A program made the translations under genes and the position numbers. From NCBI RefSeq assembly GCF_001486585.1, contig NZ_LN909046.1, positions 434,001-498,000 on the forward strand: a stretch of 64,000 bases of DNA. The letters are read 5' to 3'. Below are positions 1 through 64,000 of this stretch, piece by piece; positions within the stretch are counted from its first letter, which is position 1; each line of letters opens with the position of its first letter. This stretch comes from Paenibacillus senegalimassiliensis. GTDB taxonomy: Bacteria; Bacillota; Bacilli; Paenibacillales; Paenibacillaceae. The notes beneath the pieces are model-generated. The model made no database searches. It was given only the letters and a program-made list of their open reading frames with translations, and was not told where the DNA came from.

Positions 1-1
1 T

Positions 2-640
2 AATAATGTCCTTACTCGTCCGTTGATGCAGGACAGCGTGCTGCCGGTACTGGCTACAGTGCTGGGTCCTGGGGAAATATCATATTGGGGGCTGACTCGG
101 CGTGCCTTCCGCAAGCTGGGCTTACGTATGCCATTGCTGCTTCCTCGTGAGTCCTTCACGGTTGTGGAACCGACGGTGCAGAAATATATGAACAAGTACG
201 CGCTGAAGTGGAATGATGTGAAGGAGCGTGAAGGCTTCCGTCAGAAGCGCGAAGCTTGGCTGTCTGCTCAGGATGCATTGCAAACCGATACCCGATTTGA
301 TGAAGTGATTGGGACATTTACAGATATGTACAATCCGCTTATTGAACAGTTATTCAGCATTGACAAAGGTCTACATAAGCTTGGCGGCATCAATCGGGAC
401 AAGATTATCGAGCAGATGAATTATCTGCGGGGCAAGACAAAGGATGCACTAGCCAGAAATCATGACACCGGCCTTCGTCAGTTGGACCGGATCGAATTAT
501 CCTTGTTCCCCTTGAATAAGCCACAAGAGAGGGTTTACAATATCTTTTATTATCTCAATCGGTTTGGACTTGACTGGATCGATGGTCTGATGGATATTTC
601 TTATGACGAGACTGGGAAGCATCGCATTATCTATTTATAG
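2..640 (+). CDS. bshC: Bacillithiol biosynthesis cysteine-adding enzyme BshC, C-terminal part
   Basis: The open frame runs in from the left edge with no start in the window, so only about 212 C-terminal residues are present; the full family is roughly 540 residues. BshC is thought to add cysteine to glucosaminyl-malate in the last step of bacillithiol synthesis in the cytoplasm. Recognition rests on the LGPGEISYWG segment and the conserved ending around PQERVYNIFYYLNRFGLDW. It is followed directly by ahcY: the AGGAGG at 639-644 overlaps the bshC stop codon, so the two are probably co-transcribed. In Bacillus subtilis bshC also sits just upstream of mraZ, which supports the call. Confidence 0.9.
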   Translation, partial: NNVLTRPLMQDSVLPVLATVLGPGEISYWGLTRRAFRKLGLRMPLLLPRESFTVVEPTVQKYMNKYALKWNDVKEREGFRQKREAWLSAQDALQTDTRFDEVIGTFTDMYNPLIEQLFSIDKGLHKLGGINRDKIIEQMNYLRGKTKDALARNHDTGLRQLDRIELSLFPLNKPQERVYNIFYYLNRFGLDWIDGLMDISYDETGKHRIIYL

Positions 641-650
641 GAGGAATATG

Positions 651-1919
651 ATGAGCTCAACAGCTATTCAGAACAGCATTATCACTGACTTGAAGCTTGC
701 ACCAGAGGGGCACTTGAAAATTGATTGGGTCGAGGCTCACATGCCTGTGCTCAATCGGGTACGCAAGCAATTTGAAGCCGAGCAGCCATTTAAAGGCCTC
801 AAGGTGACCATTTCGCTCCATTTGGAGGCCAAGACAGCTTACCTGGCCAAGGTAGTGCAAGCGGGTGGAGCTGAAGTGACGATTACCGGGAGTAACCCAT
901 TGTCCACGCAGGACGACGTCTGCGCAGCTTTGGTGGAGGACGGTGTTACGGTGTTCGCCAAGTATAATCCGGAGCCTGAGGAATACAAGGCTTTATTGGT
1001 TAAGGCGCTGGAAACCAAGCCAGACCTGATCATTGACGACGGGGGAGACTTGGTCTCGACACTACATTCCGAGCGTCCAGACCTGCTGGCTCAGGTCCGG
1101 GGTGGAGCCGAAGAGACAACGACGGGGATTTTGCGTTTGAAGGCCATGGATAAGGAAGGGCAACTGAAATTCCCGATGGTTGCTGTTAACGATGCCTATT
1201 GCAAATACTTGTTCGATAATCGTTATGGTACAGGCCAATCGGTATGGGATGGCATCAACCGTACGACAAACCTGGTGGTTGCCGGGAAGACCGTTGTAGT
1301 AGTAGGTTACGGCTGGTGTGGCAAAGGGGTTGCTATGCGGGCCAAGGGTCTTGGAGCTAATGTCGTAGTTACAGAAATAGACGCCATTAGAGCAGTAGAG
1401 GCTTACATGGATGGATTCCAAGTGATGCCGATGCTGGAAGCGGCCAAAATAGGCGATTTCTTCGTGACGGTTACTGGGAATCGCGATGTCATTCGTGGAG
1501 AGCATTATGACGTAATGAAGGATGGAGCCTTATTGTCTAACGCTGGTCACTTCGATGTGGAAGTGAACAAGCCTGAACTTCAGGAACGTTCTTCCTCTGT
1601 ACGTACGGTGCGTCGTAACATTGAAGAGTATCAGCTCAAGGATGGTCGTAAAATCTATTTACTGGCAGAGGGACGTCTGGTTAATCTGGCAGCAGGAGAT
1701 GGGCATCCGGCCGAAATTATGGACATGACATTCGCACTACAGGCATTATCGCTGAAATTTGTGAATGAGCAATATCAGCAAATCGGCAATACAGTGGTGA
1801 ATGTGCCTTACGAGCTGGATGAGCAGGTAGCCCGCTTTAAGTTGGAGAGTCTGGGACTTGGCATCGATGCTTTGTCTGAAGAGCAACGCGTTTATCTTGA
1901 TAGCTGGCAAGAGCATTAA
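651..1919 (+). CDS. ahcY: Adenosylhomocysteinase (S-adenosyl-L-homocysteine hydrolase)
   Basis: This 422-residue cytoplasmic enzyme would split S-adenosylhomocysteine into adenosine and homocysteine, using bound NAD. The Rossmann dinucleotide motif VVVVGYGWCGKG, the SLHLEAKTA segment near the N-terminus, the substrate-domain segment DDGGDLVSTLHSERP and the late SNAGHFDVEV segment are all visible. The length fits the short bacterial/archaeal form. Two adjacent ATGs (648 and 651) follow AGGAGG (639-644); the second has the better spacing of six bases. Many Bacilli recycle this compound through Pfs and LuxS instead, so this gene is a less usual choice for the group. A strong terminator follows at 1984. 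Confidence 0.93.
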   Translation: MSSTAIQNSIITDLKLAPEGHLKIDWVEAHMPVLNRVRKQFEAEQPFKGLKVTISLHLEAKTAYLAKVVQAGGAEVTITGSNPLSTQDDVCAALVEDGVTVFAKYNPEPEEYKALLVKALETKPDLIIDDGGDLVSTLHSERPDLLAQVRGGAEETTTGILRLKAMDKEGQLKFPMVAVNDAYCKYLFDNRYGTGQSVWDGINRTTNLVVAGKTVVVVGYGWCGKGVAMRAKGLGANVVVTEIDAIRAVEAYMDGFQVMPMLEAAKIGDFFVTVTGNRDVIRGEHYDVMKDGALLSNAGHFDVEVNKPELQERSSSVRTVRRNIEEYQLKDGRKIYLLAEGRLVNLAAGDGHPAEIMDMTFALQALSLKFVNEQYQQIGNTVVNVPYELDEQVARFKLESLGLGIDALSEEQRVYLDSWQEH

Positions 1920-1921
1920 TA

Positions 1922-1948
1922 GAGGTTGTTCAAAAAGTCGTCTTTCCA
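1922..1948. repeat. Solo left end of the 212-bp MITE-like repeat
   Basis: The sequence gaggttgttcaaaaagtcgt and the following bases match the left end of the full elements at 28403 and 36506 with one or two changes. No right end is seen, and an ordinary terminator follows instead. It may be a decayed element or an end left after deletion. Confidence 0.6.
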
Positions 1949-1983
1949 GATGTCGAGCAAGAATTAAATAAACAGACTTAAGC

Positions 1984-2027
1984 AGGGCTAGCCCGCAGAT
2001 GAAATCTGTGCGGACTAGCCCTTTTTG
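1984..2027 (+). terminator. Rho-independent terminator after ahcY
   Basis: A long stem (agggctagcccgcagat pairing with atctgtgcggactagccct, one bulge) closes a three-base loop and is followed by a T run. It separates bshC-ahcY from the mraZ operon. Confidence 0.85.
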
Positions 2028-2120
2028 TCGCTCCATAACGTCCTCGTCCTTCTTTGTTTCAAAAAAAATTATGAACATTAGAAGGAATTTAAAGCTCTAT
2101 GCAGAATAGTTACTTATCAT

Positions 2121-2160
2121 AGTGGTGTAAAGTGGTGTAAAGTGGGGGAAAGAGGTAAGG
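2121..2160 (+). promoter_or_regulatory. Probable MraZ operator: four 10-bp direct repeats
   Basis: Four consecutive units read agtggtgtaa, agtggtgtaa, agtgggggaa and agaggtaagg, with an exact 10-bp period, ending 12 bases before the mraZ start. MraZ proteins are known to bind short direct repeats of this GTGG/TGGG type upstream of their own operon in several bacteria. The site is therefore likely autoregulatory for the dcw cluster. The last unit also carries the AAGG part of the mraZ ribosome site. Confidence 0.75.
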
Positions 2161-2172
2161 AGTGAGGCAACA

Positions 2173-2610
2173 ATGTTTATGGGGGAATTCCAACATAGCA
2201 TTGACGATAAAGGCCGGATTATTATCCCGGCTAAGTTTCGTGATCTCCTCGGAAGCTCTTTTGTGGTTACCCGCGGTCTGGACCAGTGCTTATTCGTCTA
2301 CCCCTCGCAGGAGTGGGAAGTGCTGGAGCAGAAGCTGAAGGCTTTGCCACTGATGAAATCCGACGCACGGGCGTTTACCCGATTCTTCTTCTCTGGTGCG
2401 ACGGAATGCGAATGGGATAAGCAGGGAAGGGTAAACCTGCCGGGCAATTTAAGACAGTACGCCAAGCTGGAGAAGGATTGTGTCGTCTTGGGCGTGTCGA
2501 ACCGGGTAGAAATTTGGAGTAAAGATACCTGGGAACAATACTTCCAGCAATCGGAGGATACGTTTAACGAAATTGCTGAGAAGCTTGTGGATTTTAACTT
2601 TGATCTTTAA
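2173..2610 (+). CDS. mraZ: Transcriptional regulator MraZ
   Basis: This 145-residue protein has two tandem SpoVT/AbrB-like swapped-hairpin domains. The first starts [16 protein letters not shown] and the second contains [17 protein letters not shown]. MraZ forms a ring-shaped multimer that binds direct repeats before its operon and usually dampens dcw transcription. Four such repeats lie at 2121-2160. The ATG follows AAGGAGTGAGG with good spacing. It is the first gene of the dcw operon, 25 bases before rsmH. Confidence 0.96.
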
Positions 2611-2635
2611 CACTTTAGGTTTGGAGGCGTAGGTC

Positions 2636-3610
2636 TTGTTCCATCACATCACGGTACTCAAAGAAGAAGCGACAGAAGGGCTGCGCATCAAGCCGAACGG
2701 TATTTATGTGGATTGTACGCTGGGAGGCGGCGGGCATAGTTCGGTCATTCTTTCCAAGCTTGGTCCCGGAGGAAGGCTTATTGCCTTTGATCAGGATGAC
2801 TGGGCGCTGGACAATGCCAGAGAACGACTGTCGTCTTATGCAGACAAGTTGACATTGGTTAGAAGTAATTTTCGTTATTTGGAGCAGAAGCTATTGGAGA
2901 TTGAGGGTATCCCGCAGCAAGATGGGGTTCCTCAGGTCGATGGAATATTGTTTGACCTTGGCGTGTCTTCCCCTCAGTTTGATGAGGGACAACGCGGATT
3001 TAGCTATAATGCAGATGCCAGGCTGGACATGCGGATGGATCAGTCCGCACCGCTAACAGCTTGGGAGATTATTAACGAGTGGCCTGAGCGTGAAATTGCT
3101 CGCATTTTGTTCCAATATGGGGAAGAGAAATTCTCAAGACGAATTGCCAAGGTGATTGCCGAACGACGTGAGCAGAGTTCGATTGACACTACGGAGCAAC
3201 TTGTTGAGTTGATTAAGGAAGGAATTCCGGCAGCGGCAAGGCGAACAGGCGGGCATCCGGCCAAGCGCAGCTTCCAGGCTTTGCGTATTGCGGTCAATGA
3301 CGAACTGGGCGCGTTTGAGGAAGGGCTTCATGCTTCTATTCGCTGTCTGGCGCCCGAGGGCCGGGTATCCGTCATTACGTTCCATTCTTTGGAAGACCGT
3401 ATTTGCAAACAAATTTTTGCGGGATACTTGGAGAAATGTACTTGTCCACCGGACTTTCCCATGTGCGTGTGTGGGGGGAAAGGGACGATCAAATTAGTTA
3501 ACCGCAAACCTATCGTTCCCTCGGAAGAGGAGTTATCCGATAATTCGCGGGCCCGCTCAGCTAAGCTGCGTGTGGCGGAGAAATTGCAAACATTAGTGGA
3601 GGAATTGTAG
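2636..3610 (+). CDS. rsmH: 16S rRNA (cytosine-1402-N4)-methyltransferase RsmH
   Basis: The 324-residue enzyme methylates N4 of C1402 in the decoding centre of 16S rRNA with SAM as donor. The SAM-binding motif [11 protein letters not shown] lies near residue 30, [12 protein letters not shown] is near residue 105, and the ending [11 protein letters not shown]...[11 protein letters not shown] is typical. It begins at a TTG (2636) eight bases after GGAGG. The stop codon abuts the ftsL ATG, so translation is probably coupled. Confidence 0.96.
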
Positions 3611-4066
3611 ATGGCATATACACGGGGAAATTTAGCAGTTCAGGAACAACAATCGAAACGCAGCAACCCCTCACAGCGTTATCGGGAAACAACCAAGGTG
3701 GTCACGCGCCGCTCCCCGTTGCCGGTTCGGGAGAAATTGCTGTACATGTTCACGGTCATGTTTTGCGTAGCTGTCATGGCGGCTATCTTATGGCAAAATG
3801 TGGCGCTTTACAATATCAAGCGTCAAATGTTTAATTTGAATACGGACGTTCAGGCCATTACTACGGAAATTAAAGAACTTTCCATTCAAAAGCAGAAGCT
3901 GGAAGAACAAATTCCGGAGAGAGCGATGAATGAACTAGGATATGTGCAACCTGAAGTTGAAGGTTTGCATGTTCAGGTTCCTGAAGGCGCGAATACGGAT
4001 GCAGGCCAAATTGCTGACAATGAGGAGACAAAGACTGCGGATAGCGTAACTACCGCTAAGAAATAA
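3611..4066 (+). CDS. ftsL: Cell division protein FtsL
   Basis: A 151-residue bitopic membrane protein with a charged N-terminal tail of about 45 residues, one membrane segment (roughly residues 50-70, around MFTVMFCVAVMAAILW), then an extracellular leucine-zipper-like coiled coil. FtsL, DivIC and DivIB form the septal complex that activates the division PBP. The identity rests mainly on position between rsmH and pbpB, topology and length, because FtsL sequences are poorly conserved. The C-terminal tail is acidic and low in complexity. Confidence 0.85.
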   Translation: MAYTRGNLAVQEQQSKRSNPSQRYRETTKVVTRRSPLPVREKLLYMFTVMFCVAVMAAILWQNVALYNIKRQMFNLNTDVQAITTEIKELSIQKQKLEEQIPERAMNELGYVQPEVEGLHVQVPEGANTDAGQIADNEETKTADSVTTAKK

Positions 4067-4086
4067 CAGTCAAAAGAGGTTGTGCC

Positions 4087-6345
4087 ATGATTAAGAGAAT
4101 AAAGCTGCGAACACTGCTCATAGGGGGAATTATCACCCTCTTTTTTGCTGTATTGATGGGGAGAGTATTCTGGCTGCAGGTCGTTCAGGCGGATTTCTGG
4201 CAAGAGCATGCGGAGAAGCTTTGGTCCACCAAGAAGACTTTGCCGGCCACGCGGGGCACGATTACAGATCGAAACGGGGATGTGCTGGCGGTGGATGCGC
4301 CGGCGTATACAGTAGCCGTCAATCCTGAAATTATTAATAAATATCAACTTCAGGATGAGATTGCCGTAGGCCTTAGCAAGGTTCTTGGCAAAAATGAGAG
4401 TGAACTGCGGGATATTATCGGGGCAGAAAAAGCCGATGGTAGTGGTTATTACGCCCAGCGTGAGGTGCGCAACGAAGGTTGGAAGATTGACCAGGAGTTG
4501 CGCGATCAGGTGCAGATCTTCATCAATGAATTGAAGGAGAAGCATAACAAGCTGGAGGACGTGGGCGTTTATCTGATTAAGGATCAGAAGCGATATTATC
4601 CTAAACATAGCCTGGCTGCTCATGTACTGGGTTACACGGATCGGGAGGGCCATGCGGTATCGGGTCTTGAGGCTTATTTTGATGAACAACTAAAGGGCAC
4701 TGATGGATCACTAGAGTATAAACGGGACGGGCGGGGGATTGAGATCCCGAAGGCCAGTGAGATATACACGCCAGTTCAGAACGGCGATGACCTGAAGCTG
4801 ACGATCGATTATACCATTCAATATTATATCGAAAAGGCGATGCAAGAGGCCTTCGCCCAGCTTCAGCCGATCAGTATGACAGTCATTGCTGCAGATCCGA
4901 ATACGATGGAAATCCTCGGTATGGCCAATATGCCTACTTATGATCCAAACGAATATTGGGCAGATGTGGACCAGAAGAACTTTTACAATCATGCCATCAA
5001 GTCGGTTTATGAACCGGGTTCGACTTTTAAGATCATTACCTTGGCCGGAGCGGTTGAAGAGAACTTGTTGAATCCTAACGCGACATACAAATCGGGGAGC
5101 ATTCGGGTTCCGGGGCAAACGATCCATGACTTGAGAAGATCAGGTTGGGGCGAAATCAGTTATCTGGAAGGGATTAAGCGCTCCAGTAACGTTGCCTTTG
5201 TTAAATTGGGATATGAGATGCTGGGTCCCGAACGGCTGAAAGCTTATGTAGATCAGTTCGGTTTTGGTCAGAAGACCGGGATTGAGTTACCCGGCGAATC
5301 CAAAGGGATTGTAAACCCGGTTCAACAGGCTGACTATGCAGCGATGGCTTATGGACATGGTAAGCTTCTGGTTACGCCGCTGCAACAGATTGCTGCCGTA
5401 TCGGCGATTGCCAATGGAGGTCGACTGATGGAGCCTCATATCGTCAAATCCATTACAGATACACAAACTGGAGAAACGGTAAAAACGGAACCTAAGTTAA
5501 TCCGACAAGTGATTACTCCTCAAAAAGCGAAGGAAGTCGGCAGTTACCTGGAGCAAGTTGTATCTGACCGCGAAATCGGTACGGGTCGCCATGCTTACAT
5601 CGAAGGCTACCGAATCGCAGGTAAAACGGGGACCGCAATCAAACCAGTCAACGGGGTATACGATTATACGAAGCAGGTCGTTTCCTTTATTGGCTATGCA
5701 CCAGTAGATGATCCGAAGATCGCTATCATTGTATTGATTGATGAACCCAAGGATTCGGAGCTGGGCGGGGGGACAGCGGCGGCCCCGGTATTTAAGGAAA
5801 TTGTCAGCCAAACGCTTCAATATATGGGCGTACCTAAGAGCACTGAAGGCGACGCGGCAAAGGGATCAGGTAAAGTTAGCAACGCACGTAAAGTACCCGA
5901 TCTCAAAAAGTTGGCTGTACTCGATGCGAAGAAAAAGCTGGCGGACGAGCAAATCTCCTATGCTACCCTCGGAACGGGCACGGAAGTGATCTCCCAGTTC
6001 CCGAAAGCAGGAACTACCTTGAAATCGGGTCAATTCGTATACCTGCTGACCGAGGAGGGGGCGTCAATAAATGTGCCTAATCTGAAGGGAGAATCGCTCA
6101 GGGATGCCGTGGAACTGCTCTCCATCTTGCAGATTCCAGTCACGGCGCAAGGCGAAGGGTATGTGGTATCTCAGCAGGTGATTGAAGACAATGGTGGAAG
6201 AAGAGTTGAACTGACGCTGCGGCCTCCAGATGATGAGGGGGACGGCGAAGACGAAGAAGCTTCTGGCGGTGAGCAAGAACAGGGAGAAACGACGGAAGAA
6301 GCAGCAAATACAGACAGTGGCGAAGCCGGCGGAGACTCTCCGTAG
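4087..6345 (+). CDS. pbpB: Division transpeptidase PBP2B (class B penicillin-binding protein)
   Basis: This 752-residue enzyme cross-links septal peptidoglycan outside the membrane. It has an N-terminal membrane anchor (about residues 10-30), a PBP dimerisation domain (RGTITDRNGDVLAVD) and a transpeptidase domain with STFK at Ser312, SSN at 366-368 and KTGT at 513-516. Two PASTA repeats follow (about residues 600-715). The last 35 or so residues form an unusually acidic Glu/Gly/Asp-rich tail outside the cell. The ATG follows AAAGAGG. The location right after ftsL marks it as the division enzyme; the next gene is its sporulation paralogue. Confidence 0.93.
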   Translation: MIKRIKLRTLLIGGIITLFFAVLMGRVFWLQVVQADFWQEHAEKLWSTKKTLPATRGTITDRNGDVLAVDAPAYTVAVNPEIINKYQLQDEIAVGLSKVLGKNESELRDIIGAEKADGSGYYAQREVRNEGWKIDQELRDQVQIFINELKEKHNKLEDVGVYLIKDQKRYYPKHSLAAHVLGYTDREGHAVSGLEAYFDEQLKGTDGSLEYKRDGRGIEIPKASEIYTPVQNGDDLKLTIDYTIQYYIEKAMQEAFAQLQPISMTVIAADPNTMEILGMANMPTYDPNEYWADVDQKNFYNHAIKSVYEPGSTFKIITLAGAVEENLLNPNATYKSGSIRVPGQTIHDLRRSGWGEISYLEGIKRSSNVAFVKLGYEMLGPERLKAYVDQFGFGQKTGIELPGESKGIVNPVQQADYAAMAYGHGKLLVTPLQQIAAVSAIANGGRLMEPHIVKSITDTQTGETVKTEPKLIRQVITPQKAKEVGSYLEQVVSDREIGTGRHAYIEGYRIAGKTGTAIKPVNGVYDYTKQVVSFIGYAPVDDPKIAIIVLIDEPKDSELGGGTAAAPVFKEIVSQTLQYMGVPKSTEGDAAKGSGKVSNARKVPDLKKLAVLDAKKKLADEQISYATLGTGTEVISQFPKAGTTLKSGQFVYLLTEEGASINVPNLKGESLRDAVELLSILQIPVTAQGEGYVVSQQVIEDNGGRRVELTLRPPDDEGDGEDEEASGGEQEQGETTEEAANTDSGEAGGDSP

Positions 6346-6358
6346 CTTGTTCTAACCC

Positions 6359-6424
6359 CAGGTTGTCCTGAATACTCATGAGATGAGAACATTCATGTGT
6401 CAGGGTAGATAGGAGGGCAACCTG
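6359..6424 (+). promoter_or_regulatory. Possible RNA structure enclosing the spoVD ribosome site
   Basis: CAGGTTG (6359-6365) pairs perfectly with CAACCTG (6418-6424), and CCTGA (6367-6371) pairs with TCAGG (6400-6404). The ribosome site AGGAGGG lies between the two right-hand arms, and the outer arm ends in the first base of the GTG start. The fold could limit spoVD translation. This is inferred from base pairing only. Confidence 0.4.
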
Positions 6425-8376
6425 TGAAAATTTCCAAGCTTACTGTCAGAAGAAGATTGTTCTGGCTCTTGATGATGTTGTGTGTGTTGTTTACCGCACT
6501 TGCCGTGCGCCTGGCCTATGTACAGATTGGGAAGGGTGCGGAGTTGTCTGCCAAGGCGGAGGACTCATGGCGCCGCAATATTCCTTATTCCGCCAAGCGT
6601 GGAGAGATTAGCGATCGCAGCGGCAATGTGCTCGCTTATAATATTACAACACCTACCGTTATGGCTATTCCGGTGCAAGTCAAGAACCCGGAGCAGACGG
6701 CCAAAAGCCTAGCACCTCTGCTGGACATGGGTGAAGACATCATCTTCAAATCAATCACCAAGAGACAATCTATAGTCAGACTTCAGCCCGGCGGACGTAA
6801 AATTACGATGGAGAAAGCGCAGCAAATTCGTGATTTGGCTCTGCCGGGCATTGTTGTCGCAGAGGACAACAAACGCTATTATCCCTTTGGCGGATTGGCG
6901 GCTCATATTCTCGGGTTCACCGGTGGTTACAGTCAAGGCTTGACTGGCGTCGAGAGCAAATATGATGAACTGCTTAGCGGAATGAACGGAAGTGTCTCTT
7001 ATTTGTCGGATGCGGGCGGACGTTTGATGCCTGGCTCTTCGGAGAAATACGTGGAGCCAAAGGATGGACTTAATTTAACCTTGACCATCGACAAGACGGT
7101 TCAAAGCATTATTGAACGCGAACTGGATCAAGCTATGAACCGACTACAAGCCGACTCGGCCTTGACAATCGCAATGAATCCCAAGACGGGTGAAATTTTA
7201 GGTATGGCTGCCAGACCAGGTTATGAGCCGGGAGCATACCAGGAATATGATGCCGAAGTCTACAACCGTAATTTACCGATTTGGATGACCTATGAGCCGG
7301 GTTCCACCTTCAAGATTATTACGCTCGCTGCAGCCCTGGAGGAGAAGAAGGTTGATTTGCTGAATGATCGCTTCTTTGATCCCGGATACGTGAAGGTGGG
7401 CGGAGCGACGCTTCGTTGCTGGAAGAAGGGTGGACATGGAAGCCAAACCTTCTTGCAGGTGGTAGAAAACTCTTGCAACCCTGGCTTTGTAGCTCTGGGG
7501 CAGCGTCTGGGTAAGGAGAAATTGTTCGAATACATTCGTGACTTCGGGTTTGGCAGCAAAACAGGTATTGACCTGAACGGTGAAGAGAACGGTATTCTGT
7601 TCAAATTGCCTCAGGTGGGGCCGGTGGAGCTCGCGACAACTTCATTTGGCCAAGGGGTATCGGTGACGCCGATTCAGCAAATTACTGCGGTGTCGGCTGC
7701 AATAAATGGTGGCAAGCTTTACAAGCCTTATGTAGCAAAGGCATGGACCCATCCTGAGACGGGAGAGGTGATCTCTGAGACCAAGCCTGAACTGGTAAGG
7801 CAGGTCATCTCGGAAGAAACTTCCGAGCGTGTCCGTACGGCCCTGGAAAGTGTGGTCGCTAACGGCACGGGGGGCAATGCTTTTATCGACGGATATCGGG
7901 TCGGCGGGAAGACAGGGACAGCACAAAAGGTCATCAATGGCCGGTACTCTCCAAACGAACATATCGTGTCCTTCATTGGCTTCGCCCCGGCAGATGACCC
8001 GCAAATTGTTGTGTATACGGCGGTAGATAATCCCCAAGGCATTCAGTTCGGCGGGGTAGTAGCGGCACCGATTGTCCGCAATATTATGGAAGATGCATTA
8101 GAATATTTGAAGATTCCTCCACGCCAGCAGCAGGTCGCCAAGAAATATAAGTATGGGGAAACACCGATCGTTACCGTACCAGACCTGATTGGGCATACTG
8201 CTGGGGAGATTTATGAGGATATGAATATGAACTTCAATCTGGCTAAGTCGGGCGCAGGCAACGTGGTCATTAATCAAGCCCCGAAGGCAGGGGCACGAGT
8301 AGAGAAGGGGTCAACGATTCGTATTTATATGGGGAAGGAAGCAGATGCGGAGCAATTGCATAATCACAGTGAATAA
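6424..8376 (+). CDS. spoVD: Stage V sporulation protein D, cortex transpeptidase
   Basis: A 650-residue class B penicillin-binding protein that cross-links spore cortex peptidoglycan in the outer forespore membrane space. It carries an N-terminal membrane segment, a dimerisation domain (AKRGEISDRSGNVLAY), STFK at Ser294, an SCN motif, KTGT and one PASTA domain. Cys332 and Cys351 are present at the same positions as the redox pair described in B. subtilis SpoVD, which a thiol-disulfide protein keeps reduced. Translation starts at a GTG after AGGAGGG. It is the sporulation partner of the SEDS polymerase SpoVE encoded at 13833. Confidence 0.93.
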   Translation: MKISKLTVRRRLFWLLMMLCVLFTALAVRLAYVQIGKGAELSAKAEDSWRRNIPYSAKRGEISDRSGNVLAYNITTPTVMAIPVQVKNPEQTAKSLAPLLDMGEDIIFKSITKRQSIVRLQPGGRKITMEKAQQIRDLALPGIVVAEDNKRYYPFGGLAAHILGFTGGYSQGLTGVESKYDELLSGMNGSVSYLSDAGGRLMPGSSEKYVEPKDGLNLTLTIDKTVQSIIERELDQAMNRLQADSALTIAMNPKTGEILGMAARPGYEPGAYQEYDAEVYNRNLPIWMTYEPGSTFKIITLAAALEEKKVDLLNDRFFDPGYVKVGGATLRCWKKGGHGSQTFLQVVENSCNPGFVALGQRLGKEKLFEYIRDFGFGSKTGIDLNGEENGILFKLPQVGPVELATTSFGQGVSVTPIQQITAVSAAINGGKLYKPYVAKAWTHPETGEVISETKPELVRQVISEETSERVRTALESVVANGTGGNAFIDGYRVGGKTGTAQKVINGRYSPNEHIVSFIGFAPADDPQIVVYTAVDNPQGIQFGGVVAAPIVRNIMEDALEYLKIPPRQQQVAKKYKYGETPIVTVPDLIGHTAGEIYEDMNMNFNLAKSGAGNVVINQAPKAGARVEKGSTIRIYMGKEADAEQLHNHSE

Positions 8377-8475
8377 ATTTCCTGAACTTTGCAATATTTG
8401 GTGATAATATAGAGTGAGTGTATTGCTCTATGCGTCAACATAGAGAACGTTGTTGAATTTAACGGAGGGGTATCT

Positions 8476-9966
8476 ATGCAGCTTAAGGAATTGGCGACTT
8501 ATTTGATGGCATCACAAATTCAGGGCGACGAAAGTACGGCGTGTACGGGCATCGTCATCGACTCGCGGAGAGTGCAGCAGGGTGATTTGTTTATTTGCCT
8601 GCCTGGACATACGGTGGATGGGCATGATTATGCCCAGCAAGCTGCCGATCTAGGCGCAGCCGCGCTAGTAGTGGAGCGGTGGCTGGAAGGCGTATCGCTT
8701 CCTCAATTGAAGGTGAAGGACAGCCGGGTAGCCATGTCGATCCTGGCTGGGGTGTACTTCAAATCGCCAAGCTCACGAATGAAGGTGATCGGGGTTACCG
8801 GCACGAACGGCAAAACGACGACGACGTATTTAATCGAACGTATCTTGCAGGATCAGGAGCACGAGACGGGTCTGATCGGCACGATTCAGCGTCGCTTCGC
8901 TGGACGGACGTTCCCGATGTCCGGAACGACCCCCGAATCGCTTGAGTTGCAGTCCTATCTGCATGATATGGCCGATGACGGCGGTGAGTACTGCGTGATG
9001 GAGGTATCCTCCCATGCGCTGCATCAGGGGCGGGTAAAAGGAACGGCCTTCCGTACCGCCATATTCACCAACCTGACGCAGGATCATCTGGACTACCATA
9101 ATACGATGGAGGAGTACCGGGGAGCGAAGGCCTTGTTCTTCTCGCGGCTGGGCAATACGTATGCGGACAGCTCTGATAAGCGCAGTTATGCGGTGCTGAA
9201 TGCAGATGATGAGGCTAGCGCTTATTTTGCCAAGCAGACAGCGGCGGAGACAATTTTGTACGGAGTGGACCATCAGGCGGATGTTTGGGCATCCGCTATT
9301 TCCGTCACGTCCAAGGGAACTTCGTTTCATGTAGAGACTTTTCGGGGAAATACGGACATTACCTTGAAGATGGTTGGGAAGTTTAATGTATATAATGCCC
9401 TTGCTGCGATCTCGGCTGCCTTGCTGGAAGGGATTGAACTTGAGCAAATCAAGACGAGTCTTGAAGCCATCCACGGGGTTGAAGGACGTGTGGAAGCGGT
9501 GGACGAAGGACAGCCCTTCGCTGTCATTGTTGACTATGCCCATACCCCGGATGGACTGGAGAACGTGCTCCGTACCGTGAATGAATTTGCCAAGGGACGT
9601 GTCATTTGTGTCTTTGGCTGTGGCGGAGACCGGGATCGTACGAAGCGTCCGTTAATGGGGCAGATCGCCGCCAAGTATGCGCAGCATGTCATCATTACCT
9701 CCGATAATCCGCGGACAGAAAGTCCGGATGCCATCTTGCTAGATATTGAGCAGGGGCTGATTAAGGACGGCGTGCCGGAAGATAGCTATGAGCTTGTGGT
9801 AGACCGCCATAAGGCCATTCAAAAGGCTATTGAAATGGCAAGCCATGACGATGTAGTATTGATTGCGGGGAAGGGTCATGAGACCTACCAATTGATCGGC
9901 TCCAAGGTATTTGATTTTGATGATCGAATTGTAGCCAGAGAAGCGATAAGGGGTTTGGCAAAGTGA
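8476..9966 (+). CDS. murE: UDP-MurNAc-L-Ala-D-Glu:meso-diaminopimelate ligase MurE
   Basis: The 496-residue cytoplasmic ligase adds the third stem-peptide residue. The ATP loop GVTGTNGKTTTTYLI, the carbamylated-lysine region and the motif DNPRTESPD are visible; DNPR marks the meso-DAP-specific form rather than the lysine form. The ATG follows GGAGGGG with suitable spacing. Its TGA overlaps the GTG of murF. About 100 bases separate it from spoVD, enough for a separate promoter, but none is convincing. Confidence 0.96.
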   Translation: MQLKELATYLMASQIQGDESTACTGIVIDSRRVQQGDLFICLPGHTVDGHDYAQQAADLGAAALVVERWLEGVSLPQLKVKDSRVAMSILAGVYFKSPSSRMKVIGVTGTNGKTTTTYLIERILQDQEHETGLIGTIQRRFAGRTFPMSGTTPESLELQSYLHDMADDGGEYCVMEVSSHALHQGRVKGTAFRTAIFTNLTQDHLDYHNTMEEYRGAKALFFSRLGNTYADSSDKRSYAVLNADDEASAYFAKQTAAETILYGVDHQADVWASAISVTSKGTSFHVETFRGNTDITLKMVGKFNVYNALAAISAALLEGIELEQIKTSLEAIHGVEGRVEAVDEGQPFAVIVDYAHTPDGLENVLRTVNEFAKGRVICVFGCGGDRDRTKRPLMGQIAAKYAQHVIITSDNPRTESPDAILLDIEQGLIKDGVPEDSYELVVDRHKAIQKAIEMASHDDVVLIAGKGHETYQLIGSKVFDFDDRIVAREAIRGLAK

Positions 9967-11366
9967 TTAAGAAAAGCTTAGCGGACATTGCCGCCATGTG
10001 CGGTGGACAGCTACAAAATGCGGAGGATGCAACACTCTCCATCGACGGAGTTGTTACAGACTCACGGCAAATCAAGGCGGGTTGCCTGTTCGTTCCGCTC
10101 GTGGGCGAGCGGTTTGACGGGCATCAATTCGCTGCCGATTGTCTCGGGGCCGGCGCAAGCGCCTGCTTGTGGGAGCAATCCAAGGGAACACCGCCGGGAC
10201 CAGCCGTCCTGGTGGACGATACGCTGGTAGCGCTCCAGAGGCTTGCCAAGGCGTACCGGGAAGCGACAGGAGTCAAGGTAGTTGGCATAACGGGAAGCAA
10301 CGGGAAGACGACGACCAAGGACCTGGTATTTGCCCTCTTGTCCAAGAAATATAAAGTGCATAAGACTCAAGGCAATTTCAATAATCATATTGGCTTGCCG
10401 CTAACCCTGCTGGCCATGCCGGAGGATACGGAAATTACGGTGCTGGAGATGGGGATGAGCGGCCGCCACGAAATCGAGCTGTTGTCAAAGCTTGGGGAGC
10501 CGGAGACGGCCATTGTGACCAACATTGGAGAATCCCATCTGCTTCAGCTTGGCTCTCGGGAGGAGATCGCTCGCGCCAAGCTGGAAATCCTCGCAGGAAT
10601 GAAGCCGGGGGGACTGCTTGTTTACAACGGGGACGAACCTCTCATTGCCAGCGCTTTGGCAGAGCCAGGTACGACCAAGCCTGAGCGCCTTCAGACCATG
10701 ACCTTTGGCTTGACGCCACATAATGACCTGTATCCGTCCGGAATGATGTTCATGGACAACCGTACGCTCTTTACACCATGTGGTGAACAGGCTGATCCTG
10801 TGGAACTGCCGCTCCTCGGAGAGCATAACGTATCCAATGCTCTGGCGGCCATCGCTATTGCTCGTCATTACGGTGTGGGTGAAGCATCCATCCGCGAGGG
10901 GCTGGGTGAAGCAGAACTAACGGGCATGCGTATTGAGATCGTAGTCGGGGAGAGCGGAATCACAGTGCTTAATGATGCTTACAATGCTAGTCCCACTTCG
11001 ATGAAAGCCGCAATCGGTGTTCTGGGAACTATGAAAGGCTATCGGCGGAAAATTGCTGTTCTAGGGGATATGCTGGAACTTGGACCGGATGAAGAAGCTT
11101 ATCATTACGAAGTAGGAGCTTCCCTGACGGCGGACAAGGCGGATATGCTGTTTGCCTATGGCCCGCTCTCCGGGCACATTGCCCGAGGAGCACAGGAGCA
11201 TTTGACACCCTCCAGCATCCATGCATATACTGATAAGTCTGAGTTGATAGGCAAGCTGATTGAACATTTACATCCGCAAGATGTCGTCCTGGTCAAGGCC
11301 TCCAGAGGCATGAGACTCGAAGAGGTCGTTGAAGCCGTCAAATACAGCAAGCTTGACCAACCATAA
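9963..11366 (+). CDS. murF: UDP-MurNAc-tripeptide:D-Ala-D-Ala ligase MurF
   Basis: The 467-residue enzyme joins D-Ala-D-Ala to the UDP-MurNAc tripeptide in the cytoplasm. [15 protein letters not shown] is the ATP loop; [13 protein letters not shown] and [14 protein letters not shown] are family signatures. It begins at a GTG (9963) that overlaps the murE stop in a GTGA arrangement, so translation is coupled. Confidence 0.96.
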
Positions 11367-11389
11367 CACCGGCGAAAGGGGGGAGACCC

Positions 11390-12355
11390 ATGGATTTTGG
11401 ACTGATTTTATTAACCATAGGCGTTTCATTTATCTTGGCTGTTATTTCGGCTCCGTTGATCATTCCGCTGCTAAGAAGATTAAAATTCGGGCAGCAGATT
11501 CGCGGAGAAGGGCCGGAAAGCCATCAGAAAAAGGCGGGTACGCCTACGATGGGCGGCATCATAATTCTACTTGCCTTTACGCTCTCGTATCTCAAATTTT
11601 CTGTAGTTAACACGGATTTCTACGTGCTTCTCGTCGCTGCATTAGGCTTTGGATTAATTGGTTTTCTGGATGATTACATCAAGATTATCTTTAAACGATC
11701 CTTGGGACTAACGCCCGCACAGAAAATGATCGGGCAGTTGCTGCTCGCCGGTATCATATGCGCTCTGTTGATTACGGAAGGTCACAGTACAGCAATCGGC
11801 ATTCCAGGAACTCATATTTTCTTTGACTTTGGACCATGGTTCTATTATCCCTTTATAGTATTCATGCTTATTGCGGTCACGAATGCCGTTAACTTTACGG
11901 ATGGCCTGGATGGCCTGTTATCTGGCGTTAGTGCGATCGCGCTGGGGGCATTTGCCGTCGTTGCGATGCAGGTCACTTCACTGCCTGCAGCGGTTTGCGC
12001 GGCAGCCATGATTGGAGCGGTGTTGGGCTTTCTCGTCTTCAATGCTCATCCGGCCAAGGTGTTTATGGGGGATACCGGTTCGCTTGGAATCGGTGGGGCG
12101 ATTGGAGCCATTGCGATCATTACCAAAACCGAGCTGCTGTTTCTGGTCATCGGCGGCATCTTCGTTATTGAAATGTTGTCGGTTGTCATTCAGATCATAT
12201 CGTTTAAAACCCGAGGTAAACGGGTATTTAAAATGAGTCCGATTCATCATCACTTTGAATTGTCGGGCTGGTCGGAGTGGCGCGTAGTGGTCACATTTTG
12301 GGCTGCTGGCCTGATATTGGCAGTGATCGGACTTTATTTGAACAAGGGGCTGTAA
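11390..12355 (+). CDS. mraY: Phospho-N-acetylmuramoyl-pentapeptide transferase MraY
   Basis: This 321-residue polytopic membrane enzyme moves phospho-MurNAc-pentapeptide to undecaprenyl phosphate, making lipid I on the inner leaflet. Around ten hydrophobic segments, [26 protein letters not shown] and the histidine motif PIHHHFE are present. A strong AGGGGGGAG site precedes the ATG. Its TAA is followed immediately by the murD start region. Confidence 0.96.
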
Positions 12356-12358
12356 TTG

Positions 12359-13783
12359 ATGAAGCATCCAGACGAATACCGGGGGCGTGAGGTTGTCGTT
12401 CTCGGTCTGGCCAAGAGCGGCGTTCAGGTCGCCAAAACGTTGCATCGCCACGGCGCCGTCGTGACGGTCAACGACAAGAAGGAAAGGGAACAGTGTCCCG
12501 AAGCATCCGAACTGGAAGCTTTGGGAATTTCTGTTGTATGCGGCGGGCATCCAGATGGGCTAATCCATGAAGGTGTGGCCCTGGTGGTCAAGAATCCCGG
12601 AATTCCCTATACGGCTCCCCCTGTGGCTAAAGCGCAGGAATTGGGCCTTGAAGTAGTTACGGAAGTGGAAATTGCTTATCTACTCAGCCCGGCGCCGATC
12701 ATCGGTATCACGGGCTCTAATGGCAAGACCACAACCACAACCTGGGTTGGACGCATGCTGGAAGCTGCGGGTTTGCATCCCATTGTAGCGGGCAATATTG
12801 GCACCCCGCTCTGTGAAGCGGCAGAGGCAGCAGATGCAAGCCACTGGCTGGTTGCGGAGCTTAGCAGCTTCCAGTTGAAGGGCACCGGACAGTTTCGTCC
12901 GGAAGTGGCGTGTCTGCTGAATATAGCCGAGACGCACCTGGACTACCACGGCACCATGGAGGATTATGTCTCTTCCAAGGCCAAGCTGTTCGCCAATCAA
13001 CGGGAGACGGACAGGGCGGTTATCAATTGGGATGACCCTTCATGCCGGGAACTGGTGCCTTACCTTCGAGCGAGGCTCATTCCCTTCTCCATGACTGAGG
13101 AATTGCTAACCGAAGGCGTATATGTTCATCCGGCCTATGTGCAAGGGCAAGAGGACGGGCTGCCAAGAAGCATCATCTACCGAGATGCTAACGGTGAAGT
13201 GCAACATATCGTTAACGTAGAGGAAATTGCCTTGCCTGGCCGGTTCAATGTGGAGAATGCCCTGGCGGCCGCGGCGATTTCCATTGCGGCAGGAGCGTTG
13301 CCGGAGGCGTTGTCTGAGCCACTGCGCATGTTCCGGGGGGTAGAACACCGACTGGAATTCGTGGCCGAGAAGAACGAGGTTACATATTACAACAATTCCA
13401 AGGCAACTAATTCCAAAGCAACCTTGATGGCGCTGGATGCTCTGCATGAGGGGATTGTCCTGATTGCAGGTGGGCTGGACCGCGGGTCGGACTATATGGA
13501 ACTGCTGCCGGCCTTCAAGGCGAAGGTGAAGGCTATCGTCGCCTTAGGGCAAACAAAGGAAAAAATCGCGCGCGTGTCTGAGCTGGCGGGTCTATCCCGC
13601 ATCGTGCTGGTCGATAATGGAGACAGCGCCGCAGATACTTTGCGTGACGCGCTGAAGGAGGCGGCTGCCCTGGCGGAGCCGGGAGATATCGTATTGCTCT
13701 CACCGGCTTGCGCAAGTTGGGATATGTTCGCTTCCTATGAAGAGCGTGGACGCATTTTTAAAGAGGCGGTGCATACCCTTTAA
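12359..13783 (+). CDS. murD: UDP-MurNAc-L-Ala:D-glutamate ligase MurD
   Basis: A 474-residue cytoplasmic Mur ligase that adds D-glutamate. It shows an N-terminal nucleotide fold (VLGLAKSGVQVAKTL), the ATP loop [31 protein letters not shown] and the C-terminal LLSPACASWDMF. An in-frame TTG lies just before the ATG at 12359; the ATG was chosen, though the ribosome site would lie inside mraY. The stop codon is inside a perfect 10-bp inverted repeat (13781-13810). Confidence 0.95.
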   Translation: MKHPDEYRGREVVVLGLAKSGVQVAKTLHRHGAVVTVNDKKEREQCPEASELEALGISVVCGGHPDGLIHEGVALVVKNPGIPYTAPPVAKAQELGLEVVTEVEIAYLLSPAPIIGITGSNGKTTTTTWVGRMLEAAGLHPIVAGNIGTPLCEAAEAADASHWLVAELSSFQLKGTGQFRPEVACLLNIAETHLDYHGTMEDYVSSKAKLFANQRETDRAVINWDDPSCRELVPYLRARLIPFSMTEELLTEGVYVHPAYVQGQEDGLPRSIIYRDANGEVQHIVNVEEIALPGRFNVENALAAAAISIAAGALPEALSEPLRMFRGVEHRLEFVAEKNEVTYYNNSKATNSKATLMALDALHEGIVLIAGGLDRGSDYMELLPAFKAKVKAIVALGQTKEKIARVSELAGLSRIVLVDNGDSAADTLRDALKEAAALAEPGDIVLLSPACASWDMFASYEERGRIFKEAVHTL

Positions 13784-13810
13784 GTAGGGGGGTGGAAAAG
13801 CCCCTACTTA
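13781..13810. other. Perfect 10-bp inverted repeat between murD and spoVE
   Basis: taagtagggg pairs with cccctactta across a ten-base loop, and the left arm starts at the murD stop codon. There is no T run, so it is not a standard terminator. It could stabilise the upstream message or act as a processing point. Confidence 0.55.
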
Positions 13811-13832
13811 CTATTAAGAGGTGGCATCCACG

Positions 13833-14930
13833 ATGGGCAAGGGCCGTACGACGCCGGATTTTTGGATGATGGTCAGCATACTCGGGCTGCTCGCCATCGG
13901 AATTGTGATGGTGTATAGCGCGGGTTCGGTACTCGCTTTCCATGATTACGGCGATTCCTTTTATTTTGTAAAACGGCAGCTATTGTTTGCTGTGCTGGGC
14001 TTGGCTGCCATGTTCTTCATGATGAACTTTGATTATCGGTTATTACGAAAATATGCAAAGATAGGCTTATTGTTATGTTTTGTGCTGCTCATCGCCGTGC
14101 TTATCCCTGGTATCGGCGTCGTTCGAGGTGGGGCAAGAAGCTGGCTTGGCATCAGTTCCTTTGGCATTCAGCCTTCCGAGTTTATGAAGCTGGGCATGAT
14201 ATTGTTTCTTTCCTATTGGCTCAGCAAGGAGGATTACAGAATCACTCACTTTACGAGAGGCCTGTTACCTCCTCTTGGCGTTATTGGACTTGCCTTTGGC
14301 CTAATCATGCTTCAACCCGACCTGGGCACCGGAACGGTGATGCTGGGGGCTGCGCTGCTGATCGTCTTTACGGCGGGAGCGCGTATCAGGCATTTGGCTG
14401 GCTTGGCGGCTATCGGAGCTCTGGGTTTTGCCGGCTTGATCCTTGCGGCGCCTTATCGGCTGCAGCGGATTACCGCATTCCTGGACCCTTGGTCTGACCC
14501 CTTGGGTGCAGGCTATCAAATTATTCAATCTTTGTACGCCATCGGCCCTGGGGGCTTGGCTGGCCTGGGACTCGGCATGAGTCGGCAGAAATACAGCTAT
14601 GTCCCGGAACCGCAAACGGACTTTATCTTCTCCATTCTCACGGAAGAGTTGGGATTCATCGGTGGGCTGCTAGTGCTGCTGTTGTTCCTGATACTAGTCT
14701 GGAGAGGCATGAGGGTAGCCATGACGCTTGACGATGCATTCGGCAGTCTCCTGGCTGTTGGTATTGTCGGCATGGTAGCGGTTCAGGTCGTCATTAACAT
14801 CGGTGTAGTCATTGGCATGATGCCAGTGACGGGTATTACGCTGCCGCTTATCAGCTATGGGGGGTCGTCTCTGACCCTGATGCTGACGGCGTTAGGTATT
14901 CTATTAAATTTATCCCGTTATGCGAGGTGA
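13833..14930 (+). CDS. spoVE: SEDS peptidoglycan polymerase SpoVE (FtsW/RodA family)
   Basis: This 365-residue polytopic protein polymerises glycan strands from lipid II. It has about ten membrane segments and family motifs GGARSWLG, PSEFMKLG, QPDLGT and GMMPVTGITLPLISYGGSS. The ATG at 13833 follows AAGAGGTGG by eight bases; an in-frame GTG at 13821 lies within that ribosome site. Position between murD and murG matches spoVE in B. subtilis, and SpoVD is its likely partner. It could also serve as the division FtsW if no second copy exists elsewhere. Confidence 0.87.
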   Translation: MGKGRTTPDFWMMVSILGLLAIGIVMVYSAGSVLAFHDYGDSFYFVKRQLLFAVLGLAAMFFMMNFDYRLLRKYAKIGLLLCFVLLIAVLIPGIGVVRGGARSWLGISSFGIQPSEFMKLGMILFLSYWLSKEDYRITHFTRGLLPPLGVIGLAFGLIMLQPDLGTGTVMLGAALLIVFTAGARIRHLAGLAAIGALGFAGLILAAPYRLQRITAFLDPWSDPLGAGYQIIQSLYAIGPGGLAGLGLGMSRQKYSYVPEPQTDFIFSILTEELGFIGGLLVLLLFLILVWRGMRVAMTLDDAFGSLLAVGIVGMVAVQVVINIGVVIGMMPVTGITLPLISYGGSSLTLMLTALGILLNLSRYAR

Positions 14931-14934
14931 GACT

Positions 14935-16035
14935 ATGCGCGTCGTACTGAGTGGCGGCGGTACCGGAGGACATATTTACCCGGCGCTCGCTGTTGCAAGC
15001 CAATGCGCTACGGAATTTCCCGGCTGTGAGTTTCTCTATATCGGTGGCCAGCGCGGGCTGGAAAGTTCGCTGGTACCGAAGCAGGATATTCCGTTTGAAG
15101 CAATCGATATTACCGGCTTCCGCAGGAAGCTGTCTTTGGATAATGTAAAAACAGTCATGCGGTTTCTCAAGGGGGTTCGCACCTCGAAAAAGCTGCTTCG
15201 CGAATTCAAGCCTGATGTGGTCATCGGGACAGGTGGCTATGTTTGCGGCCCGGTCGTGTATGCGGCGGCCAAGCTGGGCATTCCAAGTATCATTCACGAG
15301 CAGAATGCCGTTCCCGGTCTGACGAACCGTTTTCTAAGCAAATACGTCTCGGCAGTGGCCGTCAGCTTTGAGGATTCGGAATCTGCGTTTCCTGCTGCTC
15401 GCCGCGTCGTGTACACGGGGAATCCGCGGGCAACAACCGTATACGCAGCCGACAAGGCCAAAGGGTTCGAGACACTTGGCTTGCCCGCCAGCAGTTCCGT
15501 GGTGCTTGTCGTGGGCGGCAGCCGAGGAGCAAGGGCTATCAATGAGGCGATGATCGAGATGGCTCCGCTTCTGCGTAACTCTCCGCATTTGCAATACGTA
15601 TACGTAACAGGCGAAAGTTATTATGCCTCGACGGTGGAGGCGATCCGGGCGAAGACAGGTGAGCTTCCTGCCAATCTGCGGGTGCTGCCGTATGTGCACA
15701 ACATGCCTGAGGTATTGGCGTGCACCTCGCTGATCGTGAACCGTGCCGGGGCTTCTTTTTTGGCTGAAATTACGGCTTTGGGCATTCCGGCAATCCTGAT
15801 TCCGTCACCGAACGTGACTAATAATCACCAAGAGAAGAACGCACGCTCGTTGGAGCGTTCTGGTGCGGCCAAGGTTATCCTGGAGCCGGAACTCTCCGGT
15901 TCCAGTCTGTACGCAGTGGTTGAACAGGTGATGGGCGATCACGCGCTGCAGGTGTCCATGTCTTCTGCCTCCCGTACCTTGGGCAAACCGGAGGCGGCGC
16001 GTCTGGTTGTGGAAGAAATGCAAAGGCTGCTTTGA
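14935..16035 (+). CDS. murG: UDP-GlcNAc:lipid I N-acetylglucosaminyltransferase MurG
   Basis: The 366-residue peripheral membrane enzyme adds GlcNAc to lipid I to make lipid II. The N-terminal GGTGGHIYPALA loop, the middle VVGGSRGARAINE and the sugar-nucleotide region NRAGASFLAEITALGIPAILIPSP are all present. The ATG at 14935 follows GCGAGGTGAG, four bases after the spoVE stop. An in-frame ATG lies 15 bases earlier inside spoVE and lacks a ribosome site. Confidence 0.96.
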   Translation: MRVVLSGGGTGGHIYPALAVASQCATEFPGCEFLYIGGQRGLESSLVPKQDIPFEAIDITGFRRKLSLDNVKTVMRFLKGVRTSKKLLREFKPDVVIGTGGYVCGPVVYAAAKLGIPSIIHEQNAVPGLTNRFLSKYVSAVAVSFEDSESAFPAARRVVYTGNPRATTVYAADKAKGFETLGLPASSSVVLVVGGSRGARAINEAMIEMAPLLRNSPHLQYVYVTGESYYASTVEAIRAKTGELPANLRVLPYVHNMPEVLACTSLIVNRAGASFLAEITALGIPAILIPSPNVTNNHQEKNARSLERSGAAKVILEPELSGSSLYAVVEQVMGDHALQVSMSSASRTLGKPEAARLVVEEMQRLL

Positions 16036-16080
16036 AAAAAACGCACATCGGAAGCATAAGCCTCGGGACTGGGCGATTGT

Positions 16081-16109
16081 CACACTCTTTCCCGGGAAGG
16101 CATAAGATA
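16081..16109 (+). promoter_or_regulatory. Possible mother-cell sigma (sigma-K/E-like) promoter before murB
   Basis: CACA (16081-16084), a 16-base spacer and CATAAGATA (16101-16109) match the sigma-K pattern ACA-16/17-CATANNNTA. It lies in the 183-base gap between murG and murB. Sporulation transcription of the murG-murB region would suit cortex synthesis. The call is from motif match only. Confidence 0.4.
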
Positions 16110-16218
16110 CTCTATACATCGTGACAAACCACACGGAGCCCGAAAGCAGGGAAATAGATGGCATCCATAGCCTGGGTGTCTGGCGCTTTTCCGCCATTCA
16201 AGTCAAGGAGGTTTTACG

Positions 16219-17124
16219 ATGCAGCAGTGGTTATCGAAATTGGCCCGGCTGGAGGTCGGAGAGATATTACCCGATGAGCCGATGTCAAAACATACAACAT
16301 GGAAAATTGGCGGTCCGGCAGACGCGATGATTGTTCCCCAGAACGTCCGGCAGTTGCAGGAATTGATTCGGCTGCTACATGAAGAGCAAATCCCGTGGAT
16401 GACGGTGGGCAAAGGCTCTAATATGCTGGTGTCCGACAAAGGCATCCGTGGTTGCGTCATTCGGCTTGGCGGGGATCTGGAGAGCATAGCGATTGACGGT
16501 GCGGCAATCTCGGCTGGAGGCGGAGCCTCGTTCGTCCGATTAAGCGTGATGGCGGGCAAGGCGGGGCTGACGGGTCTGGAATTTGCCGGGGGCATCCCTG
16601 GCACGGTTGGCGGTGCCGTCTATATGAATGCAGGAGCTCACGGGTCGGATGTGTCACGAATATTCAAATCCGCTGACATTGTTCTGGAGACAGGTGAATT
16701 GGTAACTTATACCGCAAACGACATGAAGTTTGCCTACCGGCATTCCATCTTGCATGAACAGCGCGGCATCGTGGCTGAAGCCCGGTTGTCGCTGGCTGCC
16801 GGGGACAGGTTGGAGATTGCGGCAGCCATGGCGACGTACAAGGACCGACGGCGTAAAACTCAGCCGCTCACTCAGCCGTGTTGCGGCAGCGTCTTCCGTA
16901 ATCCGCAGGGCGATCATGCAGCAAGGCTTATTGAAGCGGCGGGACTCAAGGGAATGAAGGTCGGCGGAGCCGAAGTATCTACGCTGCATGCCAATTTCAT
17001 CGTCAATACCGGGCAAGCGACAGCAGAGGACGTTCTTGCGCTCATGGAGAAGATCAAGGCCGTGGTAGCCGATCAGTTCGGCGTAGCCCTGGTGCCGGAG
17101 GTTTTCTACGTGGGTGAACGGTAA
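16219..17124 (+). CDS. murB: UDP-N-acetylenolpyruvoylglucosamine reductase MurB
   Basis: The 301-residue FAD enzyme reduces the enolpyruvyl group to make UDP-MurNAc. GKGSNMLVSDKGIRG, the FAD-binding run EFAGGIPGTVGGAVYMNAGAHG and the catalytic-serine region CCGSVFRNPQGDHAARLIE are seen; it is the short (type II) form. The ATG follows AAGGAGG. It stands 16 bases upstream of murA. Confidence 0.96.
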   Translation: MQQWLSKLARLEVGEILPDEPMSKHTTWKIGGPADAMIVPQNVRQLQELIRLLHEEQIPWMTVGKGSNMLVSDKGIRGCVIRLGGDLESIAIDGAAISAGGGASFVRLSVMAGKAGLTGLEFAGGIPGTVGGAVYMNAGAHGSDVSRIFKSADIVLETGELVTYTANDMKFAYRHSILHEQRGIVAEARLSLAAGDRLEIAAAMATYKDRRRKTQPLTQPCCGSVFRNPQGDHAARLIEAAGLKGMKVGGAEVSTLHANFIVNTGQATAEDVLALMEKIKAVVADQFGVALVPEVFYVGER

Positions 17125-17140
17125 ACTCGGAGGTGATACA

Positions 17141-18418
17141 TTGGACAAATTGGTGATTGAAGGCGGGAGACCCCTCTCAGGAACCATTCGTATCCATGGA
17201 GCGAAAAATGCTGCACTGCCGATTCTGGCGGCTAGTCTGCTGGCGGAAGGCAAAGTACAACTTCGAAATGTCCCCCGTCTGCTCGATATTGATGTCATGC
17301 TGGGCATTCTAGGCCGCTTGGGCTGCAGGACCGTCCACTTGGGGGAAACGGTCACCGTGGATACGGGAAGTGCGGATTCCAGCCACGTGCCGGAGGACCT
17401 GATGAAGCAGATGCGTTCCTCCATCTTCCTGATGGGACCTTTACTAGCCAGATTTGGCGAGGCGTGCATTTATCAGCCTGGAGGATGTGCGATCGGAGAG
17501 CGTAAAATTGATCTGCACTTGAAAGGGCTGGAGGCCCTGGGTGCCAAGATTGAAGAGTATGACCAACAGATCTGGTGCAGGGCAGGTAAACTGGTCGGTA
17601 GCGATATTCATCTGGATTTTCCAAGCGTGGGTGCTACGGAGAATATCATGATGGCCGCCGCACTGGCCGAAGGCACCACGATTTTGACCAACGCGGCCCG
17701 TGAGCCAGAGATTCAGGATTTACAGAACTTTCTTAACGCAATGGGCGCAAGTATTATGGGGGCAGGTACAGATACGATTACGATTCGTGGGGTAACGCGT
17801 CTTTACCCTTGCGATTATGAGGTCATTCCCGACCGCATTGTTGCTGGAACTGCCTTGCTTGCTGTCGCGGCGACACGTGGTAGTGTAACGCTGACCCATT
17901 GCAATCCGGCCCATCTGACCTCGCTTTTGCACGTGCTCAAGCGGTCCGGTGTTCAAATCGGAGCTTCCGATGATATAATAACGATAAGCAGCGCAGGTCG
18001 CCTCAAGGCGGTGGAGCGAATCGTAACTTCGCCTTATCCTTCTTTTCCTACGGACCTGCAGTCCCAGGTGATGGTGTTGCTGTCTTTATCAGACGGACTT
18101 AGCGTTATGAAAGAAACGGTGTTTGAAGGTAGATTCAAGCATGTTGATGAACTTGTTCGCATGGGTGCTGATATTTCGGTAGACTTGAACTCTGCGTTTA
18201 TCCGCGGGGTACCCAGGCTTTACGGGGCTACTGTAGAGGCGACAGACTTGAGAGCCGGAGCCGCACTGGTCATCGCAGGCCTGGCGGCACAAGGCAAGAC
18301 GGTTGTTGAACAGGTTCACCATATTGATCGTGGTTATGATCGGATTGAACATATGTTCCAGCGGCTTGGAGGCGCGGTGCATCGCGAAGCTCCCGCATTG
18401 AAGCTGGACCTTGCGTAG
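17141..18418 (+). CDS. murA: UDP-N-acetylglucosamine 1-carboxyvinyltransferase MurA
   Basis: This 425-residue enzyme starts peptidoglycan precursor synthesis by adding phosphoenolpyruvate to UDP-GlcNAc. The start SGTIRIHGAKNAALPILAAS and the active-site loop QPGGCAIGERKIDLH, which keeps the cysteine that fosfomycin attacks, are clear. Translation starts at the TTG at 17141 after GGAGGTG; an in-frame GTG at 17114 overlaps murB and has no ribosome site. Confidence 0.95.
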   Translation: MDKLVIEGGRPLSGTIRIHGAKNAALPILAASLLAEGKVQLRNVPRLLDIDVMLGILGRLGCRTVHLGETVTVDTGSADSSHVPEDLMKQMRSSIFLMGPLLARFGEACIYQPGGCAIGERKIDLHLKGLEALGAKIEEYDQQIWCRAGKLVGSDIHLDFPSVGATENIMMAAALAEGTTILTNAAREPEIQDLQNFLNAMGASIMGAGTDTITIRGVTRLYPCDYEVIPDRIVAGTALLAVAATRGSVTLTHCNPAHLTSLLHVLKRSGVQIGASDDIITISSAGRLKAVERIVTSPYPSFPTDLQSQVMVLLSLSDGLSVMKETVFEGRFKHVDELVRMGADISVDLNSAFIRGVPRLYGATVEATDLRAGAALVIAGLAAQGKTVVEQVHHIDRGYDRIEHMFQRLGGAVHREAPALKLDLA

Positions 18419-18459
18419 ACGGTATGATGCATGGATGCCATGCCTTGGCCTGATCAGGG

Positions 18460-18479
18460 TCCCCTCCCTATGGAGGGGA
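18460..18479. other. 8-bp perfect hairpin between murA and divIB
   Basis: TCCCCTCC and GGAGGGGA pair across a CTAT loop, with no T run behind. It may be an mRNA-processing or attenuation site; nothing in the sequence proves a role. Confidence 0.4.
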
Positions 18480-18524
18480 TACAGGGCTTTGTAATACTTA
18501 TTCAGAAAGTTGCGGAGAAATGAC

Positions 18525-19292
18525 ATGCCAAAAGCTAATGTTCCTGTGTTGAAAACGCCGGTGCCGAAAAAGAAAGGCGGCCGGAAAATCAAGATCATTC
18601 TCATGCTGTTGTTCATCTCTTTGCTGTGTGTCCTGTTCTTCCGCTCGTCCTTAAGCAAGATATCGGTGATTACGTTTGAAGGCAACGAGTATATAACAAG
18701 TGGAGAGTTACTGCTGGCCAGTGGAGTAGAGGTCGGATCACCATTCTTCGCCGTCAGCTCTGATCATGTAGCTCAAAGGCTGGAAGAGATTCCGGCGGTG
18801 CAGCAGGCTACGGTGAACAAGACGTTCCCCGGCAATGTGAATGTGCTCATTGAGGAATATCCGATAGCGGCTTACCAGTTGACAGCCGATGGCACGTTGC
18901 AAGGGCTGCTGGCCAATGGGACGAAGGTTGAGCTTAAGAACGGCTCGATGCCGGTGGACAAGCCCATATTGACGGGCTGGGAAGCAGATGAGGTGACCTT
19001 GGCCAAGCTATGCCTGACTCTCTCCCAGATTCCGAGTGAGCTTACGGCGGATATTTCTGAAATTGTACCGTCTCCGACCTTGTCTTATCCGGACCGGATC
19101 AAGATGTACACCAGGTCCGGATTCGAGATCATTTCTGCGGTGTCTCTTCTGGCCAAAAAGGCCGGATATATGAACGAGATTTTACAGGTTCAGGACCCCG
19201 GAAGACTCACGATGCTGGACGCGGATTCCTACGTTCCGTACGAATCGCTGGAGAACGGCACTGACAGGGAAAATGATACTACTCATGAGTGA
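18525..19292 (+). CDS. divIB: Cell division protein DivIB/FtsQ
   Basis: A 255-residue bitopic protein with a basic cytoplasmic tail (KKKGGRKIKI), one membrane segment (about residues 26-45) and an extracellular POTRA domain starting near ISVITFEGNEYITSGELL. It joins FtsL and DivIC in the septal activator complex. The ATG at 18525 follows GGAGAA; a TTG at 18510 is an alternative. The ylxW-ylxX-sbp genes that separate divIB from ftsA in B. subtilis are absent here. Confidence 0.9.
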   Translation: MPKANVPVLKTPVPKKKGGRKIKIILMLLFISLLCVLFFRSSLSKISVITFEGNEYITSGELLLASGVEVGSPFFAVSSDHVAQRLEEIPAVQQATVNKTFPGNVNVLIEEYPIAAYQLTADGTLQGLLANGTKVELKNGSMPVDKPILTGWEADEVTLAKLCLTLSQIPSELTADISEIVPSPTLSYPDRIKMYTRSGFEIISAVSLLAKKAGYMNEILQVQDPGRLTMLDADSYVPYESLENGTDRENDTTHE

Positions 19293-19472
19293 AAAACAAT
19301 GTTAAAATACGTTTTATGGGCAGCTTGCCAGCCTCCCTCTTTTTTCTTCTGATTTTGCTTACAATACGTGTTCAAAAACCACTTACAAGGCAGGATCTGA
19401 GATTTGTAGATTTCAGGTACTTCATGCCTAGTTCTTTGTATAAAGTTGGAAGTCAAAAAATTTGTAGAAAAA

Positions 19473-19502
19473 AGAGGGAAAGATTGAATGGCGTTGAATA
19501 TG
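19473..19502 (+). promoter_or_regulatory. Possible sigma-H promoter before ftsA
   Basis: AGGGAAA, a 14-base spacer and GAAT fit the sigma-H pattern (AGGAWWW-12/14-GAAT). It lies in the 269-base divIB-ftsA gap, about 60 bases before the ftsA start. A sigma-H promoter raises ftsAZ expression at sporulation in B. subtilis, so the position makes sense. Nothing else is recognised in the gap. Confidence 0.35.
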
Positions 19503-19561
19503 TAGAGAGTGAATCCAACACGGCAAGTATATTTGATTGGGAAATAGGAGGTGCCAGGGGC

Positions 19562-20818
19562 TTGAGTAACAATGACATCATTGTTAGTTTGGACATCGGT
19601 ACATCCAAAGTTCGTGCTATTATTGGGGAAATTAATAATGGAACCTTTAATATTATTGGGGTTGGGTCTGCCGACTCGGAAGGCATTCGAAAAGGTGCGA
19701 TTGTAGATATTGACCAGACGGTACAATCGATTCGCAGTGCTGTGGATCATGCGGAACGGATGGTAGGTATTCAAATATCGGAAGTATATGTCGGCATTTC
19801 GGGAAATCATATCGGACTCCAAACGAGCCACGGGGTTGTAGCCGTACAAAATGAAGACCGGGAAATTGGTGAGGAGGATATCGACCGCGTTCTTAAAGCG
19901 GCCGAAGTCATTGCCTTGCCGCCGGAACGTGAAATTATCGATGTTGTAGCAAAACAATATGTAGTGGACGGGCTTGAGGGGATCTCTGATCCTCGCGGGA
20001 TGATTGGAGTACGTCTGGAAGTTGAGGCGACCATCATTACCGGCGCCAAGACAGCGATTCATAATCTACTTCGTTGCGTGGAGAAATCCGGCTTGAAGGT
20101 GAAGGATCTCGTATTGCTGTCATTGGGCTCCGGCCAATTGGCTTTGTCCAAGGATGAGAAGACTATGGGCTCTGTGCTTGTGGATATTGGCGCTGGCTCT
20201 ACCACGATCGCTGTATTTGAAAGCGGCACGATCGTATCGACATCCACGCTTCCGATTGGGGGAGAATTTATAACGAACGACATTGCCTACGGTCTCCGGA
20301 CGTTAACGGATCAGGCGGAGAAGGCCAAGCTGAAATATGGCTGTGCTTCGATTGAGGATGCAGCGGCGGACGTGACCTTCAAGGTAACGCGTATCGGCAG
20401 CAATGTGGACAAGGAGTTTACGCAGGAGGATTTGGCTGCGATCGCGGAACCACGCGTGCAGGAAATTTTCCAACTGATTCATCAGGAAGTGAAGCGTCTT
20501 GGTTACGCGGAGCAGCCCGGAGGGTTCATACTCACCGGGGGGACGGCCTCGATGCCTGGATTGCTTAAGATTGCCCAGGAAGAGCTATCAGCGTCTGTAC
20601 GTGTTGCGGTTCCCGATTATATCGGGGTTCGTGATCCTGCGTTCACAGGTGGGGTAGGCATCCTCTACAAGGTCATCAAGAATATTCGCGTGCGTAACAA
20701 CACGGGGAGCCCCAAGAAGTCGGCTAACCGGACCAAATCTCCGGGGGCGCAAGAAGCCGCACGGAATAAGACAGGCCTGATGGAACGGCTAAAAAATATA
20801 TTCAGCGAATTCATATAG
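19562..20818 (+). CDS. ftsA: Cell division protein FtsA
   Basis: The 418-residue actin-like ATPase tethers FtsZ to the membrane through a C-terminal amphipathic helix (LMERLKNIFSEFI). The phosphate loop VSLDIGTSKVRAIIGE, the second motif VLVDIGAGSTTIAVFE and FILTGGTASMPGL are present. The TTG at 19562 comes nine bases after AGGAGGT. The frame stays open upstream to 19289, but that stretch resembles no FtsA and has no better ribosome site. Genes ftsA and ftsZ are 57 bases apart. Confidence 0.94.
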   Translation: MSNNDIIVSLDIGTSKVRAIIGEINNGTFNIIGVGSADSEGIRKGAIVDIDQTVQSIRSAVDHAERMVGIQISEVYVGISGNHIGLQTSHGVVAVQNEDREIGEEDIDRVLKAAEVIALPPEREIIDVVAKQYVVDGLEGISDPRGMIGVRLEVEATIITGAKTAIHNLLRCVEKSGLKVKDLVLLSLGSGQLALSKDEKTMGSVLVDIGAGSTTIAVFESGTIVSTSTLPIGGEFITNDIAYGLRTLTDQAEKAKLKYGCASIEDAAADVTFKVTRIGSNVDKEFTQEDLAAIAEPRVQEIFQLIHQEVKRLGYAEQPGGFILTGGTASMPGLLKIAQEELSASVRVAVPDYIGVRDPAFTGGVGILYKVIKNIRVRNNTGSPKKSANRTKSPGAQEAARNKTGLMERLKNIFSEFI

Positions 20819-20875
20819 TTGGTTCTGGGATGATAAACGGGCCATCCACGCACATTGAGGGGGAGATGGAAGAGT

Positions 20876-22024
20876 ATGTTGGAATTTGATTTTGAAATGG
20901 AGAGCTTGGCTCAAATCAAGGTTATCGGAGTTGGCGGCGGTGGAAGCAATGCCGTCAACCGGATGATTGAAAATGGTGTACAAGGCGTAGAATTCATTAC
21001 GGTGAATACAGATGCGCAAGCATTGCATCTGGCCAAATCCGAGCATAAATTGCAAATCGGAGACAAGCTTACGCGTGGACTCGGAGCCGGAGCCAATCCG
21101 GAGGTCGGCAAGAAGGCGGCTGAAGAATCCCGTGATTTGATTGCGAATACGTTGAAGGGTGCGGACATGGTGTTCGTTACCGCTGGAATGGGCGGTGGCA
21201 CCGGTACGGGTGCTGCGCCGGTCATCGCTGAAATTGCCAGAGAGTGTGGAGCGCTGACGGTTGGGGTAGTTACGAGACCGTTTACGTTTGAAGGACGCAA
21301 GCGTTCTTCCCAGGCTGTACTGGGTATCGAAGCTTTGAAGGAAAAAGTGGACACGCTGATCGTTATTCCAAACGATCGCTTGCTTGAAATCGTGGACAAG
21401 AAGACACCGATGCTGGAAGCATTCCGTGAAGCGGATAATGTCTTGCGTCAGGCGGTACAAGGTATCTCTGATCTGATTGCCGTACCTGGCTTGATCAACT
21501 TGGACTTTGCTGACGTGAAGACGATCATGACGGAACGTGGATCGGCTTTGATGGGAATTGGACTGGCTACTGGCGAGAATCGTGCGGCTGAAGCAGCACG
21601 CAAAGCGATCATGAGTCCGTTGCTGGAGACTTCCATTGAAGGTGCTCGTGGCGTAATCATGAATATTACTGGCGGGGCGAACCTGTCGTTGTATGAGGTC
21701 AATGAGGCCGCTGAAATCGTTATTGCTGCTTCCGATCCGGAAGTAAATATGATTTTTGGTGCCATCATTGATGAGGATATGAAGGAAGAGATTAAGGTGA
21801 CGGTCATTGCCACCGGATTCGAGCATAAGGATATGAGTCATCTGAACCGCAAACCGACAGCTACGGCTCCGGGTGCTCCAGGTACCTCAAGTGCTCCAAG
21901 TGCACCGGAATCCCAAGATAACCGTCAGGCTCCGTCGTTGAGACCTTTTGGAAACTCATCCAACAGTGATCAACTGGACATTCCGACATTTCTGCGCAAT
22001 CGTTCCCGGAATAATAACGAGTAG
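20876..22024 (+). CDS. ftsZ: Cell division GTPase FtsZ
   Basis: The 382-residue tubulin homologue polymerises into the Z ring. [17 protein letters not shown], the GTP signature [12 protein letters not shown] and the T7 region [11 protein letters not shown] are clear. A variable Pro/Ala/Ser linker (about residues 320-365) precedes the conserved C-terminal peptide [10 protein letters not shown], which binds FtsA and SepF. The ATG at 20876 follows GGGGGAGATGG. A terminator ends the cluster at about 22086. Confidence 0.96.
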
Positions 22025-22051
22025 ATAGAAATTACCGTTTCGTCTTCCCCG

Positions 22052-22086
22052 AGACCTTGGCCCCCAGTGGGCTAAGGTCTTTTTTG
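22052..22086 (+). terminator. Rho-independent terminator after ftsZ
   Basis: A GC-rich stem (gaccttggcccc with gggctaaggtc) is followed by TTTTTT. It closes the dcw transcript. Confidence 0.85.
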
Positions 22087-22154
22087 CAATGATTTACCCC
22101 TCTAGATTTTCTCCACAGGAATTGGCTGGTTCCTCTTTCTTTACTATCTCTATC

Positions 22155-22221
22155 CTCGACAAAATTAGTGGCTTTTTGCTTGCAATTTTAGACAGACTTT
22201 ATAAATGTTTCTCTTTATACT
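22155..22221 (+). promoter_or_regulatory. spoIIG promoter with Spo0A box and wide spacer
   Basis: TAGACA (22189-22194) and TATACT (22216-22221) are 21 bases apart, which is wider than a normal sigma-A promoter. The B. subtilis spoIIG promoter has this same odd spacing and needs Spo0A~P. A reverse-strand match to the 0A box (TTTGTCGAG, 22155-22163) lies 26 bases upstream. The spacing, box and gene context agree. Confidence 0.6.
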
Positions 22222-22246
22222 GATAAGCATCTCCCCAGGCAGGTGA

Positions 22247-23230
22247 ATGCCGTTGATAGTCTATATCGATCTCATATTCGCTATGAACCTAGCCATAGAT
22301 GCTTGTTTGTTGCTGGCTACGGCATGGCTACGCAAGCAGAGGGTTATTCTCTGGCGCGTCATTCTCTCGGCTGTGGTGGGAGCTTTATATGTGGTGATGA
22401 TGTTTTTACCGGAACTGGATTTTATGTTTACTTTTCTGGTGAAGTTTCTTTTCTCTGTCATCATGCTGTGGGTCGCCTTCGGATTTGGAAGCTTACAAAA
22501 TTATTTAAGAAATATGGGCGCGTTCTATATCGTTAACTTTGTGGCGGCCGGCGGTATTTTGGGCATTCATTATTTGCTGCAGGATAGCGGAGAAATCTGG
22601 AGCGGAATTTGGTATTCGGCTTCCGGGGGCCTTGGCTTCTCGTTGCAAATCGGCACGGTCTTTATGCTAGTATGCTTCTTCATTGTGTTGCTATGGTTCC
22701 GGCGAGTCATGGCCGCCAGGCAAAGGCAGGAGAGGATCAACACCTTTCTGGCGGAAGTCGAGGTGCATCTGGAGGGGCTGGTGGTTGCTTGTACAGGTCT
22801 GATTGATACAGGGAATCAGTTGTCCGATCCGCTTAGCGGCTTGCCGGTGATAGTGATGGAGGCGTCGTTGTGGGAAGAGGTTCTACCTGCTGCCTATCAG
22901 GGAAAGCTGGCTCATGAGCGAGCGGACAACCTCATTCTCGAATGGTCCGAGGCCGAGGCTTTTCCTTGGCCCCATCGGTTGCGCCTGGTTCCTTACCGGG
23001 GCGTAAACAGAAATGCCCAATTCATGCTGGCTCTAAAGCCGGATGAGGTAACAGTACGTTTGGAGGGGTGCGTGTACCGGTCCACACGTGTATTGATTGG
23101 TTGGGATGGCGGCCGTCTATCGGCAGAAGGTACTTATCGGGCTATTATTCATCCAGCCCTGGTTGAAACGGCGGAAGCGGGAGAGACGAGCGATTCTATG
23201 CTGAATGCCGTCAGCAAAACGGGAACGTAA
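22247..23230 (+). CDS. spoIIGA: Sigma-E processing aspartic protease SpoIIGA
   Basis: A 327-residue membrane protease that removes the pro-sequence of sigma-E in the mother cell when signalled by SpoIIR. Five hydrophobic segments fill the first 150 residues, followed by a cytoplasmic aspartic-protease domain with the catalytic motif CTGLIDTGNQLSDP. The ATG follows AGGCAGGTG. It lies 18 bases ahead of its substrate gene sigE, as in other endospore formers. Confidence 0.93.
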   Translation: MPLIVYIDLIFAMNLAIDACLLLATAWLRKQRVILWRVILSAVVGALYVVMMFLPELDFMFTFLVKFLFSVIMLWVAFGFGSLQNYLRNMGAFYIVNFVAAGGILGIHYLLQDSGEIWSGIWYSASGGLGFSLQIGTVFMLVCFFIVLLWFRRVMAARQRQERINTFLAEVEVHLEGLVVACTGLIDTGNQLSDPLSGLPVIVMEASLWEEVLPAAYQGKLAHERADNLILEWSEAEAFPWPHRLRLVPYRGVNRNAQFMLALKPDEVTVRLEGCVYRSTRVLIGWDGGRLSAEGTYRAIIHPALVETAEAGETSDSMLNAVSKTGT

Positions 23231-23248
23231 TATGGGAGGACAGAGGAT

Positions 23249-23971
23249 ATGCGTGTAAAGTGGAAAATGATGCTGCAACTTCAATACTACCGGTTACTGT
23301 TTCTTTTGGGACTAAAAAGCGAAGAAATCTATTATATCGGCGGAAGTGAAGCACTGCCGCCCCCACTGACGCGCGAAGAGGAGGAGTATCTGCTTCAGCG
23401 CCTTCCAGGCGGGGACTCAAGCATTCGGGCAATGTTGATTGAGCGTAATCTGCGTCTGGTCGTTTATATTGCTCGTAAGTTCGAGAACACAGGGATCAAT
23501 ATTGAGGACCTGGTGTCCATTGGAGCCATCGGTTTGATCAAGGCGGTAAACACCTTTGACCCGGAGAAGAAGATCAAACTGGCTACCTACGCCTCTCGTT
23601 GCATTGAAAATGAAATTTTGATGTACCTGCGGCGTAACAGCAAAATTCGTAGCGAGGTTTCTTTTGACGAGCCGCTTAATATCGACTGGGACGGCAATGA
23701 ACTGCTGCTGTCAGACGTGCTTGGCACGGAGAATGATACGATTTATCGCAATATTGAGGAGCAGGTGGATCGGAAGCTCTTGCACAAGGCATTGGACAAA
23801 TTAACCGAGCGGGAGCGAATGATCATGGAGCTGCGATTTGGCCTCGTAGATGGTGATGAGAAGACGCAAAAGGATGTGGCTGATCTGCTGGGCATTTCAC
23901 AATCTTATATTTCCAGACTAGAAAAGCGTATCATTAAACGGCTGCGCAAGGAATTCAACAAGATGGTATAG
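23249..23971 (+). CDS. sigE: RNA polymerase sigma-E factor (mother cell, early)
   Basis: This 240-residue sigma factor directs early mother-cell transcription. The N-terminal 27 residues form a hydrophobic pro-sequence, and the cut site lies in front of [12 protein letters not shown], the same location as in B. subtilis. Region 2 ([29 protein letters not shown]) and region 4 ([19 protein letters not shown]) are clear. The ATG follows GGAGGACAGAGG. Confidence 0.96.
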
Positions 23972-24036
23972 CCGGAATAAAAATGCAGTCCGGGGAGATA
24001 CTGATCATTAGTTTCTCCTTGGGAGGTTAAGACACG

Positions 24037-24819
24037 ATGACCCGAAATAAAGTTGAGATTTGCGGCGTAGATACCGCCAAGTTACCTGTACTGACCAATG
24101 TGGAAATGCGAGAGCTGTTCCGCTCCTTGCAGCAGGACCACGTAAGATCCGCCAGAGAAAAGCTTGTCAATGGCAATCTGAGGCTCGTACTGAGTGTTAT
24201 CCAGCGATTCAACAATCGCGGGGAATATGTGGACGACCTGTTCCAGGTCGGCTGTATCGGACTCATGAAAGCCATTGATAATTTTGACTTATCGCAAAAC
24301 GTGAAATTCTCTACCTATGCGGTGCCGATGATTATCGGTGAAATCCGCCGGTACTTGCGGGACAACAACCCGATTCGGGTATCCCGTAGCTTGCGTGACA
24401 TTGCTTATAAGGCTTTGCAAATGCGGGATAGCTTAACCAACCGCAATTCACGTGAGCCTACGATCTTTGAAATTTCCGAGGCGCTGGGGATACCGAAGGA
24501 AGACGTCGTATTTGCCTTGGACGCCATTCAGGACCCCGTCTCCTTGTTTGAACCGATTTATCATGATGGGGGCGACCCGATCTACGTCATGGATCAAATT
24601 AGTGATGACAGGAACAAAGATGTCTCCTGGATCGAGGAGATTGCACTTCGCGAAGCGATGCAGCGGTTAGGCAGACGTGAGAAGATGATCTTGTCCATGC
24701 GCTTCTTTGAGGGAAAGACGCAGATGGAGGTGGCCGACGAAATTGGCATCTCCCAGGCTCAGGTCTCCCGGCTTGAGAAGTCCGCCATTTTACAAATGCA
24801 GAAGCATGTGAAGTCGTAG
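24037..24819 (+). CDS. sigG: RNA polymerase sigma-G factor (forespore, late)
   Basis: A 260-residue sigma factor for late forespore genes. The start VEICGVDTAKLPVLTN is characteristic of sigma-G, and it carries regions 2, 3 and 4 (MEVADEIGISQAQVSRLEK). It has its own ribosome site (GGGAGG) and sits 65 bases after sigE. It can be read through from the spoIIG promoter; no clear sigma-F or sigma-G promoter could be placed in the short gap. A terminator follows. Confidence 0.95.
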   Translation: MTRNKVEICGVDTAKLPVLTNVEMRELFRSLQQDHVRSAREKLVNGNLRLVLSVIQRFNNRGEYVDDLFQVGCIGLMKAIDNFDLSQNVKFSTYAVPMIIGEIRRYLRDNNPIRVSRSLRDIAYKALQMRDSLTNRNSREPTIFEISEALGIPKEDVVFALDAIQDPVSLFEPIYHDGGDPIYVMDQISDDRNKDVSWIEEIALREAMQRLGRREKMILSMRFFEGKTQMEVADEIGISQAQVSRLEKSAILQMQKHVKS

Positions 24820-24829
24820 AAGTTGAACC

Positions 24830-24850
24830 GGCCCCGTTAGGGGCCTTTTT
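24830..24850 (+). terminator. Rho-independent terminator after sigG
   Basis: GGCCCC and GGGGCC pair across GTTA and are followed by TTTTT. Confidence 0.85.
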
Positions 24851-24968
24851 CATGTTGAGGGAGGCAAAGGGTTGTGAACAAGGCCACACCGCAGGGGGCA
24901 ATTTCTCTGTATCATGGAAGGGAGGGGTAAGCTCCGAACGTAATATGAAAGGGTGGAGGGCGAACAAC

Positions 24969-25781
24969 ATGAACTATTGCATAGGTGAGTTTTCTTCACT
25001 GCTGGGGATCTCCAGAGATACGCTGAGATTGTATGAGAAGCATGATATCGTCAAACCGATGAAAGACGAGAATAACAACTACCGTTATTTTAACGACCTG
25101 GATGCCCGGGATATGCTCATGAGCCGGTGGTACCGCAGCCTGCAAATTCCTTTGCAGGACGTAGCTCAATTGATTAAGGAGTCTCCATTGGAGATGATTC
25201 TTGATAGCGTAGAGGAGAGCAGAAGCCAACTGGCTGAAGAGATTCGCCGAAGTACCATGCTGCTGGGCAAGCTTGATGAGCTGGCCAAGCAAATTCAGGG
25301 CATCGAAGGTAATCTTCTGCAATGTAAGCTGAAGGGGAGACCTGGATTATACCGAATTCAACAGACCGACAAAAATAACTTGCTGGATACCAAAGGCACC
25401 GAGGGAGTTATCAATACGTTGATGGAGTGGTTGCCCTATACCTTCTATTGCTTTCGTATTGAGCGGGAAGTGTTCGTTTCGGAATCGTTCAGCCTGGATT
25501 ATGGTTGGGGCCTGACGATCTCCGAGGAGGATGTCCGCTTATTAGATATTGAGCTGGAAGAAGGGATACTGGAATATATTCCGCCTTCCACTTGTTTGTC
25601 TGCAATCATTCTGTCACCTAATGAGGAACACTTTACGAAGGATGTTCTCCAATTCATGATAGATGCTCTGGAGGAGCAAGAGCTAGCTGTGGCTGGTGAC
25701 GTAACCGGGAGGTTAATGCTGACCGAGAAGAGGGATGGGGCCAAGCGCTCCTACCTCGAGATCTTAATTCCTGTAGAGTAG
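24969..25781 (+). CDS. MerR-family regulator with GyrI-like effector domain
   Basis: A 270-residue regulator. The N-terminal winged helix (YCIGEFSSLLGISRDTLRLYEKHDI) and YRYFNDLDARDML are typical of MerR proteins. A coiled-coil dimerisation helix follows (about residues 80-115), then a C-terminal domain resembling GyrI-type small-molecule binding domains. The ATG at 24969 follows GGGTGGAGGG; other ATGs upstream lack good sites. It lies 148 bases upstream of a secreted flavoprotein and the gap holds a MerR-type promoter, so that gene is the likely target. The inducer cannot be told. Confidence 0.85.
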   Translation: MNYCIGEFSSLLGISRDTLRLYEKHDIVKPMKDENNNYRYFNDLDARDMLMSRWYRSLQIPLQDVAQLIKESPLEMILDSVEESRSQLAEEIRRSTMLLGKLDELAKQIQGIEGNLLQCKLKGRPGLYRIQQTDKNNLLDTKGTEGVINTLMEWLPYTFYCFRIEREVFVSESFSLDYGWGLTISEEDVRLLDIELEEGILEYIPPSTCLSAIILSPNEEHFTKDVLQFMIDALEEQELAVAGDVTGRLMLTEKRDGAKRSYLEILIPVE

Positions 25782-25813
25782 GCTGACGATACCGATTTGA
25801 TTTGAACGCCCTA

Positions 25814-25844
25814 TTGACCTTGGTGTTGGACCAAGGTTTATGCT
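25814..25844 (+). promoter_or_regulatory. MerR-type promoter and operator
   Basis: TTGACC (25814-25819) and TATGCT (25839-25844) are separated by 19 bases, the stretched spacing used by MerR activators. The spacer contains a perfect dyad, ACCTTGG and CCAAGGT around a seven-base centre (25817-25837). It precedes the flavoprotein gene by about 85 bases. Confidence 0.8.
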
Positions 25845-25929
25845 TTGAAGAGAAGCTCGTTTTTAGCTAGATATATGTGAAAATAATCACATTAGCAAGG
25901 CTTCAATAAGCAATAGGGGGAGAAAGGCA

Positions 25930-27870
25930 ATGCGCAGCAAAGGAATGAACAAGGTGCTTCTGCTTACGATTTGCATGATACTGATCGTATCTGTGCTTAG
26001 CGGATGTATGGGCGGGAAGCAGGGTGAAGGAGATTCGAACTCCTCAGCGGCGTCCTCATTCAAGGCAGGTACCTACACGGGGGAAGCGGAAGGAAAAGAT
26101 GGCACGATTAAAGTAGAAGTCACGATGGAGAAGGTTGATGAAATCAAGGATATCCAAATTGTAAGTCAGACGGAAACGGAAGGACTCGGGGACTCTGCCT
26201 TGAATAAAATGAAGGAGCAGATTTTGTCCCATCAAACGCTGGCTGTGGATGCTGTAAGTGGAGCCAGCTTGTCCAGTAACGCCTTGCTTAGTGCGGTGGA
26301 GGATGCCGTCAAGAAAGCAGGCGGTGATTTGACTGCCTTGAAGAGCGAGGGTGTTAAGAAGGCGGGCGAAGGTAAAACAGAGCAATTGCAGGCCGACGTC
26401 GTTGTGATTGGCGCAGGCGCTTCCGGTGTATCTGCAGCGGTTACGGCAGCAGACAAAGGAGCCAAGGTTGTTATTATCGAGAAAACAGCGGTCATAGGCG
26501 GTGCCAGCAACCTGTCTTGGGCGGGTAAATTTTATAATTCCTCAGCCGCGATAGAAGGTGGCTTGAAGGTCAATGTAGAGAAGGAAATTGCGGATTGGAT
26601 CGTAAATAACCATTGGCGGGTAGATGCGGCCAGCTTGCGTCAATATGTCACTAAATCCGGTGATACTTATGATTGGCTAAAGAGCAAGGGATACGTGACT
26701 ACGTTCATGAACTTTGGCGGAGAACAGCTTCATGTGCTTCCAGCTTATGAGACTCGCGAAGAAACGCTTCGCAACATGCTGGCCAGCTCTGTGGAGCAAG
26801 GCGGGGGACAGGTAATTACTGAAACGACGGCCAAGAAGCTTATTACGGATACCGAGGGTGTGGTAACCGGCGTCATCGCCGAGAAGGCAGACGGAACAAC
26901 GCTAGAGATAACGGCTAAGAGTGTCGTTATGGCGACGGGCGGATATGCCGGTAATAAGGAAATGGTGAAGGAAGCCTTTGGCTTTGAAGGAGTCAACGGC
27001 GGGCTCGGGCAGAACATTGGCGAAGGCCTGGAAATGGCCTGGGAAGCAGGCGCCAAAGTGCCGGACAATTTCGGCGGACAGATGCTGCATCAAACGTTGG
27101 CAAGAGCAACAAGCAATTTGAAGAAGGAATATTCATCCTTTGAAGCGAGCTACCCGGTAATGCTTAGCTATTTACCGACGCTGATGAATGTGGGCCCATC
27201 GGGCGCTCGTTTCAGAGATGAAGCCACGACCTTGACGGCTGTAGCAGCGGCGAATACGAGTGCATTCAATGGGCCGTATCATCTGGTGGTTGTGTCGCAA
27301 TCTCAGCTAAAAGCGCTGGAGACTCAAGGTATGAATGGCATTAAAGCGCCAAGTCTGCCGGGAATGCCGCCTGAATTCTATGCTGATTTTGCGGATCAAT
27401 TCAAATTGGACACCCCATGGACGAATGTAGAAACGGTGTTCGAAGCGATGGTCAAGAACGGCGACGGCTACAAGGGGAATACGATTGAAGAACTGGCTCA
27501 AAATGCTGGAATGGATGTAGAAGTGTTCAAGGATGCATTTGAGCAATATACAGAAGCTACACAAAGCGGTGTGGACAGTGAATTTGGCAAGTCCAAGGAA
27601 TATCTGCAACCTATGGGAGAAGGACCTTACTACGCTGTGATTGCCGAAATTAATAACCTGGGTTCTGTTGGCGGCTTGCTGGTCAATAGCAAATTCCAGG
27701 TACTCAATGACAAGCGGGTACCGGTCAAAGGCCTGTATGCAGTCGGTTTGGAATCCGAAGGAGTATTGTATAACGATACTTATGTGGGCAACGGCGTAGG
27801 TATTGGTTATTCCTTTACATCAGGTCGCCTTGGTGGCGAGAGTGCGGCAACTGGTGCATTAGGCAAATAG
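25930..27870 (+). CDS. Secreted FMN-binding/FAD-dependent fumarate-reductase-like lipoprotein
   Basis: A 646-residue exported protein. A signal peptide ends in a lipobox (VLSGC, Cys26). An FMN_bind domain follows (about residues 40-135) with DAVSGASLSS, where the last serine is where covalent FMN is normally attached. The rest is an FAD domain of the fumarate reductase/urocanate reductase type (VVVIGAGASGVSAAVTAADKGAKVV; GGASNLSWAG; late YVGNGVGIGYSFTSGRLGGESA). It would take electrons at the cell surface and reduce an unknown enoate-like acceptor. Relatives in Gram-positive bacteria take part in extracellular electron transfer. No apbE or quinone-dehydrogenase gene is nearby. Preceded by a MerR promoter and followed by a terminator. 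Confidence 0.85.
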   Translation: MRSKGMNKVLLLTICMILIVSVLSGCMGGKQGEGDSNSSAASSFKAGTYTGEAEGKDGTIKVEVTMEKVDEIKDIQIVSQTETEGLGDSALNKMKEQILSHQTLAVDAVSGASLSSNALLSAVEDAVKKAGGDLTALKSEGVKKAGEGKTEQLQADVVVIGAGASGVSAAVTAADKGAKVVIIEKTAVIGGASNLSWAGKFYNSSAAIEGGLKVNVEKEIADWIVNNHWRVDAASLRQYVTKSGDTYDWLKSKGYVTTFMNFGGEQLHVLPAYETREETLRNMLASSVEQGGGQVITETTAKKLITDTEGVVTGVIAEKADGTTLEITAKSVVMATGGYAGNKEMVKEAFGFEGVNGGLGQNIGEGLEMAWEAGAKVPDNFGGQMLHQTLARATSNLKKEYSSFEASYPVMLSYLPTLMNVGPSGARFRDEATTLTAVAAANTSAFNGPYHLVVVSQSQLKALETQGMNGIKAPSLPGMPPEFYADFADQFKLDTPWTNVETVFEAMVKNGDGYKGNTIEELAQNAGMDVEVFKDAFEQYTEATQSGVDSEFGKSKEYLQPMGEGPYYAVIAEINNLGSVGGLLVNSKFQVLNDKRVPVKGLYAVGLESEGVLYNDTYVGNGVGIGYSFTSGRLGGESAATGALGK

Positions 27871-27906
27871 AGTTAGAGTCAGAATAATACAAGCAACAGA
27901 GACAGA

Positions 27907-27955
27907 GGAGCTGTGCCCCGGAACGATTAGCGTTCCGCCGGGCACAGCTCTTTCC
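27907..27955 (+). terminator. Rho-independent terminator after the flavoprotein gene
   Basis: A stem of about 18 pairs (gagctgtgcccc...gggcacagctc, with ggaacg/cgttcc inside) ends in TTTCCC. The tail is weak in T but the stem is long. Confidence 0.7.
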
Positions 27956-28034
27956 CTTGCTTAGGCGCATGTACGCAAAATACGAGTCATATAGTAAAGG
28001 GACGGTGAATTCGCGGGAACGGGAGGCGTATGAC

Positions 28035-28367
28035 ATGGATAATGTGGTGAGGGCAAATATGAAAATTTCCGATTTTCAGACGAAGGATGTTATTAATGTG
28101 GTAGACGGCAAACGACTTGGTCATATTAGCGATTTGGAGTTGGACCTGCGGCAAGGGGTGATCGAGGCTATCGTCGTTCCTGCGGGGGCAAAATTTATGG
28201 GGTTGTTTGGTGGGGGCAGCGATCTGATTATTCCCTGGAGAAACATCGTTAAAATAGGTTCTGATGTGGTGCTGGTGAAGATGGAGGAGGCCAGGGAGCC
28301 AAGAGGGGGCGCCTACGATACTACGGTATATATCGACCGGGATGGAAAGGCCGAACGGCGGGTATAG
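28035..28367 (+). CDS. ylmC: PRC-barrel protein, YlmC/YmxH sporulation family
   Basis: A 110-residue protein that is mostly one PRC-barrel domain (MKISDFQTKDVINVVDGKRLGHISDLELD...IIPWRNIVKIGSDVVLV). The family is common in spore formers and is encoded beside the sigE/ylm genes; its function is unknown. The ATG at 28035 follows GGGAGGCG; an in-frame ATG at 28059 is possible. The gap to pgeF is filled by the repeat element at 28403. Confidence 0.85.
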   Translation: MDNVVRANMKISDFQTKDVINVVDGKRLGHISDLELDLRQGVIEAIVVPAGAKFMGLFGGGSDLIIPWRNIVKIGSDVVLVKMEEAREPRGGAYDTTVYIDRDGKAERRV

Positions 28368-28402
28368 AGGCGACCAGCCCCGACTTTATGGTAAACTGTC
28401 AA

Positions 28403-28614
28403 GAGGTAGTTCAAAAAGTCGTCTTCCCAGGACGAAGCGGCTCAAGGAGTAAATTCGACGTCGAATCTTGAATTCAGCCGGGCCTAGCATATGCTTCCGT
28501 AGTATGTTTCCTTCAGAAACATTTCAGTTGCTCACGTAGATCTGTCTACGCTCCGCTACTCAGTCCCTGACTTCATTCAACCTTCTTGATCCTGAAAACC
28601 CGATTTTTTGAACA
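28403..28614. repeat. 212-bp palindromic MITE-like repeat, copy A
   Basis: The left end gttcaaaaagtcg and the right end (cgattttttgaac) are inverted copies. Inside are several further palindromes: attcgacgtcgaat, a gtttc/gaaac hairpin, and cgtagatctgtctacg. Copy B at 36506 has the same length and is largely identical. There is no coding potential. It looks like a non-autonomous transposable element or a structured intergenic repeat. A truncated copy starts nine bases to the right. Confidence 0.75.
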
Positions 28615-28623
28615 TATGATTGA

Positions 28624-28668
28624 AGAGGTAGTTCAAAAAGTCGTCTTCCCGGGACGAAGCTGTTCAAA
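28624..28668. repeat. Truncated left end of the MITE-like repeat
   Basis: About 36 bases starting gaggtagttcaaaaagtcgt match the left end of copy A in direct orientation, with one change, and then break off into pgeF leader sequence. A second insertion or unequal exchange next to copy A is likely. Confidence 0.65.
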
Positions 28669-28705
28669 ACTCATAATCTAAATAACCTTGATCAGGAGAT
28701 GGATG

Positions 28706-29554
28706 ATGGAACCGTTTATTAGCAATCCTAATCATAAGCAGCCGGAGCGGTTTGAACTTGGCTCCTGGAGTTTATTAATTCCTGAACTGAGCGTGGGGTT
28801 CACCGGGAGGTCAGGCGGGGTCGGAGAGGCCCCCTATGACGGGTTGAATCTTGCTTACCATGTGGGAGATAATCCCGCCCATGTGCTGGAGAATCGCCGC
28901 CTTCTGGCCGAGGAACTTGGATTTGCTCCCGAGTCATGGACTTGCGGGGAGCAGGTTCACGGTACAAACATTGCTGTGGTGCGTGCAGGGGATGCTGGGC
29001 GAGGTTATCAGAGCCAGCAAGATGCCTTCCAGCAAACCGACGGACTAATCACCGATGTTCCCGGCGTATTGCTCACTTCCTTCTATGCGGATTGTGTTCC
29101 CCTCTATTTTGTAGACCCTGTGCAGCGGGTCGTCGGTCTGGCTCATGCTGGTTGGAAGGGAACAGTAGCGGGGATGGCAACCGCGATGGTGTCCAGAATG
29201 GAGCAGGAGTTCGGAAGTAGGCCGGCAAATATTCACGTAGCCATAGGGCCAAGCATTGGGGAATGCTGCTATGAAGTAGACGAGAAGGTTATGGCGCAGG
29301 CGCGCCTAGCGTTGCCCGAAGAGGGGGATACAACGGAACCTGCATGGTGCTCTCCCTCGGTCCATGAAGGAAAAACGATGCTGAACTTGAAAGAATTGAA
29401 TCGAATCATTATGATTAAAGCAGGAATATTGCCGACTCATATCGAATGTACAACGTGGTGTACAAGCTGTCATCCGGAATTTTTCTTCTCCTACCGTAAG
29501 CAAAACGGTGTAACAGGAAGGATGGCAAGCTGGATTGGCATGAAAGAGAGGTGA
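28706..29554 (+). CDS. pgeF: Purine nucleoside phosphorylase/peptidoglycan editing factor (YlmD, PgeF family)
   Basis: A 282-residue cytoplasmic protein of the DUF152 laccase-domain family. The zinc-site motifs ADCVPLYF, HAGWKGT and CCYEVDEKV are present. E. coli YfiH/PgeF corrects wrongly incorporated amino acids in peptidoglycan precursors, and human FAMIN and several bacterial members have purine phosphorylase or deaminase activity. Which applies here is open. Start at ATG 28706, seven bases after AGGAG; ATG 28703 is closer. Its TGA overlaps the ylmE start region. Confidence 0.85.
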   Translation: MEPFISNPNHKQPERFELGSWSLLIPELSVGFTGRSGGVGEAPYDGLNLAYHVGDNPAHVLENRRLLAEELGFAPESWTCGEQVHGTNIAVVRAGDAGRGYQSQQDAFQQTDGLITDVPGVLLTSFYADCVPLYFVDPVQRVVGLAHAGWKGTVAGMATAMVSRMEQEFGSRPANIHVAIGPSIGECCYEVDEKVMAQARLALPEEGDTTEPAWCSPSVHEGKTMLNLKELNRIIMIKAGILPTHIECTTWCTSCHPEFFFSYRKQNGVTGRMASWIGMKER

Positions 29555-29562
29555 TCCTTTCG

Positions 29563-30267
29563 TTGTCGCTGAAGGAACAGATTAAGCTAGTGGAAGAGCG
29601 AATTCAGGCGGCTTGCGAGCGTAGCGGACGAAGACGCGAGGACGTGCACATTGTAGCCGTCACCAAATACGTGTCATCGGACTTAACCCGAGCGGTCCTG
29701 GAGGAAGGAATTACCCATATTGGAGAGAACCGCCCTCAGCACGCCTTGCCGAAGTGGGAAGCGCTTGGTGGACAAGGCGTATGGCATTTCATCGGCCATT
29801 TGCAGAGCAGAAAGGTCAAAGATGTCATCGGTAGATTTCAATATATTCATTCGCTAGACCGCATTTCGTTGGCGAGTGAACTGGAGAAGCGGGCCGAGGG
29901 GCTGGATACTACAGTCTCCGCCTTTGTGCAGGTCAATGTATCCGGGGAGGCCTCCAAGCAGGGGATTACGCCTGAAACAGCGGCGGATTTCTTGCGGGAG
30001 ATGCAAGCTTATCCGCATATTAAGGTCATTGGACTCATGACGATGGCTCCGATTGAGGATGATCCGGAGCAGACGAGGCCCGTGTTCGGCAGGCTCCGCA
30101 AACTGCGTGACGAGTTGAACGATCTGGGCATCACGAATGAACCACTAACAGAACTGTCGATGGGGATGTCAGGTGATTTTGAAGTGGCGATTGAGGAAGG
30201 GGCAACATGGGTGCGCCTAGGGACCATTTTAGTGGGGAAAGGGGAAGAGATGACATGGGAGTCATGA
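29563..30267 (+). CDS. ylmE: PLP homeostasis protein, YggS/YlmE family
   Basis: A 234-residue single-domain PLP-binding barrel without its own known catalytic activity; it buffers pyridoxal phosphate. The lysine motif IVAVTKYVS, GENRPQHALPKWE, WHFIGHLQSRKVK and LSMGMSGDFEVAIEEGAT are typical. Translation likely starts at TTG 29563, nine bases after GAGAGGTG; the GTG at 29551 lies inside that site. The gene overlaps sepF by 13 bases. Confidence 0.9.
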   Translation: MSLKEQIKLVEERIQAACERSGRRREDVHIVAVTKYVSSDLTRAVLEEGITHIGENRPQHALPKWEALGGQGVWHFIGHLQSRKVKDVIGRFQYIHSLDRISLASELEKRAEGLDTTVSAFVQVNVSGEASKQGITPETAADFLREMQAYPHIKVIGLMTMAPIEDDPEQTRPVFGRLRKLRDELNDLGITNEPLTELSMGMSGDFEVAIEEGATWVRLGTILVGKGEEMTWES

Positions 30268-30707
30268 ACCGGTTTATGAATTATCTGGGGCTGCAGGAAG
30301 AAGAGGAAGTTGTGGAGCGCGAACGTTTCTCCGATACTGAGGATGATGCGGAACTTGAAACTCCAAGCTTTGAATCCCGTAAAAATCAGAGAGGAAATAA
30401 CGTTGTGAGCATTCACTCCCAGAAGAATGTGAAGGTTATTCTCTATGAGCCTCGTTCATATGATGAGGCACAGGAAATTGCGGATCATTTGCGTTCGCAC
30501 CGATCGGTAGTTGTCAATTTGCAACGGGTGCGCAATGATCAGGCTATGCGTATTATTGATTTTCTCAGTGGAACGATTTATGCGTTAAGCGGCAGCATTT
30601 CCAAGATAGGCGGAAATATCTTTCTATGTACGCCCGACACAGTTGAAATTGAGGGTGCCATTACGGAAATACTAACCGAGGATCCTGACTATAACAGAAT
30701 GAGGTGA
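30255..30707 (+). CDS. sepF: Cell division protein SepF
   Basis: A 150-residue FtsZ-binding membrane anchor. An N-terminal amphipathic helix (MNRFMNYLGL) is followed by an acidic linker and the conserved SepF core (VKVILYEPRSYDEAQEIADHL, VVVNLQRV, IIDFLSGTIYAL). SepF forms rings that shape septal FtsZ bundles. The ATG at 30255 lies within the end of ylmE and follows GGGGAAGAG; a second ATG at 30264 is possible. Confidence 0.93.
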   Translation: MGVMNRFMNYLGLQEEEEVVERERFSDTEDDAELETPSFESRKNQRGNNVVSIHSQKNVKVILYEPRSYDEAQEIADHLRSHRSVVVNLQRVRNDQAMRIIDFLSGTIYALSGSISKIGGNIFLCTPDTVEIEGAITEILTEDPDYNRMR

Positions 30708-30714
30708 AGACTGC

Positions 30715-30990
30715 TTGATAGGGACTATCGATTCGATCGTACTACTGCTTTACAATATCTATTTCTACATGATTTTGGTCTATATCTTGATGTCTTGGGT
30801 TCCGAACGCTCGCGAGAGCTTCATTGGCGAATTGCTTGGAAAGCTGGTTGAACCTTACCTGGCTCCATTCCGGCGCTTTATTCCTCCGATTATGGGGGCC
30901 ATTGACATTTCCCCGATCGTGGCCTTGTTCGTGTTGCGCCTGGCCGTTTACGGATTACTGAGCGTGCTGCACTTTATCATTATCAGGTAA
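30715..30990 (+). CDS. ylmG: YggT-family membrane protein YlmG
   Basis: A 91-residue membrane protein with two hydrophobic segments and the family motifs ILMSWVP and FIPPIMGAIDISPIVALFVL. YlmG proteins help division or envelope organisation by an unclear mechanism. It starts with TTG 30715, seven bases after the sepF stop, with GAGGTG upstream. Confidence 0.88.
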   Translation: MIGTIDSIVLLLYNIYFYMILVYILMSWVPNARESFIGELLGKLVEPYLAPFRRFIPPIMGAIDISPIVALFVLRLAVYGLLSVLHFIIIR

Positions 30991-31000
30991 CGTGAATTCG

Positions 31001-31783
31001 ATGCGAACAGAACTATATGAGCATTTCAGTCCGGAAGAACGTCCCTTCGTGGACCGGGCTTGGGAATGGGTTGTCAACGCAGGGGAATACCATGAGGTCA
31101 AGCGTAGCGATTTCCTTGATCCAAGACAGGGGTACATTCTGGAATCGCTCGCGAATCGTCACCCGGATGTGACGATTCGCCTGGATGGCGGCTATGAAGG
31201 TGCTGAACGCTGCCGGGCGCTAATAGCGCCTGATTATCGGGACCTTAGTGAAGAAGCGATGGGTATGAAGGTGCTGGCAGTTACTTCGGGAGACCAGAAG
31301 TTCCTTTCACTTCAGCATGGCGATTATTTGGGTTCGATTTTGGGCTTGGGACTCAAGCGGGACAAGATCGGTGATATCCATGTGCTGGAGGATGGCTGCC
31401 ATGTAGTGATAGCTGAAGAGATTGCTCCATTTGTGGAGCTCCATCTTCGCCAAGTACACCGTGTGGGTGTAATGACGGATATTTTGGAGCTAAGCGAGCT
31501 AAGAAGGATAGAGAAGGAGCTAGAGCCGCTGGACTTGACGGTGGCTTCTTTACGGTTGGATGGCATTGCCAGCGACGTATTTAGGCTTAGCCGCACCAAG
31601 GTACTACTCCCGATTAAGGCGGGGCGCTGCCGGGTGAATTGGCGTGTTGAGGAGGACCCCTCCAAGCCGCTTAAGGTGGGAGATATCGTAGCTCTGCAAG
31701 GATTTGGTCGTTTTAAGGTACTTGAAGCAGATGGATTGACCAAAAAAGGGAGACATCGTGTCAAAATCGGTAAATTTGTGTGA
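31001..31783 (+). CDS. ylmH: S4-domain RNA-binding protein YlmH
   Basis: A 260-residue protein with a C-terminal S4 RNA-binding domain (about residues 180-240, LRLDGIASDVFRLSRTKV) after a conserved YlmH N-terminal region. Recent work on Bacillus YlmH links it to rescue of stalled 50S-peptidyl-tRNA complexes, similar to RqcP. The start could be GTG 30992 or ATG 31001; neither has an ideal ribosome site and the ATG was chosen. It sits ten bases after ylmG. Confidence 0.88.
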   Translation: MRTELYEHFSPEERPFVDRAWEWVVNAGEYHEVKRSDFLDPRQGYILESLANRHPDVTIRLDGGYEGAERCRALIAPDYRDLSEEAMGMKVLAVTSGDQKFLSLQHGDYLGSILGLGLKRDKIGDIHVLEDGCHVVIAEEIAPFVELHLRQVHRVGVMTDILELSELRRIEKELEPLDLTVASLRLDGIASDVFRLSRTKVLLPIKAGRCRVNWRVEEDPSKPLKVGDIVALQGFGRFKVLEADGLTKKGRHRVKIGKFV

Positions 31784-31914
31784 TTGGCTTTGCAGGAGAT
31801 GCTAAGTTCTTGTCGAATAAGATAGTTCAAACTATCTATTGTCACATGGATATGGATAATGACCGCGTCTTCCCCATTGCGGGAAGTTCTCGAAAATTAT
31901 AGGAGGTGGGGATC

Positions 31915-32421
31915 ATGCCATTAACGCCGTTAGATATACATAACAAAGAGTTCTCCAGACGAATTCGCGGTTATGATGAAGATGAAGTCAATGAATTTCT
32001 TGATCAGGTTATTAAGGACTATGAAATTGTGATCCGTGAGAATAAAGAGCTTCATAATCAACTGCTTACGATACAGGAGAAGCTGGATCACTTCTCCAAT
32101 ATTGAAGAGACACTTAGCAAGACCATTATTGTGGCTCAGGAAGCCGCTGATGAAGTCAGAAATAATGCTAAGAAAGAAGCTCAGCTTATCGTGAAGGAAG
32201 CGGAGAAGAACGCTGACCGGATAGTGAATGAGTCGCTGGGCAAATCCCGCAAGGTGGCTCTGGAGGTTGAAGAGCTGAAGAAGCAAGCCTCCATCTACAG
32301 AGCGCGATTCCGGACATTAGTAGAAGCTCAGCTTGACCTGCTCGCAAGCGACGGCTGGGATACGCTGGATACGCGTGAGCAAGCCAGTGATAAGGGACGG
32401 GAAGTACCGGAGTTATATTAA
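31915..32421 (+). CDS. divIVA: Cell-pole/septum organiser DivIVA
   Basis: A 168-residue coiled-coil protein that recognises curved membrane at septa and poles. The N-terminal lipid-binding domain MPLTPLDIHNKEFSRRIRGY keeps the aromatic/arginine tip, followed by YDEDEVNEFLDQV and long heptad repeats to about residue 145. A strong AGGAGGTGGGG precedes the ATG. There are 131 bases after ylmH, with possible room for its own promoter. A terminator follows. Confidence 0.94.
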   Translation: MPLTPLDIHNKEFSRRIRGYDEDEVNEFLDQVIKDYEIVIRENKELHNQLLTIQEKLDHFSNIEETLSKTIIVAQEAADEVRNNAKKEAQLIVKEAEKNADRIVNESLGKSRKVALEVEELKKQASIYRARFRTLVEAQLDLLASDGWDTLDTREQASDKGREVPELY

Positions 32422-32439
32422 CTTGATACTGCAATTCAT

Positions 32440-32483
32440 AAATGCCATTTGCCTTTCCGTGAGGAGCAGCAAATGGCATTTTG
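32440..32483 (+). terminator. Hairpin terminator after divIVA
   Basis: A perfect 13-bp stem (aaatgccatttgc with gcaaatggcattt) is followed by a short T-containing tail. Confidence 0.65.
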
Positions 32484-32493
32484 CTAGGCCTCA

Positions 32494-32522
32494 TTGACAT
32501 GAAAGCACCAATGCGTTATAAC
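32494..32522 (+). promoter_or_regulatory. Sigma-A promoter of ileS
   Basis: TTGACA (32494-32499), 17-base spacer, TATAAC (32517-32522). It is placed correctly in front of the T-box leader. Confidence 0.8.
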
Positions 32523-32544
32523 TATGTACATAATGTACTTGAAT

Positions 32545-32849
32545 AGGTTACACATTTGATGATGGGAAGCAGTACACCGCGATTTTGTTCTCCAGAGAGT
32601 TGGCGATTTGCTGGAAGCCAACGTTCGAAGCGCGAGTGGAAGATCGTCCCGGAGAAGCCAAGCTGAAATGTGAAGTAAGCTTAGCCGGCTGTCGGCCGTT
32701 ATACCGACCCCATATGAAGCGTATGGGATCAAGGTGTCATGTTCGCTTAAAGCACAGCGTCGTTTTTGTCAGGTGCTTTCTACGTTCATGGAACAAGGGT
32801 GGTAACGCGAGCCAGGTCTCGTCCCTTTTGGGGCGGGGCTTTTTTTGTT
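32545..32849 (+). ncRNA. T-box riboswitch for isoleucine before ileS
   Basis: The leader has the T-box core AAGGGTGGTAACGCGAGCC (32794-32812). A terminator hairpin (gtctcgtccc/ggggcggggc, then T run, about 32817-32849) would compete with the antiterminator. In Stem I, AGAGAG and a distal loop precede the likely specifier ATC at 32643-32645, an isoleucine codon. Uncharged tRNA-Ile would stabilise the antiterminator and switch on ileS. Boundaries at the 5' side are approximate. Confidence 0.9.
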
Positions 32850-32883
32850 TTTTCTATGCAAACAAGCGAAAGGAAGCGAAAAC

Positions 32884-35800
32884 ATGAAAAAAGTGGATGT
32901 CAGAGAACATGCGCGTACGCGCGACCTGCGAATTTTGGATAAATGGAACCGGGAGGATACGTTCAAGCGGAGCATTGAGAACCGCAAGGACCGGCCGAAT
33001 TTTGTATTTTACGAGGGTCCGCCTACGGCGAACGGCTTGCCGCACATCGGTCATGTGTTGGGACGTGTCATTAAGGATTTTGTCGGGCGCTACCAGACGA
33101 TGAAGGGCTACCGGGTTGTTCGTAAAGCGGGCTGGGATACGCATGGCCTGCCGGTTGAGCTTGGGGTTGAGAAGGAACTGGGCATTTCCGGGAAGCAGGA
33201 GATTGAGAAATACGGCATTGAAGAGTTCGTCAAGAAATGTAAGGACAGCGTGTTTGGTTATGAGAAGCAATGGCGTGAATTCACCGAAGCCATTGCTTAT
33301 TGGACAGACTTGGATGACCCTTACATTACGCTTAATAACAGCTATATCGAGAGCGTCTGGAATATCCTGGCGACCATTCATGATAAGGGATTGTTATATC
33401 GTGGGCACCGGGTCAGCCCTTATTGTCCTTGTTGTCAGACATCCTTGAGCTCCCATGAAGTCGCGCAGGGCTATGAGGATGTCAAGGACCTTAGTGCTAC
33501 GGCCAAGTTCAAGCTGCAGGATACCGGCGAATATGTGCTGGCTTGGACCACAACTCCGTGGACATTACCGTCTCACGTAGCGCTGGCGATGAATCCGGAG
33601 ATGGAATATGCCAAGGTACAGCAGGAAGATGGTGTGTACATTGTAGCCAAGAATCTGGTTGAGAAAGTAATGAAGGGCGACTACACCGTGTTGTCGACTC
33701 ATCGTGGAGCCGAATTTATTGGCAAAACCTACACTCCACCATTTGGCTATATTAAAGCTGACAAAATCAACGTAATCGTAGGCGCTTCATTTGTTACGGA
33801 TGCAAGCGGTACGGGGATCGTGCATATGGCACCGGCTCATGGCGAGGACGACTATCGCGTCTGTCGTGAGAATGGTATCAGCTTCGTCAGTGTGGTGAAC
33901 GGTCAAGGCCGGTATACGGACGAGGTTACAGACTTTGCCGGACGCTTCGTGAAGGATTGCGACCTGGATATCGTGAAGATGCTGTCGGAGCAAGGTTTGC
34001 TATATAGCAAAGAGAAATACGAGCACAGCTATCCCTTCTGCTGGCGCTGCAAATCGCCGTTGCTCTACTACGCGATGGAGAGTTGGTTCATTGAGACGAC
34101 CGCTGTTAAGGATCAGTTGATTGCCAACAACAATGCCGTTGAATGGTATCCCGGACATGTCCGTGAAGGGCGTTTTGGTAAATTCCTTGAAGAATTGGTC
34201 GATTGGAACATCAGCCGGAACCGTTATTGGGGGACGCCGCTTAATGTGTGGGTATGTTCGGATTGTGGAGAGCAGTTTGCGCCACACAGCTTGCAGGAGC
34301 TTCGCGAACATGCCGTAGGCGAGATCAGCGAGGATCTTGAGTTGCACAAGCCATACGTGGATGAAGTCAAGGTGCGTTGTCCGCATTGCGAGAGCGGAGT
34401 GATGACGCGTACAAGCGAAGTTATTGATGTGTGGTTCGACAGTGGTTCGATGCCGTTCGCGCAACATCATCATCCGTTTGAGAATGAGGAGACTTTCCAA
34501 GAGCAATACCCGGCAGACATGATTTGTGAAGGAATCGATCAGACGCGTGGCTGGTTCTACAGCCTGCTCGCTGTATCTACGTTATATACCGGCAAGGCAC
34601 CGTACAAAGCCGTTATTGCTACAGGGCATGTGCTGGACGAGAACGGGCAGAAGATGTCCAAATCCAAGGGGAATGTTATCGACCCTTGGGAGATCATCAA
34701 CGAGTTTGGTACGGATGCGTTCCGTTGGGCCTTGCTGTCCGATAGCGCACCTTGGAACAGCAAACGGTTCTCGAAGGGAATTGTGGGCGAGGCCAAATCG
34801 AAGGTAATCGATACGCTGGTCAATACCCATGCTTTCCTGACACTGTATGCAGGCATTGACGGCTACAAACCGGAAGAGCATCCGTATCGTCCGTCCAGCA
34901 ATAAGCTGGATCGTTGGATCCTTTCACGGTTAAATAGTCTGATTCCTGTTATTGATAAGGGGCTTGCGGTTAATGATTATGTAAATGCTGCGCAAGCTAT
35001 TGAAAGTTTCGTTGACGAATTGAGTAACTGGTATATTCGCCGTTCGCGCGACCGTTTCTGGGGAAGCGGTTTGGGTGAAGATAAAGTATCGGCCTATCAG
35101 ACACTCATTCATGTATTACTGACTGTCTCGAAGCTGATCGCTCCGTTCGCGCCAATGATCGCCGAGGATATCTTTACGAATCTCGGTGGTGGGGAGAGCG
35201 TGCATTTGGCAGATTATCCAGAGCCGGATGAGGCCCTGATCAATTTGGAACTGGAGCAAGACATGGAAAGTGCGCGGCAAATTGTGGAGCTTGCTCGTAA
35301 CGTCCGCAACGAGAGCGGTATCAAGACACGTCAGCCTTTATCTAGTTTGATCGTCTCCATGGATCGTCATTTTGCGGTTGAGGAATACGAGGAGATCATC
35401 AAGGAAGAAATCAATGTCAAAGCCATCGATATCGAACATAGCGACAGCGGCTTTGTTGATTTCACCCTGAAGCTTAATTTGAAGGTGGCGGGTAAGAAGT
35501 ACGGCAAGAATGTCGGCTTTTTGCAGGGTTATCTGAAGGGGCTTGAAGCTGAGCAGACTCGGGAAATCGTAGATCGGGGGCAATTTTCCATTGTGTCTCC
35601 GTACGGCGAGGAGCTAATGGTTACGGCGGAAGAGTTGCTGATCGAAAAGCAGGCCAAACCGGGTTTTGCTTCAGCTTCGGGATATGGATTGACGGTGGCT
35701 CTCAATACGGATATCACTCCTGAATTAGAGCAGGAGGGTTGGGTTCGTGAAGTGGTGCGTGCCGTGCAGGATACTCGTAAGAAGCTGGATTTGGCCATCG

Positions 35801-35976
35801 AGAAGCGTGTCCAGCTCACCCTGGACGTAGATGATGAATTGAAGGCGGCTATTCAGGCCTTTGAACATGTATTGCGGGAGAATGTATTAGTTAATGAGCT
35901 TACCTTCGGGAAGGCGGAAGGTAAGCCGGAAACGGCCGATCTTGGCCAGAAGACAATTCAGATTTGGATTGATTAA
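32884..35976 (+). CDS. ileS: Isoleucyl-tRNA synthetase, long eukaryote-like type
   Basis: A 1030-residue class I synthetase that charges tRNA-Ile. The HIGH motif (GLPHIGHVLGRVIKDF), the CP1 editing domain with several Cys pairs (CPCC, CWRC, CSDC, CPHC), WFDSGSMPFAQ and KMSKSKGNVIDP are all present. The length and the N-terminal sequence differ from the roughly 920-residue B. subtilis enzyme and resemble the IleRS2 group, many of which resist mupirocin. It starts at ATG 32884 after AAAGGAAG, and is controlled by an isoleucine T-box. Confidence 0.93.
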   Translation: MKKVDVREHARTRDLRILDKWNREDTFKRSIENRKDRPNFVFYEGPPTANGLPHIGHVLGRVIKDFVGRYQTMKGYRVVRKAGWDTHGLPVELGVEKELGISGKQEIEKYGIEEFVKKCKDSVFGYEKQWREFTEAIAYWTDLDDPYITLNNSYIESVWNILATIHDKGLLYRGHRVSPYCPCCQTSLSSHEVAQGYEDVKDLSATAKFKLQDTGEYVLAWTTTPWTLPSHVALAMNPEMEYAKVQQEDGVYIVAKNLVEKVMKGDYTVLSTHRGAEFIGKTYTPPFGYIKADKINVIVGASFVTDASGTGIVHMAPAHGEDDYRVCRENGISFVSVVNGQGRYTDEVTDFAGRFVKDCDLDIVKMLSEQGLLYSKEKYEHSYPFCWRCKSPLLYYAMESWFIETTAVKDQLIANNNAVEWYPGHVREGRFGKFLEELVDWNISRNRYWGTPLNVWVCSDCGEQFAPHSLQELREHAVGEISEDLELHKPYVDEVKVRCPHCESGVMTRTSEVIDVWFDSGSMPFAQHHHPFENEETFQEQYPADMICEGIDQTRGWFYSLLAVSTLYTGKAPYKAVIATGHVLDENGQKMSKSKGNVIDPWEIINEFGTDAFRWALLSDSAPWNSKRFSKGIVGEAKSKVIDTLVNTHAFLTLYAGIDGYKPEEHPYRPSSNKLDRWILSRLNSLIPVIDKGLAVNDYVNAAQAIESFVDELSNWYIRRSRDRFWGSGLGEDKVSAYQTLIHVLLTVSKLIAPFAPMIAEDIFTNLGGGESVHLADYPEPDEALINLELEQDMESARQIVELARNVRNESGIKTRQPLSSLIVSMDRHFAVEEYEEIIKEEINVKAIDIEHSDSGFVDFTLKLNLKVAGKKYGKNVGFLQGYLKGLEAEQTREIVDRGQFSIVSPYGEELMVTAEELLIEKQAKPGFASASGYGLTVALNTDITPELEQEGWVREVVRAVQDTRKKLDLAIEKRVQLTLDVDDELKAAIQAFEHVLRENVLVNELTFGKAEGKPETADLGQKTIQIWID

Positions 35977-36040
35977 TGCTTAGCCTATAACGACGTGCTA
36001 CGGTGCTGCATGGGTCTGTTTCAGGTGGAACATAATAATT

Positions 36041-36121
36041 GAGGTAGTTCAACAGTACGCAAATGAGCCCTGATTAATCTCTGCATGGTAGAGAGCCGGG
36101 CTCGTTTGCGCTAATCAGGGG
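36041..36121 (+). ncRNA. Pseudoknot-like structured leader before the DUF5665 gene
   Basis: A 13-bp stem pairs 36058-36070 (cgcaaatgagccc) with 36098-36110 (gggctcgtttgcg, one G-T pair). A second perfect 9-bp match pairs ccctgatta (36068-36076), in the loop of the first stem, with taatcaggg (36112-36120). Those pairings form either an H-type pseudoknot or two alternative folds sharing ccc. A small ctct/agag hairpin lies in the loop. It is preceded by gaggtagttcaa, the first 12 bases of the MITE-like repeat. No role is known. Confidence 0.5.
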
Positions 36122-36156
36122 AAAATCGTGCGGCCATTTATGGGGAGGGGAAGCTA

Positions 36157-36504
36157 ATGACTCGTAGTCAACAAACACCTATCGAACCACCAGCCGAATA
36201 CCCGGAAAATCCTGAAGAACAAATGAATGCCATGTATCGTCTGACGTTAAAGTGGACCCGGCAATTGGAGAAGTCACGTATTGCCGAATATACACAGCTG
36301 CTGAATCGTCCTTGGCGTCTGGTTTGGCTCAATCTAATATCAGGCACAGCCCGGGGCGTTGGAATCGCGATAGGGTTTACCTTTTTTGCGGCTACCATTA
36401 TTTATGTGCTTCAGATTTTAGGAGCACTTAATTTGCCAATCATCGGTGATTATATCGCGGACATTGTACGCATCGTGCAAAGACAACTTGAGCTTGATTA
36501 TTAG
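36157..36504 (+). CDS. DUF5665 membrane protein
   Basis: A 115-residue protein with a hydrophilic N-terminal half and two hydrophobic stretches near residues 65-95 (GVGIAIGFTFFAATIIYVLQILG). The segment LVWLNLISGTARGVGIAIGFTF is characteristic of DUF5665, a family of unknown function found in Gram-positive bacteria. The ATG follows GGGGAGGGGAAG. It stands alone between ileS and a repeat element, downstream of the structured leader. Confidence 0.75.
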   Translation: MTRSQQTPIEPPAEYPENPEEQMNAMYRLTLKWTRQLEKSRIAEYTQLLNRPWRLVWLNLISGTARGVGIAIGFTFFAATIIYVLQILGALNLPIIGDYIADIVRIVQRQLELDY

Positions 36505-36505
36505 A

Positions 36506-36717
36506 GAGGTAGTTCAAAAAGTCGTCTTCCCAGGACGAAGTTGTGCGAGAAGCAAATTCGACATCGAATCTTGAATTCAGCCGGGCCAAGCGTAGGCTTC
36601 CGTAGCATGTTTCTTGCAGAAACATTTCAGTTGCTCACGTAGATCTATCTACGCTCCGCTACTCAGTCCCTAGCCTCATCCAACCTTCTTGGTCCTGAAA
36701 AACCGACTTTTTGAACA
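36506..36717. repeat. 212-bp palindromic MITE-like repeat, copy B
   Basis: It has the same length and the same ends as copy A at 28403. The right end (cgactttttgaac) is a perfect inverted copy of the left gttcaaaaagtcg. Internal hairpins are kept (gtttcttgcagaaac; cgtagatctatctacg). Differences from copy A include compensating changes inside stems. It fills the space between the convergent DUF5665 and zinc-finger genes. Confidence 0.75.
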
Positions 36718-36738
36718 CGCACTTAAAGGGAACCTATA

Positions 36739-37458
36739 TTATTCCAATGAGTCTTCGCTCTCCAGATGTTCTTCGGCATCCATATGCTGGCGATAAGCAT
36801 GGTTGCGGTAAAAGCAGGCATGCTGACCATAAATGTCGGTGGCGATGAAGCTTTCATAAGGCTCTACGAACCCCTCCAACTCGGTGGGGCTTTCGTTCTC
36901 AAGCTCATTGTATTCTGTCATATCCGAGCTTTCGATGATGGCGGGGACGCCCGATGTGCCAAACCGCTCCAGCGCTTGCCAGGTATCCTCACCGTCAAAG
37001 CCATTCTGGTCGTCCCGCTCATCCAGATTTGTTCGTCCAAACGAGGGAGCCAAGACGACCTCCTCCACCGGGCGGTTGTTGGAAACCGAAGTTTGCGGAC
37101 TATGCTCCAGACAATAAGCCGTTTCAGGAATCGCGTTAAGTCGTTCAAATTGGATCGGGCGGCCGCAGATGGTACAAGTACCGTAGCTCCCCTCCTTGAT
37201 TCGCTGCATGGCGTCCTCAATTCGGGCAAGATGCAATTGTTGATGTTCTGCCAAGGCCAGATCCTTACCCCGTTCATACACTTCAGAGCCGAGGTCGGCA
37301 GGATGGTTATCAATAACGCTTAATTCATCCGTTTGATCACGCAGGGAGCTTGCTATTCCCAGACCTTGGCCGTCCTTTTGCTGATGAACCAGGGAGTAGC
37401 GGGTTGCGGTTAGCTTAGCGGTAAGCTGTTCCAGTTGAGTTGCTGTCAAATGAGACAT
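36739..37458 (-). CDS. TraR/DksA-type zinc-finger protein (YteA/YlyA family)
   Basis: A 239-residue protein with an N-terminal coiled coil and a DksA-like C4-type zinc finger (CTIC-GRPIQFERLNAIPETAYC-LEH, about residues 90-115). It is followed by a long acidic C-terminal region. Relatives in Bacillus (YteA, YlyA) bind RNA polymerase or act in forespore gene expression. The minus-strand ATG at 37458 follows AAGGAAAGGAG. The frame remains open upstream but lacks a ribosome site there. It is convergent with the preceding gene and divergent from lspA. Confidence 0.85.
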   Translation of the reverse strand: MSHLTATQLEQLTAKLTATRYSLVHQQKDGQGLGIASSLRDQTDELSVIDNHPADLGSEVYERGKDLALAEHQQLHLARIEDAMQRIKEGSYGTCTICGRPIQFERLNAIPETAYCLEHSPQTSVSNNRPVEEVVLAPSFGRTNLDERDDQNGFDGEDTWQALERFGTSGVPAIIESSDMTEYNELENESPTELEGFVEPYESFIATDIYGQHACFYRNHAYRQHMDAEEHLESEDSLE

Positions 37459-37541
37459 AAGCTTGCTGCTCCTTTCCTTCTTGTCTACGGATATTTTGCA
37501 CAGAATCGAGACGAAATACCTAAGGAAAAACCTTTCGTGCA

Positions 37542-37571
37542 TGGACGGGCCAATTCCCGCTGTGCTACAAT
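37542..37571 (+). promoter_or_regulatory. Possible sigma-A promoter before lspA
   Basis: TGGACG (37542-37547), 18-base spacer, TACAAT (37566-37571). The -35 is a poor match. Confidence 0.4.
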
Positions 37572-37643
37572 AAACAAGGCTTGAACGTGGAACATCCTGC
37601 CGCTTCATGCGGACAGGAAATGAAAAACGAGGTGACTTGCCGC

Positions 37644-38141
37644 GTGGTATATTTCTTGATTGCATTGATTGTATTTCTCATTGATCAGGGAACAAAATAC
37701 TTGATCGCTACCCGCTTGACCATCGGAGAGCAAATTCCGGTCATCGGTGATTTCTTCCTGATTACGTCCCATCGGAACCGGGGCGCTGCATTTGGCATTT
37801 TGCAAGATCAGCGCTGGTTCTTTATCGTAATAACTACCGTGGTCGTAATCGGAATTATTTGGTATTTGCAAAAAGTGAAACATCAGCCTAATAAAATGCT
37901 GCCTACAGCGCTGTCTCTCGTGCTGGGCGGGGCTATTGGCAATTTCCTGGACCGGGCTATAAGCGGCGAAGTAGTGGACTTTCTCCAGTTTAATTTCGGT
38001 AATTATACATTTCCGATCTTTAACGTGGCAGACTCCTGCATCGTGGTGGGCGTGGCTTTGATCATTCTGGATTCGTTGATGGAGATTCGCCGGGAGAAGC
38101 AAATTGCCGCAGCGCAGCAAGATCATGAGGAGAAAGTATGA
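37644..38141 (+). CDS. lspA: Lipoprotein signal peptidase
   Basis: The 165-residue membrane aspartic protease cleaves prolipoproteins before the lipidated cysteine. Four membrane segments and the catalytic motifs NFLDRAISGEVVDFLQF and FNVADSCIVVG (both aspartates) are present. GTG 37644 comes about ten bases after GAGGTG; ATG 37620 is an alternative. Several lipoproteins in this window (25930, 52345, 57254) would be its substrates. Overlaps rluD by four bases. Confidence 0.94.
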   Translation: MVYFLIALIVFLIDQGTKYLIATRLTIGEQIPVIGDFFLITSHRNRGAAFGILQDQRWFFIVITTVVVIGIIWYLQKVKHQPNKMLPTALSLVLGGAIGNFLDRAISGEVVDFLQFNFGNYTFPIFNVADSCIVVGVALIILDSLMEIRREKQIAAAQQDHEEKV

Positions 38142-39085
38142 GTTCAAGTAAACCATATGAGGCGGAAGCAGACGAGCAACTGGAGTGGGTAGTTAGTCCT
38201 GCCGAAGCCAAGGAACGAATTGATAAATACGTGAAGCAGCAGTTAGGCGAAGAGGTTTCCCGCAGCCAAATTCAATTGTGGATTGAGGCGGGAAACCTTA
38301 TTGTTAACGGGGCTTCTGTAAAAGCCAATTATAAGCTCGCTTCAGGAGACGTGATTTGTTTAACCGTGCCAGAGGCTGAAGCCACAGAGATTGAACCGCA
38401 GGATATCCCGCTGGATATTTATTATGAAGACCGGGATGTAATCGTGGTCAATAAGCAGCGAGGGATGGTTGTGCATCCTGCTCCAGGACATGGCTCCGGC
38501 ACCCTGGTAAATGCCTTGATGTTTCATTGCCATGATCTATCTGGTATCAACGGTGAACTGCGTCCAGGGATTGTGCACCGGATCGATAAGGATACGTCGG
38601 GGCTGATTATGGCAGCCAAAAATGATAAGGCTCACGCATCGCTGGCGTCTCAATTAAAGGCTCATTCCGTGACGAGAAAATATTTCGCACTGGTGCATGG
38701 TAACGTGAGTCATGATCAGGGAACGGTGGATGCGCCAATTGGGCGCGACCCGCATGATCGTAAGATGTATACCGTTATTGAACGCAATAGTAAGCAGGCG
38801 GTTACGCATTTCCATGTTGTTGAACGCTTTGGGGACTACACCCTGCTGGAACTGAAGCTGGAGACCGGTCGTACTCACCAAATTCGCGTACACATGAAGT
38901 TTATCGGCCATCCGCTGGTGGGAGACCCGCTCTATGGACGGAGTAAGGGGATCAAGATGAACGGCCAAGCGTTGCATGCCGCGGTGCTGGGGTTTGAACA
39001 TCCCGAGGATGCACGGTATTTGGAGTATTCAGCTCCGATTCCCGAGGATATGGAAGCTTTATTAGTATCGCTTAGGAATCGCTAA
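38138..39085 (+). CDS. 23S rRNA pseudouridine synthase, RluD family (YlyB)
   Basis: A 315-residue enzyme with an N-terminal S4 domain (residues 15-75) and a pseudouridine synthase domain with the catalytic aspartate in HRIDKDTSGLIMAAKN. GRTHQIRVHMKFIGHPLVGDPLYG is another family signature. The ATG overlaps the lspA stop (ATGA). RluD modifies helix 69 of 23S rRNA; substrate sites in this organism are inferred. Confidence 0.9.
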   Translation: MSSSKPYEAEADEQLEWVVSPAEAKERIDKYVKQQLGEEVSRSQIQLWIEAGNLIVNGASVKANYKLASGDVICLTVPEAEATEIEPQDIPLDIYYEDRDVIVVNKQRGMVVHPAPGHGSGTLVNALMFHCHDLSGINGELRPGIVHRIDKDTSGLIMAAKNDKAHASLASQLKAHSVTRKYFALVHGNVSHDQGTVDAPIGRDPHDRKMYTVIERNSKQAVTHFHVVERFGDYTLLELKLETGRTHQIRVHMKFIGHPLVGDPLYGRSKGIKMNGQALHAAVLGFEHPEDARYLEYSAPIPEDMEALLVSLRNR

Positions 39086-39231
39086 TACGGGTTCTGAATG
39101 TACATCTCCAGGAGACAGCCTGATCAAATAGTACAAACGATCAGGTGATTAATCCATTCAATATTGGTTCCGCTTCCTGCATATTTATATTGCGCAGATT
39201 TTTTTATGATATGAAGGAGTGGAACTCTGAT

Positions 39232-40485
39232 ATGAGTACGTTGAACGGGCAAGAAACCTACATTCAGCAGCAATTTGCAGAACGAATTGGCGGATCGAAC
39301 TATGGTAAAGATACCGCTATTTATAAATTTGAGAAGATCAAACGGGCTAAGGCTGCGGCAAAAAAGGATTTTCCAGACGTTGAACTAATTGATATGGGCG
39401 TTGGTGAACCTGACGATATGGCGGATGCTGGTATTGTTGCCAAGCTGGCCGAAGAGGCGGCCAAGCCGGAAAATCGCGGCTACGCTGATAATGGTATTCC
39501 GGAGTTTAAGGAGGCCGCCGCCACCTATTTACATGAGGTGTTTGGTGTAGAGGGTATTGATCCGGTAACAGAGGTTGTGCATTCCATTGGTTCGAAGCCA
39601 GCGATTGCCATGCTTCCGTCTTGCTTCATCAATCCTGGAGATATCACCATTATGACCGTTCCCGGATATCCGGTTATTGGCACCCATACTAAATATTTGG
39701 GTGGTCAGGTGTATACCGTTCCGTTGACGGAAGAGAATCATTTTCTACCGGATTTGGATGCCATTCCAGGGGAGATTGCCGAGAAGGCAAAATTGCTGTA
39801 TTTGAACTATCCTAACAATCCGACAGGAGCAAGCGCAACGCCGGAGTTTTTTGCCAAAGTGGTGGATTGGGCCAAGAAATATCATGTTATTGTCGTGCAT
39901 GATGCTCCGTATTCAGCATTGACGTATGACGGTGTGAAGCCGCTTAGCTTCTTGTCCGTACCTGGAGCGAAGGATGTAGGTGTAGAGCTTCATTCCTTGT
40001 CCAAGTCTTATAACATGACTGGGTGGAGAATCGGCTTTGTGGCAGGTAATCCGCTAATTGTTAAGGCCTTTAGCGACGTGAAGGACAACAATGATTCCGG
40101 CCAATTTATTGCCATCCAGAAGGCAGGAGCTTACGGGCTTGAGCATCCGGAGATTACGGAGAAGATTGCTTCTAAGTATTCCCGTCGGCATGAGCTGCTG
40201 GTTGCTGCATTAAATGACTTAGGGTTTACGGCCAAGAAGCCGAAAGGTTCGTTCTTCTTGTACGTGAAGGCTCCAAGTGGTGTAGAAGGTGGCCCTACCT
40301 TTGCTACGGCTGAAGATTTCTCCCAGTATTTGATTCGTGAGAAATTAATCTCTACAGTGCCGTGGGACGATGCCGGACATTATGTACGCTTCTCTGTGAC
40401 CTTCATTGCGCATGGCGAAGAAGAGGAACGTCGTGTTATTTCCGAAATTAAACGCCGTTTGGGCGAAGTGAAATTTACTTTTTAA
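39232..40485 (+). CDS. LL-diaminopimelate aminotransferase-like class I aminotransferase
   Basis: A 417-residue PLP enzyme. DMGVGEPDD, NRGYADNGIPEFKEA, YLNYPNNPTGA and the PLP lysine motif SLSKSYNMTGWRIGF place it in the DapL/aspartate aminotransferase group, closest in look to LL-diaminopimelate aminotransferases that make LL-DAP in one step from tetrahydrodipicolinate. Activity on another amino acid cannot be excluded. The ATG at 39232 follows AAGGAG. The gap from rluD holds a small hairpin (cctgatc/gatcagg, 39118-39144). A terminator follows. Confidence 0.75.
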   Translation: MSTLNGQETYIQQQFAERIGGSNYGKDTAIYKFEKIKRAKAAAKKDFPDVELIDMGVGEPDDMADAGIVAKLAEEAAKPENRGYADNGIPEFKEAAATYLHEVFGVEGIDPVTEVVHSIGSKPAIAMLPSCFINPGDITIMTVPGYPVIGTHTKYLGGQVYTVPLTEENHFLPDLDAIPGEIAEKAKLLYLNYPNNPTGASATPEFFAKVVDWAKKYHVIVVHDAPYSALTYDGVKPLSFLSVPGAKDVGVELHSLSKSYNMTGWRIGFVAGNPLIVKAFSDVKDNNDSGQFIAIQKAGAYGLEHPEITEKIASKYSRRHELLVAALNDLGFTAKKPKGSFFLYVKAPSGVEGGPTFATAEDFSQYLIREKLISTVPWDDAGHYVRFSVTFIAHGEEEERRVISEIKRRLGEVKFTF

Positions 40486-40500
40486 GTGTTAAGCGGCATG

Positions 40501-40551
40501 AGAGCTGCCTTCAAGGGTCTTGTTCAGACCTGAGGGCGGCTCTTTTTTTGT
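40501..40551 (+). terminator. Rho-independent terminator after the aminotransferase gene
   Basis: A stem of about 16 pairs (gagctgccttcaagggtc with agacctgagggcggctc, with mismatches) is followed by seven Ts. Confidence 0.85.
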
Positions 40552-40676
40552 TCTATGCAACAGATCAACAGGCACATTAAAATACAGTTGAATAAATATA
40601 ACTTAAAATGTATAATTATTAGTATAAATCGTTTTTGTGATACTTACGGCTTACGTACATTTTCCGGCTAGGCGTC

Positions 40677-40705
40677 TTGACAGGCTAACCTCCTTCTGTC
40701 ATAAT
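40677..40705 (+). promoter_or_regulatory. Sigma-A promoter of the pyr operon
   Basis: TTGACA (40677-40682), 17-base spacer, CATAAT (40700-40705). Transcription would begin about 20 bases before the PyrR-binding loop. Confidence 0.75.
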
Positions 40706-40731
40706 TCATGTAAATCATAAGCACCTTTAAT

Positions 40732-40881
40732 CCAGTCCCGTGAGGCTGGCAAGGTAACGTGAATGGGGAAATGGGGCAGACTACGCTCATATGCAGCGAT
40801 TCTGCCCAAGACCCACGTGACAGTCATGGTCATACTATGACTGAGGACTCCTTGCCTGAATCAGGCAAGGAGTCTTTTTTT
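40732..40881 (+). promoter_or_regulatory. PyrR-controlled attenuator of the pyr operon
   Basis: The hairpin CCAGTCCCGTGAGGCTGG (40732-40749) matches the PyrR-binding anti-antiterminator loop (UCCNGUGAGG). A perfect terminator stem (gactccttgcctg with caggcaaggagtc) and seven Ts lie at 40846-40881, with an intervening hairpin at 40820-40843. When UMP is plentiful, PyrR would bind the loop and favour termination. Only one attenuator is seen, against three in B. subtilis. Confidence 0.85.
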
Positions 40882-40933
40882 ATGCGCCATCACGGACCGG
40901 ACTAGGTGAACATCGTCCTTAAGGAGGTCGTAA

Positions 40934-41482
<549 letters not shown>

Positions 41483-41484
41483 TC

Positions 41485-42396
41485 ATGGGAATGACAGCGA
41501 ACGCGGTGAAGGAACGTAGCCTGCTAGGGCTGAAGGATCTAAGTGCGGATGAGATCAACTCCATCCTGATTCGGGCGGCTTATTGGGATGCAAGAGAAGA
41601 GAAGATGATTCCGGTTCTGAAGGATGCATTTGTGGCTAATATGTTTTTTGAGAATAGTACACGAACCCGGTTTTCCTTTGAAATGGCAGAGAAGCGGCTT
41701 GGCGCCCAGGTATTGAATTTTGCGGCGGCAGCTTCCAGCGTAGAGAAGGGTGAATCGATTTATGATACGGTGCGGACGCTCGAATCAATGGGAATCGATG
41801 CCGGAGTCATTCGCTTGAAGCCGATTGGTATGCTGGCCGAGCTGGCCAAGAAGGTGAGTGTGCCTCTGGTGAATGCCGGAGATGGCAATAATGAGCATCC
41901 CACACAAGCTTTACTGGATCTGTATACGATGAAGCAGCAATTTGGTGAACTGAATGGCCTGAAGGTGTCTATTATCGGGGACATTCAACATAGCCGGGTA
42001 GCCCGCTCTAATCTGTGGGCCTTACAGAAATTCGGGGCTGAGGTCAAGCTGTGTGCGCCGCAAAATATGCAGGCACCGGAGCTTGCCGCTTACGCGCCTT
42101 ACGTCACGATGGATGAAGCACTTTGCGCCGATGTGGTCATGATGCTGAGGGTTCAACTGGAGCGCCATCATGGTGGTATCTTTAGCTCCACGGAAGACTA
42201 CCGCTTACAATACGGACTGACGGAAGAACGGGCCGGACGGCTGGCCCCACATGCACTGATTATGCATCCGGCTCCGGTCAACCGGGGTGTGGAAATTGAT
42301 GATGCGGTTGTGGAACATCCGCAGTCACGCATTTTCAAACAGATGCAGAACGGGGTACCTATTCGTATGGCGGTTATGGAGCGAGCTTTACTGTAG
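41485..42396 (+). CDS. pyrB: Aspartate carbamoyltransferase, catalytic chain
   Basis: The 303-residue enzyme makes carbamoyl aspartate. The carbamoyl-phosphate motif ENSTRTRFSFEMAEKRLG, the aspartate-side region and HPAPVNRGVEI are clear. No regulatory chain gene (pyrI) is present, as usual in Bacillota. The ATG follows GGAGGGGA. Confidence 0.95.
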   Translation: MGMTANAVKERSLLGLKDLSADEINSILIRAAYWDAREEKMIPVLKDAFVANMFFENSTRTRFSFEMAEKRLGAQVLNFAAAASSVEKGESIYDTVRTLESMGIDAGVIRLKPIGMLAELAKKVSVPLVNAGDGNNEHPTQALLDLYTMKQQFGELNGLKVSIIGDIQHSRVARSNLWALQKFGAEVKLCAPQNMQAPELAAYAPYVTMDEALCADVVMMLRVQLERHHGGIFSSTEDYRLQYGLTEERAGRLAPHALIMHPAPVNRGVEIDDAVVEHPQSRIFKQMQNGVPIRMAVMERALL

Positions 42397-42463
42397 GCCA
42401 TGCCGGGTGACGAGTGAGTGCGCGAGGATGAAATCGGAACATATTAGAGCGGAGGGTGCAGGG

Positions 42464-43750
42464 ATGAGGCTTATAATTGATAATGCAAACATTCTAAACG
42501 GACACGGGGAGCAGGAGCTCTCCCGGATTACTATAGAAGATGGCTTGATCGTCAGCATTGATGGAGCCACTGAAGCTGGGACTGCGATAGACGGAACAGC
42601 ACAGGTGCTGGATGCCAAAGGCAAGCTGGTGACTCCAGGCTTCATCGATATGCATGTGCATTTGCGAGAGCCGGGCTTTGAGCATAAGGAAACGATTGAA
42701 ACGGGTTCCCGTTCGGCGGCCAAGGGTGGGTTCACCACAATCGCTTGTATGCCGAATACGAAGCCGGTCACGGATAATCCCGAAACTGTAAGTATGGTCA
42801 AGCAAAAAGGGGCTGCATCGGGCTTGGTTAACGTGTTGCCCTATGCGGCTATTACCAAAAGCGAGTTGGGCCGGGAGCTTACCGACTTTGCGGCATTGAA
42901 AGCCGCAGGAGCCATCGGCTTCACGGACGATGGTGTTGGTGTGCAAAATGCGCAGATGATGAAGGATGCTATGAAGCTTGCTGCTTCCCTGGATATGCCG
43001 GTCATCGCCCACTGCGAGGATAATTCGCTGGTGGAAGGCGCGCCGGTGGCTGAAGGGGAATTTGCTCGCAAGCATGGGCTGAAGGGCATCCCGAACGAGT
43101 CGGAGGCAATTCATGTCGGCCGGGACATTCTGCTCGCGGAAGCAACTGGGGTGCACTATCATGTGTGTCACGTTAGTACCGAGCAGTCGATTCGCCTGAT
43201 TCGTCAGGCCAAGGAAATCGGCATTCATGTCACGGCGGAGGTGTGCCCGCACCATTTGCTACTCTCTGAAGAAGACATTCCCGAACTGGATGCCAACTGG
43301 AAGATGAATCCACCTCTACGGTCCAAACGGGATGTGGAAGCATGTATTGCCGCACTGGAGGATGGAACCATCGACATCGTGGTCACCGACCACGCTCCGC
43401 ATAGTGCGGAGGAGAAGGCGAAGGGCATGCAGCTTGCCCCGTTCGGTATTGTCGGCTTCGAGACAGCCTTCCCGCTGTTGTACACCAAGTTTGTCGCAGA
43501 AGGACGCTGGAGTCTGGACTTCCTGGTCAGACGGATGACAGCCGATCCAGCGCGTGTCTTTGGCTTAAGTACAGGGAAATTGGAGCCAGGTGCGCAAGCT
43601 GACTTAACGATTGTGGATTTGGAGCAGGAACGAGCGGTTGATCCTGGGACCTTCGCTTCCAAGGGACGCAATACCCCGTTCACCGGCTGGAAGCTCAAAG
43701 GCTGGCCTGTGGCAACTATCACCAAGGGCAAGCTCGTTTGGTCGGAATAA
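42464..43750 (+). CDS. pyrC: Dihydroorotase
   Basis: The 428-residue metal-dependent amidohydrolase closes carbamoyl aspartate to dihydroorotate. The metal ligands in GFIDMHVHLREPGFEHKE, HCED, CHVS and DIVVTDHAPHS are visible; it is a class I enzyme. Start at ATG 42464 after GGAGGGTG; an in-frame ATG at 42428 is weaker. Confidence 0.94.
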   Translation: MRLIIDNANILNGHGEQELSRITIEDGLIVSIDGATEAGTAIDGTAQVLDAKGKLVTPGFIDMHVHLREPGFEHKETIETGSRSAAKGGFTTIACMPNTKPVTDNPETVSMVKQKGAASGLVNVLPYAAITKSELGRELTDFAALKAAGAIGFTDDGVGVQNAQMMKDAMKLAASLDMPVIAHCEDNSLVEGAPVAEGEFARKHGLKGIPNESEAIHVGRDILLAEATGVHYHVCHVSTEQSIRLIRQAKEIGIHVTAEVCPHHLLLSEEDIPELDANWKMNPPLRSKRDVEACIAALEDGTIDIVVTDHAPHSAEEKAKGMQLAPFGIVGFETAFPLLYTKFVAEGRWSLDFLVRRMTADPARVFGLSTGKLEPGAQADLTIVDLEQERAVDPGTFASKGRNTPFTGWKLKGWPVATITKGKLVWSE

Positions 43751-43804
43751 TTGAAGAAAAGATATAAATACCTTTAAAAGTGATGCATAAAGGAGTGCTG
43801 AAAG

Positions 43805-44941
43805 ATGCAGGCAAGATTGTTGTTGGAGGACGGCACGTTGTTTACCGGAACCTCGTTTGGAGCAGAAGGGGACAAAACCGGCGAAGTCGTTTTTAATACA
43901 GGGATTACAGGCTACCAAGAGGTTCTGTCCGATCCATCTTATTGCGGTCAAATCGTGACGATGACCTATCCGCTAATCGGAAACTACGGAATTTCGCGTG
44001 ATGACTTCGAATCCGTTGCACCGTCGATCCACGGCTTTGTGGTCCGCCGTTATGAACCAACCCCAAGTAACTGGCGGGCGCAGTACAATTTGGGTGACCT
44101 GCTTAAGGAGTACGGCATTCCCGGCATTACCGATATCGATACTCGGATGCTGACCCGATTAATCCGTCATCAAGGGACGATGAAAGGGATTTTGACGACA
44201 TCAACAAAGTCGATTGAAGAACTACAAGAAATGATGCTCGCAACAAGCATTTCTGAGCTGCGCAATCAAGTGGCGCAAACCTCGACACAACATGTCTACA
44301 GTAGCCCGGGCTCCAAGGAGCGAATCGTGCTGGTGGACTTCGGGGCGAAAAGTGGTATTTTGCGCGAACTGAACAAACGGGATTGCGACGTAGTCATTGT
44401 GCCGCACAATACAACGGCCGAAGAAATTCGTCGCCTCCATCCTGACGGTATTCAATTGTCCAACGGACCTGGGGACCCGAAGGATGTTCCTTATGCCGTA
44501 GACATGATCTCCGAACTGCTTGGCGAATATCCGATCTTCGGCATTTGCCTGGGACATCAACTGTTTGCCTTGGCTTCGGGTGCGGATACCGAGAAGCTGA
44601 AATTCGGACATCGCGGTGGCAATCATCCGGTTAAAGAACTGGCCTCAGGACGCTGCTATATTACCTCGCAGAACCACGGTTATACCGTCAACGAAGCTTC
44701 CATCTCCGGTACGGAATTGGAAGTTACGCATATCAACAATAATGATAAGACTATAGAAGGCTTGCAACATAAGAAGTATCCGGCATTCTCGGTACAATAT
44801 CACCCAGAGGCAGCTCCGGGACCCTACGACAATAGCTATCTATTCGATCGATTCATCGAGATGATCCGTGAGAACAAACGGTTGTACCCGCAAAAGCCTC
44901 GTCAGGCCGAGATTATGGCCGCTGCGAAAGGAGAATTGTAA
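43805..44941 (+). CDS. carA: Carbamoyl-phosphate synthase, small (glutaminase) subunit
   Basis: The 378-residue subunit frees ammonia from glutamine. The N-terminal [17 protein letters not shown] and the C-terminal amidotransferase triad ([15 protein letters not shown] and YHPEAAPGP) are present. The ATG follows AAAGGAGTG. Being inside the pyr operon, it is the pyrimidine-specific form (PyrAA). carB starts four bases later. Confidence 0.95.
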
Positions 44942-44945
44942 TTCC

Positions 44946-47900
44946 ATGCCGATCAAAAAAGACCTAAAGAAAATTCTCGTTATCGGCTCCGGGCCGATCG
45001 TTATCGGTCAGGCGGCCGAGTTTGACTATGCTGGAACGCAAGCCTGCCAAGCGCTTAGAGAAGAAGGCGTTGAGGTGGTGCTGATTAATAGCAACCCGGC
45101 TACCATCATGACAGATACGAACATGGCCGATAAGGTCTACATCGAACCGATAACTCTGGAGTTTGTTACACAAATTATCCGGCAGGAACGTCCCGATGGT
45201 CTTCTGCCAACGCTCGGCGGACAAACGGGCTTGAATATGGCTGTGGAGTTGGCGCGTGCAGGCGTGCTGGAACGGGAGAACGTGAAGCTGCTGGGAACAC
45301 AGTTAACTTCCATTGAGAAGGCAGAGGACCGGGACTTGTTCCGCGAGCTGATGCGTGAACTGGAGCAACCAGTACCGGATAGCACAATCATTACTACGCT
45401 GGAGGAAGCTCTGAATTTCGCGGAAGAGATCGGGTATCCTCTTATTGTACGGCCAGCTTATACACTGGGCGGTACGGGCGGCGGAATCTGCGCCACGGAA
45501 GAGGAACTAAGAGAGACCGTTGCTTCGGGTATTCGCTACAGTCCAATCGGACAATGCCTGATTGAGAAATCGATTGCCGGCATGAAGGAAGTCGAATATG
45601 AAGTTATGCGGGATGCCAACGACAACTGCATCGTGGTCTGCAACATGGAGAACTTCGATCCTGTCGGTGTACATACCGGAGACAGTATTGTCGTAGCGCC
45701 AAGCCAGACTCTTTCCGACCGCGAATATCAAATGCTGCGCTCAGCGTCGCTCAAGATTATTCGTGCCCTTAATATCGAAGGCGGATGTAACGTACAGTTC
45801 GCACTGGACCCTCAAAGCTTCCAATACTATGTTATCGAAGTAAATCCGCGGGTAAGCCGCTCTTCGGCGCTGGCTTCCAAGGCTACAGGGTATCCAATTG
45901 CCAAAATGGCAGCCAAGATCGCTCTTGGCTACACGCTGGATGAGATTATTAACCCGGTGACAGGCCAAACCTATGCTTGCTTTGAGCCTACACTCGACTA
46001 TATCGTCAGTAAAATTCCACGTTGGCCGTTTGATAAATTCATCCATGCGAATCGGAAGTTAGGGACGCAAATGAAGGCGACCGGCGAGGTAATGGCGATT
46101 GGCCGAACCTTCGAGGAATCGATCCAAAAGGCCATTCGCTCTCTGGAAATCGGTACGCACCGCCTTTATTTGAAAGGGGCAGATAAGCTGGATGACGAGA
46201 CGCTGAACACGCGGCTCATCAAGGCAGATGACGAGCGACTGTTCCTGATTGCCGAAGCCTTCCGCCGCGGGTATGAGCTACAACAAATCCACGACTTGAC
46301 CCAGGTTGATTGGTGGTTCCTGGACAAAATCGAGAGATTGGTTGCCTTCGAAGCGGAAATCACGCGTGATGCGCAGCTTGATTACGATACGCTGTACCAG
46401 GCGAAGCGTCTGGGCTTTACGGACCGGGCGATTGCCGAGCTTCGGGCTGCGGCTCAGCCGACAGGCACGAACTTGGCCGAAGCGGACGTCAGAGACTACC
46501 GCCTGGAGCACGGCTTACGTCCTGTATACAAAATGGTTGACACTTGCGCGGCGGAATTTGAGGCATCTACTCCTTACTACTACTCTACTTATGAGACGGA
46601 GAACGAAGTGATTCGGACGGATAAGGAGAAGATTGTCGTACTTGGCTCCGGTCCGATCCGCATCGGGCAAGGGATTGAATTTGACTACTCGACGGTGCAT
46701 GCTGTATGGGCAATCCAGAAGGCTGGCTACGAAGCGGTCATCATTAATAACAACCCGGAGACGGTATCTACGGACTTCAATACCTCAGATCGTCTCTACT
46801 TTGAACCCTTGTTCTTCGAAGATGTTATGAACGTAATTAACGAAGAGAAGCCGGTTGGCGTTATCGTGCAATTCGGTGGCCAGACAGCGATTAATCTCGC
46901 AGCACCTCTGCAAGAGGCAGGTGTGCGAATCCTCGGAACATCTTTGGAAAGCATCGATGAAGCGGAGGACCGCAAACGGTTTGAGGCATTGCTGTCACGC
47001 CTGGATATTGCCCAGCCGAAAGGCAGCACGGTGACTTCAGTAGAAGCCGCCGTGGGCACGGCGCAGTCGCTGGGTTATCCAGTGCTGGTCAGACCTTCCT
47101 ATGTCTTGGGAGGCCGGGCGATGGAGATCGTGTACTCTGATGCCGAGTTGCTGAAATATATGGAAGAAGCGGTGAATATTAATCCACAGCACCCGGTGCT
47201 GATCGACCGCTACATGCTGGGCAAGGAAGTCGAGGTCGATGCGATCTGCGACGGAGAAACGGTACTGATTCCGGGGATCATGGAGCATATCGAGCGGGCC
47301 GGAATTCACTCTGGAGACTCGATCGCCGTCTACCCACCACAGCACCTGTCCGATGAATTGAAAGAGAAGATTGCGCTTATTACGATCAAGATTGCCCGCG
47401 AACTGAACACGGTCGGGCTGGTCAATATTCAGTTTGTCATCTACAAAGGTGAAGTGTATGTCATCGAAGTGAACCCACGTTCGTCGCGGACGGTGCCATT
47501 CCTGAGTAAAGTGACTAACATACCGATGGCTAATGTGGCAACGCAGTGCATTCTTGGTACCAAGCTGAGCGATCTGGGCTACAAGGATGGCTTATGGCCT
47601 GAGAGTACCCAGGTAGCAGTCAAGGTTCCGGTCTTCTCCTTCGCCAAGCTGCGCCGGGTAGAGCCGACTTTGGGGCCGGAGATGAAATCCACCGGGGAAG
47701 TCATGGGACGCGATCCGCAATATGCCAAAGCGTTGTATAAGGGCTTGATCGGCGCTGGGATGAAGATTCCGGCGACAGGCGCCATCATTGCAACGGTAGC
47801 CGATAAAGATAAGCAAGAAGCGGTGGAGCTATTACGTGGCTTCTACCAGCTAGGCTACCAAATCATTGCAACAGATGGTACGGCTTCGGCTTTGATTGAA

Positions 47901-48158
47901 GCAGGCATTCATGTCACGACGGTCTACAAGCTGTCTGAAGGAGTGCCAAACATTCTGGATCTGATTCGCAACGGAGAAGCTCACTTTGTCATCAATACGC
48001 TGACCAAGGGCAAGGCACCAGAGCGGGATGGCTTCCGTATTCGCCGCGAAGCCGTAGAGAACGGGGTGGTCTGCATGACCTCGCTGGATACGGTGCGCGC
48101 TTTGCTGGAGATGCTGGAGACGATTAACTTCTCCTCCCAAGCAATGCCGTCATTGTAA
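44946..48158 (+). CDS. carB: Carbamoyl-phosphate synthase, large subunit
   Basis: A 1070-residue synthetase with two homologous ATP-grasp halves ([20 protein letters not shown] and [19 protein letters not shown] open each half) and a C-terminal MGS-like allosteric domain ([19 protein letters not shown]), where UMP acts in relatives. The ATG at 44946 follows AAAGGAG. The pyrK-pyrD genes that normally follow are missing. Confidence 0.96.
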
Positions 48159-48195
48159 TGGAAATTTAAACCTGAGAACCAACTACACTTAAGCG

Positions 48196-48228
48196 GCGGC
48201 TCGGAAGCAAATAGCTTCGGAGCCGCAC
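48196..48228. other. 13-bp hairpin between carB and pyrF
   Basis: gcggctcggaagc pairs with gcttcggagccgc across AAATA. There is no T run. It occupies the place where pyrK-pyrD lie in B. subtilis and could be a weak terminator or stability element. Confidence 0.5.
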
Positions 48229-48248
48229 GCATGACTGGAGGAGCCAAT

Positions 48249-48983
48249 TTGCGTTCATTTGAAGAAGCAGCCGGCAGGCTGATCGTCGGACTGGACTTTC
48301 CGGAGGCGAAGCAGGCAAGAAAGCTCTTGAAGGAGCTTGAAGGAATCCCTTGTTATATGAAGGTAGGGATGCAGCTCTTTTATGCGGCTGGTCCCGATTT
48401 CATCCGTGAGCTGAAGGGGCAGGGCTACTCCGTTTTTTTGGATGTAAAAATGCATGATATTCCTAATACCGTTAAGGGCGGGGCGAACAGTGTTACTCGG
48501 CTGGGCGTTGATATGTTCAATGTTCATGCGGCTGGGGGACTCGATATGATGAAAGCCGCTAGAGAAGGCGCGTTGGCAGCGCTGGAGGCCGATGCTTCGT
48601 TACCAGCTCCACAGATTATTGCGGTAACTCAGTTGACCAGTACGAATCAGCGGACGTTAAATGAAGAAATTGGTATTCCCGGCAACGTAGAGGACGCCGT
48701 AGTGCATTATGCCTCCCTGGCCCAAGAGGCGGGGCTGGACGGCGTAGTTGCCTCGCCCCTTGAAGTCAAGGCGATCAAACAACGCTGTGGACAGGCATTC
48801 CTGACGGTAACGCCAGGTATTCGTCCGACCAGCAGCGCCATGGGAGATCAGTCGCGAACACTTACGCCTGGTGAGGCGATACAGCAAGGAACCAATTATA
48901 TTGTGGTAGGCCGGCCCATAACTGCGGCGGCGCAGCCGCGTGAAGCGGCGGAAACCATTATTAAGGAGATGATGCAACAATGA
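48249..48983 (+). CDS. pyrF: Orotidine-5'-phosphate decarboxylase
   Basis: The 244-residue TIM-barrel enzyme makes UMP. The catalytic Asp-Lys-Asp array is in FLDVKMHDIPNTV, with LIVGLDFP at the start and TPGIRP late. It starts at TTG 48249 after GGAGGAG; the ATG at 48231 has no ribosome site. It overlaps pyrE by four bases. Confidence 0.94.
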   Translation: MRSFEEAAGRLIVGLDFPEAKQARKLLKELEGIPCYMKVGMQLFYAAGPDFIRELKGQGYSVFLDVKMHDIPNTVKGGANSVTRLGVDMFNVHAAGGLDMMKAAREGALAALEADASLPAPQIIAVTQLTSTNQRTLNEEIGIPGNVEDAVVHYASLAQEAGLDGVVASPLEVKAIKQRCGQAFLTVTPGIRPTSSAMGDQSRTLTPGEAIQQGTNYIVVGRPITAAAQPREAAETIIKEMMQQ

Positions 48984-49627
48984 CTCAAAGCTCTTTTGCT
49001 TCCGTAGAGGCTAAAATTGCAGCAAGCTTACTTGATATCGGAGCGGTGGCGCTTCGTCCACATCAACCATTCACCTGGACCTCGGGCATTCAATCCCCGA
49101 TATATTGCGATAATCGGTTAACGATGTCTTATCCCGAGATTCGTGATCTGATTGCCGACTCGTTTGCGGCGCTGATTCAGGAAGTATATCCAGAGGCCGA
49201 AGTGGTTGCGGGAACGGCAACTGCCGGCATTCCACATGCCGCCTTCGCAGCTCAAAAGCTGGGTCTACCCATGGCCTATATCCGCGATAAGGCTAAGGGC
49301 CACGGCAAGGAGAATCAAATCGAAGGGTTGATCAAGCCGGGCCAAAAGGTTGTGGTCATCGAGGATCTGATCTCGACAGGCGGCAGTTCAATCAAGGCCG
49401 CTGAGGCTGTACGTGCCGCTGGGGCTGAGCCGCTCGCTGTGCTGGCCATCTTCAGCTATCAATTGGATAAGGCTGTTCAGGGATTCGCCGATGCTGATAT
49501 TCCCCTGCAAACTCTCTCTAACTATACGGCGCTAATCGATGTAGCCGTGCAACGTGGAGATATCAAGCAGGAAGACCTGTCACTGCTGCAATCCTGGCGG
49601 GAGAACCCGGCAGCGTTCGGGAAGTAA
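48980..49627 (+). CDS. pyrE: Orotate phosphoribosyltransferase
   Basis: The 215-residue enzyme joins orotate and PRPP to make OMP. The PRPP motif VVVIEDLISTGGSSIKAAEAVR and AYIRDKAKGHGKENQIEG are diagnostic. Last gene of the operon, with a terminator behind it. Confidence 0.95.
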   Translation: MTQSSFASVEAKIAASLLDIGAVALRPHQPFTWTSGIQSPIYCDNRLTMSYPEIRDLIADSFAALIQEVYPEAEVVAGTATAGIPHAAFAAQKLGLPMAYIRDKAKGHGKENQIEGLIKPGQKVVVIEDLISTGGSSIKAAEAVRAAGAEPLAVLAIFSYQLDKAVQGFADADIPLQTLSNYTALIDVAVQRGDIKQEDLSLLQSWRENPAAFGK

Positions 49628-49648
49628 GATAGGCTACTTAACTAAACA

Positions 49649-49703
49649 GACCATCCACAGGATAGGATAGCGGCTTAGCCTTCCCCCTGCGGATGGTCTT
49701 CTT
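49649..49703. terminator. Bidirectional terminator between pyrE and the GH18 gene
   Basis: agaccatccacag and ctgcggatggtct pair with one mismatch around a long inner arm; T-rich DNA follows on the plus side. It would serve both convergent transcripts. Confidence 0.7.
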
Positions 49704-51326
49704 TTATTTGCTGCGATCAAATCTATAATTTCCGTATTTCTCTGCGTTACGCAGGCTGGCCCAAATGTCCGAGGATTCACCGCCAATATGCCAATACGCA
49801 TAACCTGCGAGACCCAAATTAGTTCCTAGCTGTAGCTTGGCGGATAGGGAGCGAGCATCCTCCAGCCATATACGGTGCTTGGTGTTTGCCTTCCAGTATT
49901 CTGTCGTGTATTGACTGGCTGCGGAGTTCCACTTCAGAGAGCTTCCGGCTGCCTGGACCCGCTTGTTCTGCTCCGGCAACGAAAGGTCCTCGGATGAGAG
50001 GGTAGCCCCTTGGGCATTGATGGCCCAATCCCTAGTATACAGCGGCATGCCAAGTATCAATTGATCTGCTGGGACTTGGGGGAGTAGCTTGTCGAGATGC
50101 TGCTCTACCCAGTTTAAGGAGGCTACAGAGCCAGCTTTATATCCCGTCCAGTGCTCGTCATAGGCCATAATGACCAAATAATCGGCGTGCTTGGCCAATT
50201 CGGCATAGTTATAGGCTGCGGACCAATCACTGCCTAGATCAGGCGGCAGATCGACTGATAGAACGGCCTCAGCATTATGCAATTCCTCGGCCAGCTTGGC
50301 AATGAAGCTTGTGAACAAGTCGCGATCCGAAGCGTGGACATTCTCAAAGTCAAGGTTGATTCCGGCCAAGTTATATTTCTGTACATAGGACTTGATGCTC
50401 TGAATCGCAGTGGATGATAATGAATCGGAAGCGAGCATTTGATGAGTGGCCTTCTGGTCGAAGCGGTTCCCCACCATAGCCCATACCTGCTTGCCGTTAG
50501 CTTTGGCCCATGTATTTAAAGAAGGAACAGTGGAATCCGAAATCTGTCCGGTGCTTTCGAGAAAATACCATCTGGGCGAAAGCACGTTAATATTGGATTG
50601 CAGCACAGACCTCTGATAAGCTTCGGTAGATTGGCCGTATTGCCAGCCGATATGAATGGCCGTAGACGTAGTGGATTCAGCGTTTGCTGTCAGTTTATTC
50701 TTCCAACGAGTATCCTCCAGCAGACGGTCAAAAATAACAGCCGTCTCCTGACGAGTGATGGATTGTAACGGATAGAAACGACCTTCGCTGCCTTGCATTA
50801 ATCCGAGTGTTGATATGGCGGCGACATAAGGCTTGGCCCAGGCGGCGATGCTTGAAGTGTCTCGATAGGCAGAAAGCGAGCTTGCGGTGGGTATGTCTTG
50901 CTTAAGTGCCTTGGTCAGCCATACCGCCGCCTCTTGACGGGTTAGCACCTGGTCAGGCTGAAAGGTACCGTTTCCCAAGCCACTGGTTAAACCAAGTTCG
51001 GTTGCAGCTTGAATGGCTCCATAATACCAGGTGCTTCTTGGTACATCGGTATAGGCGGGAATAGCTGAGGAAGCGGGAGTGATTCCAAGAGCTCGCATCA
51101 GCACGGTGATGAACTCAGCCCTGGTGACGGAACGCTTTGGAGAGAAGGCCGTTGTCGTAGTCCCTTGCATGATGCCGCCGGCATGCAGGCGGGAAATGGC
51201 TTCCCTGGCATAGCTGGTTGAGATATCATGGTAAGGAAGCGTGGCGGCTGATGCTGGTTCTTGGCGAGTGGTGGTATATGAAAATAGCAACGTTCCTATG
51301 AGCATAAGCAAAATTATTTTTTTCAT
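49704..51326 (-). CDS. SLH-domain glycoside hydrolase family 18 protein
   Basis: A 540-residue exported protein. A signal peptide (KKIILLMLIGTLLFSY) is followed by three SLH repeats (AEFITVLMRALGI, RQEAAVWLTKAL, RQETAVIFDRLL; about residues 35-210), which bind pyruvylated cell-wall polymer. A GH18 barrel follows, with the catalytic stretch LAGINLDFENV and a late AGYAYWHIGGESSDIW. The GH18 part resembles spore/peptidoglycan N-acetylglucosaminidases such as YaaH/SleL and YdhD more than secreted chitinases. ATG 51326 follows AAGGAG. Confidence 0.85.
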   Translation of the reverse strand: MKKIILLMLIGTLLFSYTTTRQEPASAATLPYHDISTSYAREAISRLHAGGIMQGTTTTAFSPKRSVTRAEFITVLMRALGITPASSAIPAYTDVPRSTWYYGAIQAATELGLTSGLGNGTFQPDQVLTRQEAAVWLTKALKQDIPTASSLSAYRDTSSIAAWAKPYVAAISTLGLMQGSEGRFYPLQSITRQETAVIFDRLLEDTRWKNKLTANAESTTSTAIHIGWQYGQSTEAYQRSVLQSNINVLSPRWYFLESTGQISDSTVPSLNTWAKANGKQVWAMVGNRFDQKATHQMLASDSLSSTAIQSIKSYVQKYNLAGINLDFENVHASDRDLFTSFIAKLAEELHNAEAVLSVDLPPDLGSDWSAAYNYAELAKHADYLVIMAYDEHWTGYKAGSVASLNWVEQHLDKLLPQVPADQLILGMPLYTRDWAINAQGATLSSEDLSLPEQNKRVQAAGSSLKWNSAASQYTTEYWKANTKHRIWLEDARSLSAKLQLGTNLGLAGYAYWHIGGESSDIWASLRNAEKYGNYRFDRSK

Positions 51327-51449
51327 AAAGTAGAGCTCCTTGGCGAATTTAGTAGAATTGTCCTTAATTCTAACAGAATTGTAATCTTTCATCAGTGTTT
51401 AAAATCTGGAAATATATTATCAATTTCGTAAAAGTCGTTGTAACTTTTT

Positions 51450-51471
51450 GACATCGTATTTCGTTTATAAT
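51450..51471 (+). promoter_or_regulatory. Probable -10 box of the ABC transporter operon
   Basis: TATAAT at 51466-51471 is a perfect -10. A TTGACA at 51448-51453 is only 12 bases away, too close to be the partner -35, so the promoter may need an activator or use a poor -35. Confidence 0.4.
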
Positions 51472-51542
51472 GCAAGACATGATGACTTGCTGGACAAGGC
51501 AAGAAACGCACCACAAATCAAGAAATGGGAGACCGATACACG

Positions 51543-52382
51543 ATGATGCGATGGCTTCGCAAAACGGAAAAAGTGAAAGGTAAGTCCGAAGAAGAGTCAC
51601 GCGCTTCACAGGCCCAGATTGCTGTGGCTTTGGATGAAAGCGCTGTGGAGGAATCTGAACCCGAGGCCATTGTAGCTGCTAAGGTACGGGTAGAGGACGA
51701 ACGCGAGAAGGGGCCGATATTGTCGGTCAGGAATGTACACCGATCATTCCCGGTGGGCAGCGGAGAAATCAAGGTCCTGAAGGGAATTGATATGGAGGTG
51801 CTCCCTGGCCAATTGGTGATGCTTAAAGGCCGGTCCGGCTCGGGGAAGACGACGCTCCTGAATATGCTCGGCGGTCTTGATCAGCCGACATCCGGTGAAA
51901 TTTTGTTTCGCGGGCAGCCCCTGCATCAATTAAATGATGACAAGCGGACGTTGTTGCGACGTGATCAGATTGGTTTTATCTTTCAGGCCTACGCCCTGCT
52001 CCCTTTGTTGTCCGCTTGGGAGAACGTGGAGCTGTCACTGCGTATGGCCGGAGTTCCTTCCCAGGAGTGGAAGCAACGCGTCACACATTGCATGGAGCTT
52101 GTTGGGCTGGGCAAGCGAATGTTTCACCGACCGTTTGAGTTGTCCGGCGGGGAGCAGCAGCGGGTAGCGATTGCCAAAGCGATTGCGCACCGTCCCAAGC
52201 TGCTGCTGGCGGATGAACCGACGGCCAATCTCGATTCGCAAATGGGAGCACAAGTTATGGCAGTATTCAAAAATATCATACAAACCGAGCATGTTACGAT
52301 TTGTATGACGACACACGATCCTACAATCCTGGAGGTAGCAGACCATGTTTACGAAATGGTGGATGGCAAATTTATCAGGTAA
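51543..52382 (+). CDS. ABC transporter ATPase, MacB/LolD type (first of two)
   Basis: A 279-residue cytoplasmic ATPase with Walker A GRSGSGKTT (about residue 96), the signature [15 protein letters not shown] and Walker [13 protein letters not shown]. It belongs to the group that powers FtsX-like permeases. The first 60 residues are an extra charged Glu/Ala-rich extension not typical of the family. Start is unsure: ATG 51525 or 51543. The adaptor gene overlaps its end by 38 bases. Confidence 0.88.
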   Translation: MMRWLRKTEKVKGKSEEESRASQAQIAVALDESAVEESEPEAIVAAKVRVEDEREKGPILSVRNVHRSFPVGSGEIKVLKGIDMEVLPGQLVMLKGRSGSGKTTLLNMLGGLDQPTSGEILFRGQPLHQLNDDKRTLLRRDQIGFIFQAYALLPLLSAWENVELSLRMAGVPSQEWKQRVTHCMELVGLGKRMFHRPFELSGGEQQRVAIAKAIAHRPKLLLADEPTANLDSQMGAQVMAVFKNIIQTEHVTICMTTHDPTILEVADHVYEMVDGKFIR

Positions 52383-53439
52383 AGGGGGGAGAGTAGTTCG
52401 GCTGGCAGGCATTTTGACCTTGAGCCTAACGTTAGTAGCCGCATCCGGCTGTGCTTTGCTTCCGGATGAAGAGGCGGAAGAGGACTTGCCTGTAATCACG
52501 CCGCCGACGATTTCCAAGAAACCGGAATACGAGGTGCGCACGGAGACGATTGAATTGAACGTCAGCGCGGTCGGTAAAATTATGAGTCAAAGAGAGGAAC
52601 CTCTATTCTTCACAGAGGATAATCTTCATGTCAAAGAGGTGCTCGTTAAGGCTGGAGACAATGTGAAGCAAGGCGATGTGCTGATTCAATTGGACGTGGA
52701 GGATATGCAGAAGGACCTTCGCAAGAAAAGATTAGAGTTCCGCAAGCAGGAGATCGCTATGAAAGAGCTGCTGCGGACCAAGGATGAGAAGGAACCGATT
52801 GAGTTTGAAGAGGCGTCTATCGTTTTCGAAGAGCAGCGTCAGGATCTGGCGGATTTGGAAAAAACCATTGCGGACGGTACGCTCAAAGCGCCGTTCTCCG
52901 GTACGATTGTGTCTATTGCAGCGCAGAAGGGCGGCTCGATTAAGTCCTATGATACGGTAGCTGTTCTTTCCGATACATCTTCGCTGGTGGTTGCGGCGTC
53001 TTTTGCCAAGGAAGACTTAACGAAAATTGCCGTAGGCATGAATGCGAAGGTTGATATTAATGCATCTGGTGTATACGAGGGCAAGGTCAAGGTTATGCCC
53101 GTGAGCACGGGCTCTGACAATAATGATAATGGTAACAGCAATCCGAACCAGCCGGACAAGGATTCGATTGATAAGTACGTGATTGTTGAGCTGGCCAAAT
53201 GGCCGGAAGGCATTGAACGGGGCCGCCCGCTTAGCGTATCTATCGTGACTGAGCGCAAGGAGAATGCGGTGCTGATTCCTGCATCTGCTCTGCGTACCAT
53301 TGGCTCGCGGACGTATGTTCAGGTTGTTGAATCGGATGGCGCCAAACGTGAGGTGGATGTCGAGGTCGGGCTGCAAACTTCCACGGATGTAGAAATTGTG
53401 AAGGGACTTACCCCGGGACAGAAAGTAGTGGGTCGCTAG
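52345..53439 (+). CDS. Membrane-fusion/adaptor lipoprotein (HlyD/MacA-like)
   Basis: A 364-residue exported protein with a lipobox ending at about Cys36 (VAASGC). A biotinyl-lipoyl-like half motif (EDNLHVKEVLVKAGDNVKQGDVLIQLD), a coiled-coil hairpin (about residues 125-170), the second lipoyl half (GTLKAPFSGTIVSIAAQKG) and a beta-barrel domain follow. The ATG at 52345 has a clear GGAGGT eight bases before it, inside the ATPase gene. An Asn/Asp-rich insertion (DNNDNGNSNPNQPD) sits in the barrel. Confidence 0.88.
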   Translation: MFTKWWMANLSGKGGRVVRLAGILTLSLTLVAASGCALLPDEEAEEDLPVITPPTISKKPEYEVRTETIELNVSAVGKIMSQREEPLFFTEDNLHVKEVLVKAGDNVKQGDVLIQLDVEDMQKDLRKKRLEFRKQEIAMKELLRTKDEKEPIEFEEASIVFEEQRQDLADLEKTIADGTLKAPFSGTIVSIAAQKGGSIKSYDTVAVLSDTSSLVVAASFAKEDLTKIAVGMNAKVDINASGVYEGKVKVMPVSTGSDNNDNGNSNPNQPDKDSIDKYVIVELAKWPEGIERGRPLSVSIVTERKENAVLIPASALRTIGSRTYVQVVESDGAKREVDVEVGLQTSTDVEIVKGLTPGQKVVGR

Positions 53440-56370
53440 ATGGGTATTCCTTTATTACGCCTGCTGTTCCGTAAGATGTGGAACACGAAATGGCTGACGC
53501 TGAGCACTTTGCTAGGCTTGATTGTCGCCGTCTCGTTCACTGTCAGCATTCCGATGTATTCGGACGGCTCGCTGAAGAGAGTGGTTGCCACAACGCTGAA
53601 GAGCGAAAGCGAAGGGCTCCCGGCAGGCTCCTTAATCATGAGCTATCAGGCGGCGGGCGGGACCAAAACGGATCAGGGCGCCTTGGAGGCTGTTAACCAA
53701 TATATCATTGACGAGGTTCCCCAGGAAATTGGTTTTCCATACGATGCCTACGTGAATACTCGTGCCATTCGTGGTACCGAGGTATTCCCGGAAGATCCCA
53801 CAAAGGTGGATGCCAGTCGGACGAGAACCATGTCGATCCTCTCGATGAGCGGCTTGGCTGAGCATATTTCACTTTCGGGCGGTCAATTGTTCTCGGACAG
53901 TGTCAACGACAATATGGTCGAAGCGCTGATGCTGGAGGAGGCGATGTACCGCCAGGACCTTCACGTCGGTGATGTGATGGAATACCCGGTATACAGCGGG
54001 GTAGATATCACGCTCAAGGTCAAAATCGTCGGCACATTCCAGGCTGAAAATGAGAGTGATTCATATTGGTATCAAGGCTTTGAAGGGATGATGAACAGCT
54101 TCTACATCTCGGAGAAAGCGTTTAATGATGTATTGCTAAAGCAATTATCAATACCTTTGCATAATTCAAGCTGGTATTATGCCTTTAATTTATCTGAAAT
54201 TCAGACCAGCCAGTTGTCCCCATTATCCGATACACTGGATCGGTTGAATGTGGACCTGTATCAGAAACTCAAGGATACCAAGGTTGATGTTTCATTTGGC
54301 AGTCTACTAAGTGATTTCCGCAAGCAAAGCTTGCAAATGCAAACCTTGCTGTTCACCTTGGCAGCGCCTATGATTGCGATGGTATTCTATTACATCGTGA
54401 TGAATGCACGCCAGGCGCTGGATAAGCAACAGAGCGATATCGCGGTACTACGCAGCCGCGGGGCGTCAACGAAGCAGATTATTCTTATTTATTTGCTGGA
54501 GAGCTTGATCCTTGGAGCTATTTCTTTGATTGCCGGACCGCTGCTGGGTTGGTTTATGTCCAAAAGTATCGGGTCTGCAGATGGTTTCCTGACCTTCGTC
54601 AATCGTCAATCCATTCCGGTTGGATTTAATCTGGATGCTCTCGCGTTGGGTGGAGCAGCGGTAGTTATCGCTATCTTGGCTACCTTGCTGCCGGCGGTGT
54701 CCTACGCTAGGTCATCTATTGTGAAGGCAAAGCAGAAGCAAGCCCGTTCCGATCGTGCACCATTCTGGCAACGGTGGTTCATAGATATTGTATTGATGGC
54801 AATCGCTGGCTATGGTTACTATCTGTTCAATGAACGGCAGATGTTGACCTTCCAAACTGGTATGACGACGGATGAACTACAGGTGCAGCCGTTTCTGTTC
54901 TTCGTGCCTGCACTGGCGATTTTCTCCATTGGCCTATTCTTCCTGCGGGTATTCCCGTGGTTGTTGAAGCTGATTGGCTGGCTCGGCAAGAAGTGGTTGC
55001 CGGTGCCTTACTATTTGAGCTTAACTCAGCTCTCCCGTTCTTCTTCATCTTATTATCCGTTGATGATTCTGCTTGTGTTGACTCTGGGACTTGGTGTGTA
55101 TAACGCTTCGGCAGCCCGGACGATCGATTTGAATTCGACGGAACGGACTCTCTACAAATACGGTTCAGATGTCATTATGCGCACCGTATGGGAGGGAACG
55201 GCAGAGATTACTCGTCCTACCCAAGGGGGCGGTTCCGGAGGGAATCAAAATCCTGGGCAAGGCGGGAACTCCGGACAGCCGGGAGGCGGCGGGAATCCAG
55301 GTGCTCCAGGTGGGGGTGGCGGCTCTGGTGGCGGTGCTCCGGGAGGGGGCCAAAATCAGACGCCATCCAAAGTTATCTACTCCGAACCGCCATTTGAAAT
55401 TTTCCGGGAGCTCGATGGTGTGGAGCATGCCGCACGGGTGCTTCAAACCAAGGGGAATATTATTGTGTCCGGACGTTCGGCTGGGCAAGGGAATGTGATG
55501 GGGATCGATAACCTGGACTTTTCCAAGGTGGGATGGTTCCGAAAAGACCTGTTCCCTACGCATCCCTTCCGTTATTTGCAGTTTCTTGGCATGAACGAAA
55601 GTGCAGCGTTAATACCTTCTAACATGGCGGAGAAATACAAGCTGAAGTCGGGGGATGTATTCACGATTGCGATCGGCGATCAGACGGTGGAATTTGCCGT
55701 TTATGGTATTTTGCCATATTGGCCTAGTCAGTACCCGGATCAAACTCCGTTTGTCATCGCCAATCTGGATTATATTTATGATCAGGTTCCGCTCATACCT
55801 TATGAGGTATGGCTGAAGATGGAGCCGGGAGCCAAGGTGGCCCCGCTGATTACCAAATTAGCCGAGCAAGGCATTGATCTTTATTCGGTTGATGACGTGC
55901 GCAGTGAACTGGCAGCACAAAGCAAGCATCCGACACGGGGCGGAGTATTCGGTATTTTGAGCCTGGGCTTCCTCGTTTCGGTCATTGTCTCACTGATCGG
56001 CTACATCCTGTATTGGTTCTTCAACCTGTCAGGCCGGGTCGTTCAGTTCGGAATATTGCGGGCGATGGGCTTATCACGCAAGCAGTTGACGTTCATGCTG
56101 CTGGCTGAGCAGATTTTGACGGCAGGACTGTCTATCGCATTGGGTATCGTCATCGGGAAGATCGCCGGGAAGCTGTACCTGCCCTTCCTGCAAACGGCTG
56201 ATAATGTGACGACGCAAGTACCACCGTTCCGCATTGTATTTGATTCGCAGGATACGCTTCAGCTATATGTGGTCGTATTCGTGATGCTGCTGCTGGGTGC
56301 CGGGCTGCTGCTCTGGCAAATTCGGCGCTTGCGGGTGCATCAGGCCGTTAAAATGGGAGAGGAGCGTTAA
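53440..56370 (+). CDS. Large FtsX-like ABC permease
   Basis: A 976-residue membrane protein. A first membrane helix near residue 25 is followed by a large outside domain, then FtsX-type core helices (about residues 300-450 and 840-970), with further helices near 450-560. The outside part between them contains a Gly/Pro/Gln-rich linker (about residues 595-645, GGGSGG and similar), which is rare in permeases. The arrangement resembles duplicated FtsX/LolCE modules fused in one chain. The ATG directly follows the adaptor stop codon. Confidence 0.86.
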   Translation: MGIPLLRLLFRKMWNTKWLTLSTLLGLIVAVSFTVSIPMYSDGSLKRVVATTLKSESEGLPAGSLIMSYQAAGGTKTDQGALEAVNQYIIDEVPQEIGFPYDAYVNTRAIRGTEVFPEDPTKVDASRTRTMSILSMSGLAEHISLSGGQLFSDSVNDNMVEALMLEEAMYRQDLHVGDVMEYPVYSGVDITLKVKIVGTFQAENESDSYWYQGFEGMMNSFYISEKAFNDVLLKQLSIPLHNSSWYYAFNLSEIQTSQLSPLSDTLDRLNVDLYQKLKDTKVDVSFGSLLSDFRKQSLQMQTLLFTLAAPMIAMVFYYIVMNARQALDKQQSDIAVLRSRGASTKQIILIYLLESLILGAISLIAGPLLGWFMSKSIGSADGFLTFVNRQSIPVGFNLDALALGGAAVVIAILATLLPAVSYARSSIVKAKQKQARSDRAPFWQRWFIDIVLMAIAGYGYYLFNERQMLTFQTGMTTDELQVQPFLFFVPALAIFSIGLFFLRVFPWLLKLIGWLGKKWLPVPYYLSLTQLSRSSSSYYPLMILLVLTLGLGVYNASAARTIDLNSTERTLYKYGSDVIMRTVWEGTAEITRPTQGGGSGGNQNPGQGGNSGQPGGGGNPGAPGGGGGSGGGAPGGGQNQTPSKVIYSEPPFEIFRELDGVEHAARVLQTKGNIIVSGRSAGQGNVMGIDNLDFSKVGWFRKDLFPTHPFRYLQFLGMNESAALIPSNMAEKYKLKSGDVFTIAIGDQTVEFAVYGILPYWPSQYPDQTPFVIANLDYIYDQVPLIPYEVWLKMEPGAKVAPLITKLAEQGIDLYSVDDVRSELAAQSKHPTRGGVFGILSLGFLVSVIVSLIGYILYWFFNLSGRVVQFGILRAMGLSRKQLTFMLLAEQILTAGLSIALGIVIGKIAGKLYLPFLQTADNVTTQVPPFRIVFDSQDTLQLYVVVFVMLLLGAGLLLWQIRRLRVHQAVKMGEER

Positions 56371-56372
56371 AG

Positions 56373-57257
56373 ATGATTCAATGCGAAGGACTCGTCAAGA
56401 TTTTCAAATCCGAAGACATCGAGGTTGTGGCGCTCCAAGGCCTGAACTTATCCGTTGAGCAGGGCGAGATGATGGCGATTATCGGTAATAGTGGTAGCGG
56501 CAAATCAACGCTGTTGAATATTTTGGGTGGGCTGGATCATCCTTCGGCAGGGCAAGTGTCTGTTGGAGGGTGGGACCTACTTAAGATTCAGGATGATCAA
56601 TTGGTAGAGTACAAGCGCAATACGGTGGGATTTGTCTGGCAAAATAATGCCCGTAACTTGCTGCCTTATTTAACGGCGCTGGAGAATGTGGAGATGCCGA
56701 TGCTGTTGACCGGCAAGCTCGATCGGGCCTATGCCCAGGAACTACTGGAACGCGTAGGGCTGAAGGATAGGATGCACAATAAGTTGCACCAGCTTTCGGG
56801 TGGGGAGCAGCAGCGGGTGGCGATTGCTATTTCGCTATCTAATCGTCCGAAGCTGCTGCTGGCCGATGAACCCACGGGTTCGGTGGATACGGCGACTTCC
56901 GATCAAATCATGCAGATCTTCCGGCAAGTCAATCGGGAGCTTGGCATTACGGTCGTTATCGTTACGCATGACTTGACGTTAGCAGGTAAGGTAGACCGGG
57001 TAGTAGCCATTCGCGATGGTCTGACCAGCACCGAGTTTGTGAAGCGTAATCCGAACCTGGATTTGGCTGCGGCAGAGCTGGCTGGTGGGCTCCAAGAGGT
57101 GCATGAGGCGTTTGTGGTCGTTGACCGCGTGGGCCGCCTGCAAGTTCCTAAGGAGTATCTGGAGTCCGTAGGAATTAGCGGCCGGGCGTCGATGGAGTTT
57201 GATGGGGAGAAGATTGTGATTACGGCACCTAAACCATTGGAGGAGGAACAATCATGA
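56373..57257 (+). CDS. ABC transporter ATPase, second copy with C-terminal extension
   Basis: A 294-residue ATPase with Walker [25 protein letters not shown] and [12 protein letters not shown]. After the nucleotide domain (to about residue 220) there is an extension of about 70 residues ([21 protein letters not shown]...), resembling the small AbrB-like or regulatory tails of some ATPases. It starts two bases after the permease stop and overlaps the next gene by four bases. Confidence 0.88.
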
Positions 57258-58756
57258 CGAAGAAATATGGGAGGCTGAAGAAGCTGCTGTCCATCTCGTT
57301 GACTGCTACGCTGGCCTTGGGCCTGCTCGCAGGCTGCAACAGCGGCAAAGCCGTGGATAATCAGCAGGAGAAGGTTCTGCGTATCGGGGTGCTGTACGGG
57401 GGATATGACGACTCTTATTTCCGTCAACAATACACTGATGTATATGAGTTTACAAATCAAAATGTCCGTATTGAAATTGTTCCGGCGATTGATCAATCCC
57501 AATATCGGTATCAGGACAGCTCGCAGCCTTATGTTCAGCCTGATTATCTGGAAAGCATGAAGCAGGTCATGGGCGGGAGCAATCCGGTAGACATTGTTGT
57601 GACCGATACTAGCGTGCTTAATCAATTGATTAAGGAAAACATGCTTAAGTCACTGGATCCGTTGATTCAGGAGGATAAATTTGATACGGCGGACTTTGTT
57701 CCTGCGGTAATTGACGGAATCAAGGATATGGGGGAAGGCAACCTGTATGCTCTGACACCTTCTTTCTCTTCCTCAGCATTGTACTATAACAAACAAATCT
57801 TCACGGATGCGGGTGTGGAGCCACCTACGGACAATATGACCTGGGAAGATATCTTTAACCTGGCCCGCCGCGTAACGAAGGGCGAGGGTAAAGAACGCGT
57901 TTACGGCTTCACCTTCAGTCGTTATATGGGCAATGATCCATTCTGGGATATGCAATCCAACTATATCCCTGCGCTTCAGCTCAAAACCTTTGACGAAAAA
58001 GCTGAGACGATGACGGTGAACACGCCGCAATGGACGAAGGTTTGGGAAACGATCAGCAAGCTGTCCAAGGAGAAGGTTCTTCCCGATAGCAACTCCATGA
58101 TGGATGGAATGGATGGCAACTGGACCCCGATCAGCAGCGATATGTTCCTGTCAGGTAAAGTAGCGATGACGATTGGCGAAAATTATTATGTCAACGAAAT
58201 CAATGATGCCAATAACAATGCCTCGAAAATCAAAAACTTTAAGGCTGTGGATTGGGATGTTGTTACGGTTCCTTCCCATCCAGAGAAGCCGGGTGTAGGG
58301 GGAAATATTTGGCTAAATAATTTATTTGCTATCAATAGCGCTGCCCCTAATCCGGAGACGGCCTGGGATTTCATTAAATTTATTAATGGTGCGGACTGGG
58401 CTAAATTAAAATCCCGTAGTAATTCTTATGAAATGCTGGCCCGCAAAACTTATATTCAGCCGAGAAACGGGCTGGATTACAACATTCAAGCATTCTATTT
58501 GTTGAAGCCTATACCACCTAGTGATTCCAAGCTCGATAAATTGATGATGGAGAAGCCAGGACTGTATAGCGTTAACGATAGTGGTCGCCAGTTCTTCCAA
58601 GAGGTGCTGGAGAACAAGAAGACGCCTGAGGAAGCCTTGAAGGCGTGGGAAGAGAAAGGAAATACCATGCTGCAAGAGATTAAGAACAATCCGAAAACCC
58701 AGTTCCAGGGTGACGGTACGCCATTTGTTCCGACCGATGCGGCTGTGGAAGGATAA
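57254..58756 (+). CDS. Extracellular solute-binding lipoprotein (sugar-type, family 1)
   Basis: A 500-residue lipoprotein with a lipobox at Cys28 (LLAGC). The body resembles family 1 carbohydrate-binding proteins (PVDIVVTDTSVLNQL, YALTPSFSSSALYYNKQIF, FLSGKVAMTIGENYY, NPETAWDFIKFINGADWAK). Such proteins normally serve importers with two small MalF/G-type permeases, which are absent here. Its ATG overlaps the second ATPase gene by four bases, so it is a true part of this operon. A terminator follows. Confidence 0.87.
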   Translation: MTKKYGRLKKLLSISLTATLALGLLAGCNSGKAVDNQQEKVLRIGVLYGGYDDSYFRQQYTDVYEFTNQNVRIEIVPAIDQSQYRYQDSSQPYVQPDYLESMKQVMGGSNPVDIVVTDTSVLNQLIKENMLKSLDPLIQEDKFDTADFVPAVIDGIKDMGEGNLYALTPSFSSSALYYNKQIFTDAGVEPPTDNMTWEDIFNLARRVTKGEGKERVYGFTFSRYMGNDPFWDMQSNYIPALQLKTFDEKAETMTVNTPQWTKVWETISKLSKEKVLPDSNSMMDGMDGNWTPISSDMFLSGKVAMTIGENYYVNEINDANNNASKIKNFKAVDWDVVTVPSHPEKPGVGGNIWLNNLFAINSAAPNPETAWDFIKFINGADWAKLKSRSNSYEMLARKTYIQPRNGLDYNIQAFYLLKPIPPSDSKLDKLMMEKPGLYSVNDSGRQFFQEVLENKKTPEEALKAWEEKGNTMLQEIKNNPKTQFQGDGTPFVPTDAAVEG

Positions 58757-58778
58757 TTCTCTAAATTTACCAGCTTAT

Positions 58779-58815
58779 AAAAAGCCGTACGGTGCTAAAC
58801 CGACGGCTTTTTTTG
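58779..58815 (+). terminator. Rho-independent terminator of the ABC operon
   Basis: aaagccgtacggt pairs with accgacggctttt (one mismatch), followed by seven Ts. Confidence 0.85.
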
Positions 58816-58877
58816 CTATTAATGGGTATTCTATAACCAGGCCCAAAATGAGGAAAGAAAGGTACTCTGGTGAAAGG

Positions 58878-59057
58878 ATGATGGCGAGACGTATGCGCTG
58901 GGTGTATTTTAATAAGTTGTATCGAACTAAATTTCAAGCCGGATGCTTGGCCCGCCGGCTGGAACAGGATGGCTGGATTTACGGCTTCGACGATATGCGA
59001 CAAATTGAAATTTACCGTTCCCGTAAGGGCAAGTATGGCGTACGCTTTATTGTCTGA
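58878..59057 (+). CDS. Small basic hypothetical protein
   Basis: A 59-residue basic protein rich in aromatic and arginine residues (YFNKLYRTKFQAGCLARRLE, then DGWIYGFDDMRQIEIYRSRKG). GAAAGG lies just before the two ATGs at 58878 and 58881; ATG 58893 is another option. Codon use looks coding, and it stands alone between a terminator and the tRNA promoter. I do not recognise a family. Confidence 0.55.
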   Translation: MMARRMRWVYFNKLYRTKFQAGCLARRLEQDGWIYGFDDMRQIEIYRSRKGKYGVRFIV

Positions 59058-59087
59058 TCGATGAGTCAGCTCGACCGACCCATGGGC

Positions 59088-59117
59088 TTGACGTGGACTA
59101 CGGAAATCGTGTATATT
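59088..59117 (+). promoter_or_regulatory. Sigma-A promoter of the tRNA pair
   Basis: TTGACG (59088-59093), 18-base spacer, TATATT (59112-59117), about 22 bases before the first tRNA. Confidence 0.65.
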
Positions 59118-59139
59118 ATTAATTGTCGCTGTTTATTGA

Positions 59140-59213
59140 CGCGGGGTGGAGCAGCCCGGTAGCTCGTCGGGCTCATAACCCCAAGGCCGCAGGTTCAAAT
59201 CCTGCCCCCGCAA
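59140..59213 (+). tRNA. Initiator tRNA-Met (CAU)
   Basis: A 74-base tRNA with anticodon CAT. It has the C1 x A72 mismatch that marks initiator tRNA and three G-C pairs in the anticodon stem (GGG...CCC). The CCA end is not encoded. Confidence 0.93.
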
Positions 59214-59229
59214 TTCATTTAAGTCGTTC

Positions 59230-59303
59230 GGGCCCTTAGCTCAGTTGGTTAGAGCGGTCGGCTCATAACCGATTGGTCGGGGGTTCAAGTCCCTCAGGGC
59301 CCA
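59230..59303 (+). tRNA. tRNA with CAU anticodon, probably tRNA-Ile2 (lysidine type)
   Basis: A 74-base tRNA starting GGGCCCTTAGCTCAG with a fully paired acceptor stem. The body (CTTAGCTCAGTTGGTTAGAGC; TTGGTCG; TTCAAGTCC) resembles tRNA-Ile2, whose C34 is changed to lysidine by TilS to read AUA, more than elongator tRNA-Met. The integrated element starts about 110 bases downstream, so its 3' end may be the attachment site. Confidence 0.85.
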
Positions 59304-59312
59304 TAATGCGTG

Positions 59313-59338
59313 AACCCCTTGCCTAGCAAGGGGTTTTT
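59313..59338 (+). terminator. Rho-independent terminator after the tRNA pair
   Basis: aaccccttgc pairs with gcaaggggtt around CTA, followed by TTTTT. Confidence 0.85.
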
Positions 59339-59413
59339 GCTATTTGGTAGGGTGGTAGAGTTGGGGGGATTCGTGCTGCAAAATGACCTTAAATCTATTT
59401 TGCTAACGGAGTC

Positions 59414-60180
59414 TTAAACGTTCGTTGGCTCAAGGGATTTTTCGCTGTGCTTCTTAAGTTCTGCTTCAATTCGATCTACAGCTTCGTCTTGCATTGTAGG
59501 GAGCAAGTGAGAGTATCGCTCGTTGAACATTGCTGGTGTCATACCCAGACGCTCCGCAGCTACTTTAGGATTGATTTCTATTTTGAGAAGAAACGAAGCA
59601 TGGGTATGCCTGAGATCGTGGAAGCGAATTTTCTTTACTCCGGCTTTCCGTACGAGGACAACCATGCCTTCAGTAATTCGCTTTGGCTTGATATAGCCTC
59701 CGGTGGGATAGCAGCAAACTAAATCATTATCCTCGTATGCATCCCCGTATTCCGCTTTTAGCGCTTGGACTTGCTCATAGCGCTCCTGCAGATCGTCCAG
59801 CACGGCCTGAAACAGCTTGACGCTACGTATGGAGTAGTTTGTCTTAGGACGCTGAATAACGAGACCTGAGCGTGTCCAATTGGCCGTTTGTATGACTTTC
59901 AGCTCGCGATGATCGAAATCTATGTCCTGCCAGCGCAGGCCAAGGATCTCTCCGCGACGCATCCCTGTGTAAATGGCCAGAGAGAATACAATATAATGTA
60001 CATGTCCCTTGGAGGACTCCAGGAATTTTGTGAAATCCTCGACAGACCAGAACTGCATCTCCTTCTGTTCATTAGCATTTACTTTACTCCGCATGGACAC
60101 CTTACTCATGACATCTTCAGCAAGCAGACCAGACTCGGTATAGGCGAGACGAAGAGCCCGCTTAAGGGTATTGATGATAG
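59414..60180 (-). pseudogene. Tyrosine recombinase (phage integrase), N-terminally truncated
   Basis: The catalytic domain is complete: Arg in TGMRRGEILGLRWQDIDFD, HDLRHTHASFL, and the tyrosine in MFNERYSHLL. The recognisable part begins around INTLKRALRLAY near 60180. The arm- and core-binding domains (about 150 residues) are missing, and the open frame continues into unrelated DNA antisense to a truncated phage gene. The gene reads toward the tRNA at 59303, as expected for an element inserted into a tRNA 3' end. It is probably a remnant left by a deletion that joined both element arms near 60170-60195. Confidence 0.75.
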
Positions 60181-60189
60181 GGAAGGGAT

Positions 60190-60499
60190 AGACTTCACGG
60201 ACGATGGCAGCCAGGAGCCCGGTGCTCCAGAGGATGAGCTGACGGACTACGAGCGGGAAATTATGGATGAGGTTGAAATCAGCAAGGAGGCTCTTGAGGA
60301 GTTCATTATCAACAAGGCTCCTGTTTTTGAGGACATTCCATTCGACTTCCCAACCCTTCTTAAGCAGCGGAAGGAAGAAAGCAAAACCTGGATGCAGATT
60401 GCCAAGGAGGCAGGCGTACCGAGTTTGCAAATCAGTTCGAAGTATTCCGCGTACAAAAAGCGGGTTGAGAAACTTATGAAAGACGGGGGAGCGGCTTAA
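60190..60499 (+). pseudogene. Phage-like gene fragment lacking its 5' part
   Basis: The coding-like sequence begins around GIDFTDDGSQEPGAPEDEL and continues with an acidic region, then a basic helix-turn-helix-like end (WMQIAKEAGVPSLQISSKYSAYKKRVEKLMKDG). There is no start codon or ribosome site at its left side. The open frame extends further left only over the antisense of the integrase. I do not recognise the family; position suggests a replication or accessory phage gene. Confidence 0.55.
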
Positions 60500-60582
60500 T
60501 TCGTTTCCTGTGATATTAGAATCGGGGAGGGCCATCTGCGGCCCTCTGACCGAACGTATGATCGTCTGAAGGGGTGGTAAGT

Positions 60583-61113
60583 ATGGCAGGGAAGCAATAT
60601 GTATCCCCAGATTATTACGAAAAGAAGCTCGCTAAGGTCATGGAGCGATTTGGTGTAGATGAGCACAACTACGACTGGGGTCGGCACGGTGGCTGGATCG
60701 AATTTCGTTACCGCGGCCAGCTTTACCGGTTTGAGCATAGCGTTGAGAAGGCGAAAGCGAAGGGACAAAGCATCCGGTATGGCAGCGATGCCTTTGCACA
60801 GATTGTTCTGGCTCTTGAGGACTTAGCACGGCTAGTAGAACGAGGTCTGTATGATTTGCAAAACTGGATCGAAGGCATGTGGTTCCTTCCTCCACCGGTT
60901 GTTGTTCCGGAGTATTTTAAGGAGCTTGGATTTGAACACATCCCTGGGGACGCGGCGGAGGTTGAAGACAGATTTCGGGAACTGGCCAAGCAGCGACATC
61001 CGGATGTACTCAAAGATGATGGGACGGCATTTAAGCAGCTACAGCGCGCATCGGAGGATGCTAAACGATATTTCAGCCAGGAGGGGGAGGGTATGGCAGA
61101 TGCCGACTACTGA
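60583..61113 (+). CDS. Phage-region protein with a C-terminal J-like domain
   Basis: A 176-residue protein. The N-terminal 110 residues form an unknown phage-type domain (KQYVSPDYYEKKLAKVMERFGV, WIEFRYRGQLYRFEHSVEKAKAKG). The C-terminus resembles a J domain with HPD at residues 139-141 (ELAKQRHPDVLKDDGTAFKQLQRASEDAKRYF). J domains stimulate Hsp70-type chaperones, so it might recruit host DnaK. The ATG follows GGGGTGG. Codon use is like its phage-type neighbours. Confidence 0.75.
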   Translation: MAGKQYVSPDYYEKKLAKVMERFGVDEHNYDWGRHGGWIEFRYRGQLYRFEHSVEKAKAKGQSIRYGSDAFAQIVLALEDLARLVERGLYDLQNWIEGMWFLPPPVVVPEYFKELGFEHIPGDAAEVEDRFRELAKQRHPDVLKDDGTAFKQLQRASEDAKRYFSQEGEGMADADY

Positions 61114-61201
61114 GAGGTTCACGGATCCAATACCAGCCAAGGGGCAGCAAGAGTTGCGGACTTGGGACGGTGATAAACTTGACTATGCAAAACAATATTG
61201 A
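61100..61201 (+). CDS. 33-residue small protein, phage region
   Basis: A short frame starting at ATG 61100, with GGGGGAGGG about nine bases upstream and overlapping the J-domain gene end. The product is MPTTERFTDP...KLDYAKQY. It overlaps the next gene by 17 bases in another frame. The overlap style is typical of phage genes, but evidence is slim. Confidence 0.4.
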   Translation: MPTTERFTDPIPAKGQQELRTWDGDKLDYAKQY

Positions 61202-61487
61202 GTGGCTAATGGACCAAGTACATCTTGGGAAGATGACGGCAGATGAGACTAATGTCGAGATGGTACGCATGAAGCGCGTGCGAGTAGCCGTTAAGATACC
61301 GGCTGACGTACGCAAAGCGCTCAACACGGCTGTAAGGTCTGGACAGCTGGCCCACAAAAAGCGAGACGGCCACAAGCCGGAAGTGTATTATCATCCAGAT
61401 TTTGAATATCTGGCAAATGACGAGCGTAATCAAGCGGAGCCCCGGGCGATTAAAGCACTTGCAGGCGTACTTGCAAGGCCAGATTGA
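61185..61487 (+). CDS. Hypothetical phage-region protein
   Basis: A 100-residue, rather basic protein (NNIEWLMDQVHLGKMTADE, VAVKIPADVRKALNTAVRSGQLAHKKRDG, EVYYHPDFEYLANDERNQAEPRAI). Start at ATG 61185 is uncertain; GTG 61170 and TTG 61179 are in frame. I do not recognise a family. It lies between the J-domain gene and a convergent tRNA-like gene. Confidence 0.6.
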   Translation: MQNNIEWLMDQVHLGKMTADETNVEMVRMKRVRVAVKIPADVRKALNTAVRSGQLAHKKRDGHKPEVYYHPDFEYLANDERNQAEPRAIKALAGVLARPD

Positions 61488-61511
61488 CGTACATTAAGTG
61501 GCTTAAGTGAA

Positions 61512-61539
61512 ATAAAAAACCGAGGAGATAGTCCTCGGA
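61512..61539 (-). terminator. Terminator of the tRNA-like gene
   Basis: On the minus strand CCGAGGA pairs with TCCTCGG around CTATC, followed by TTTTTTA. It lies five bases after the tRNA-like gene. Confidence 0.75.
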
Positions 61540-61543
61540 TTGC

Positions 61544-61617
61544 TTTACCGGGAGGGACTCGAACCCTCGCCCTTCTGTTTGCGAAACAGGTGCTCTATCC
61601 AACTGAGCTACCGACCT
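61544..61617 (-). tRNA. Alanine-like tRNA (anticodon CGC) with a damaged acceptor stem
   Basis: A 74-base cloverleaf: TAGCTCAG D-arm, anticodon loop TTCGCAA (anticodon CGC), variable loop and T-arm GAGGGTTCGAGTCCCTC. The acceptor pairs AGGTCGG with CCGGTAA: pairs 3 to 7 form, and pair 3-70 is the G-T pair that identifies tRNA-Ala, with A at position 73. Pairs 1-72 and 2-71 do not form. The first anticodon-stem pair is also broken (C27, A43). It has its own terminator. It may be a decaying phage tRNA. Confidence 0.6.
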
Positions 61618-61710
61618 ATAAAAGCTTGCCATAAATGGCTAAGTCCAATCTTATATTACAGTCGATTATTTGTAAACAGACCCATTAAGTGTAGGAAGGA
61701 GGGGGCCTAA

Positions 61711-61860
61711 ATGTTCAAAATTGAATGTGAATGCGGAGCTTCAAACGTAATTGAGGCAGCAGAACACTTAGATAGCGGCAATGTAACTATCTCGTTGGAT
61801 CGTAGTGGAAAGATTGAAGTGTTCTGTTGTGAATGTAGTGAACAAATAAAATCCGAATAA
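61711..61860 (+). CDS. 49-residue cysteine-rich protein, possible zinc ribbon
   Basis: It starts at ATG 61711 with AAGGAGGGGG upstream. The product begins MFKIECECGASNV and ends VFCCECSEQIKSE; CxC near the start and CCxC near the end could bind one zinc ion. Small proteins of this kind are common in phages. No function can be assigned. Confidence 0.6.
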   Translation: MFKIECECGASNVIEAAEHLDSGNVTISLDRSGKIEVFCCECSEQIKSE

Positions 61861-61974
61861 CGCAGTGCGAAAAAGTAGCGCAAAGACCCCCATAACCTAG
61901 CCGGGCGCGGGGGTCAATCGGTAATATATTCCTCTCAACGAATTATACCACAAAGGGGATTGAGGGGAATGGCG

Positions 61975-62460
61975 ATGGTGTGGGAACAGGGAGAGCTTTT
62001 TCCGACAGCAAGTGAGCAGGAGATCCAGCGCACAAAGTTCCTGCTCGGTAAATATACGAAGATGCTGGCGTTGATGAAGGATTTCGAGAACTATGAAGAG
62101 GAATTGAAGCAGGTGGCCATCGATGGAGAAGCAGCTCGCCGGGTCGATCAAGAGGATCTGCATGCGGATAAGACGGCCAATGCGACTATCTTGATTGAAA
62201 AGCAGCGCTGGGTGTATAAACAGTACCAATTCTATACGCAGCAGATCCGCAGAGCCTGGGGACTGATACAGGATCCGGAAGCAAAGCAGGCGGTTGATTA
62301 TCGTTACATCCAGGGGTACTCATATAAGGAGACGTTGCTGTTCTTCCGGCGCAGTTTGAGTGACAGCACTATTCGGCGGAAGATTGGCGAGGGAATGGAG
62401 AGCGTAGCTGAGTCGCTGAAGATCATGGGGTTCTTTGAGCAGTATGATGAGAAGTTTTAA
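61975..62460 (+). CDS. ArpU/RinA-like phage transcription regulator
   Basis: A 161-residue protein. A central coiled-coil region is followed by a C-terminal sigma-4-like helix-turn-helix (AVDYRYIQGYSYKETLLFFRRSLSDSTIRRKIGEGMESVAE), as in ArpU-type late regulators near the end of early phage regions. The ATG at 61975 follows GAGGGG by seven bases; ATG 61969 is an alternative. A gaccccc/gggggtc hairpin lies upstream (61886-61916). Confidence 0.75.
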   Translation: MVWEQGELFPTASEQEIQRTKFLLGKYTKMLALMKDFENYEEELKQVAIDGEAARRVDQEDLHADKTANATILIEKQRWVYKQYQFYTQQIRRAWGLIQDPEAKQAVDYRYIQGYSYKETLLFFRRSLSDSTIRRKIGEGMESVAESLKIMGFFEQYDEKF

Positions 62461-62475
62461 AAAATGGCTAGGAAA

Positions 62476-62522
62476 AGCGGCAAACTAAGACACGAAATAC
62501 AGCCTAATTTGCCGCTATTTTT
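62476..62522 (+). terminator. Terminator after the ArpU-like gene
   Basis: agcggcaaa pairs with tttgccgct across a long loop with additional weak pairing, followed by ATTTTT. Confidence 0.65.
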
Positions 62523-62570
62523 ACTAGACTAATGTCCTTTGACCCAAGCTTTGATTTTTTAATATTTGTC

Positions 62571-63035
62571 CTATAACGCTTTGCGCTGATACTCTATAGC
62601 ATTAATCTTACTTATTAATCGTTCTTCTAGAACTTTTTCGTCTGACCATTTAATTGTATTTATCTGGGCGACATCAAAATGCATATTTTCAAAGTCAGTT
62701 TCTTTGCAAGTTAGAATAACAGACTTTTTTTGTCCTAAAGCATATCCTGCCTCGAGATAAACTCCTGTTTTTTGCTGTGTAAGGTCAGCAATAACCAATT
62801 CACTCTTATCTATTTCAGTAAAGATCTCTGGAACAATGAAATTATTATGTTCCTTCACATCAATGAGAATAGGAGTATACATACAGGCTTGTACGGCCTT
62901 CATAATTGCTTGCCTTGCAGGTTTCATATCATTGTCGAAAGACATTGCAATGAAGATTTGATTTTGTATAAGCTCCTCAAAGAGGATGTCGTGAATGTTA
63001 AGTTGCTCACGAATGGTTGTATTTAATAGTTTCAT
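62571..63035 (-). CDS. Nucleoside 2-deoxyribosyltransferase/TIR-like domain protein
   Basis: A 154-residue protein. FIAMSFDNDMKPARQAI, an ID..EHNN..VPEI segment, SELVIADLTQQKTGVYLEAGYALG and KKSVILTC follow the order of the deoxyribosyltransferase/TIR-like fold. The glutamate in YLEAGYALG corresponds to the catalytic residue that attacks the sugar. Relatives cleave nucleotides or NAD-like molecules, and several serve as effectors in phage defence. The gene starts two bases after its partner's stop, without a clear ribosome site of its own. It is much richer in A+T than the surrounding DNA. Confidence 0.7.
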   Translation of the reverse strand: MKLLNTTIREQLNIHDILFEELIQNQIFIAMSFDNDMKPARQAIMKAVQACMYTPILIDVKEHNNFIVPEIFTEIDKSELVIADLTQQKTGVYLEAGYALGQKKSVILTCKETDFENMHFDVAQINTIKWSDEKVLEERLISKINAIEYQRKAL

Positions 63036-63037
63036 AT

Positions 63038-63424
63038 TTATACGTGTGTCATTTTGCTTGACGTTTGGGTTACCGTCACCATCGCTACCAGAAATTCATA
63101 AGGGGAAAGTTGTTTTAGAAACTCCCACACTTTGTTGAAATTGTATGTGTAATATGGTTCGGATGCTTCTTCGCTATACTGTTCTGTTTTCTCAAATTGA
63201 TCAATACTAATCCCTAATGCGTTCATTATTGATACAACATGTCTTACCGATATTTCTTTATAGTGCCATCTTTGTTCTTCTTCATCTCTCTCATTTGCAT
63301 AATGCTCAGATATGAGTATATCTTTAGCTAGTTCTGTTTCAAATTGGTTTATGATGCTAATTTGAAAGCTATTTAACAACTTATCATTCTCTTTGTAGAT
63401 TTTTAACTTGGGATTCAACCTCAA
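63038..63424 (-). CDS. Unknown protein, partner of the TIR-like gene
   Basis: A 128-residue protein of unknown family, mostly helical (ISIINQFETELAKDILISEHYANERDEEEQ; HVVSIMNALGISIDQFEK; VWEFLKQLSPYEFLVAMVTVTQ). It starts at TTG 63424 after AGGGGG with eight bases between. It lies directly ahead of the TIR-like gene on the same transcript and is equally AT-rich. It might be a sensor, regulator or antidote for the enzyme; the sequence does not tell which. Confidence 0.6.
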   Translation of the reverse strand: MRLNPKLKIYKENDKLLNSFQISIINQFETELAKDILISEHYANERDEEEQRWHYKEISVRHVVSIMNALGISIDQFEKTEQYSEEASEPYYTYNFNKVWEFLKQLSPYEFLVAMVTVTQTSSKMTHV

Positions 63425-63560
63425 ATGTAATTCCCCCTAATATTTATGGATACTGATTTTATATGCTCGTTTTAATTAAATATATGACTACAAATCGAAC
63501 GTAACTTGACCCTAAGTTGAACACCATCTGACGGTTTTCCCGTGATACATTAGGAGCATA

Positions 63561-63633
63561 GAAAAAGGCGAGAATGACACGCACGGCTGCACATGCAGCG
63601 AACAACCGGGGCGTAACTCTTCTCGCTTTTTTC
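63561..63633. terminator. Bidirectional terminator
   Basis: aaaaaggcgagaa and ttctcgctttttt pair at the base, with a ctgca/tgcag hairpin inside the loop. Both outer sides carry A/T runs. It ends the small minus-strand gene to its right. Apart from this element, 63425-63560 holds only an AT-rich probable promoter area for the minus-strand pair. Confidence 0.65.
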
Positions 63634-63636
63634 TGT

Positions 63637-63782
63637 TACTTGCCGAAGTTTGCTGTGAAAACGGCTATTCTTTCTGGAAGGGTTTCAAATGCATAAAGAA
63701 AACCTTTACTGATGCCAAATACAAATAAGATAATCAAACCGATCATGAATAGCTTCTCTATGTATGTTTCTACACGATACAA
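63637..63782 (-). CDS. Small single-pass membrane protein (about 48 residues)
   Basis: On the minus strand GGAAAGGAG precedes a TTG near 63782. The product begins MYRVETYIEKLFMIGLIIL and contains one hydrophobic helix, then FETLPERIAV. A terminator begins just after the expected TAA at 63637. The exact frame across the A run near 63660 is uncertain in my reading, so the end coordinate may be off by one or the frame may differ. The family is unknown. I see nothing recognisable from 63800 to the window end. Confidence 0.35.
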
Positions 63783-64000
63783 TACACATTCTCCTTTCCT
63801 TTGGTATCCTTACTTCCAGAATAACCCTTCTAATGAGCAATATCAAAATAGTTAGGAAGAGGGAGAGAATTTAAGCTTTGGATTGCTATCTTCCATGAAT
63901 CAGAAGGTTAGCATTTTGACTCCATTTCTACCAGCTCGTTAAAATGGTTTTGAGCACTCTAGTAACTAAGTACATATTATTTAAAGCAAAGAGCGTAGCG

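Follow-up and report, generated by a model that had tools for sequence, protein, structure and literature searches.

Within the window, a stretch of 64,000 nucleotides, five genes for two ATPases, an adaptor, an FtsX permease and a binding lipoprotein form one conserved operon. On balance, we lean towards the view that they encode one envelope machine, in which the lipoprotein would capture a ligand and, on the outer side of the membrane, serve a type VII mechanotransducer that is heterodimeric. A solute-binding protein is usually taken to signal an importer, and an FtsX permease to signal export or mechanical work; the operon joins both and so goes against this custom. The conserved joining of a MacB-kind lever to a lipoprotein of a sugar-importer family suggests an unstudied way to sense or handle cell-surface material.

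The operon and its conservation

The five open reading frames were confirmed on the forward strand (Table 1) in the order ATPase 1 (A1), adaptor (AD), permease (PM), ATPase 2 (A2) and binding lipoprotein (SB). Spacings were −38 bases (A1/AD), 0 (AD/PM), +2 (PM/A2) and −4 (A2/SB), which matched the overlaps and gaps of the original prediction; the start given there for A1 is the alternative in-frame ATG of the same reading frame. Pfam cut-offs were exceeded by A1 and A2 (PF00005), AD (HlyD_D23/HlyD_3), PM (FtsX, in two stretches) and SB (SBP_bac_1, PF01547, 85.6 bits against a cut-off of 26). The hairpin after SB had a folding energy of −22.4 kcal/mol (z = −5.6), and none of 200 shuffles was as good. 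A simple consensus terminator scan did not list this hairpin. The promoter scan gave no promoter-like site directly 5' of A1, and such sites were no commoner than chance.

Table 1. Features of the five-gene operon, in window positions.
Feature	Position	Strand	Evidence and remarks
A1, LolD/MacB-type ABC ATPase, variable N-terminal extension	51525..52382	+	PF00005 E 1.8e-34; alternative in-frame ATG start 51543
AD, MacA/HlyD-type adaptor	52345..53439	+	NCBIfam TIGR01730 102.1 bits; N-terminal lipobox-like AASGC (by eye)
PM, 976 aa permease, two FtsX modules	53440..56370	+	PF02687 in two stretches; model, fold matches
PM outer domain 1, residues 57-286	53608..54297	+	AlphaFold2 model
PM outer domain 2, residues 575-836, with Gly-rich stretch	55162..55947	+	AlphaFold2 model, single-domain fold matches
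A2, LolD/MacB-type ABC ATPase with C-terminal AbrB/MraZ-like domain (probable)	56373..57257	+	PF00005 E 1.3e-33
Probable AbrB/MraZ-like swapped-hairpin domain, end of A2	57102..57230	+	Invariant residues, weak profile and Foldseek matches
SB, family 1 solute-binding lipoprotein	57254..58756	+	PF01547 E 8e-24; lipobox Cys28
Likely intrinsic terminator of the five-gene operon	58779..58812	+	Hairpin, then T run

All five genes occurred in the same order in 76 of the 80 named loci from Paenibacillus and its relatives, and because the order recurs in this way we rejected a chance overlap of five genes. The reading of the five genes as one operon was upheld. Diverged four-gene sets mostly had no SB gene by sequence probes, which can miss a diverged SB; at L221, the contig stops right after A2. 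The mirror-tree value for SB versus A1 was only 0.14, a figure that is no test of contact; it came from the 55 of 80 loci that hold all seven genes, and L143, L163 and L165 were left out because they have split genes.

The five-gene unit sits after the pyr operon. A link of the unit to a two-component system was considered and set aside: among the neighbors classified, a histidine kinase adjoined the unit only at L075. A large secreted protein was the sixth gene in 16 of the 80 loci. Its family matched 256 of 296 genomes, including some that have no transporter; we therefore rejected a sixth gene exclusive to the operon and regard it as a wider secreted family, one member of which often lies here. 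Neither the location after the pyr operon nor the sixth gene featured in the original prediction, and nor did the AbrB-like character of the A2 tail described below.

The permease, adaptor and ATPases

The single chain with duplicated FtsX modules that had been predicted for PM agreed with the two PF02687 stretches. The AlphaFold2 model of PM, which was of moderate confidence (pLDDT 70.6, pTM 0.52), is a type VII ABC pseudo-dimer of ten long helices; one outer domain lies between helices 1 and 2, the other between helices 7 and 8. It has the trait of the type VII (MacB) superfamily, an FtsX-type helix bundle in which a large outer domain separates the first two helices of each module. Fold matches included YbbP, BceB, LolE and MacB, and the best over the whole length was E. 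coli YbbP; outer domain 2 alone matched the outer domains of LolE, LolC, YknZ and MacB. Together with the LolD/MacB-type ATPases, these results agree with the MacB-superfamily class originally assigned. The Gly-rich stretch of the original prediction is present (residues about 590-643, pLDDT under 50), and the model places it in outer domain 2.

AD passed the NCBIfam RND_mfp cut-off of 94.9 bits. The motifs of both ATPases were kept: Walker A, Q-loop, LSGGEQQ and H-loop lie at residues 102, 153, 206 and 262 of A1 and at 38, 89, 141 and 197 of A2, with the Walker B stretch taken from the translations. Both ATPases are apparently active. The best NCBIfam matches were LolD, DevA, FtsE and MacB for A1 and LolD and MacB for A2, all below equivalog cut-offs. 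A1 does have the N-terminal extension described for it, which varies in length and sequence among relatives; its supposed acidity proved mild, with a net charge over the first 60 residues of −3, against −4 in A2.

The C-terminal extension claimed for A2 exists, and probably forms an AbrB/MraZ-like domain. Its H, D, GRLQ, P and I residues were invariant in all 16 aligned sequences (among the rows of A4, L107 and L114 begin late on account of their longer tails). The tail has a strand-strand-helix-strand-strand order and the motif D-x-x-G-R-x-x-x-P of AbrB, with which it was aligned. A profile of the tail matched AbrB structures at E = 0.008, and signal recognition particle proteins also matched. 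Among the 16 members, 13 matched MraZ and 9 MazE, all weakly, and the window's own tail matched neither; the best values for a single member were 3.5e-4 (MazE) and 0.0025 (MraZ). The first three Foldseek rows were AbrB (E = 0.097 to 0.23), and the sole Pfam match of the window's tail alone was VanW (E = 0.12). In open-licence PMC text, we found no paper that describes the five-gene operon or a fusion of an ABC ATPase with an AbrB domain.

The assembly, ligand, direction and output of the machine, as we infer them, would be as follows. The operon would encode a type VII machine of the MacB/LolCDE/YbbAP/BceAB class, in which a single YbbP-like PM chain works on the inner side with one A1 and one A2. 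The heterodimeric motor of the original prediction stands insofar as there are two distinct conserved ATPase genes; the 1:1 pairing on each PM would follow because PM is pseudo-dimeric and both genes are conserved. By analogy with solved relatives, ATP binding would close the lever and so set both outer domains in motion, together with the stacked AD. The ligand captured by SB would probably be a glycan from the cell envelope or from around the cell; SB would either hand it to the outer domains and AD or, in the loaded state, gate the motor. Work would be done at the outer face, and sugar import would not be the task of the machine. The AbrB-like tail of A2 would most likely dimerize or regulate the motor from the cytoplasm, with DNA binding as a candidate role. 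We think it quite unlikely that the SB-dependent machine reports envelope-glycan capture straight to a DNA- or partner-binding AbrB-like domain inside, with no two-component system.

The binding lipoprotein and alternative readings

The lipobox Cys28 of SB was present in at least 90% of 30 aligned sequences. We scanned 108 loci for MalF/G-like ORFs and detected them in two, both at least 2 kb past SB: 2 of 80 named loci, 0 of 12 loci with a solo SB and 0 of 16 loci from other families. The prediction that SB lacks MalF/G permeases was in keeping with this outcome. The nearest BPD_transp_1-type permease among the matches listed was 36 kb away (start to start, either strand); 150 of 226 candidates were scored for the PF00528 list, so its 69 of 81 means at least 69, and the list may lack a gene that lies nearer. 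A sugar importer with missing MalF/G was ruled out by these permease scans around SB.

A single system would be in doubt if SB usually stood apart from the other four genes or beside MalF/G, and our results mostly favored the original prediction. PM was present in 197 of 296 genomes of the order, and every one of the 197 also had SB (typing covered all 226 and 197 handles, co-location 48 pairs only); none of the solo loci had a MalF/G-like ORF. Against it, 29 of the 296 genomes had SB without PM, and in one named species (L119) the four genes were present with SB not beside them. The latter observations speak for an account that we consider possible but clearly less probable than one machine: SB would be an independent surface or secreted protein merely on the same transcript, which scavenges, senses or decorates alone while the four-gene transporter works without it. 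Among the 29 genomes with SB only, 16 were examined, and in 12 of these SB was intact after pyrE, the transporter was gone and SB was under purifying selection (dN/dS 0.09-0.17 in the 8 closest pairs, genus g18). By eye, the cysteine at the lipobox place was gone in 9 of 9 solo SB proteins of g18 and kept in 3 of 3 of genus g20. Because SB is intact in these 12 loci, it has a role there without its four partners, and we ruled out that SB is inseparable from the other four genes. An independent SB, however, fits poorly with the lack of any genome with PM and no SB among the 296, and with the position of SB directly after A2 on the same strand, which is kept across families and in which SB is sometimes duplicated.

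The MacA-type adaptor, the LolD/MacB-type ATPases and the related outer domains would also suit a MacAB-like peptide or drug pump, with SB as an outside decoy, immunity or substrate-picking factor. We regard such a pump as rather unlikely, given that PM is a ten-helix single chain and not the 4-helix MacB form, and that pyrimidine genes were the sole neighbors widely common to the 80 loci. Membership of SB in family 1, whose proteins normally serve importers, would favor a true importer in which the FtsX pseudo-dimer moves SB-delivered ligand into the cell; with no BPD_transp_1-type permease beside SB, we hold this to be very improbable.

Two in every three genomes sampled from the order carry the operon, so calling SB an importer part would mislead widely. 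Deep conservation, two dissimilar ATPases and a tail that looks regulatory make the operon a case in which to test how outside partners are gained by type VII machines, and the natural losses that leave SB alone make its subunit and solo roles separable.

Comparison with known systems

Our comparisons drew on PMC11466899, PMC8386196 and PMC12646458. The system resembles YbbAP-TesA as described in PMC12646458: a single 10-helix permease with outer domains at helices 1-2 and 7-8 (in our moderate PM model), two ATPases per permease and a soluble outer partner, the last two being known here from genes. In contrast, YbbA is used there as two identical copies, whereas two distinct conserved ATPase genes occur here; when operon partners are compared, the partner there is the esterase TesA, and here an SBP_bac_1 protein and a MacA-type adaptor. 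The text consulted mentions no AbrB-like tail, which A2 probably has.

BceAB differs in having one outer domain, against two in the PM model, and in using BceA twice. To our knowledge, it has no adaptor and no binding protein. MacAB, Spr0693-0695 and YknXYZ share with our system a MacA-type adaptor, a LolD/MacB ATPase and related outer domains; their 4+4 helices come from two chains, unlike the ten-helix single chain here. In MacAB the ATPase is fused to MacB, a 4-helix homodimer, whereas separate genes encode the ATPases here. We know of only one ATPase type, and of no solute-binding protein, in these three systems. In YtrBCDEF of B. subtilis, YtrB serves other permeases, and we know of no adaptor or SBP_bac_1 protein there. 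With CUT1 sugar importers of the MalEFGK type, the operon shares the SBP_bac_1 binding protein; unlike in those importers, MalF/G are not adjacent, and SB is found instead with an FtsX permease and a MacA-type adaptor.

Operon anatomy and conservation in the order

The original prediction described five overlapping or abutting genes, and our analysis confirmed spacings of −38, 0, +2 and −4, all on the forward strand. The genes encode an ATPase (A1), a MacA/HlyD-type adaptor (AD), an FtsX permease (PM), a second ATPase (A2) and a binding lipoprotein (SB). A strong hairpin with a T run lies 3′ of SB, followed by two tRNA-Met genes; no promoter-like site stood out in a scan upstream of the operon. 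In the host genome (G000) the window falls on contig 15. A tyrosine recombinase on the opposite strand follows the tRNA-Met pair, and together they possibly mark the site where an element has integrated.

Features of the window operon and of the loci compared
Feature	Position	Strand	Basis
A1, ABC ATPase	51525/51543-52382	+	Pfam, above cut-off
AD, HlyD/MacA adaptor	52345-53439	+	Pfam, above cut-off
PM, FtsX permease	53440-56370	+	Pfam, above cut-off
A2, ABC ATPase	56373-57257	+	Pfam, above cut-off
SB, family-1 solute-binding protein	57254-58756	+	Pfam, above cut-off
SLH + glycosyl hydrolase 18 protein, beside operon, divergent	49704-51392	-	
tRNA-Met pair and recombinase	59140-60535		
Sixth gene, examples	L102:15430-17715; L073:1086-3674; L214:1444-3516; L217:11245-13749		
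Sixth gene, host copy	G000 contig 13, 391586-394078		
SBP_bac_1 gene	L082:3779-5095		
SBP_bac_1 gene	L075:10506-13463 (with the histidine kinase gene)		
Two S-layer-homology proteins	L221:1354-4865		

A scan of named genomes with PM retained 80 loci from 137 related stretches; the nearest named relative found, Paenibacillus sanguinis, matched the window's PM at 95%. All five genes stood in order at 76/80 loci, which supports one conserved operon, and A1 or SB was broken into ORF pieces in three of the 76 (L143, L163, L165). Three of the four incomplete loci lay at contig ends (L101, L103, L118); the other, L119 from P. camelliae, had almost 9 kb 3′ of A2 without SB in that stretch. A tandem second SB gene was present at five of the 80 loci (L110, L120, L126, L133, L165), and L085, from a different genome, had three SB genes.

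Among 296 genomes of the order, PM (E 1e-170 or better) was detected in 197 and SB (E 1e-40 or better) in 226. The two occurred together in 197 genomes and were both missing from 70. No PM genome lacked SB (0/197), an outcome mostly in favour of the single-system idea, and 29/296 genomes had SB without PM. In the 48 of the 197 genomes that were compared, PM and SB always started 2.3–3.9 kb apart on one contig. Upstream lay the pyrimidine operon (carB at 55 of the 80 loci, pyrF at 53, pyrE at 53, carA at 42), its families being named by size and place and some counts being lost to short flanks. Loci L066, L070, L071 and L073, which belong to further families within the order, have these pyr neighbours too. 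The plain reading is that the locus is old and vertically inherited.

Pairwise distances at 55 named loci, corrected for pyrE/pyrF, gave correlations for SB of 0.68 with PM, 0.66 with AD, 0.54 with A2 and 0.14 with A1; among the others, PM–AD reached 0.81 and A1–PM 0.49. These values fit a shared function at the outer face, and are not a test of contact.

The binding lipoprotein with and without the transporter

By sequence SB belongs to family 1, its nearest solved relatives are mostly named sugar-binding proteins, and its lipobox Cys28 occurs in at least 90% of 30 aligned sequences. Of the host's 81 SBP_bac_1 genes, at least 69 have their start no more than 5 kb from a BPD_transp_1 gene. The window's SB lies 36 kb from the nearest one, and 11 others of the 81 lie beyond 5 kb, among the matches listed. 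We scanned for MalF/G-like ORFs with eight host proteins as probes, which matched 4/4 control loci, the same loci that supplied the probes. The noted absence of MalF/G beside SB held: such ORFs appeared in 2/80 named loci (L164, L099), both at least 2 kb past SB, in 0/16 loci from other families (at least two of them lack an SB gene) and in 0/12 solo loci, that is, those with SB after pyrE and without the transporter genes.

We examined 16 of the 29 SB-only genomes. Twelve (nine of genus g18, three of g20) carried an intact SB after pyrE, the four transporter genes being absent from a 19-kb stretch (L166–L172, L184–L188); at L168, a g18 locus, a transposase gene sits between pyrE and SB. The remaining four comprised a broken SB copy near pyrE (L189), other binding proteins of 30–32% identity (L190, L191) and a cut contig with A2 still visible (L192). 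A whole-genome PM search at E 1e-30 found nothing in 18/20 genomes, including the 12 solo genomes except G186; G186 and G124 held only a diverged permease, 30–31% in its first half. Since the complete five-gene set occurs beside the pyr genes in other families, loss of the transporter would be the simpler history.

Purifying selection acts on the solo genes: dN/dS was 0.09–0.17 among the eight closest pairs of g18 and 0.09–0.12 among three g20 pairs. Median pN/pS was 0.26 over 36 g18 solo pairs versus 0.45 over 36 operon-copy pairs, whose sites are near saturation. By eye, the cysteine at the lipobox place was missing in 9/9 g18 solos, which have an earlier cysteine inside the hydrophobic stretch instead, and was retained in 3/3 g20 solos. 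These genes are the strongest fact against SB as an obligate subunit, and offer the field its best natural experiment.

The A2 tail and surface-layer neighbours

The last 59 residues of A2 contained invariant H, D, GRLQ, P and I in 16/16 chosen aligned sequences, which take in the diverged four-gene branch. Against structures, the tail profile matched B. subtilis AbrB (E 0.008) and, via a partly overlapping stretch, signal recognition particle proteins (E 0.003–0.005). Scanned singly, 13 of the 16 matched MraZ weakly (best 0.0025) and nine matched MazE weakly (best 3.5e-4); the tail of the window's A2 gave no match to either. A model of the 59 residues (pLDDT 71) showed strand-strand-helix-strand-strand. 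Its first three Foldseek rows were AbrB, and Abh, SpoVT and MazE came within the first twelve among unrelated proteins, no match being significant alone (best E 0.097). Taken together, alignment, profile, model and fold rows indicate that the tail is likely a swapped-hairpin domain. Domains of this kind usually form dimers and in many cases bind DNA.

Directly 3′ of SB on the same strand, 16/80 named loci encode a large protein of 690–862 residues, as do the distant families' L072, L073, L214 and L217 (L067 and L102 are one record). These proteins are all homologous, have a signal-peptide-like start by eye, and matched DUF4352 only weakly. The family was matched in 256/296 genomes; the host copy lies among S-layer-domain proteins on another contig than the operon. 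The family of the SLH and glycosyl hydrolase 18 protein occupied the same place in 19/80 loci. The sixth gene and SLH neighbours merely hint at surface-layer or wall-polymer biology.

Wider family and known systems

At E 1e-60 or better, the PM profile matched 37/348 genomes of the class (20 in the window's own family) and 11/348 of the phylum (three in that family). Of the 17 matches in the class that fall outside the order, we examined 12 with their flanks, and likewise all eight in the phylum that fall outside the class. SB genes lay 3′ of A2 in 5/12 class loci: L214, L215 (three), L217, L218 (two) and L219 (two). Sequence probes, which could miss diverged genes, found none in the other seven or in the eight loci outside the class (L225–L232), and mostly none in diverged four-gene sets within the order (L074, L076, L077, L079–L081, L083, L084). 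At L082, a different SBP_bac_1 gene sits 14 bases 3′ of A2 of a diverged set; a search with the window's SB did not recover its product, so a separate, second recruitment is possible. Cytochrome oxidase genes come after it. At L075 an SBP_bac_1 gene instead lies upstream of A1, overlapping its start, and a histidine kinase gene adjoins it. In the diverged set at L221, the S-layer-homology proteins stand between A1 and AD.

We lean slightly towards reading the five proteins as a heterodimeric type VII mechanotransducer, whose work outside the cell SB would feed or gate. The analysis shows the anatomy, the conservation, the predicted fold class and the absence of importer permeases beside the operon; assembly, ligand and coupling are what we infer. 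Open-licence literature text yielded no description of the five-gene operon. In layout the five-protein machine would work like YbbAP-TesA, an E. coli type VII ABC system. Membership in that system was ruled out by two features: YbbAP-TesA has one ATPase type, unlike the five-gene operon, and an esterase partner in its operon, whereas the five-gene operon has no esterase.
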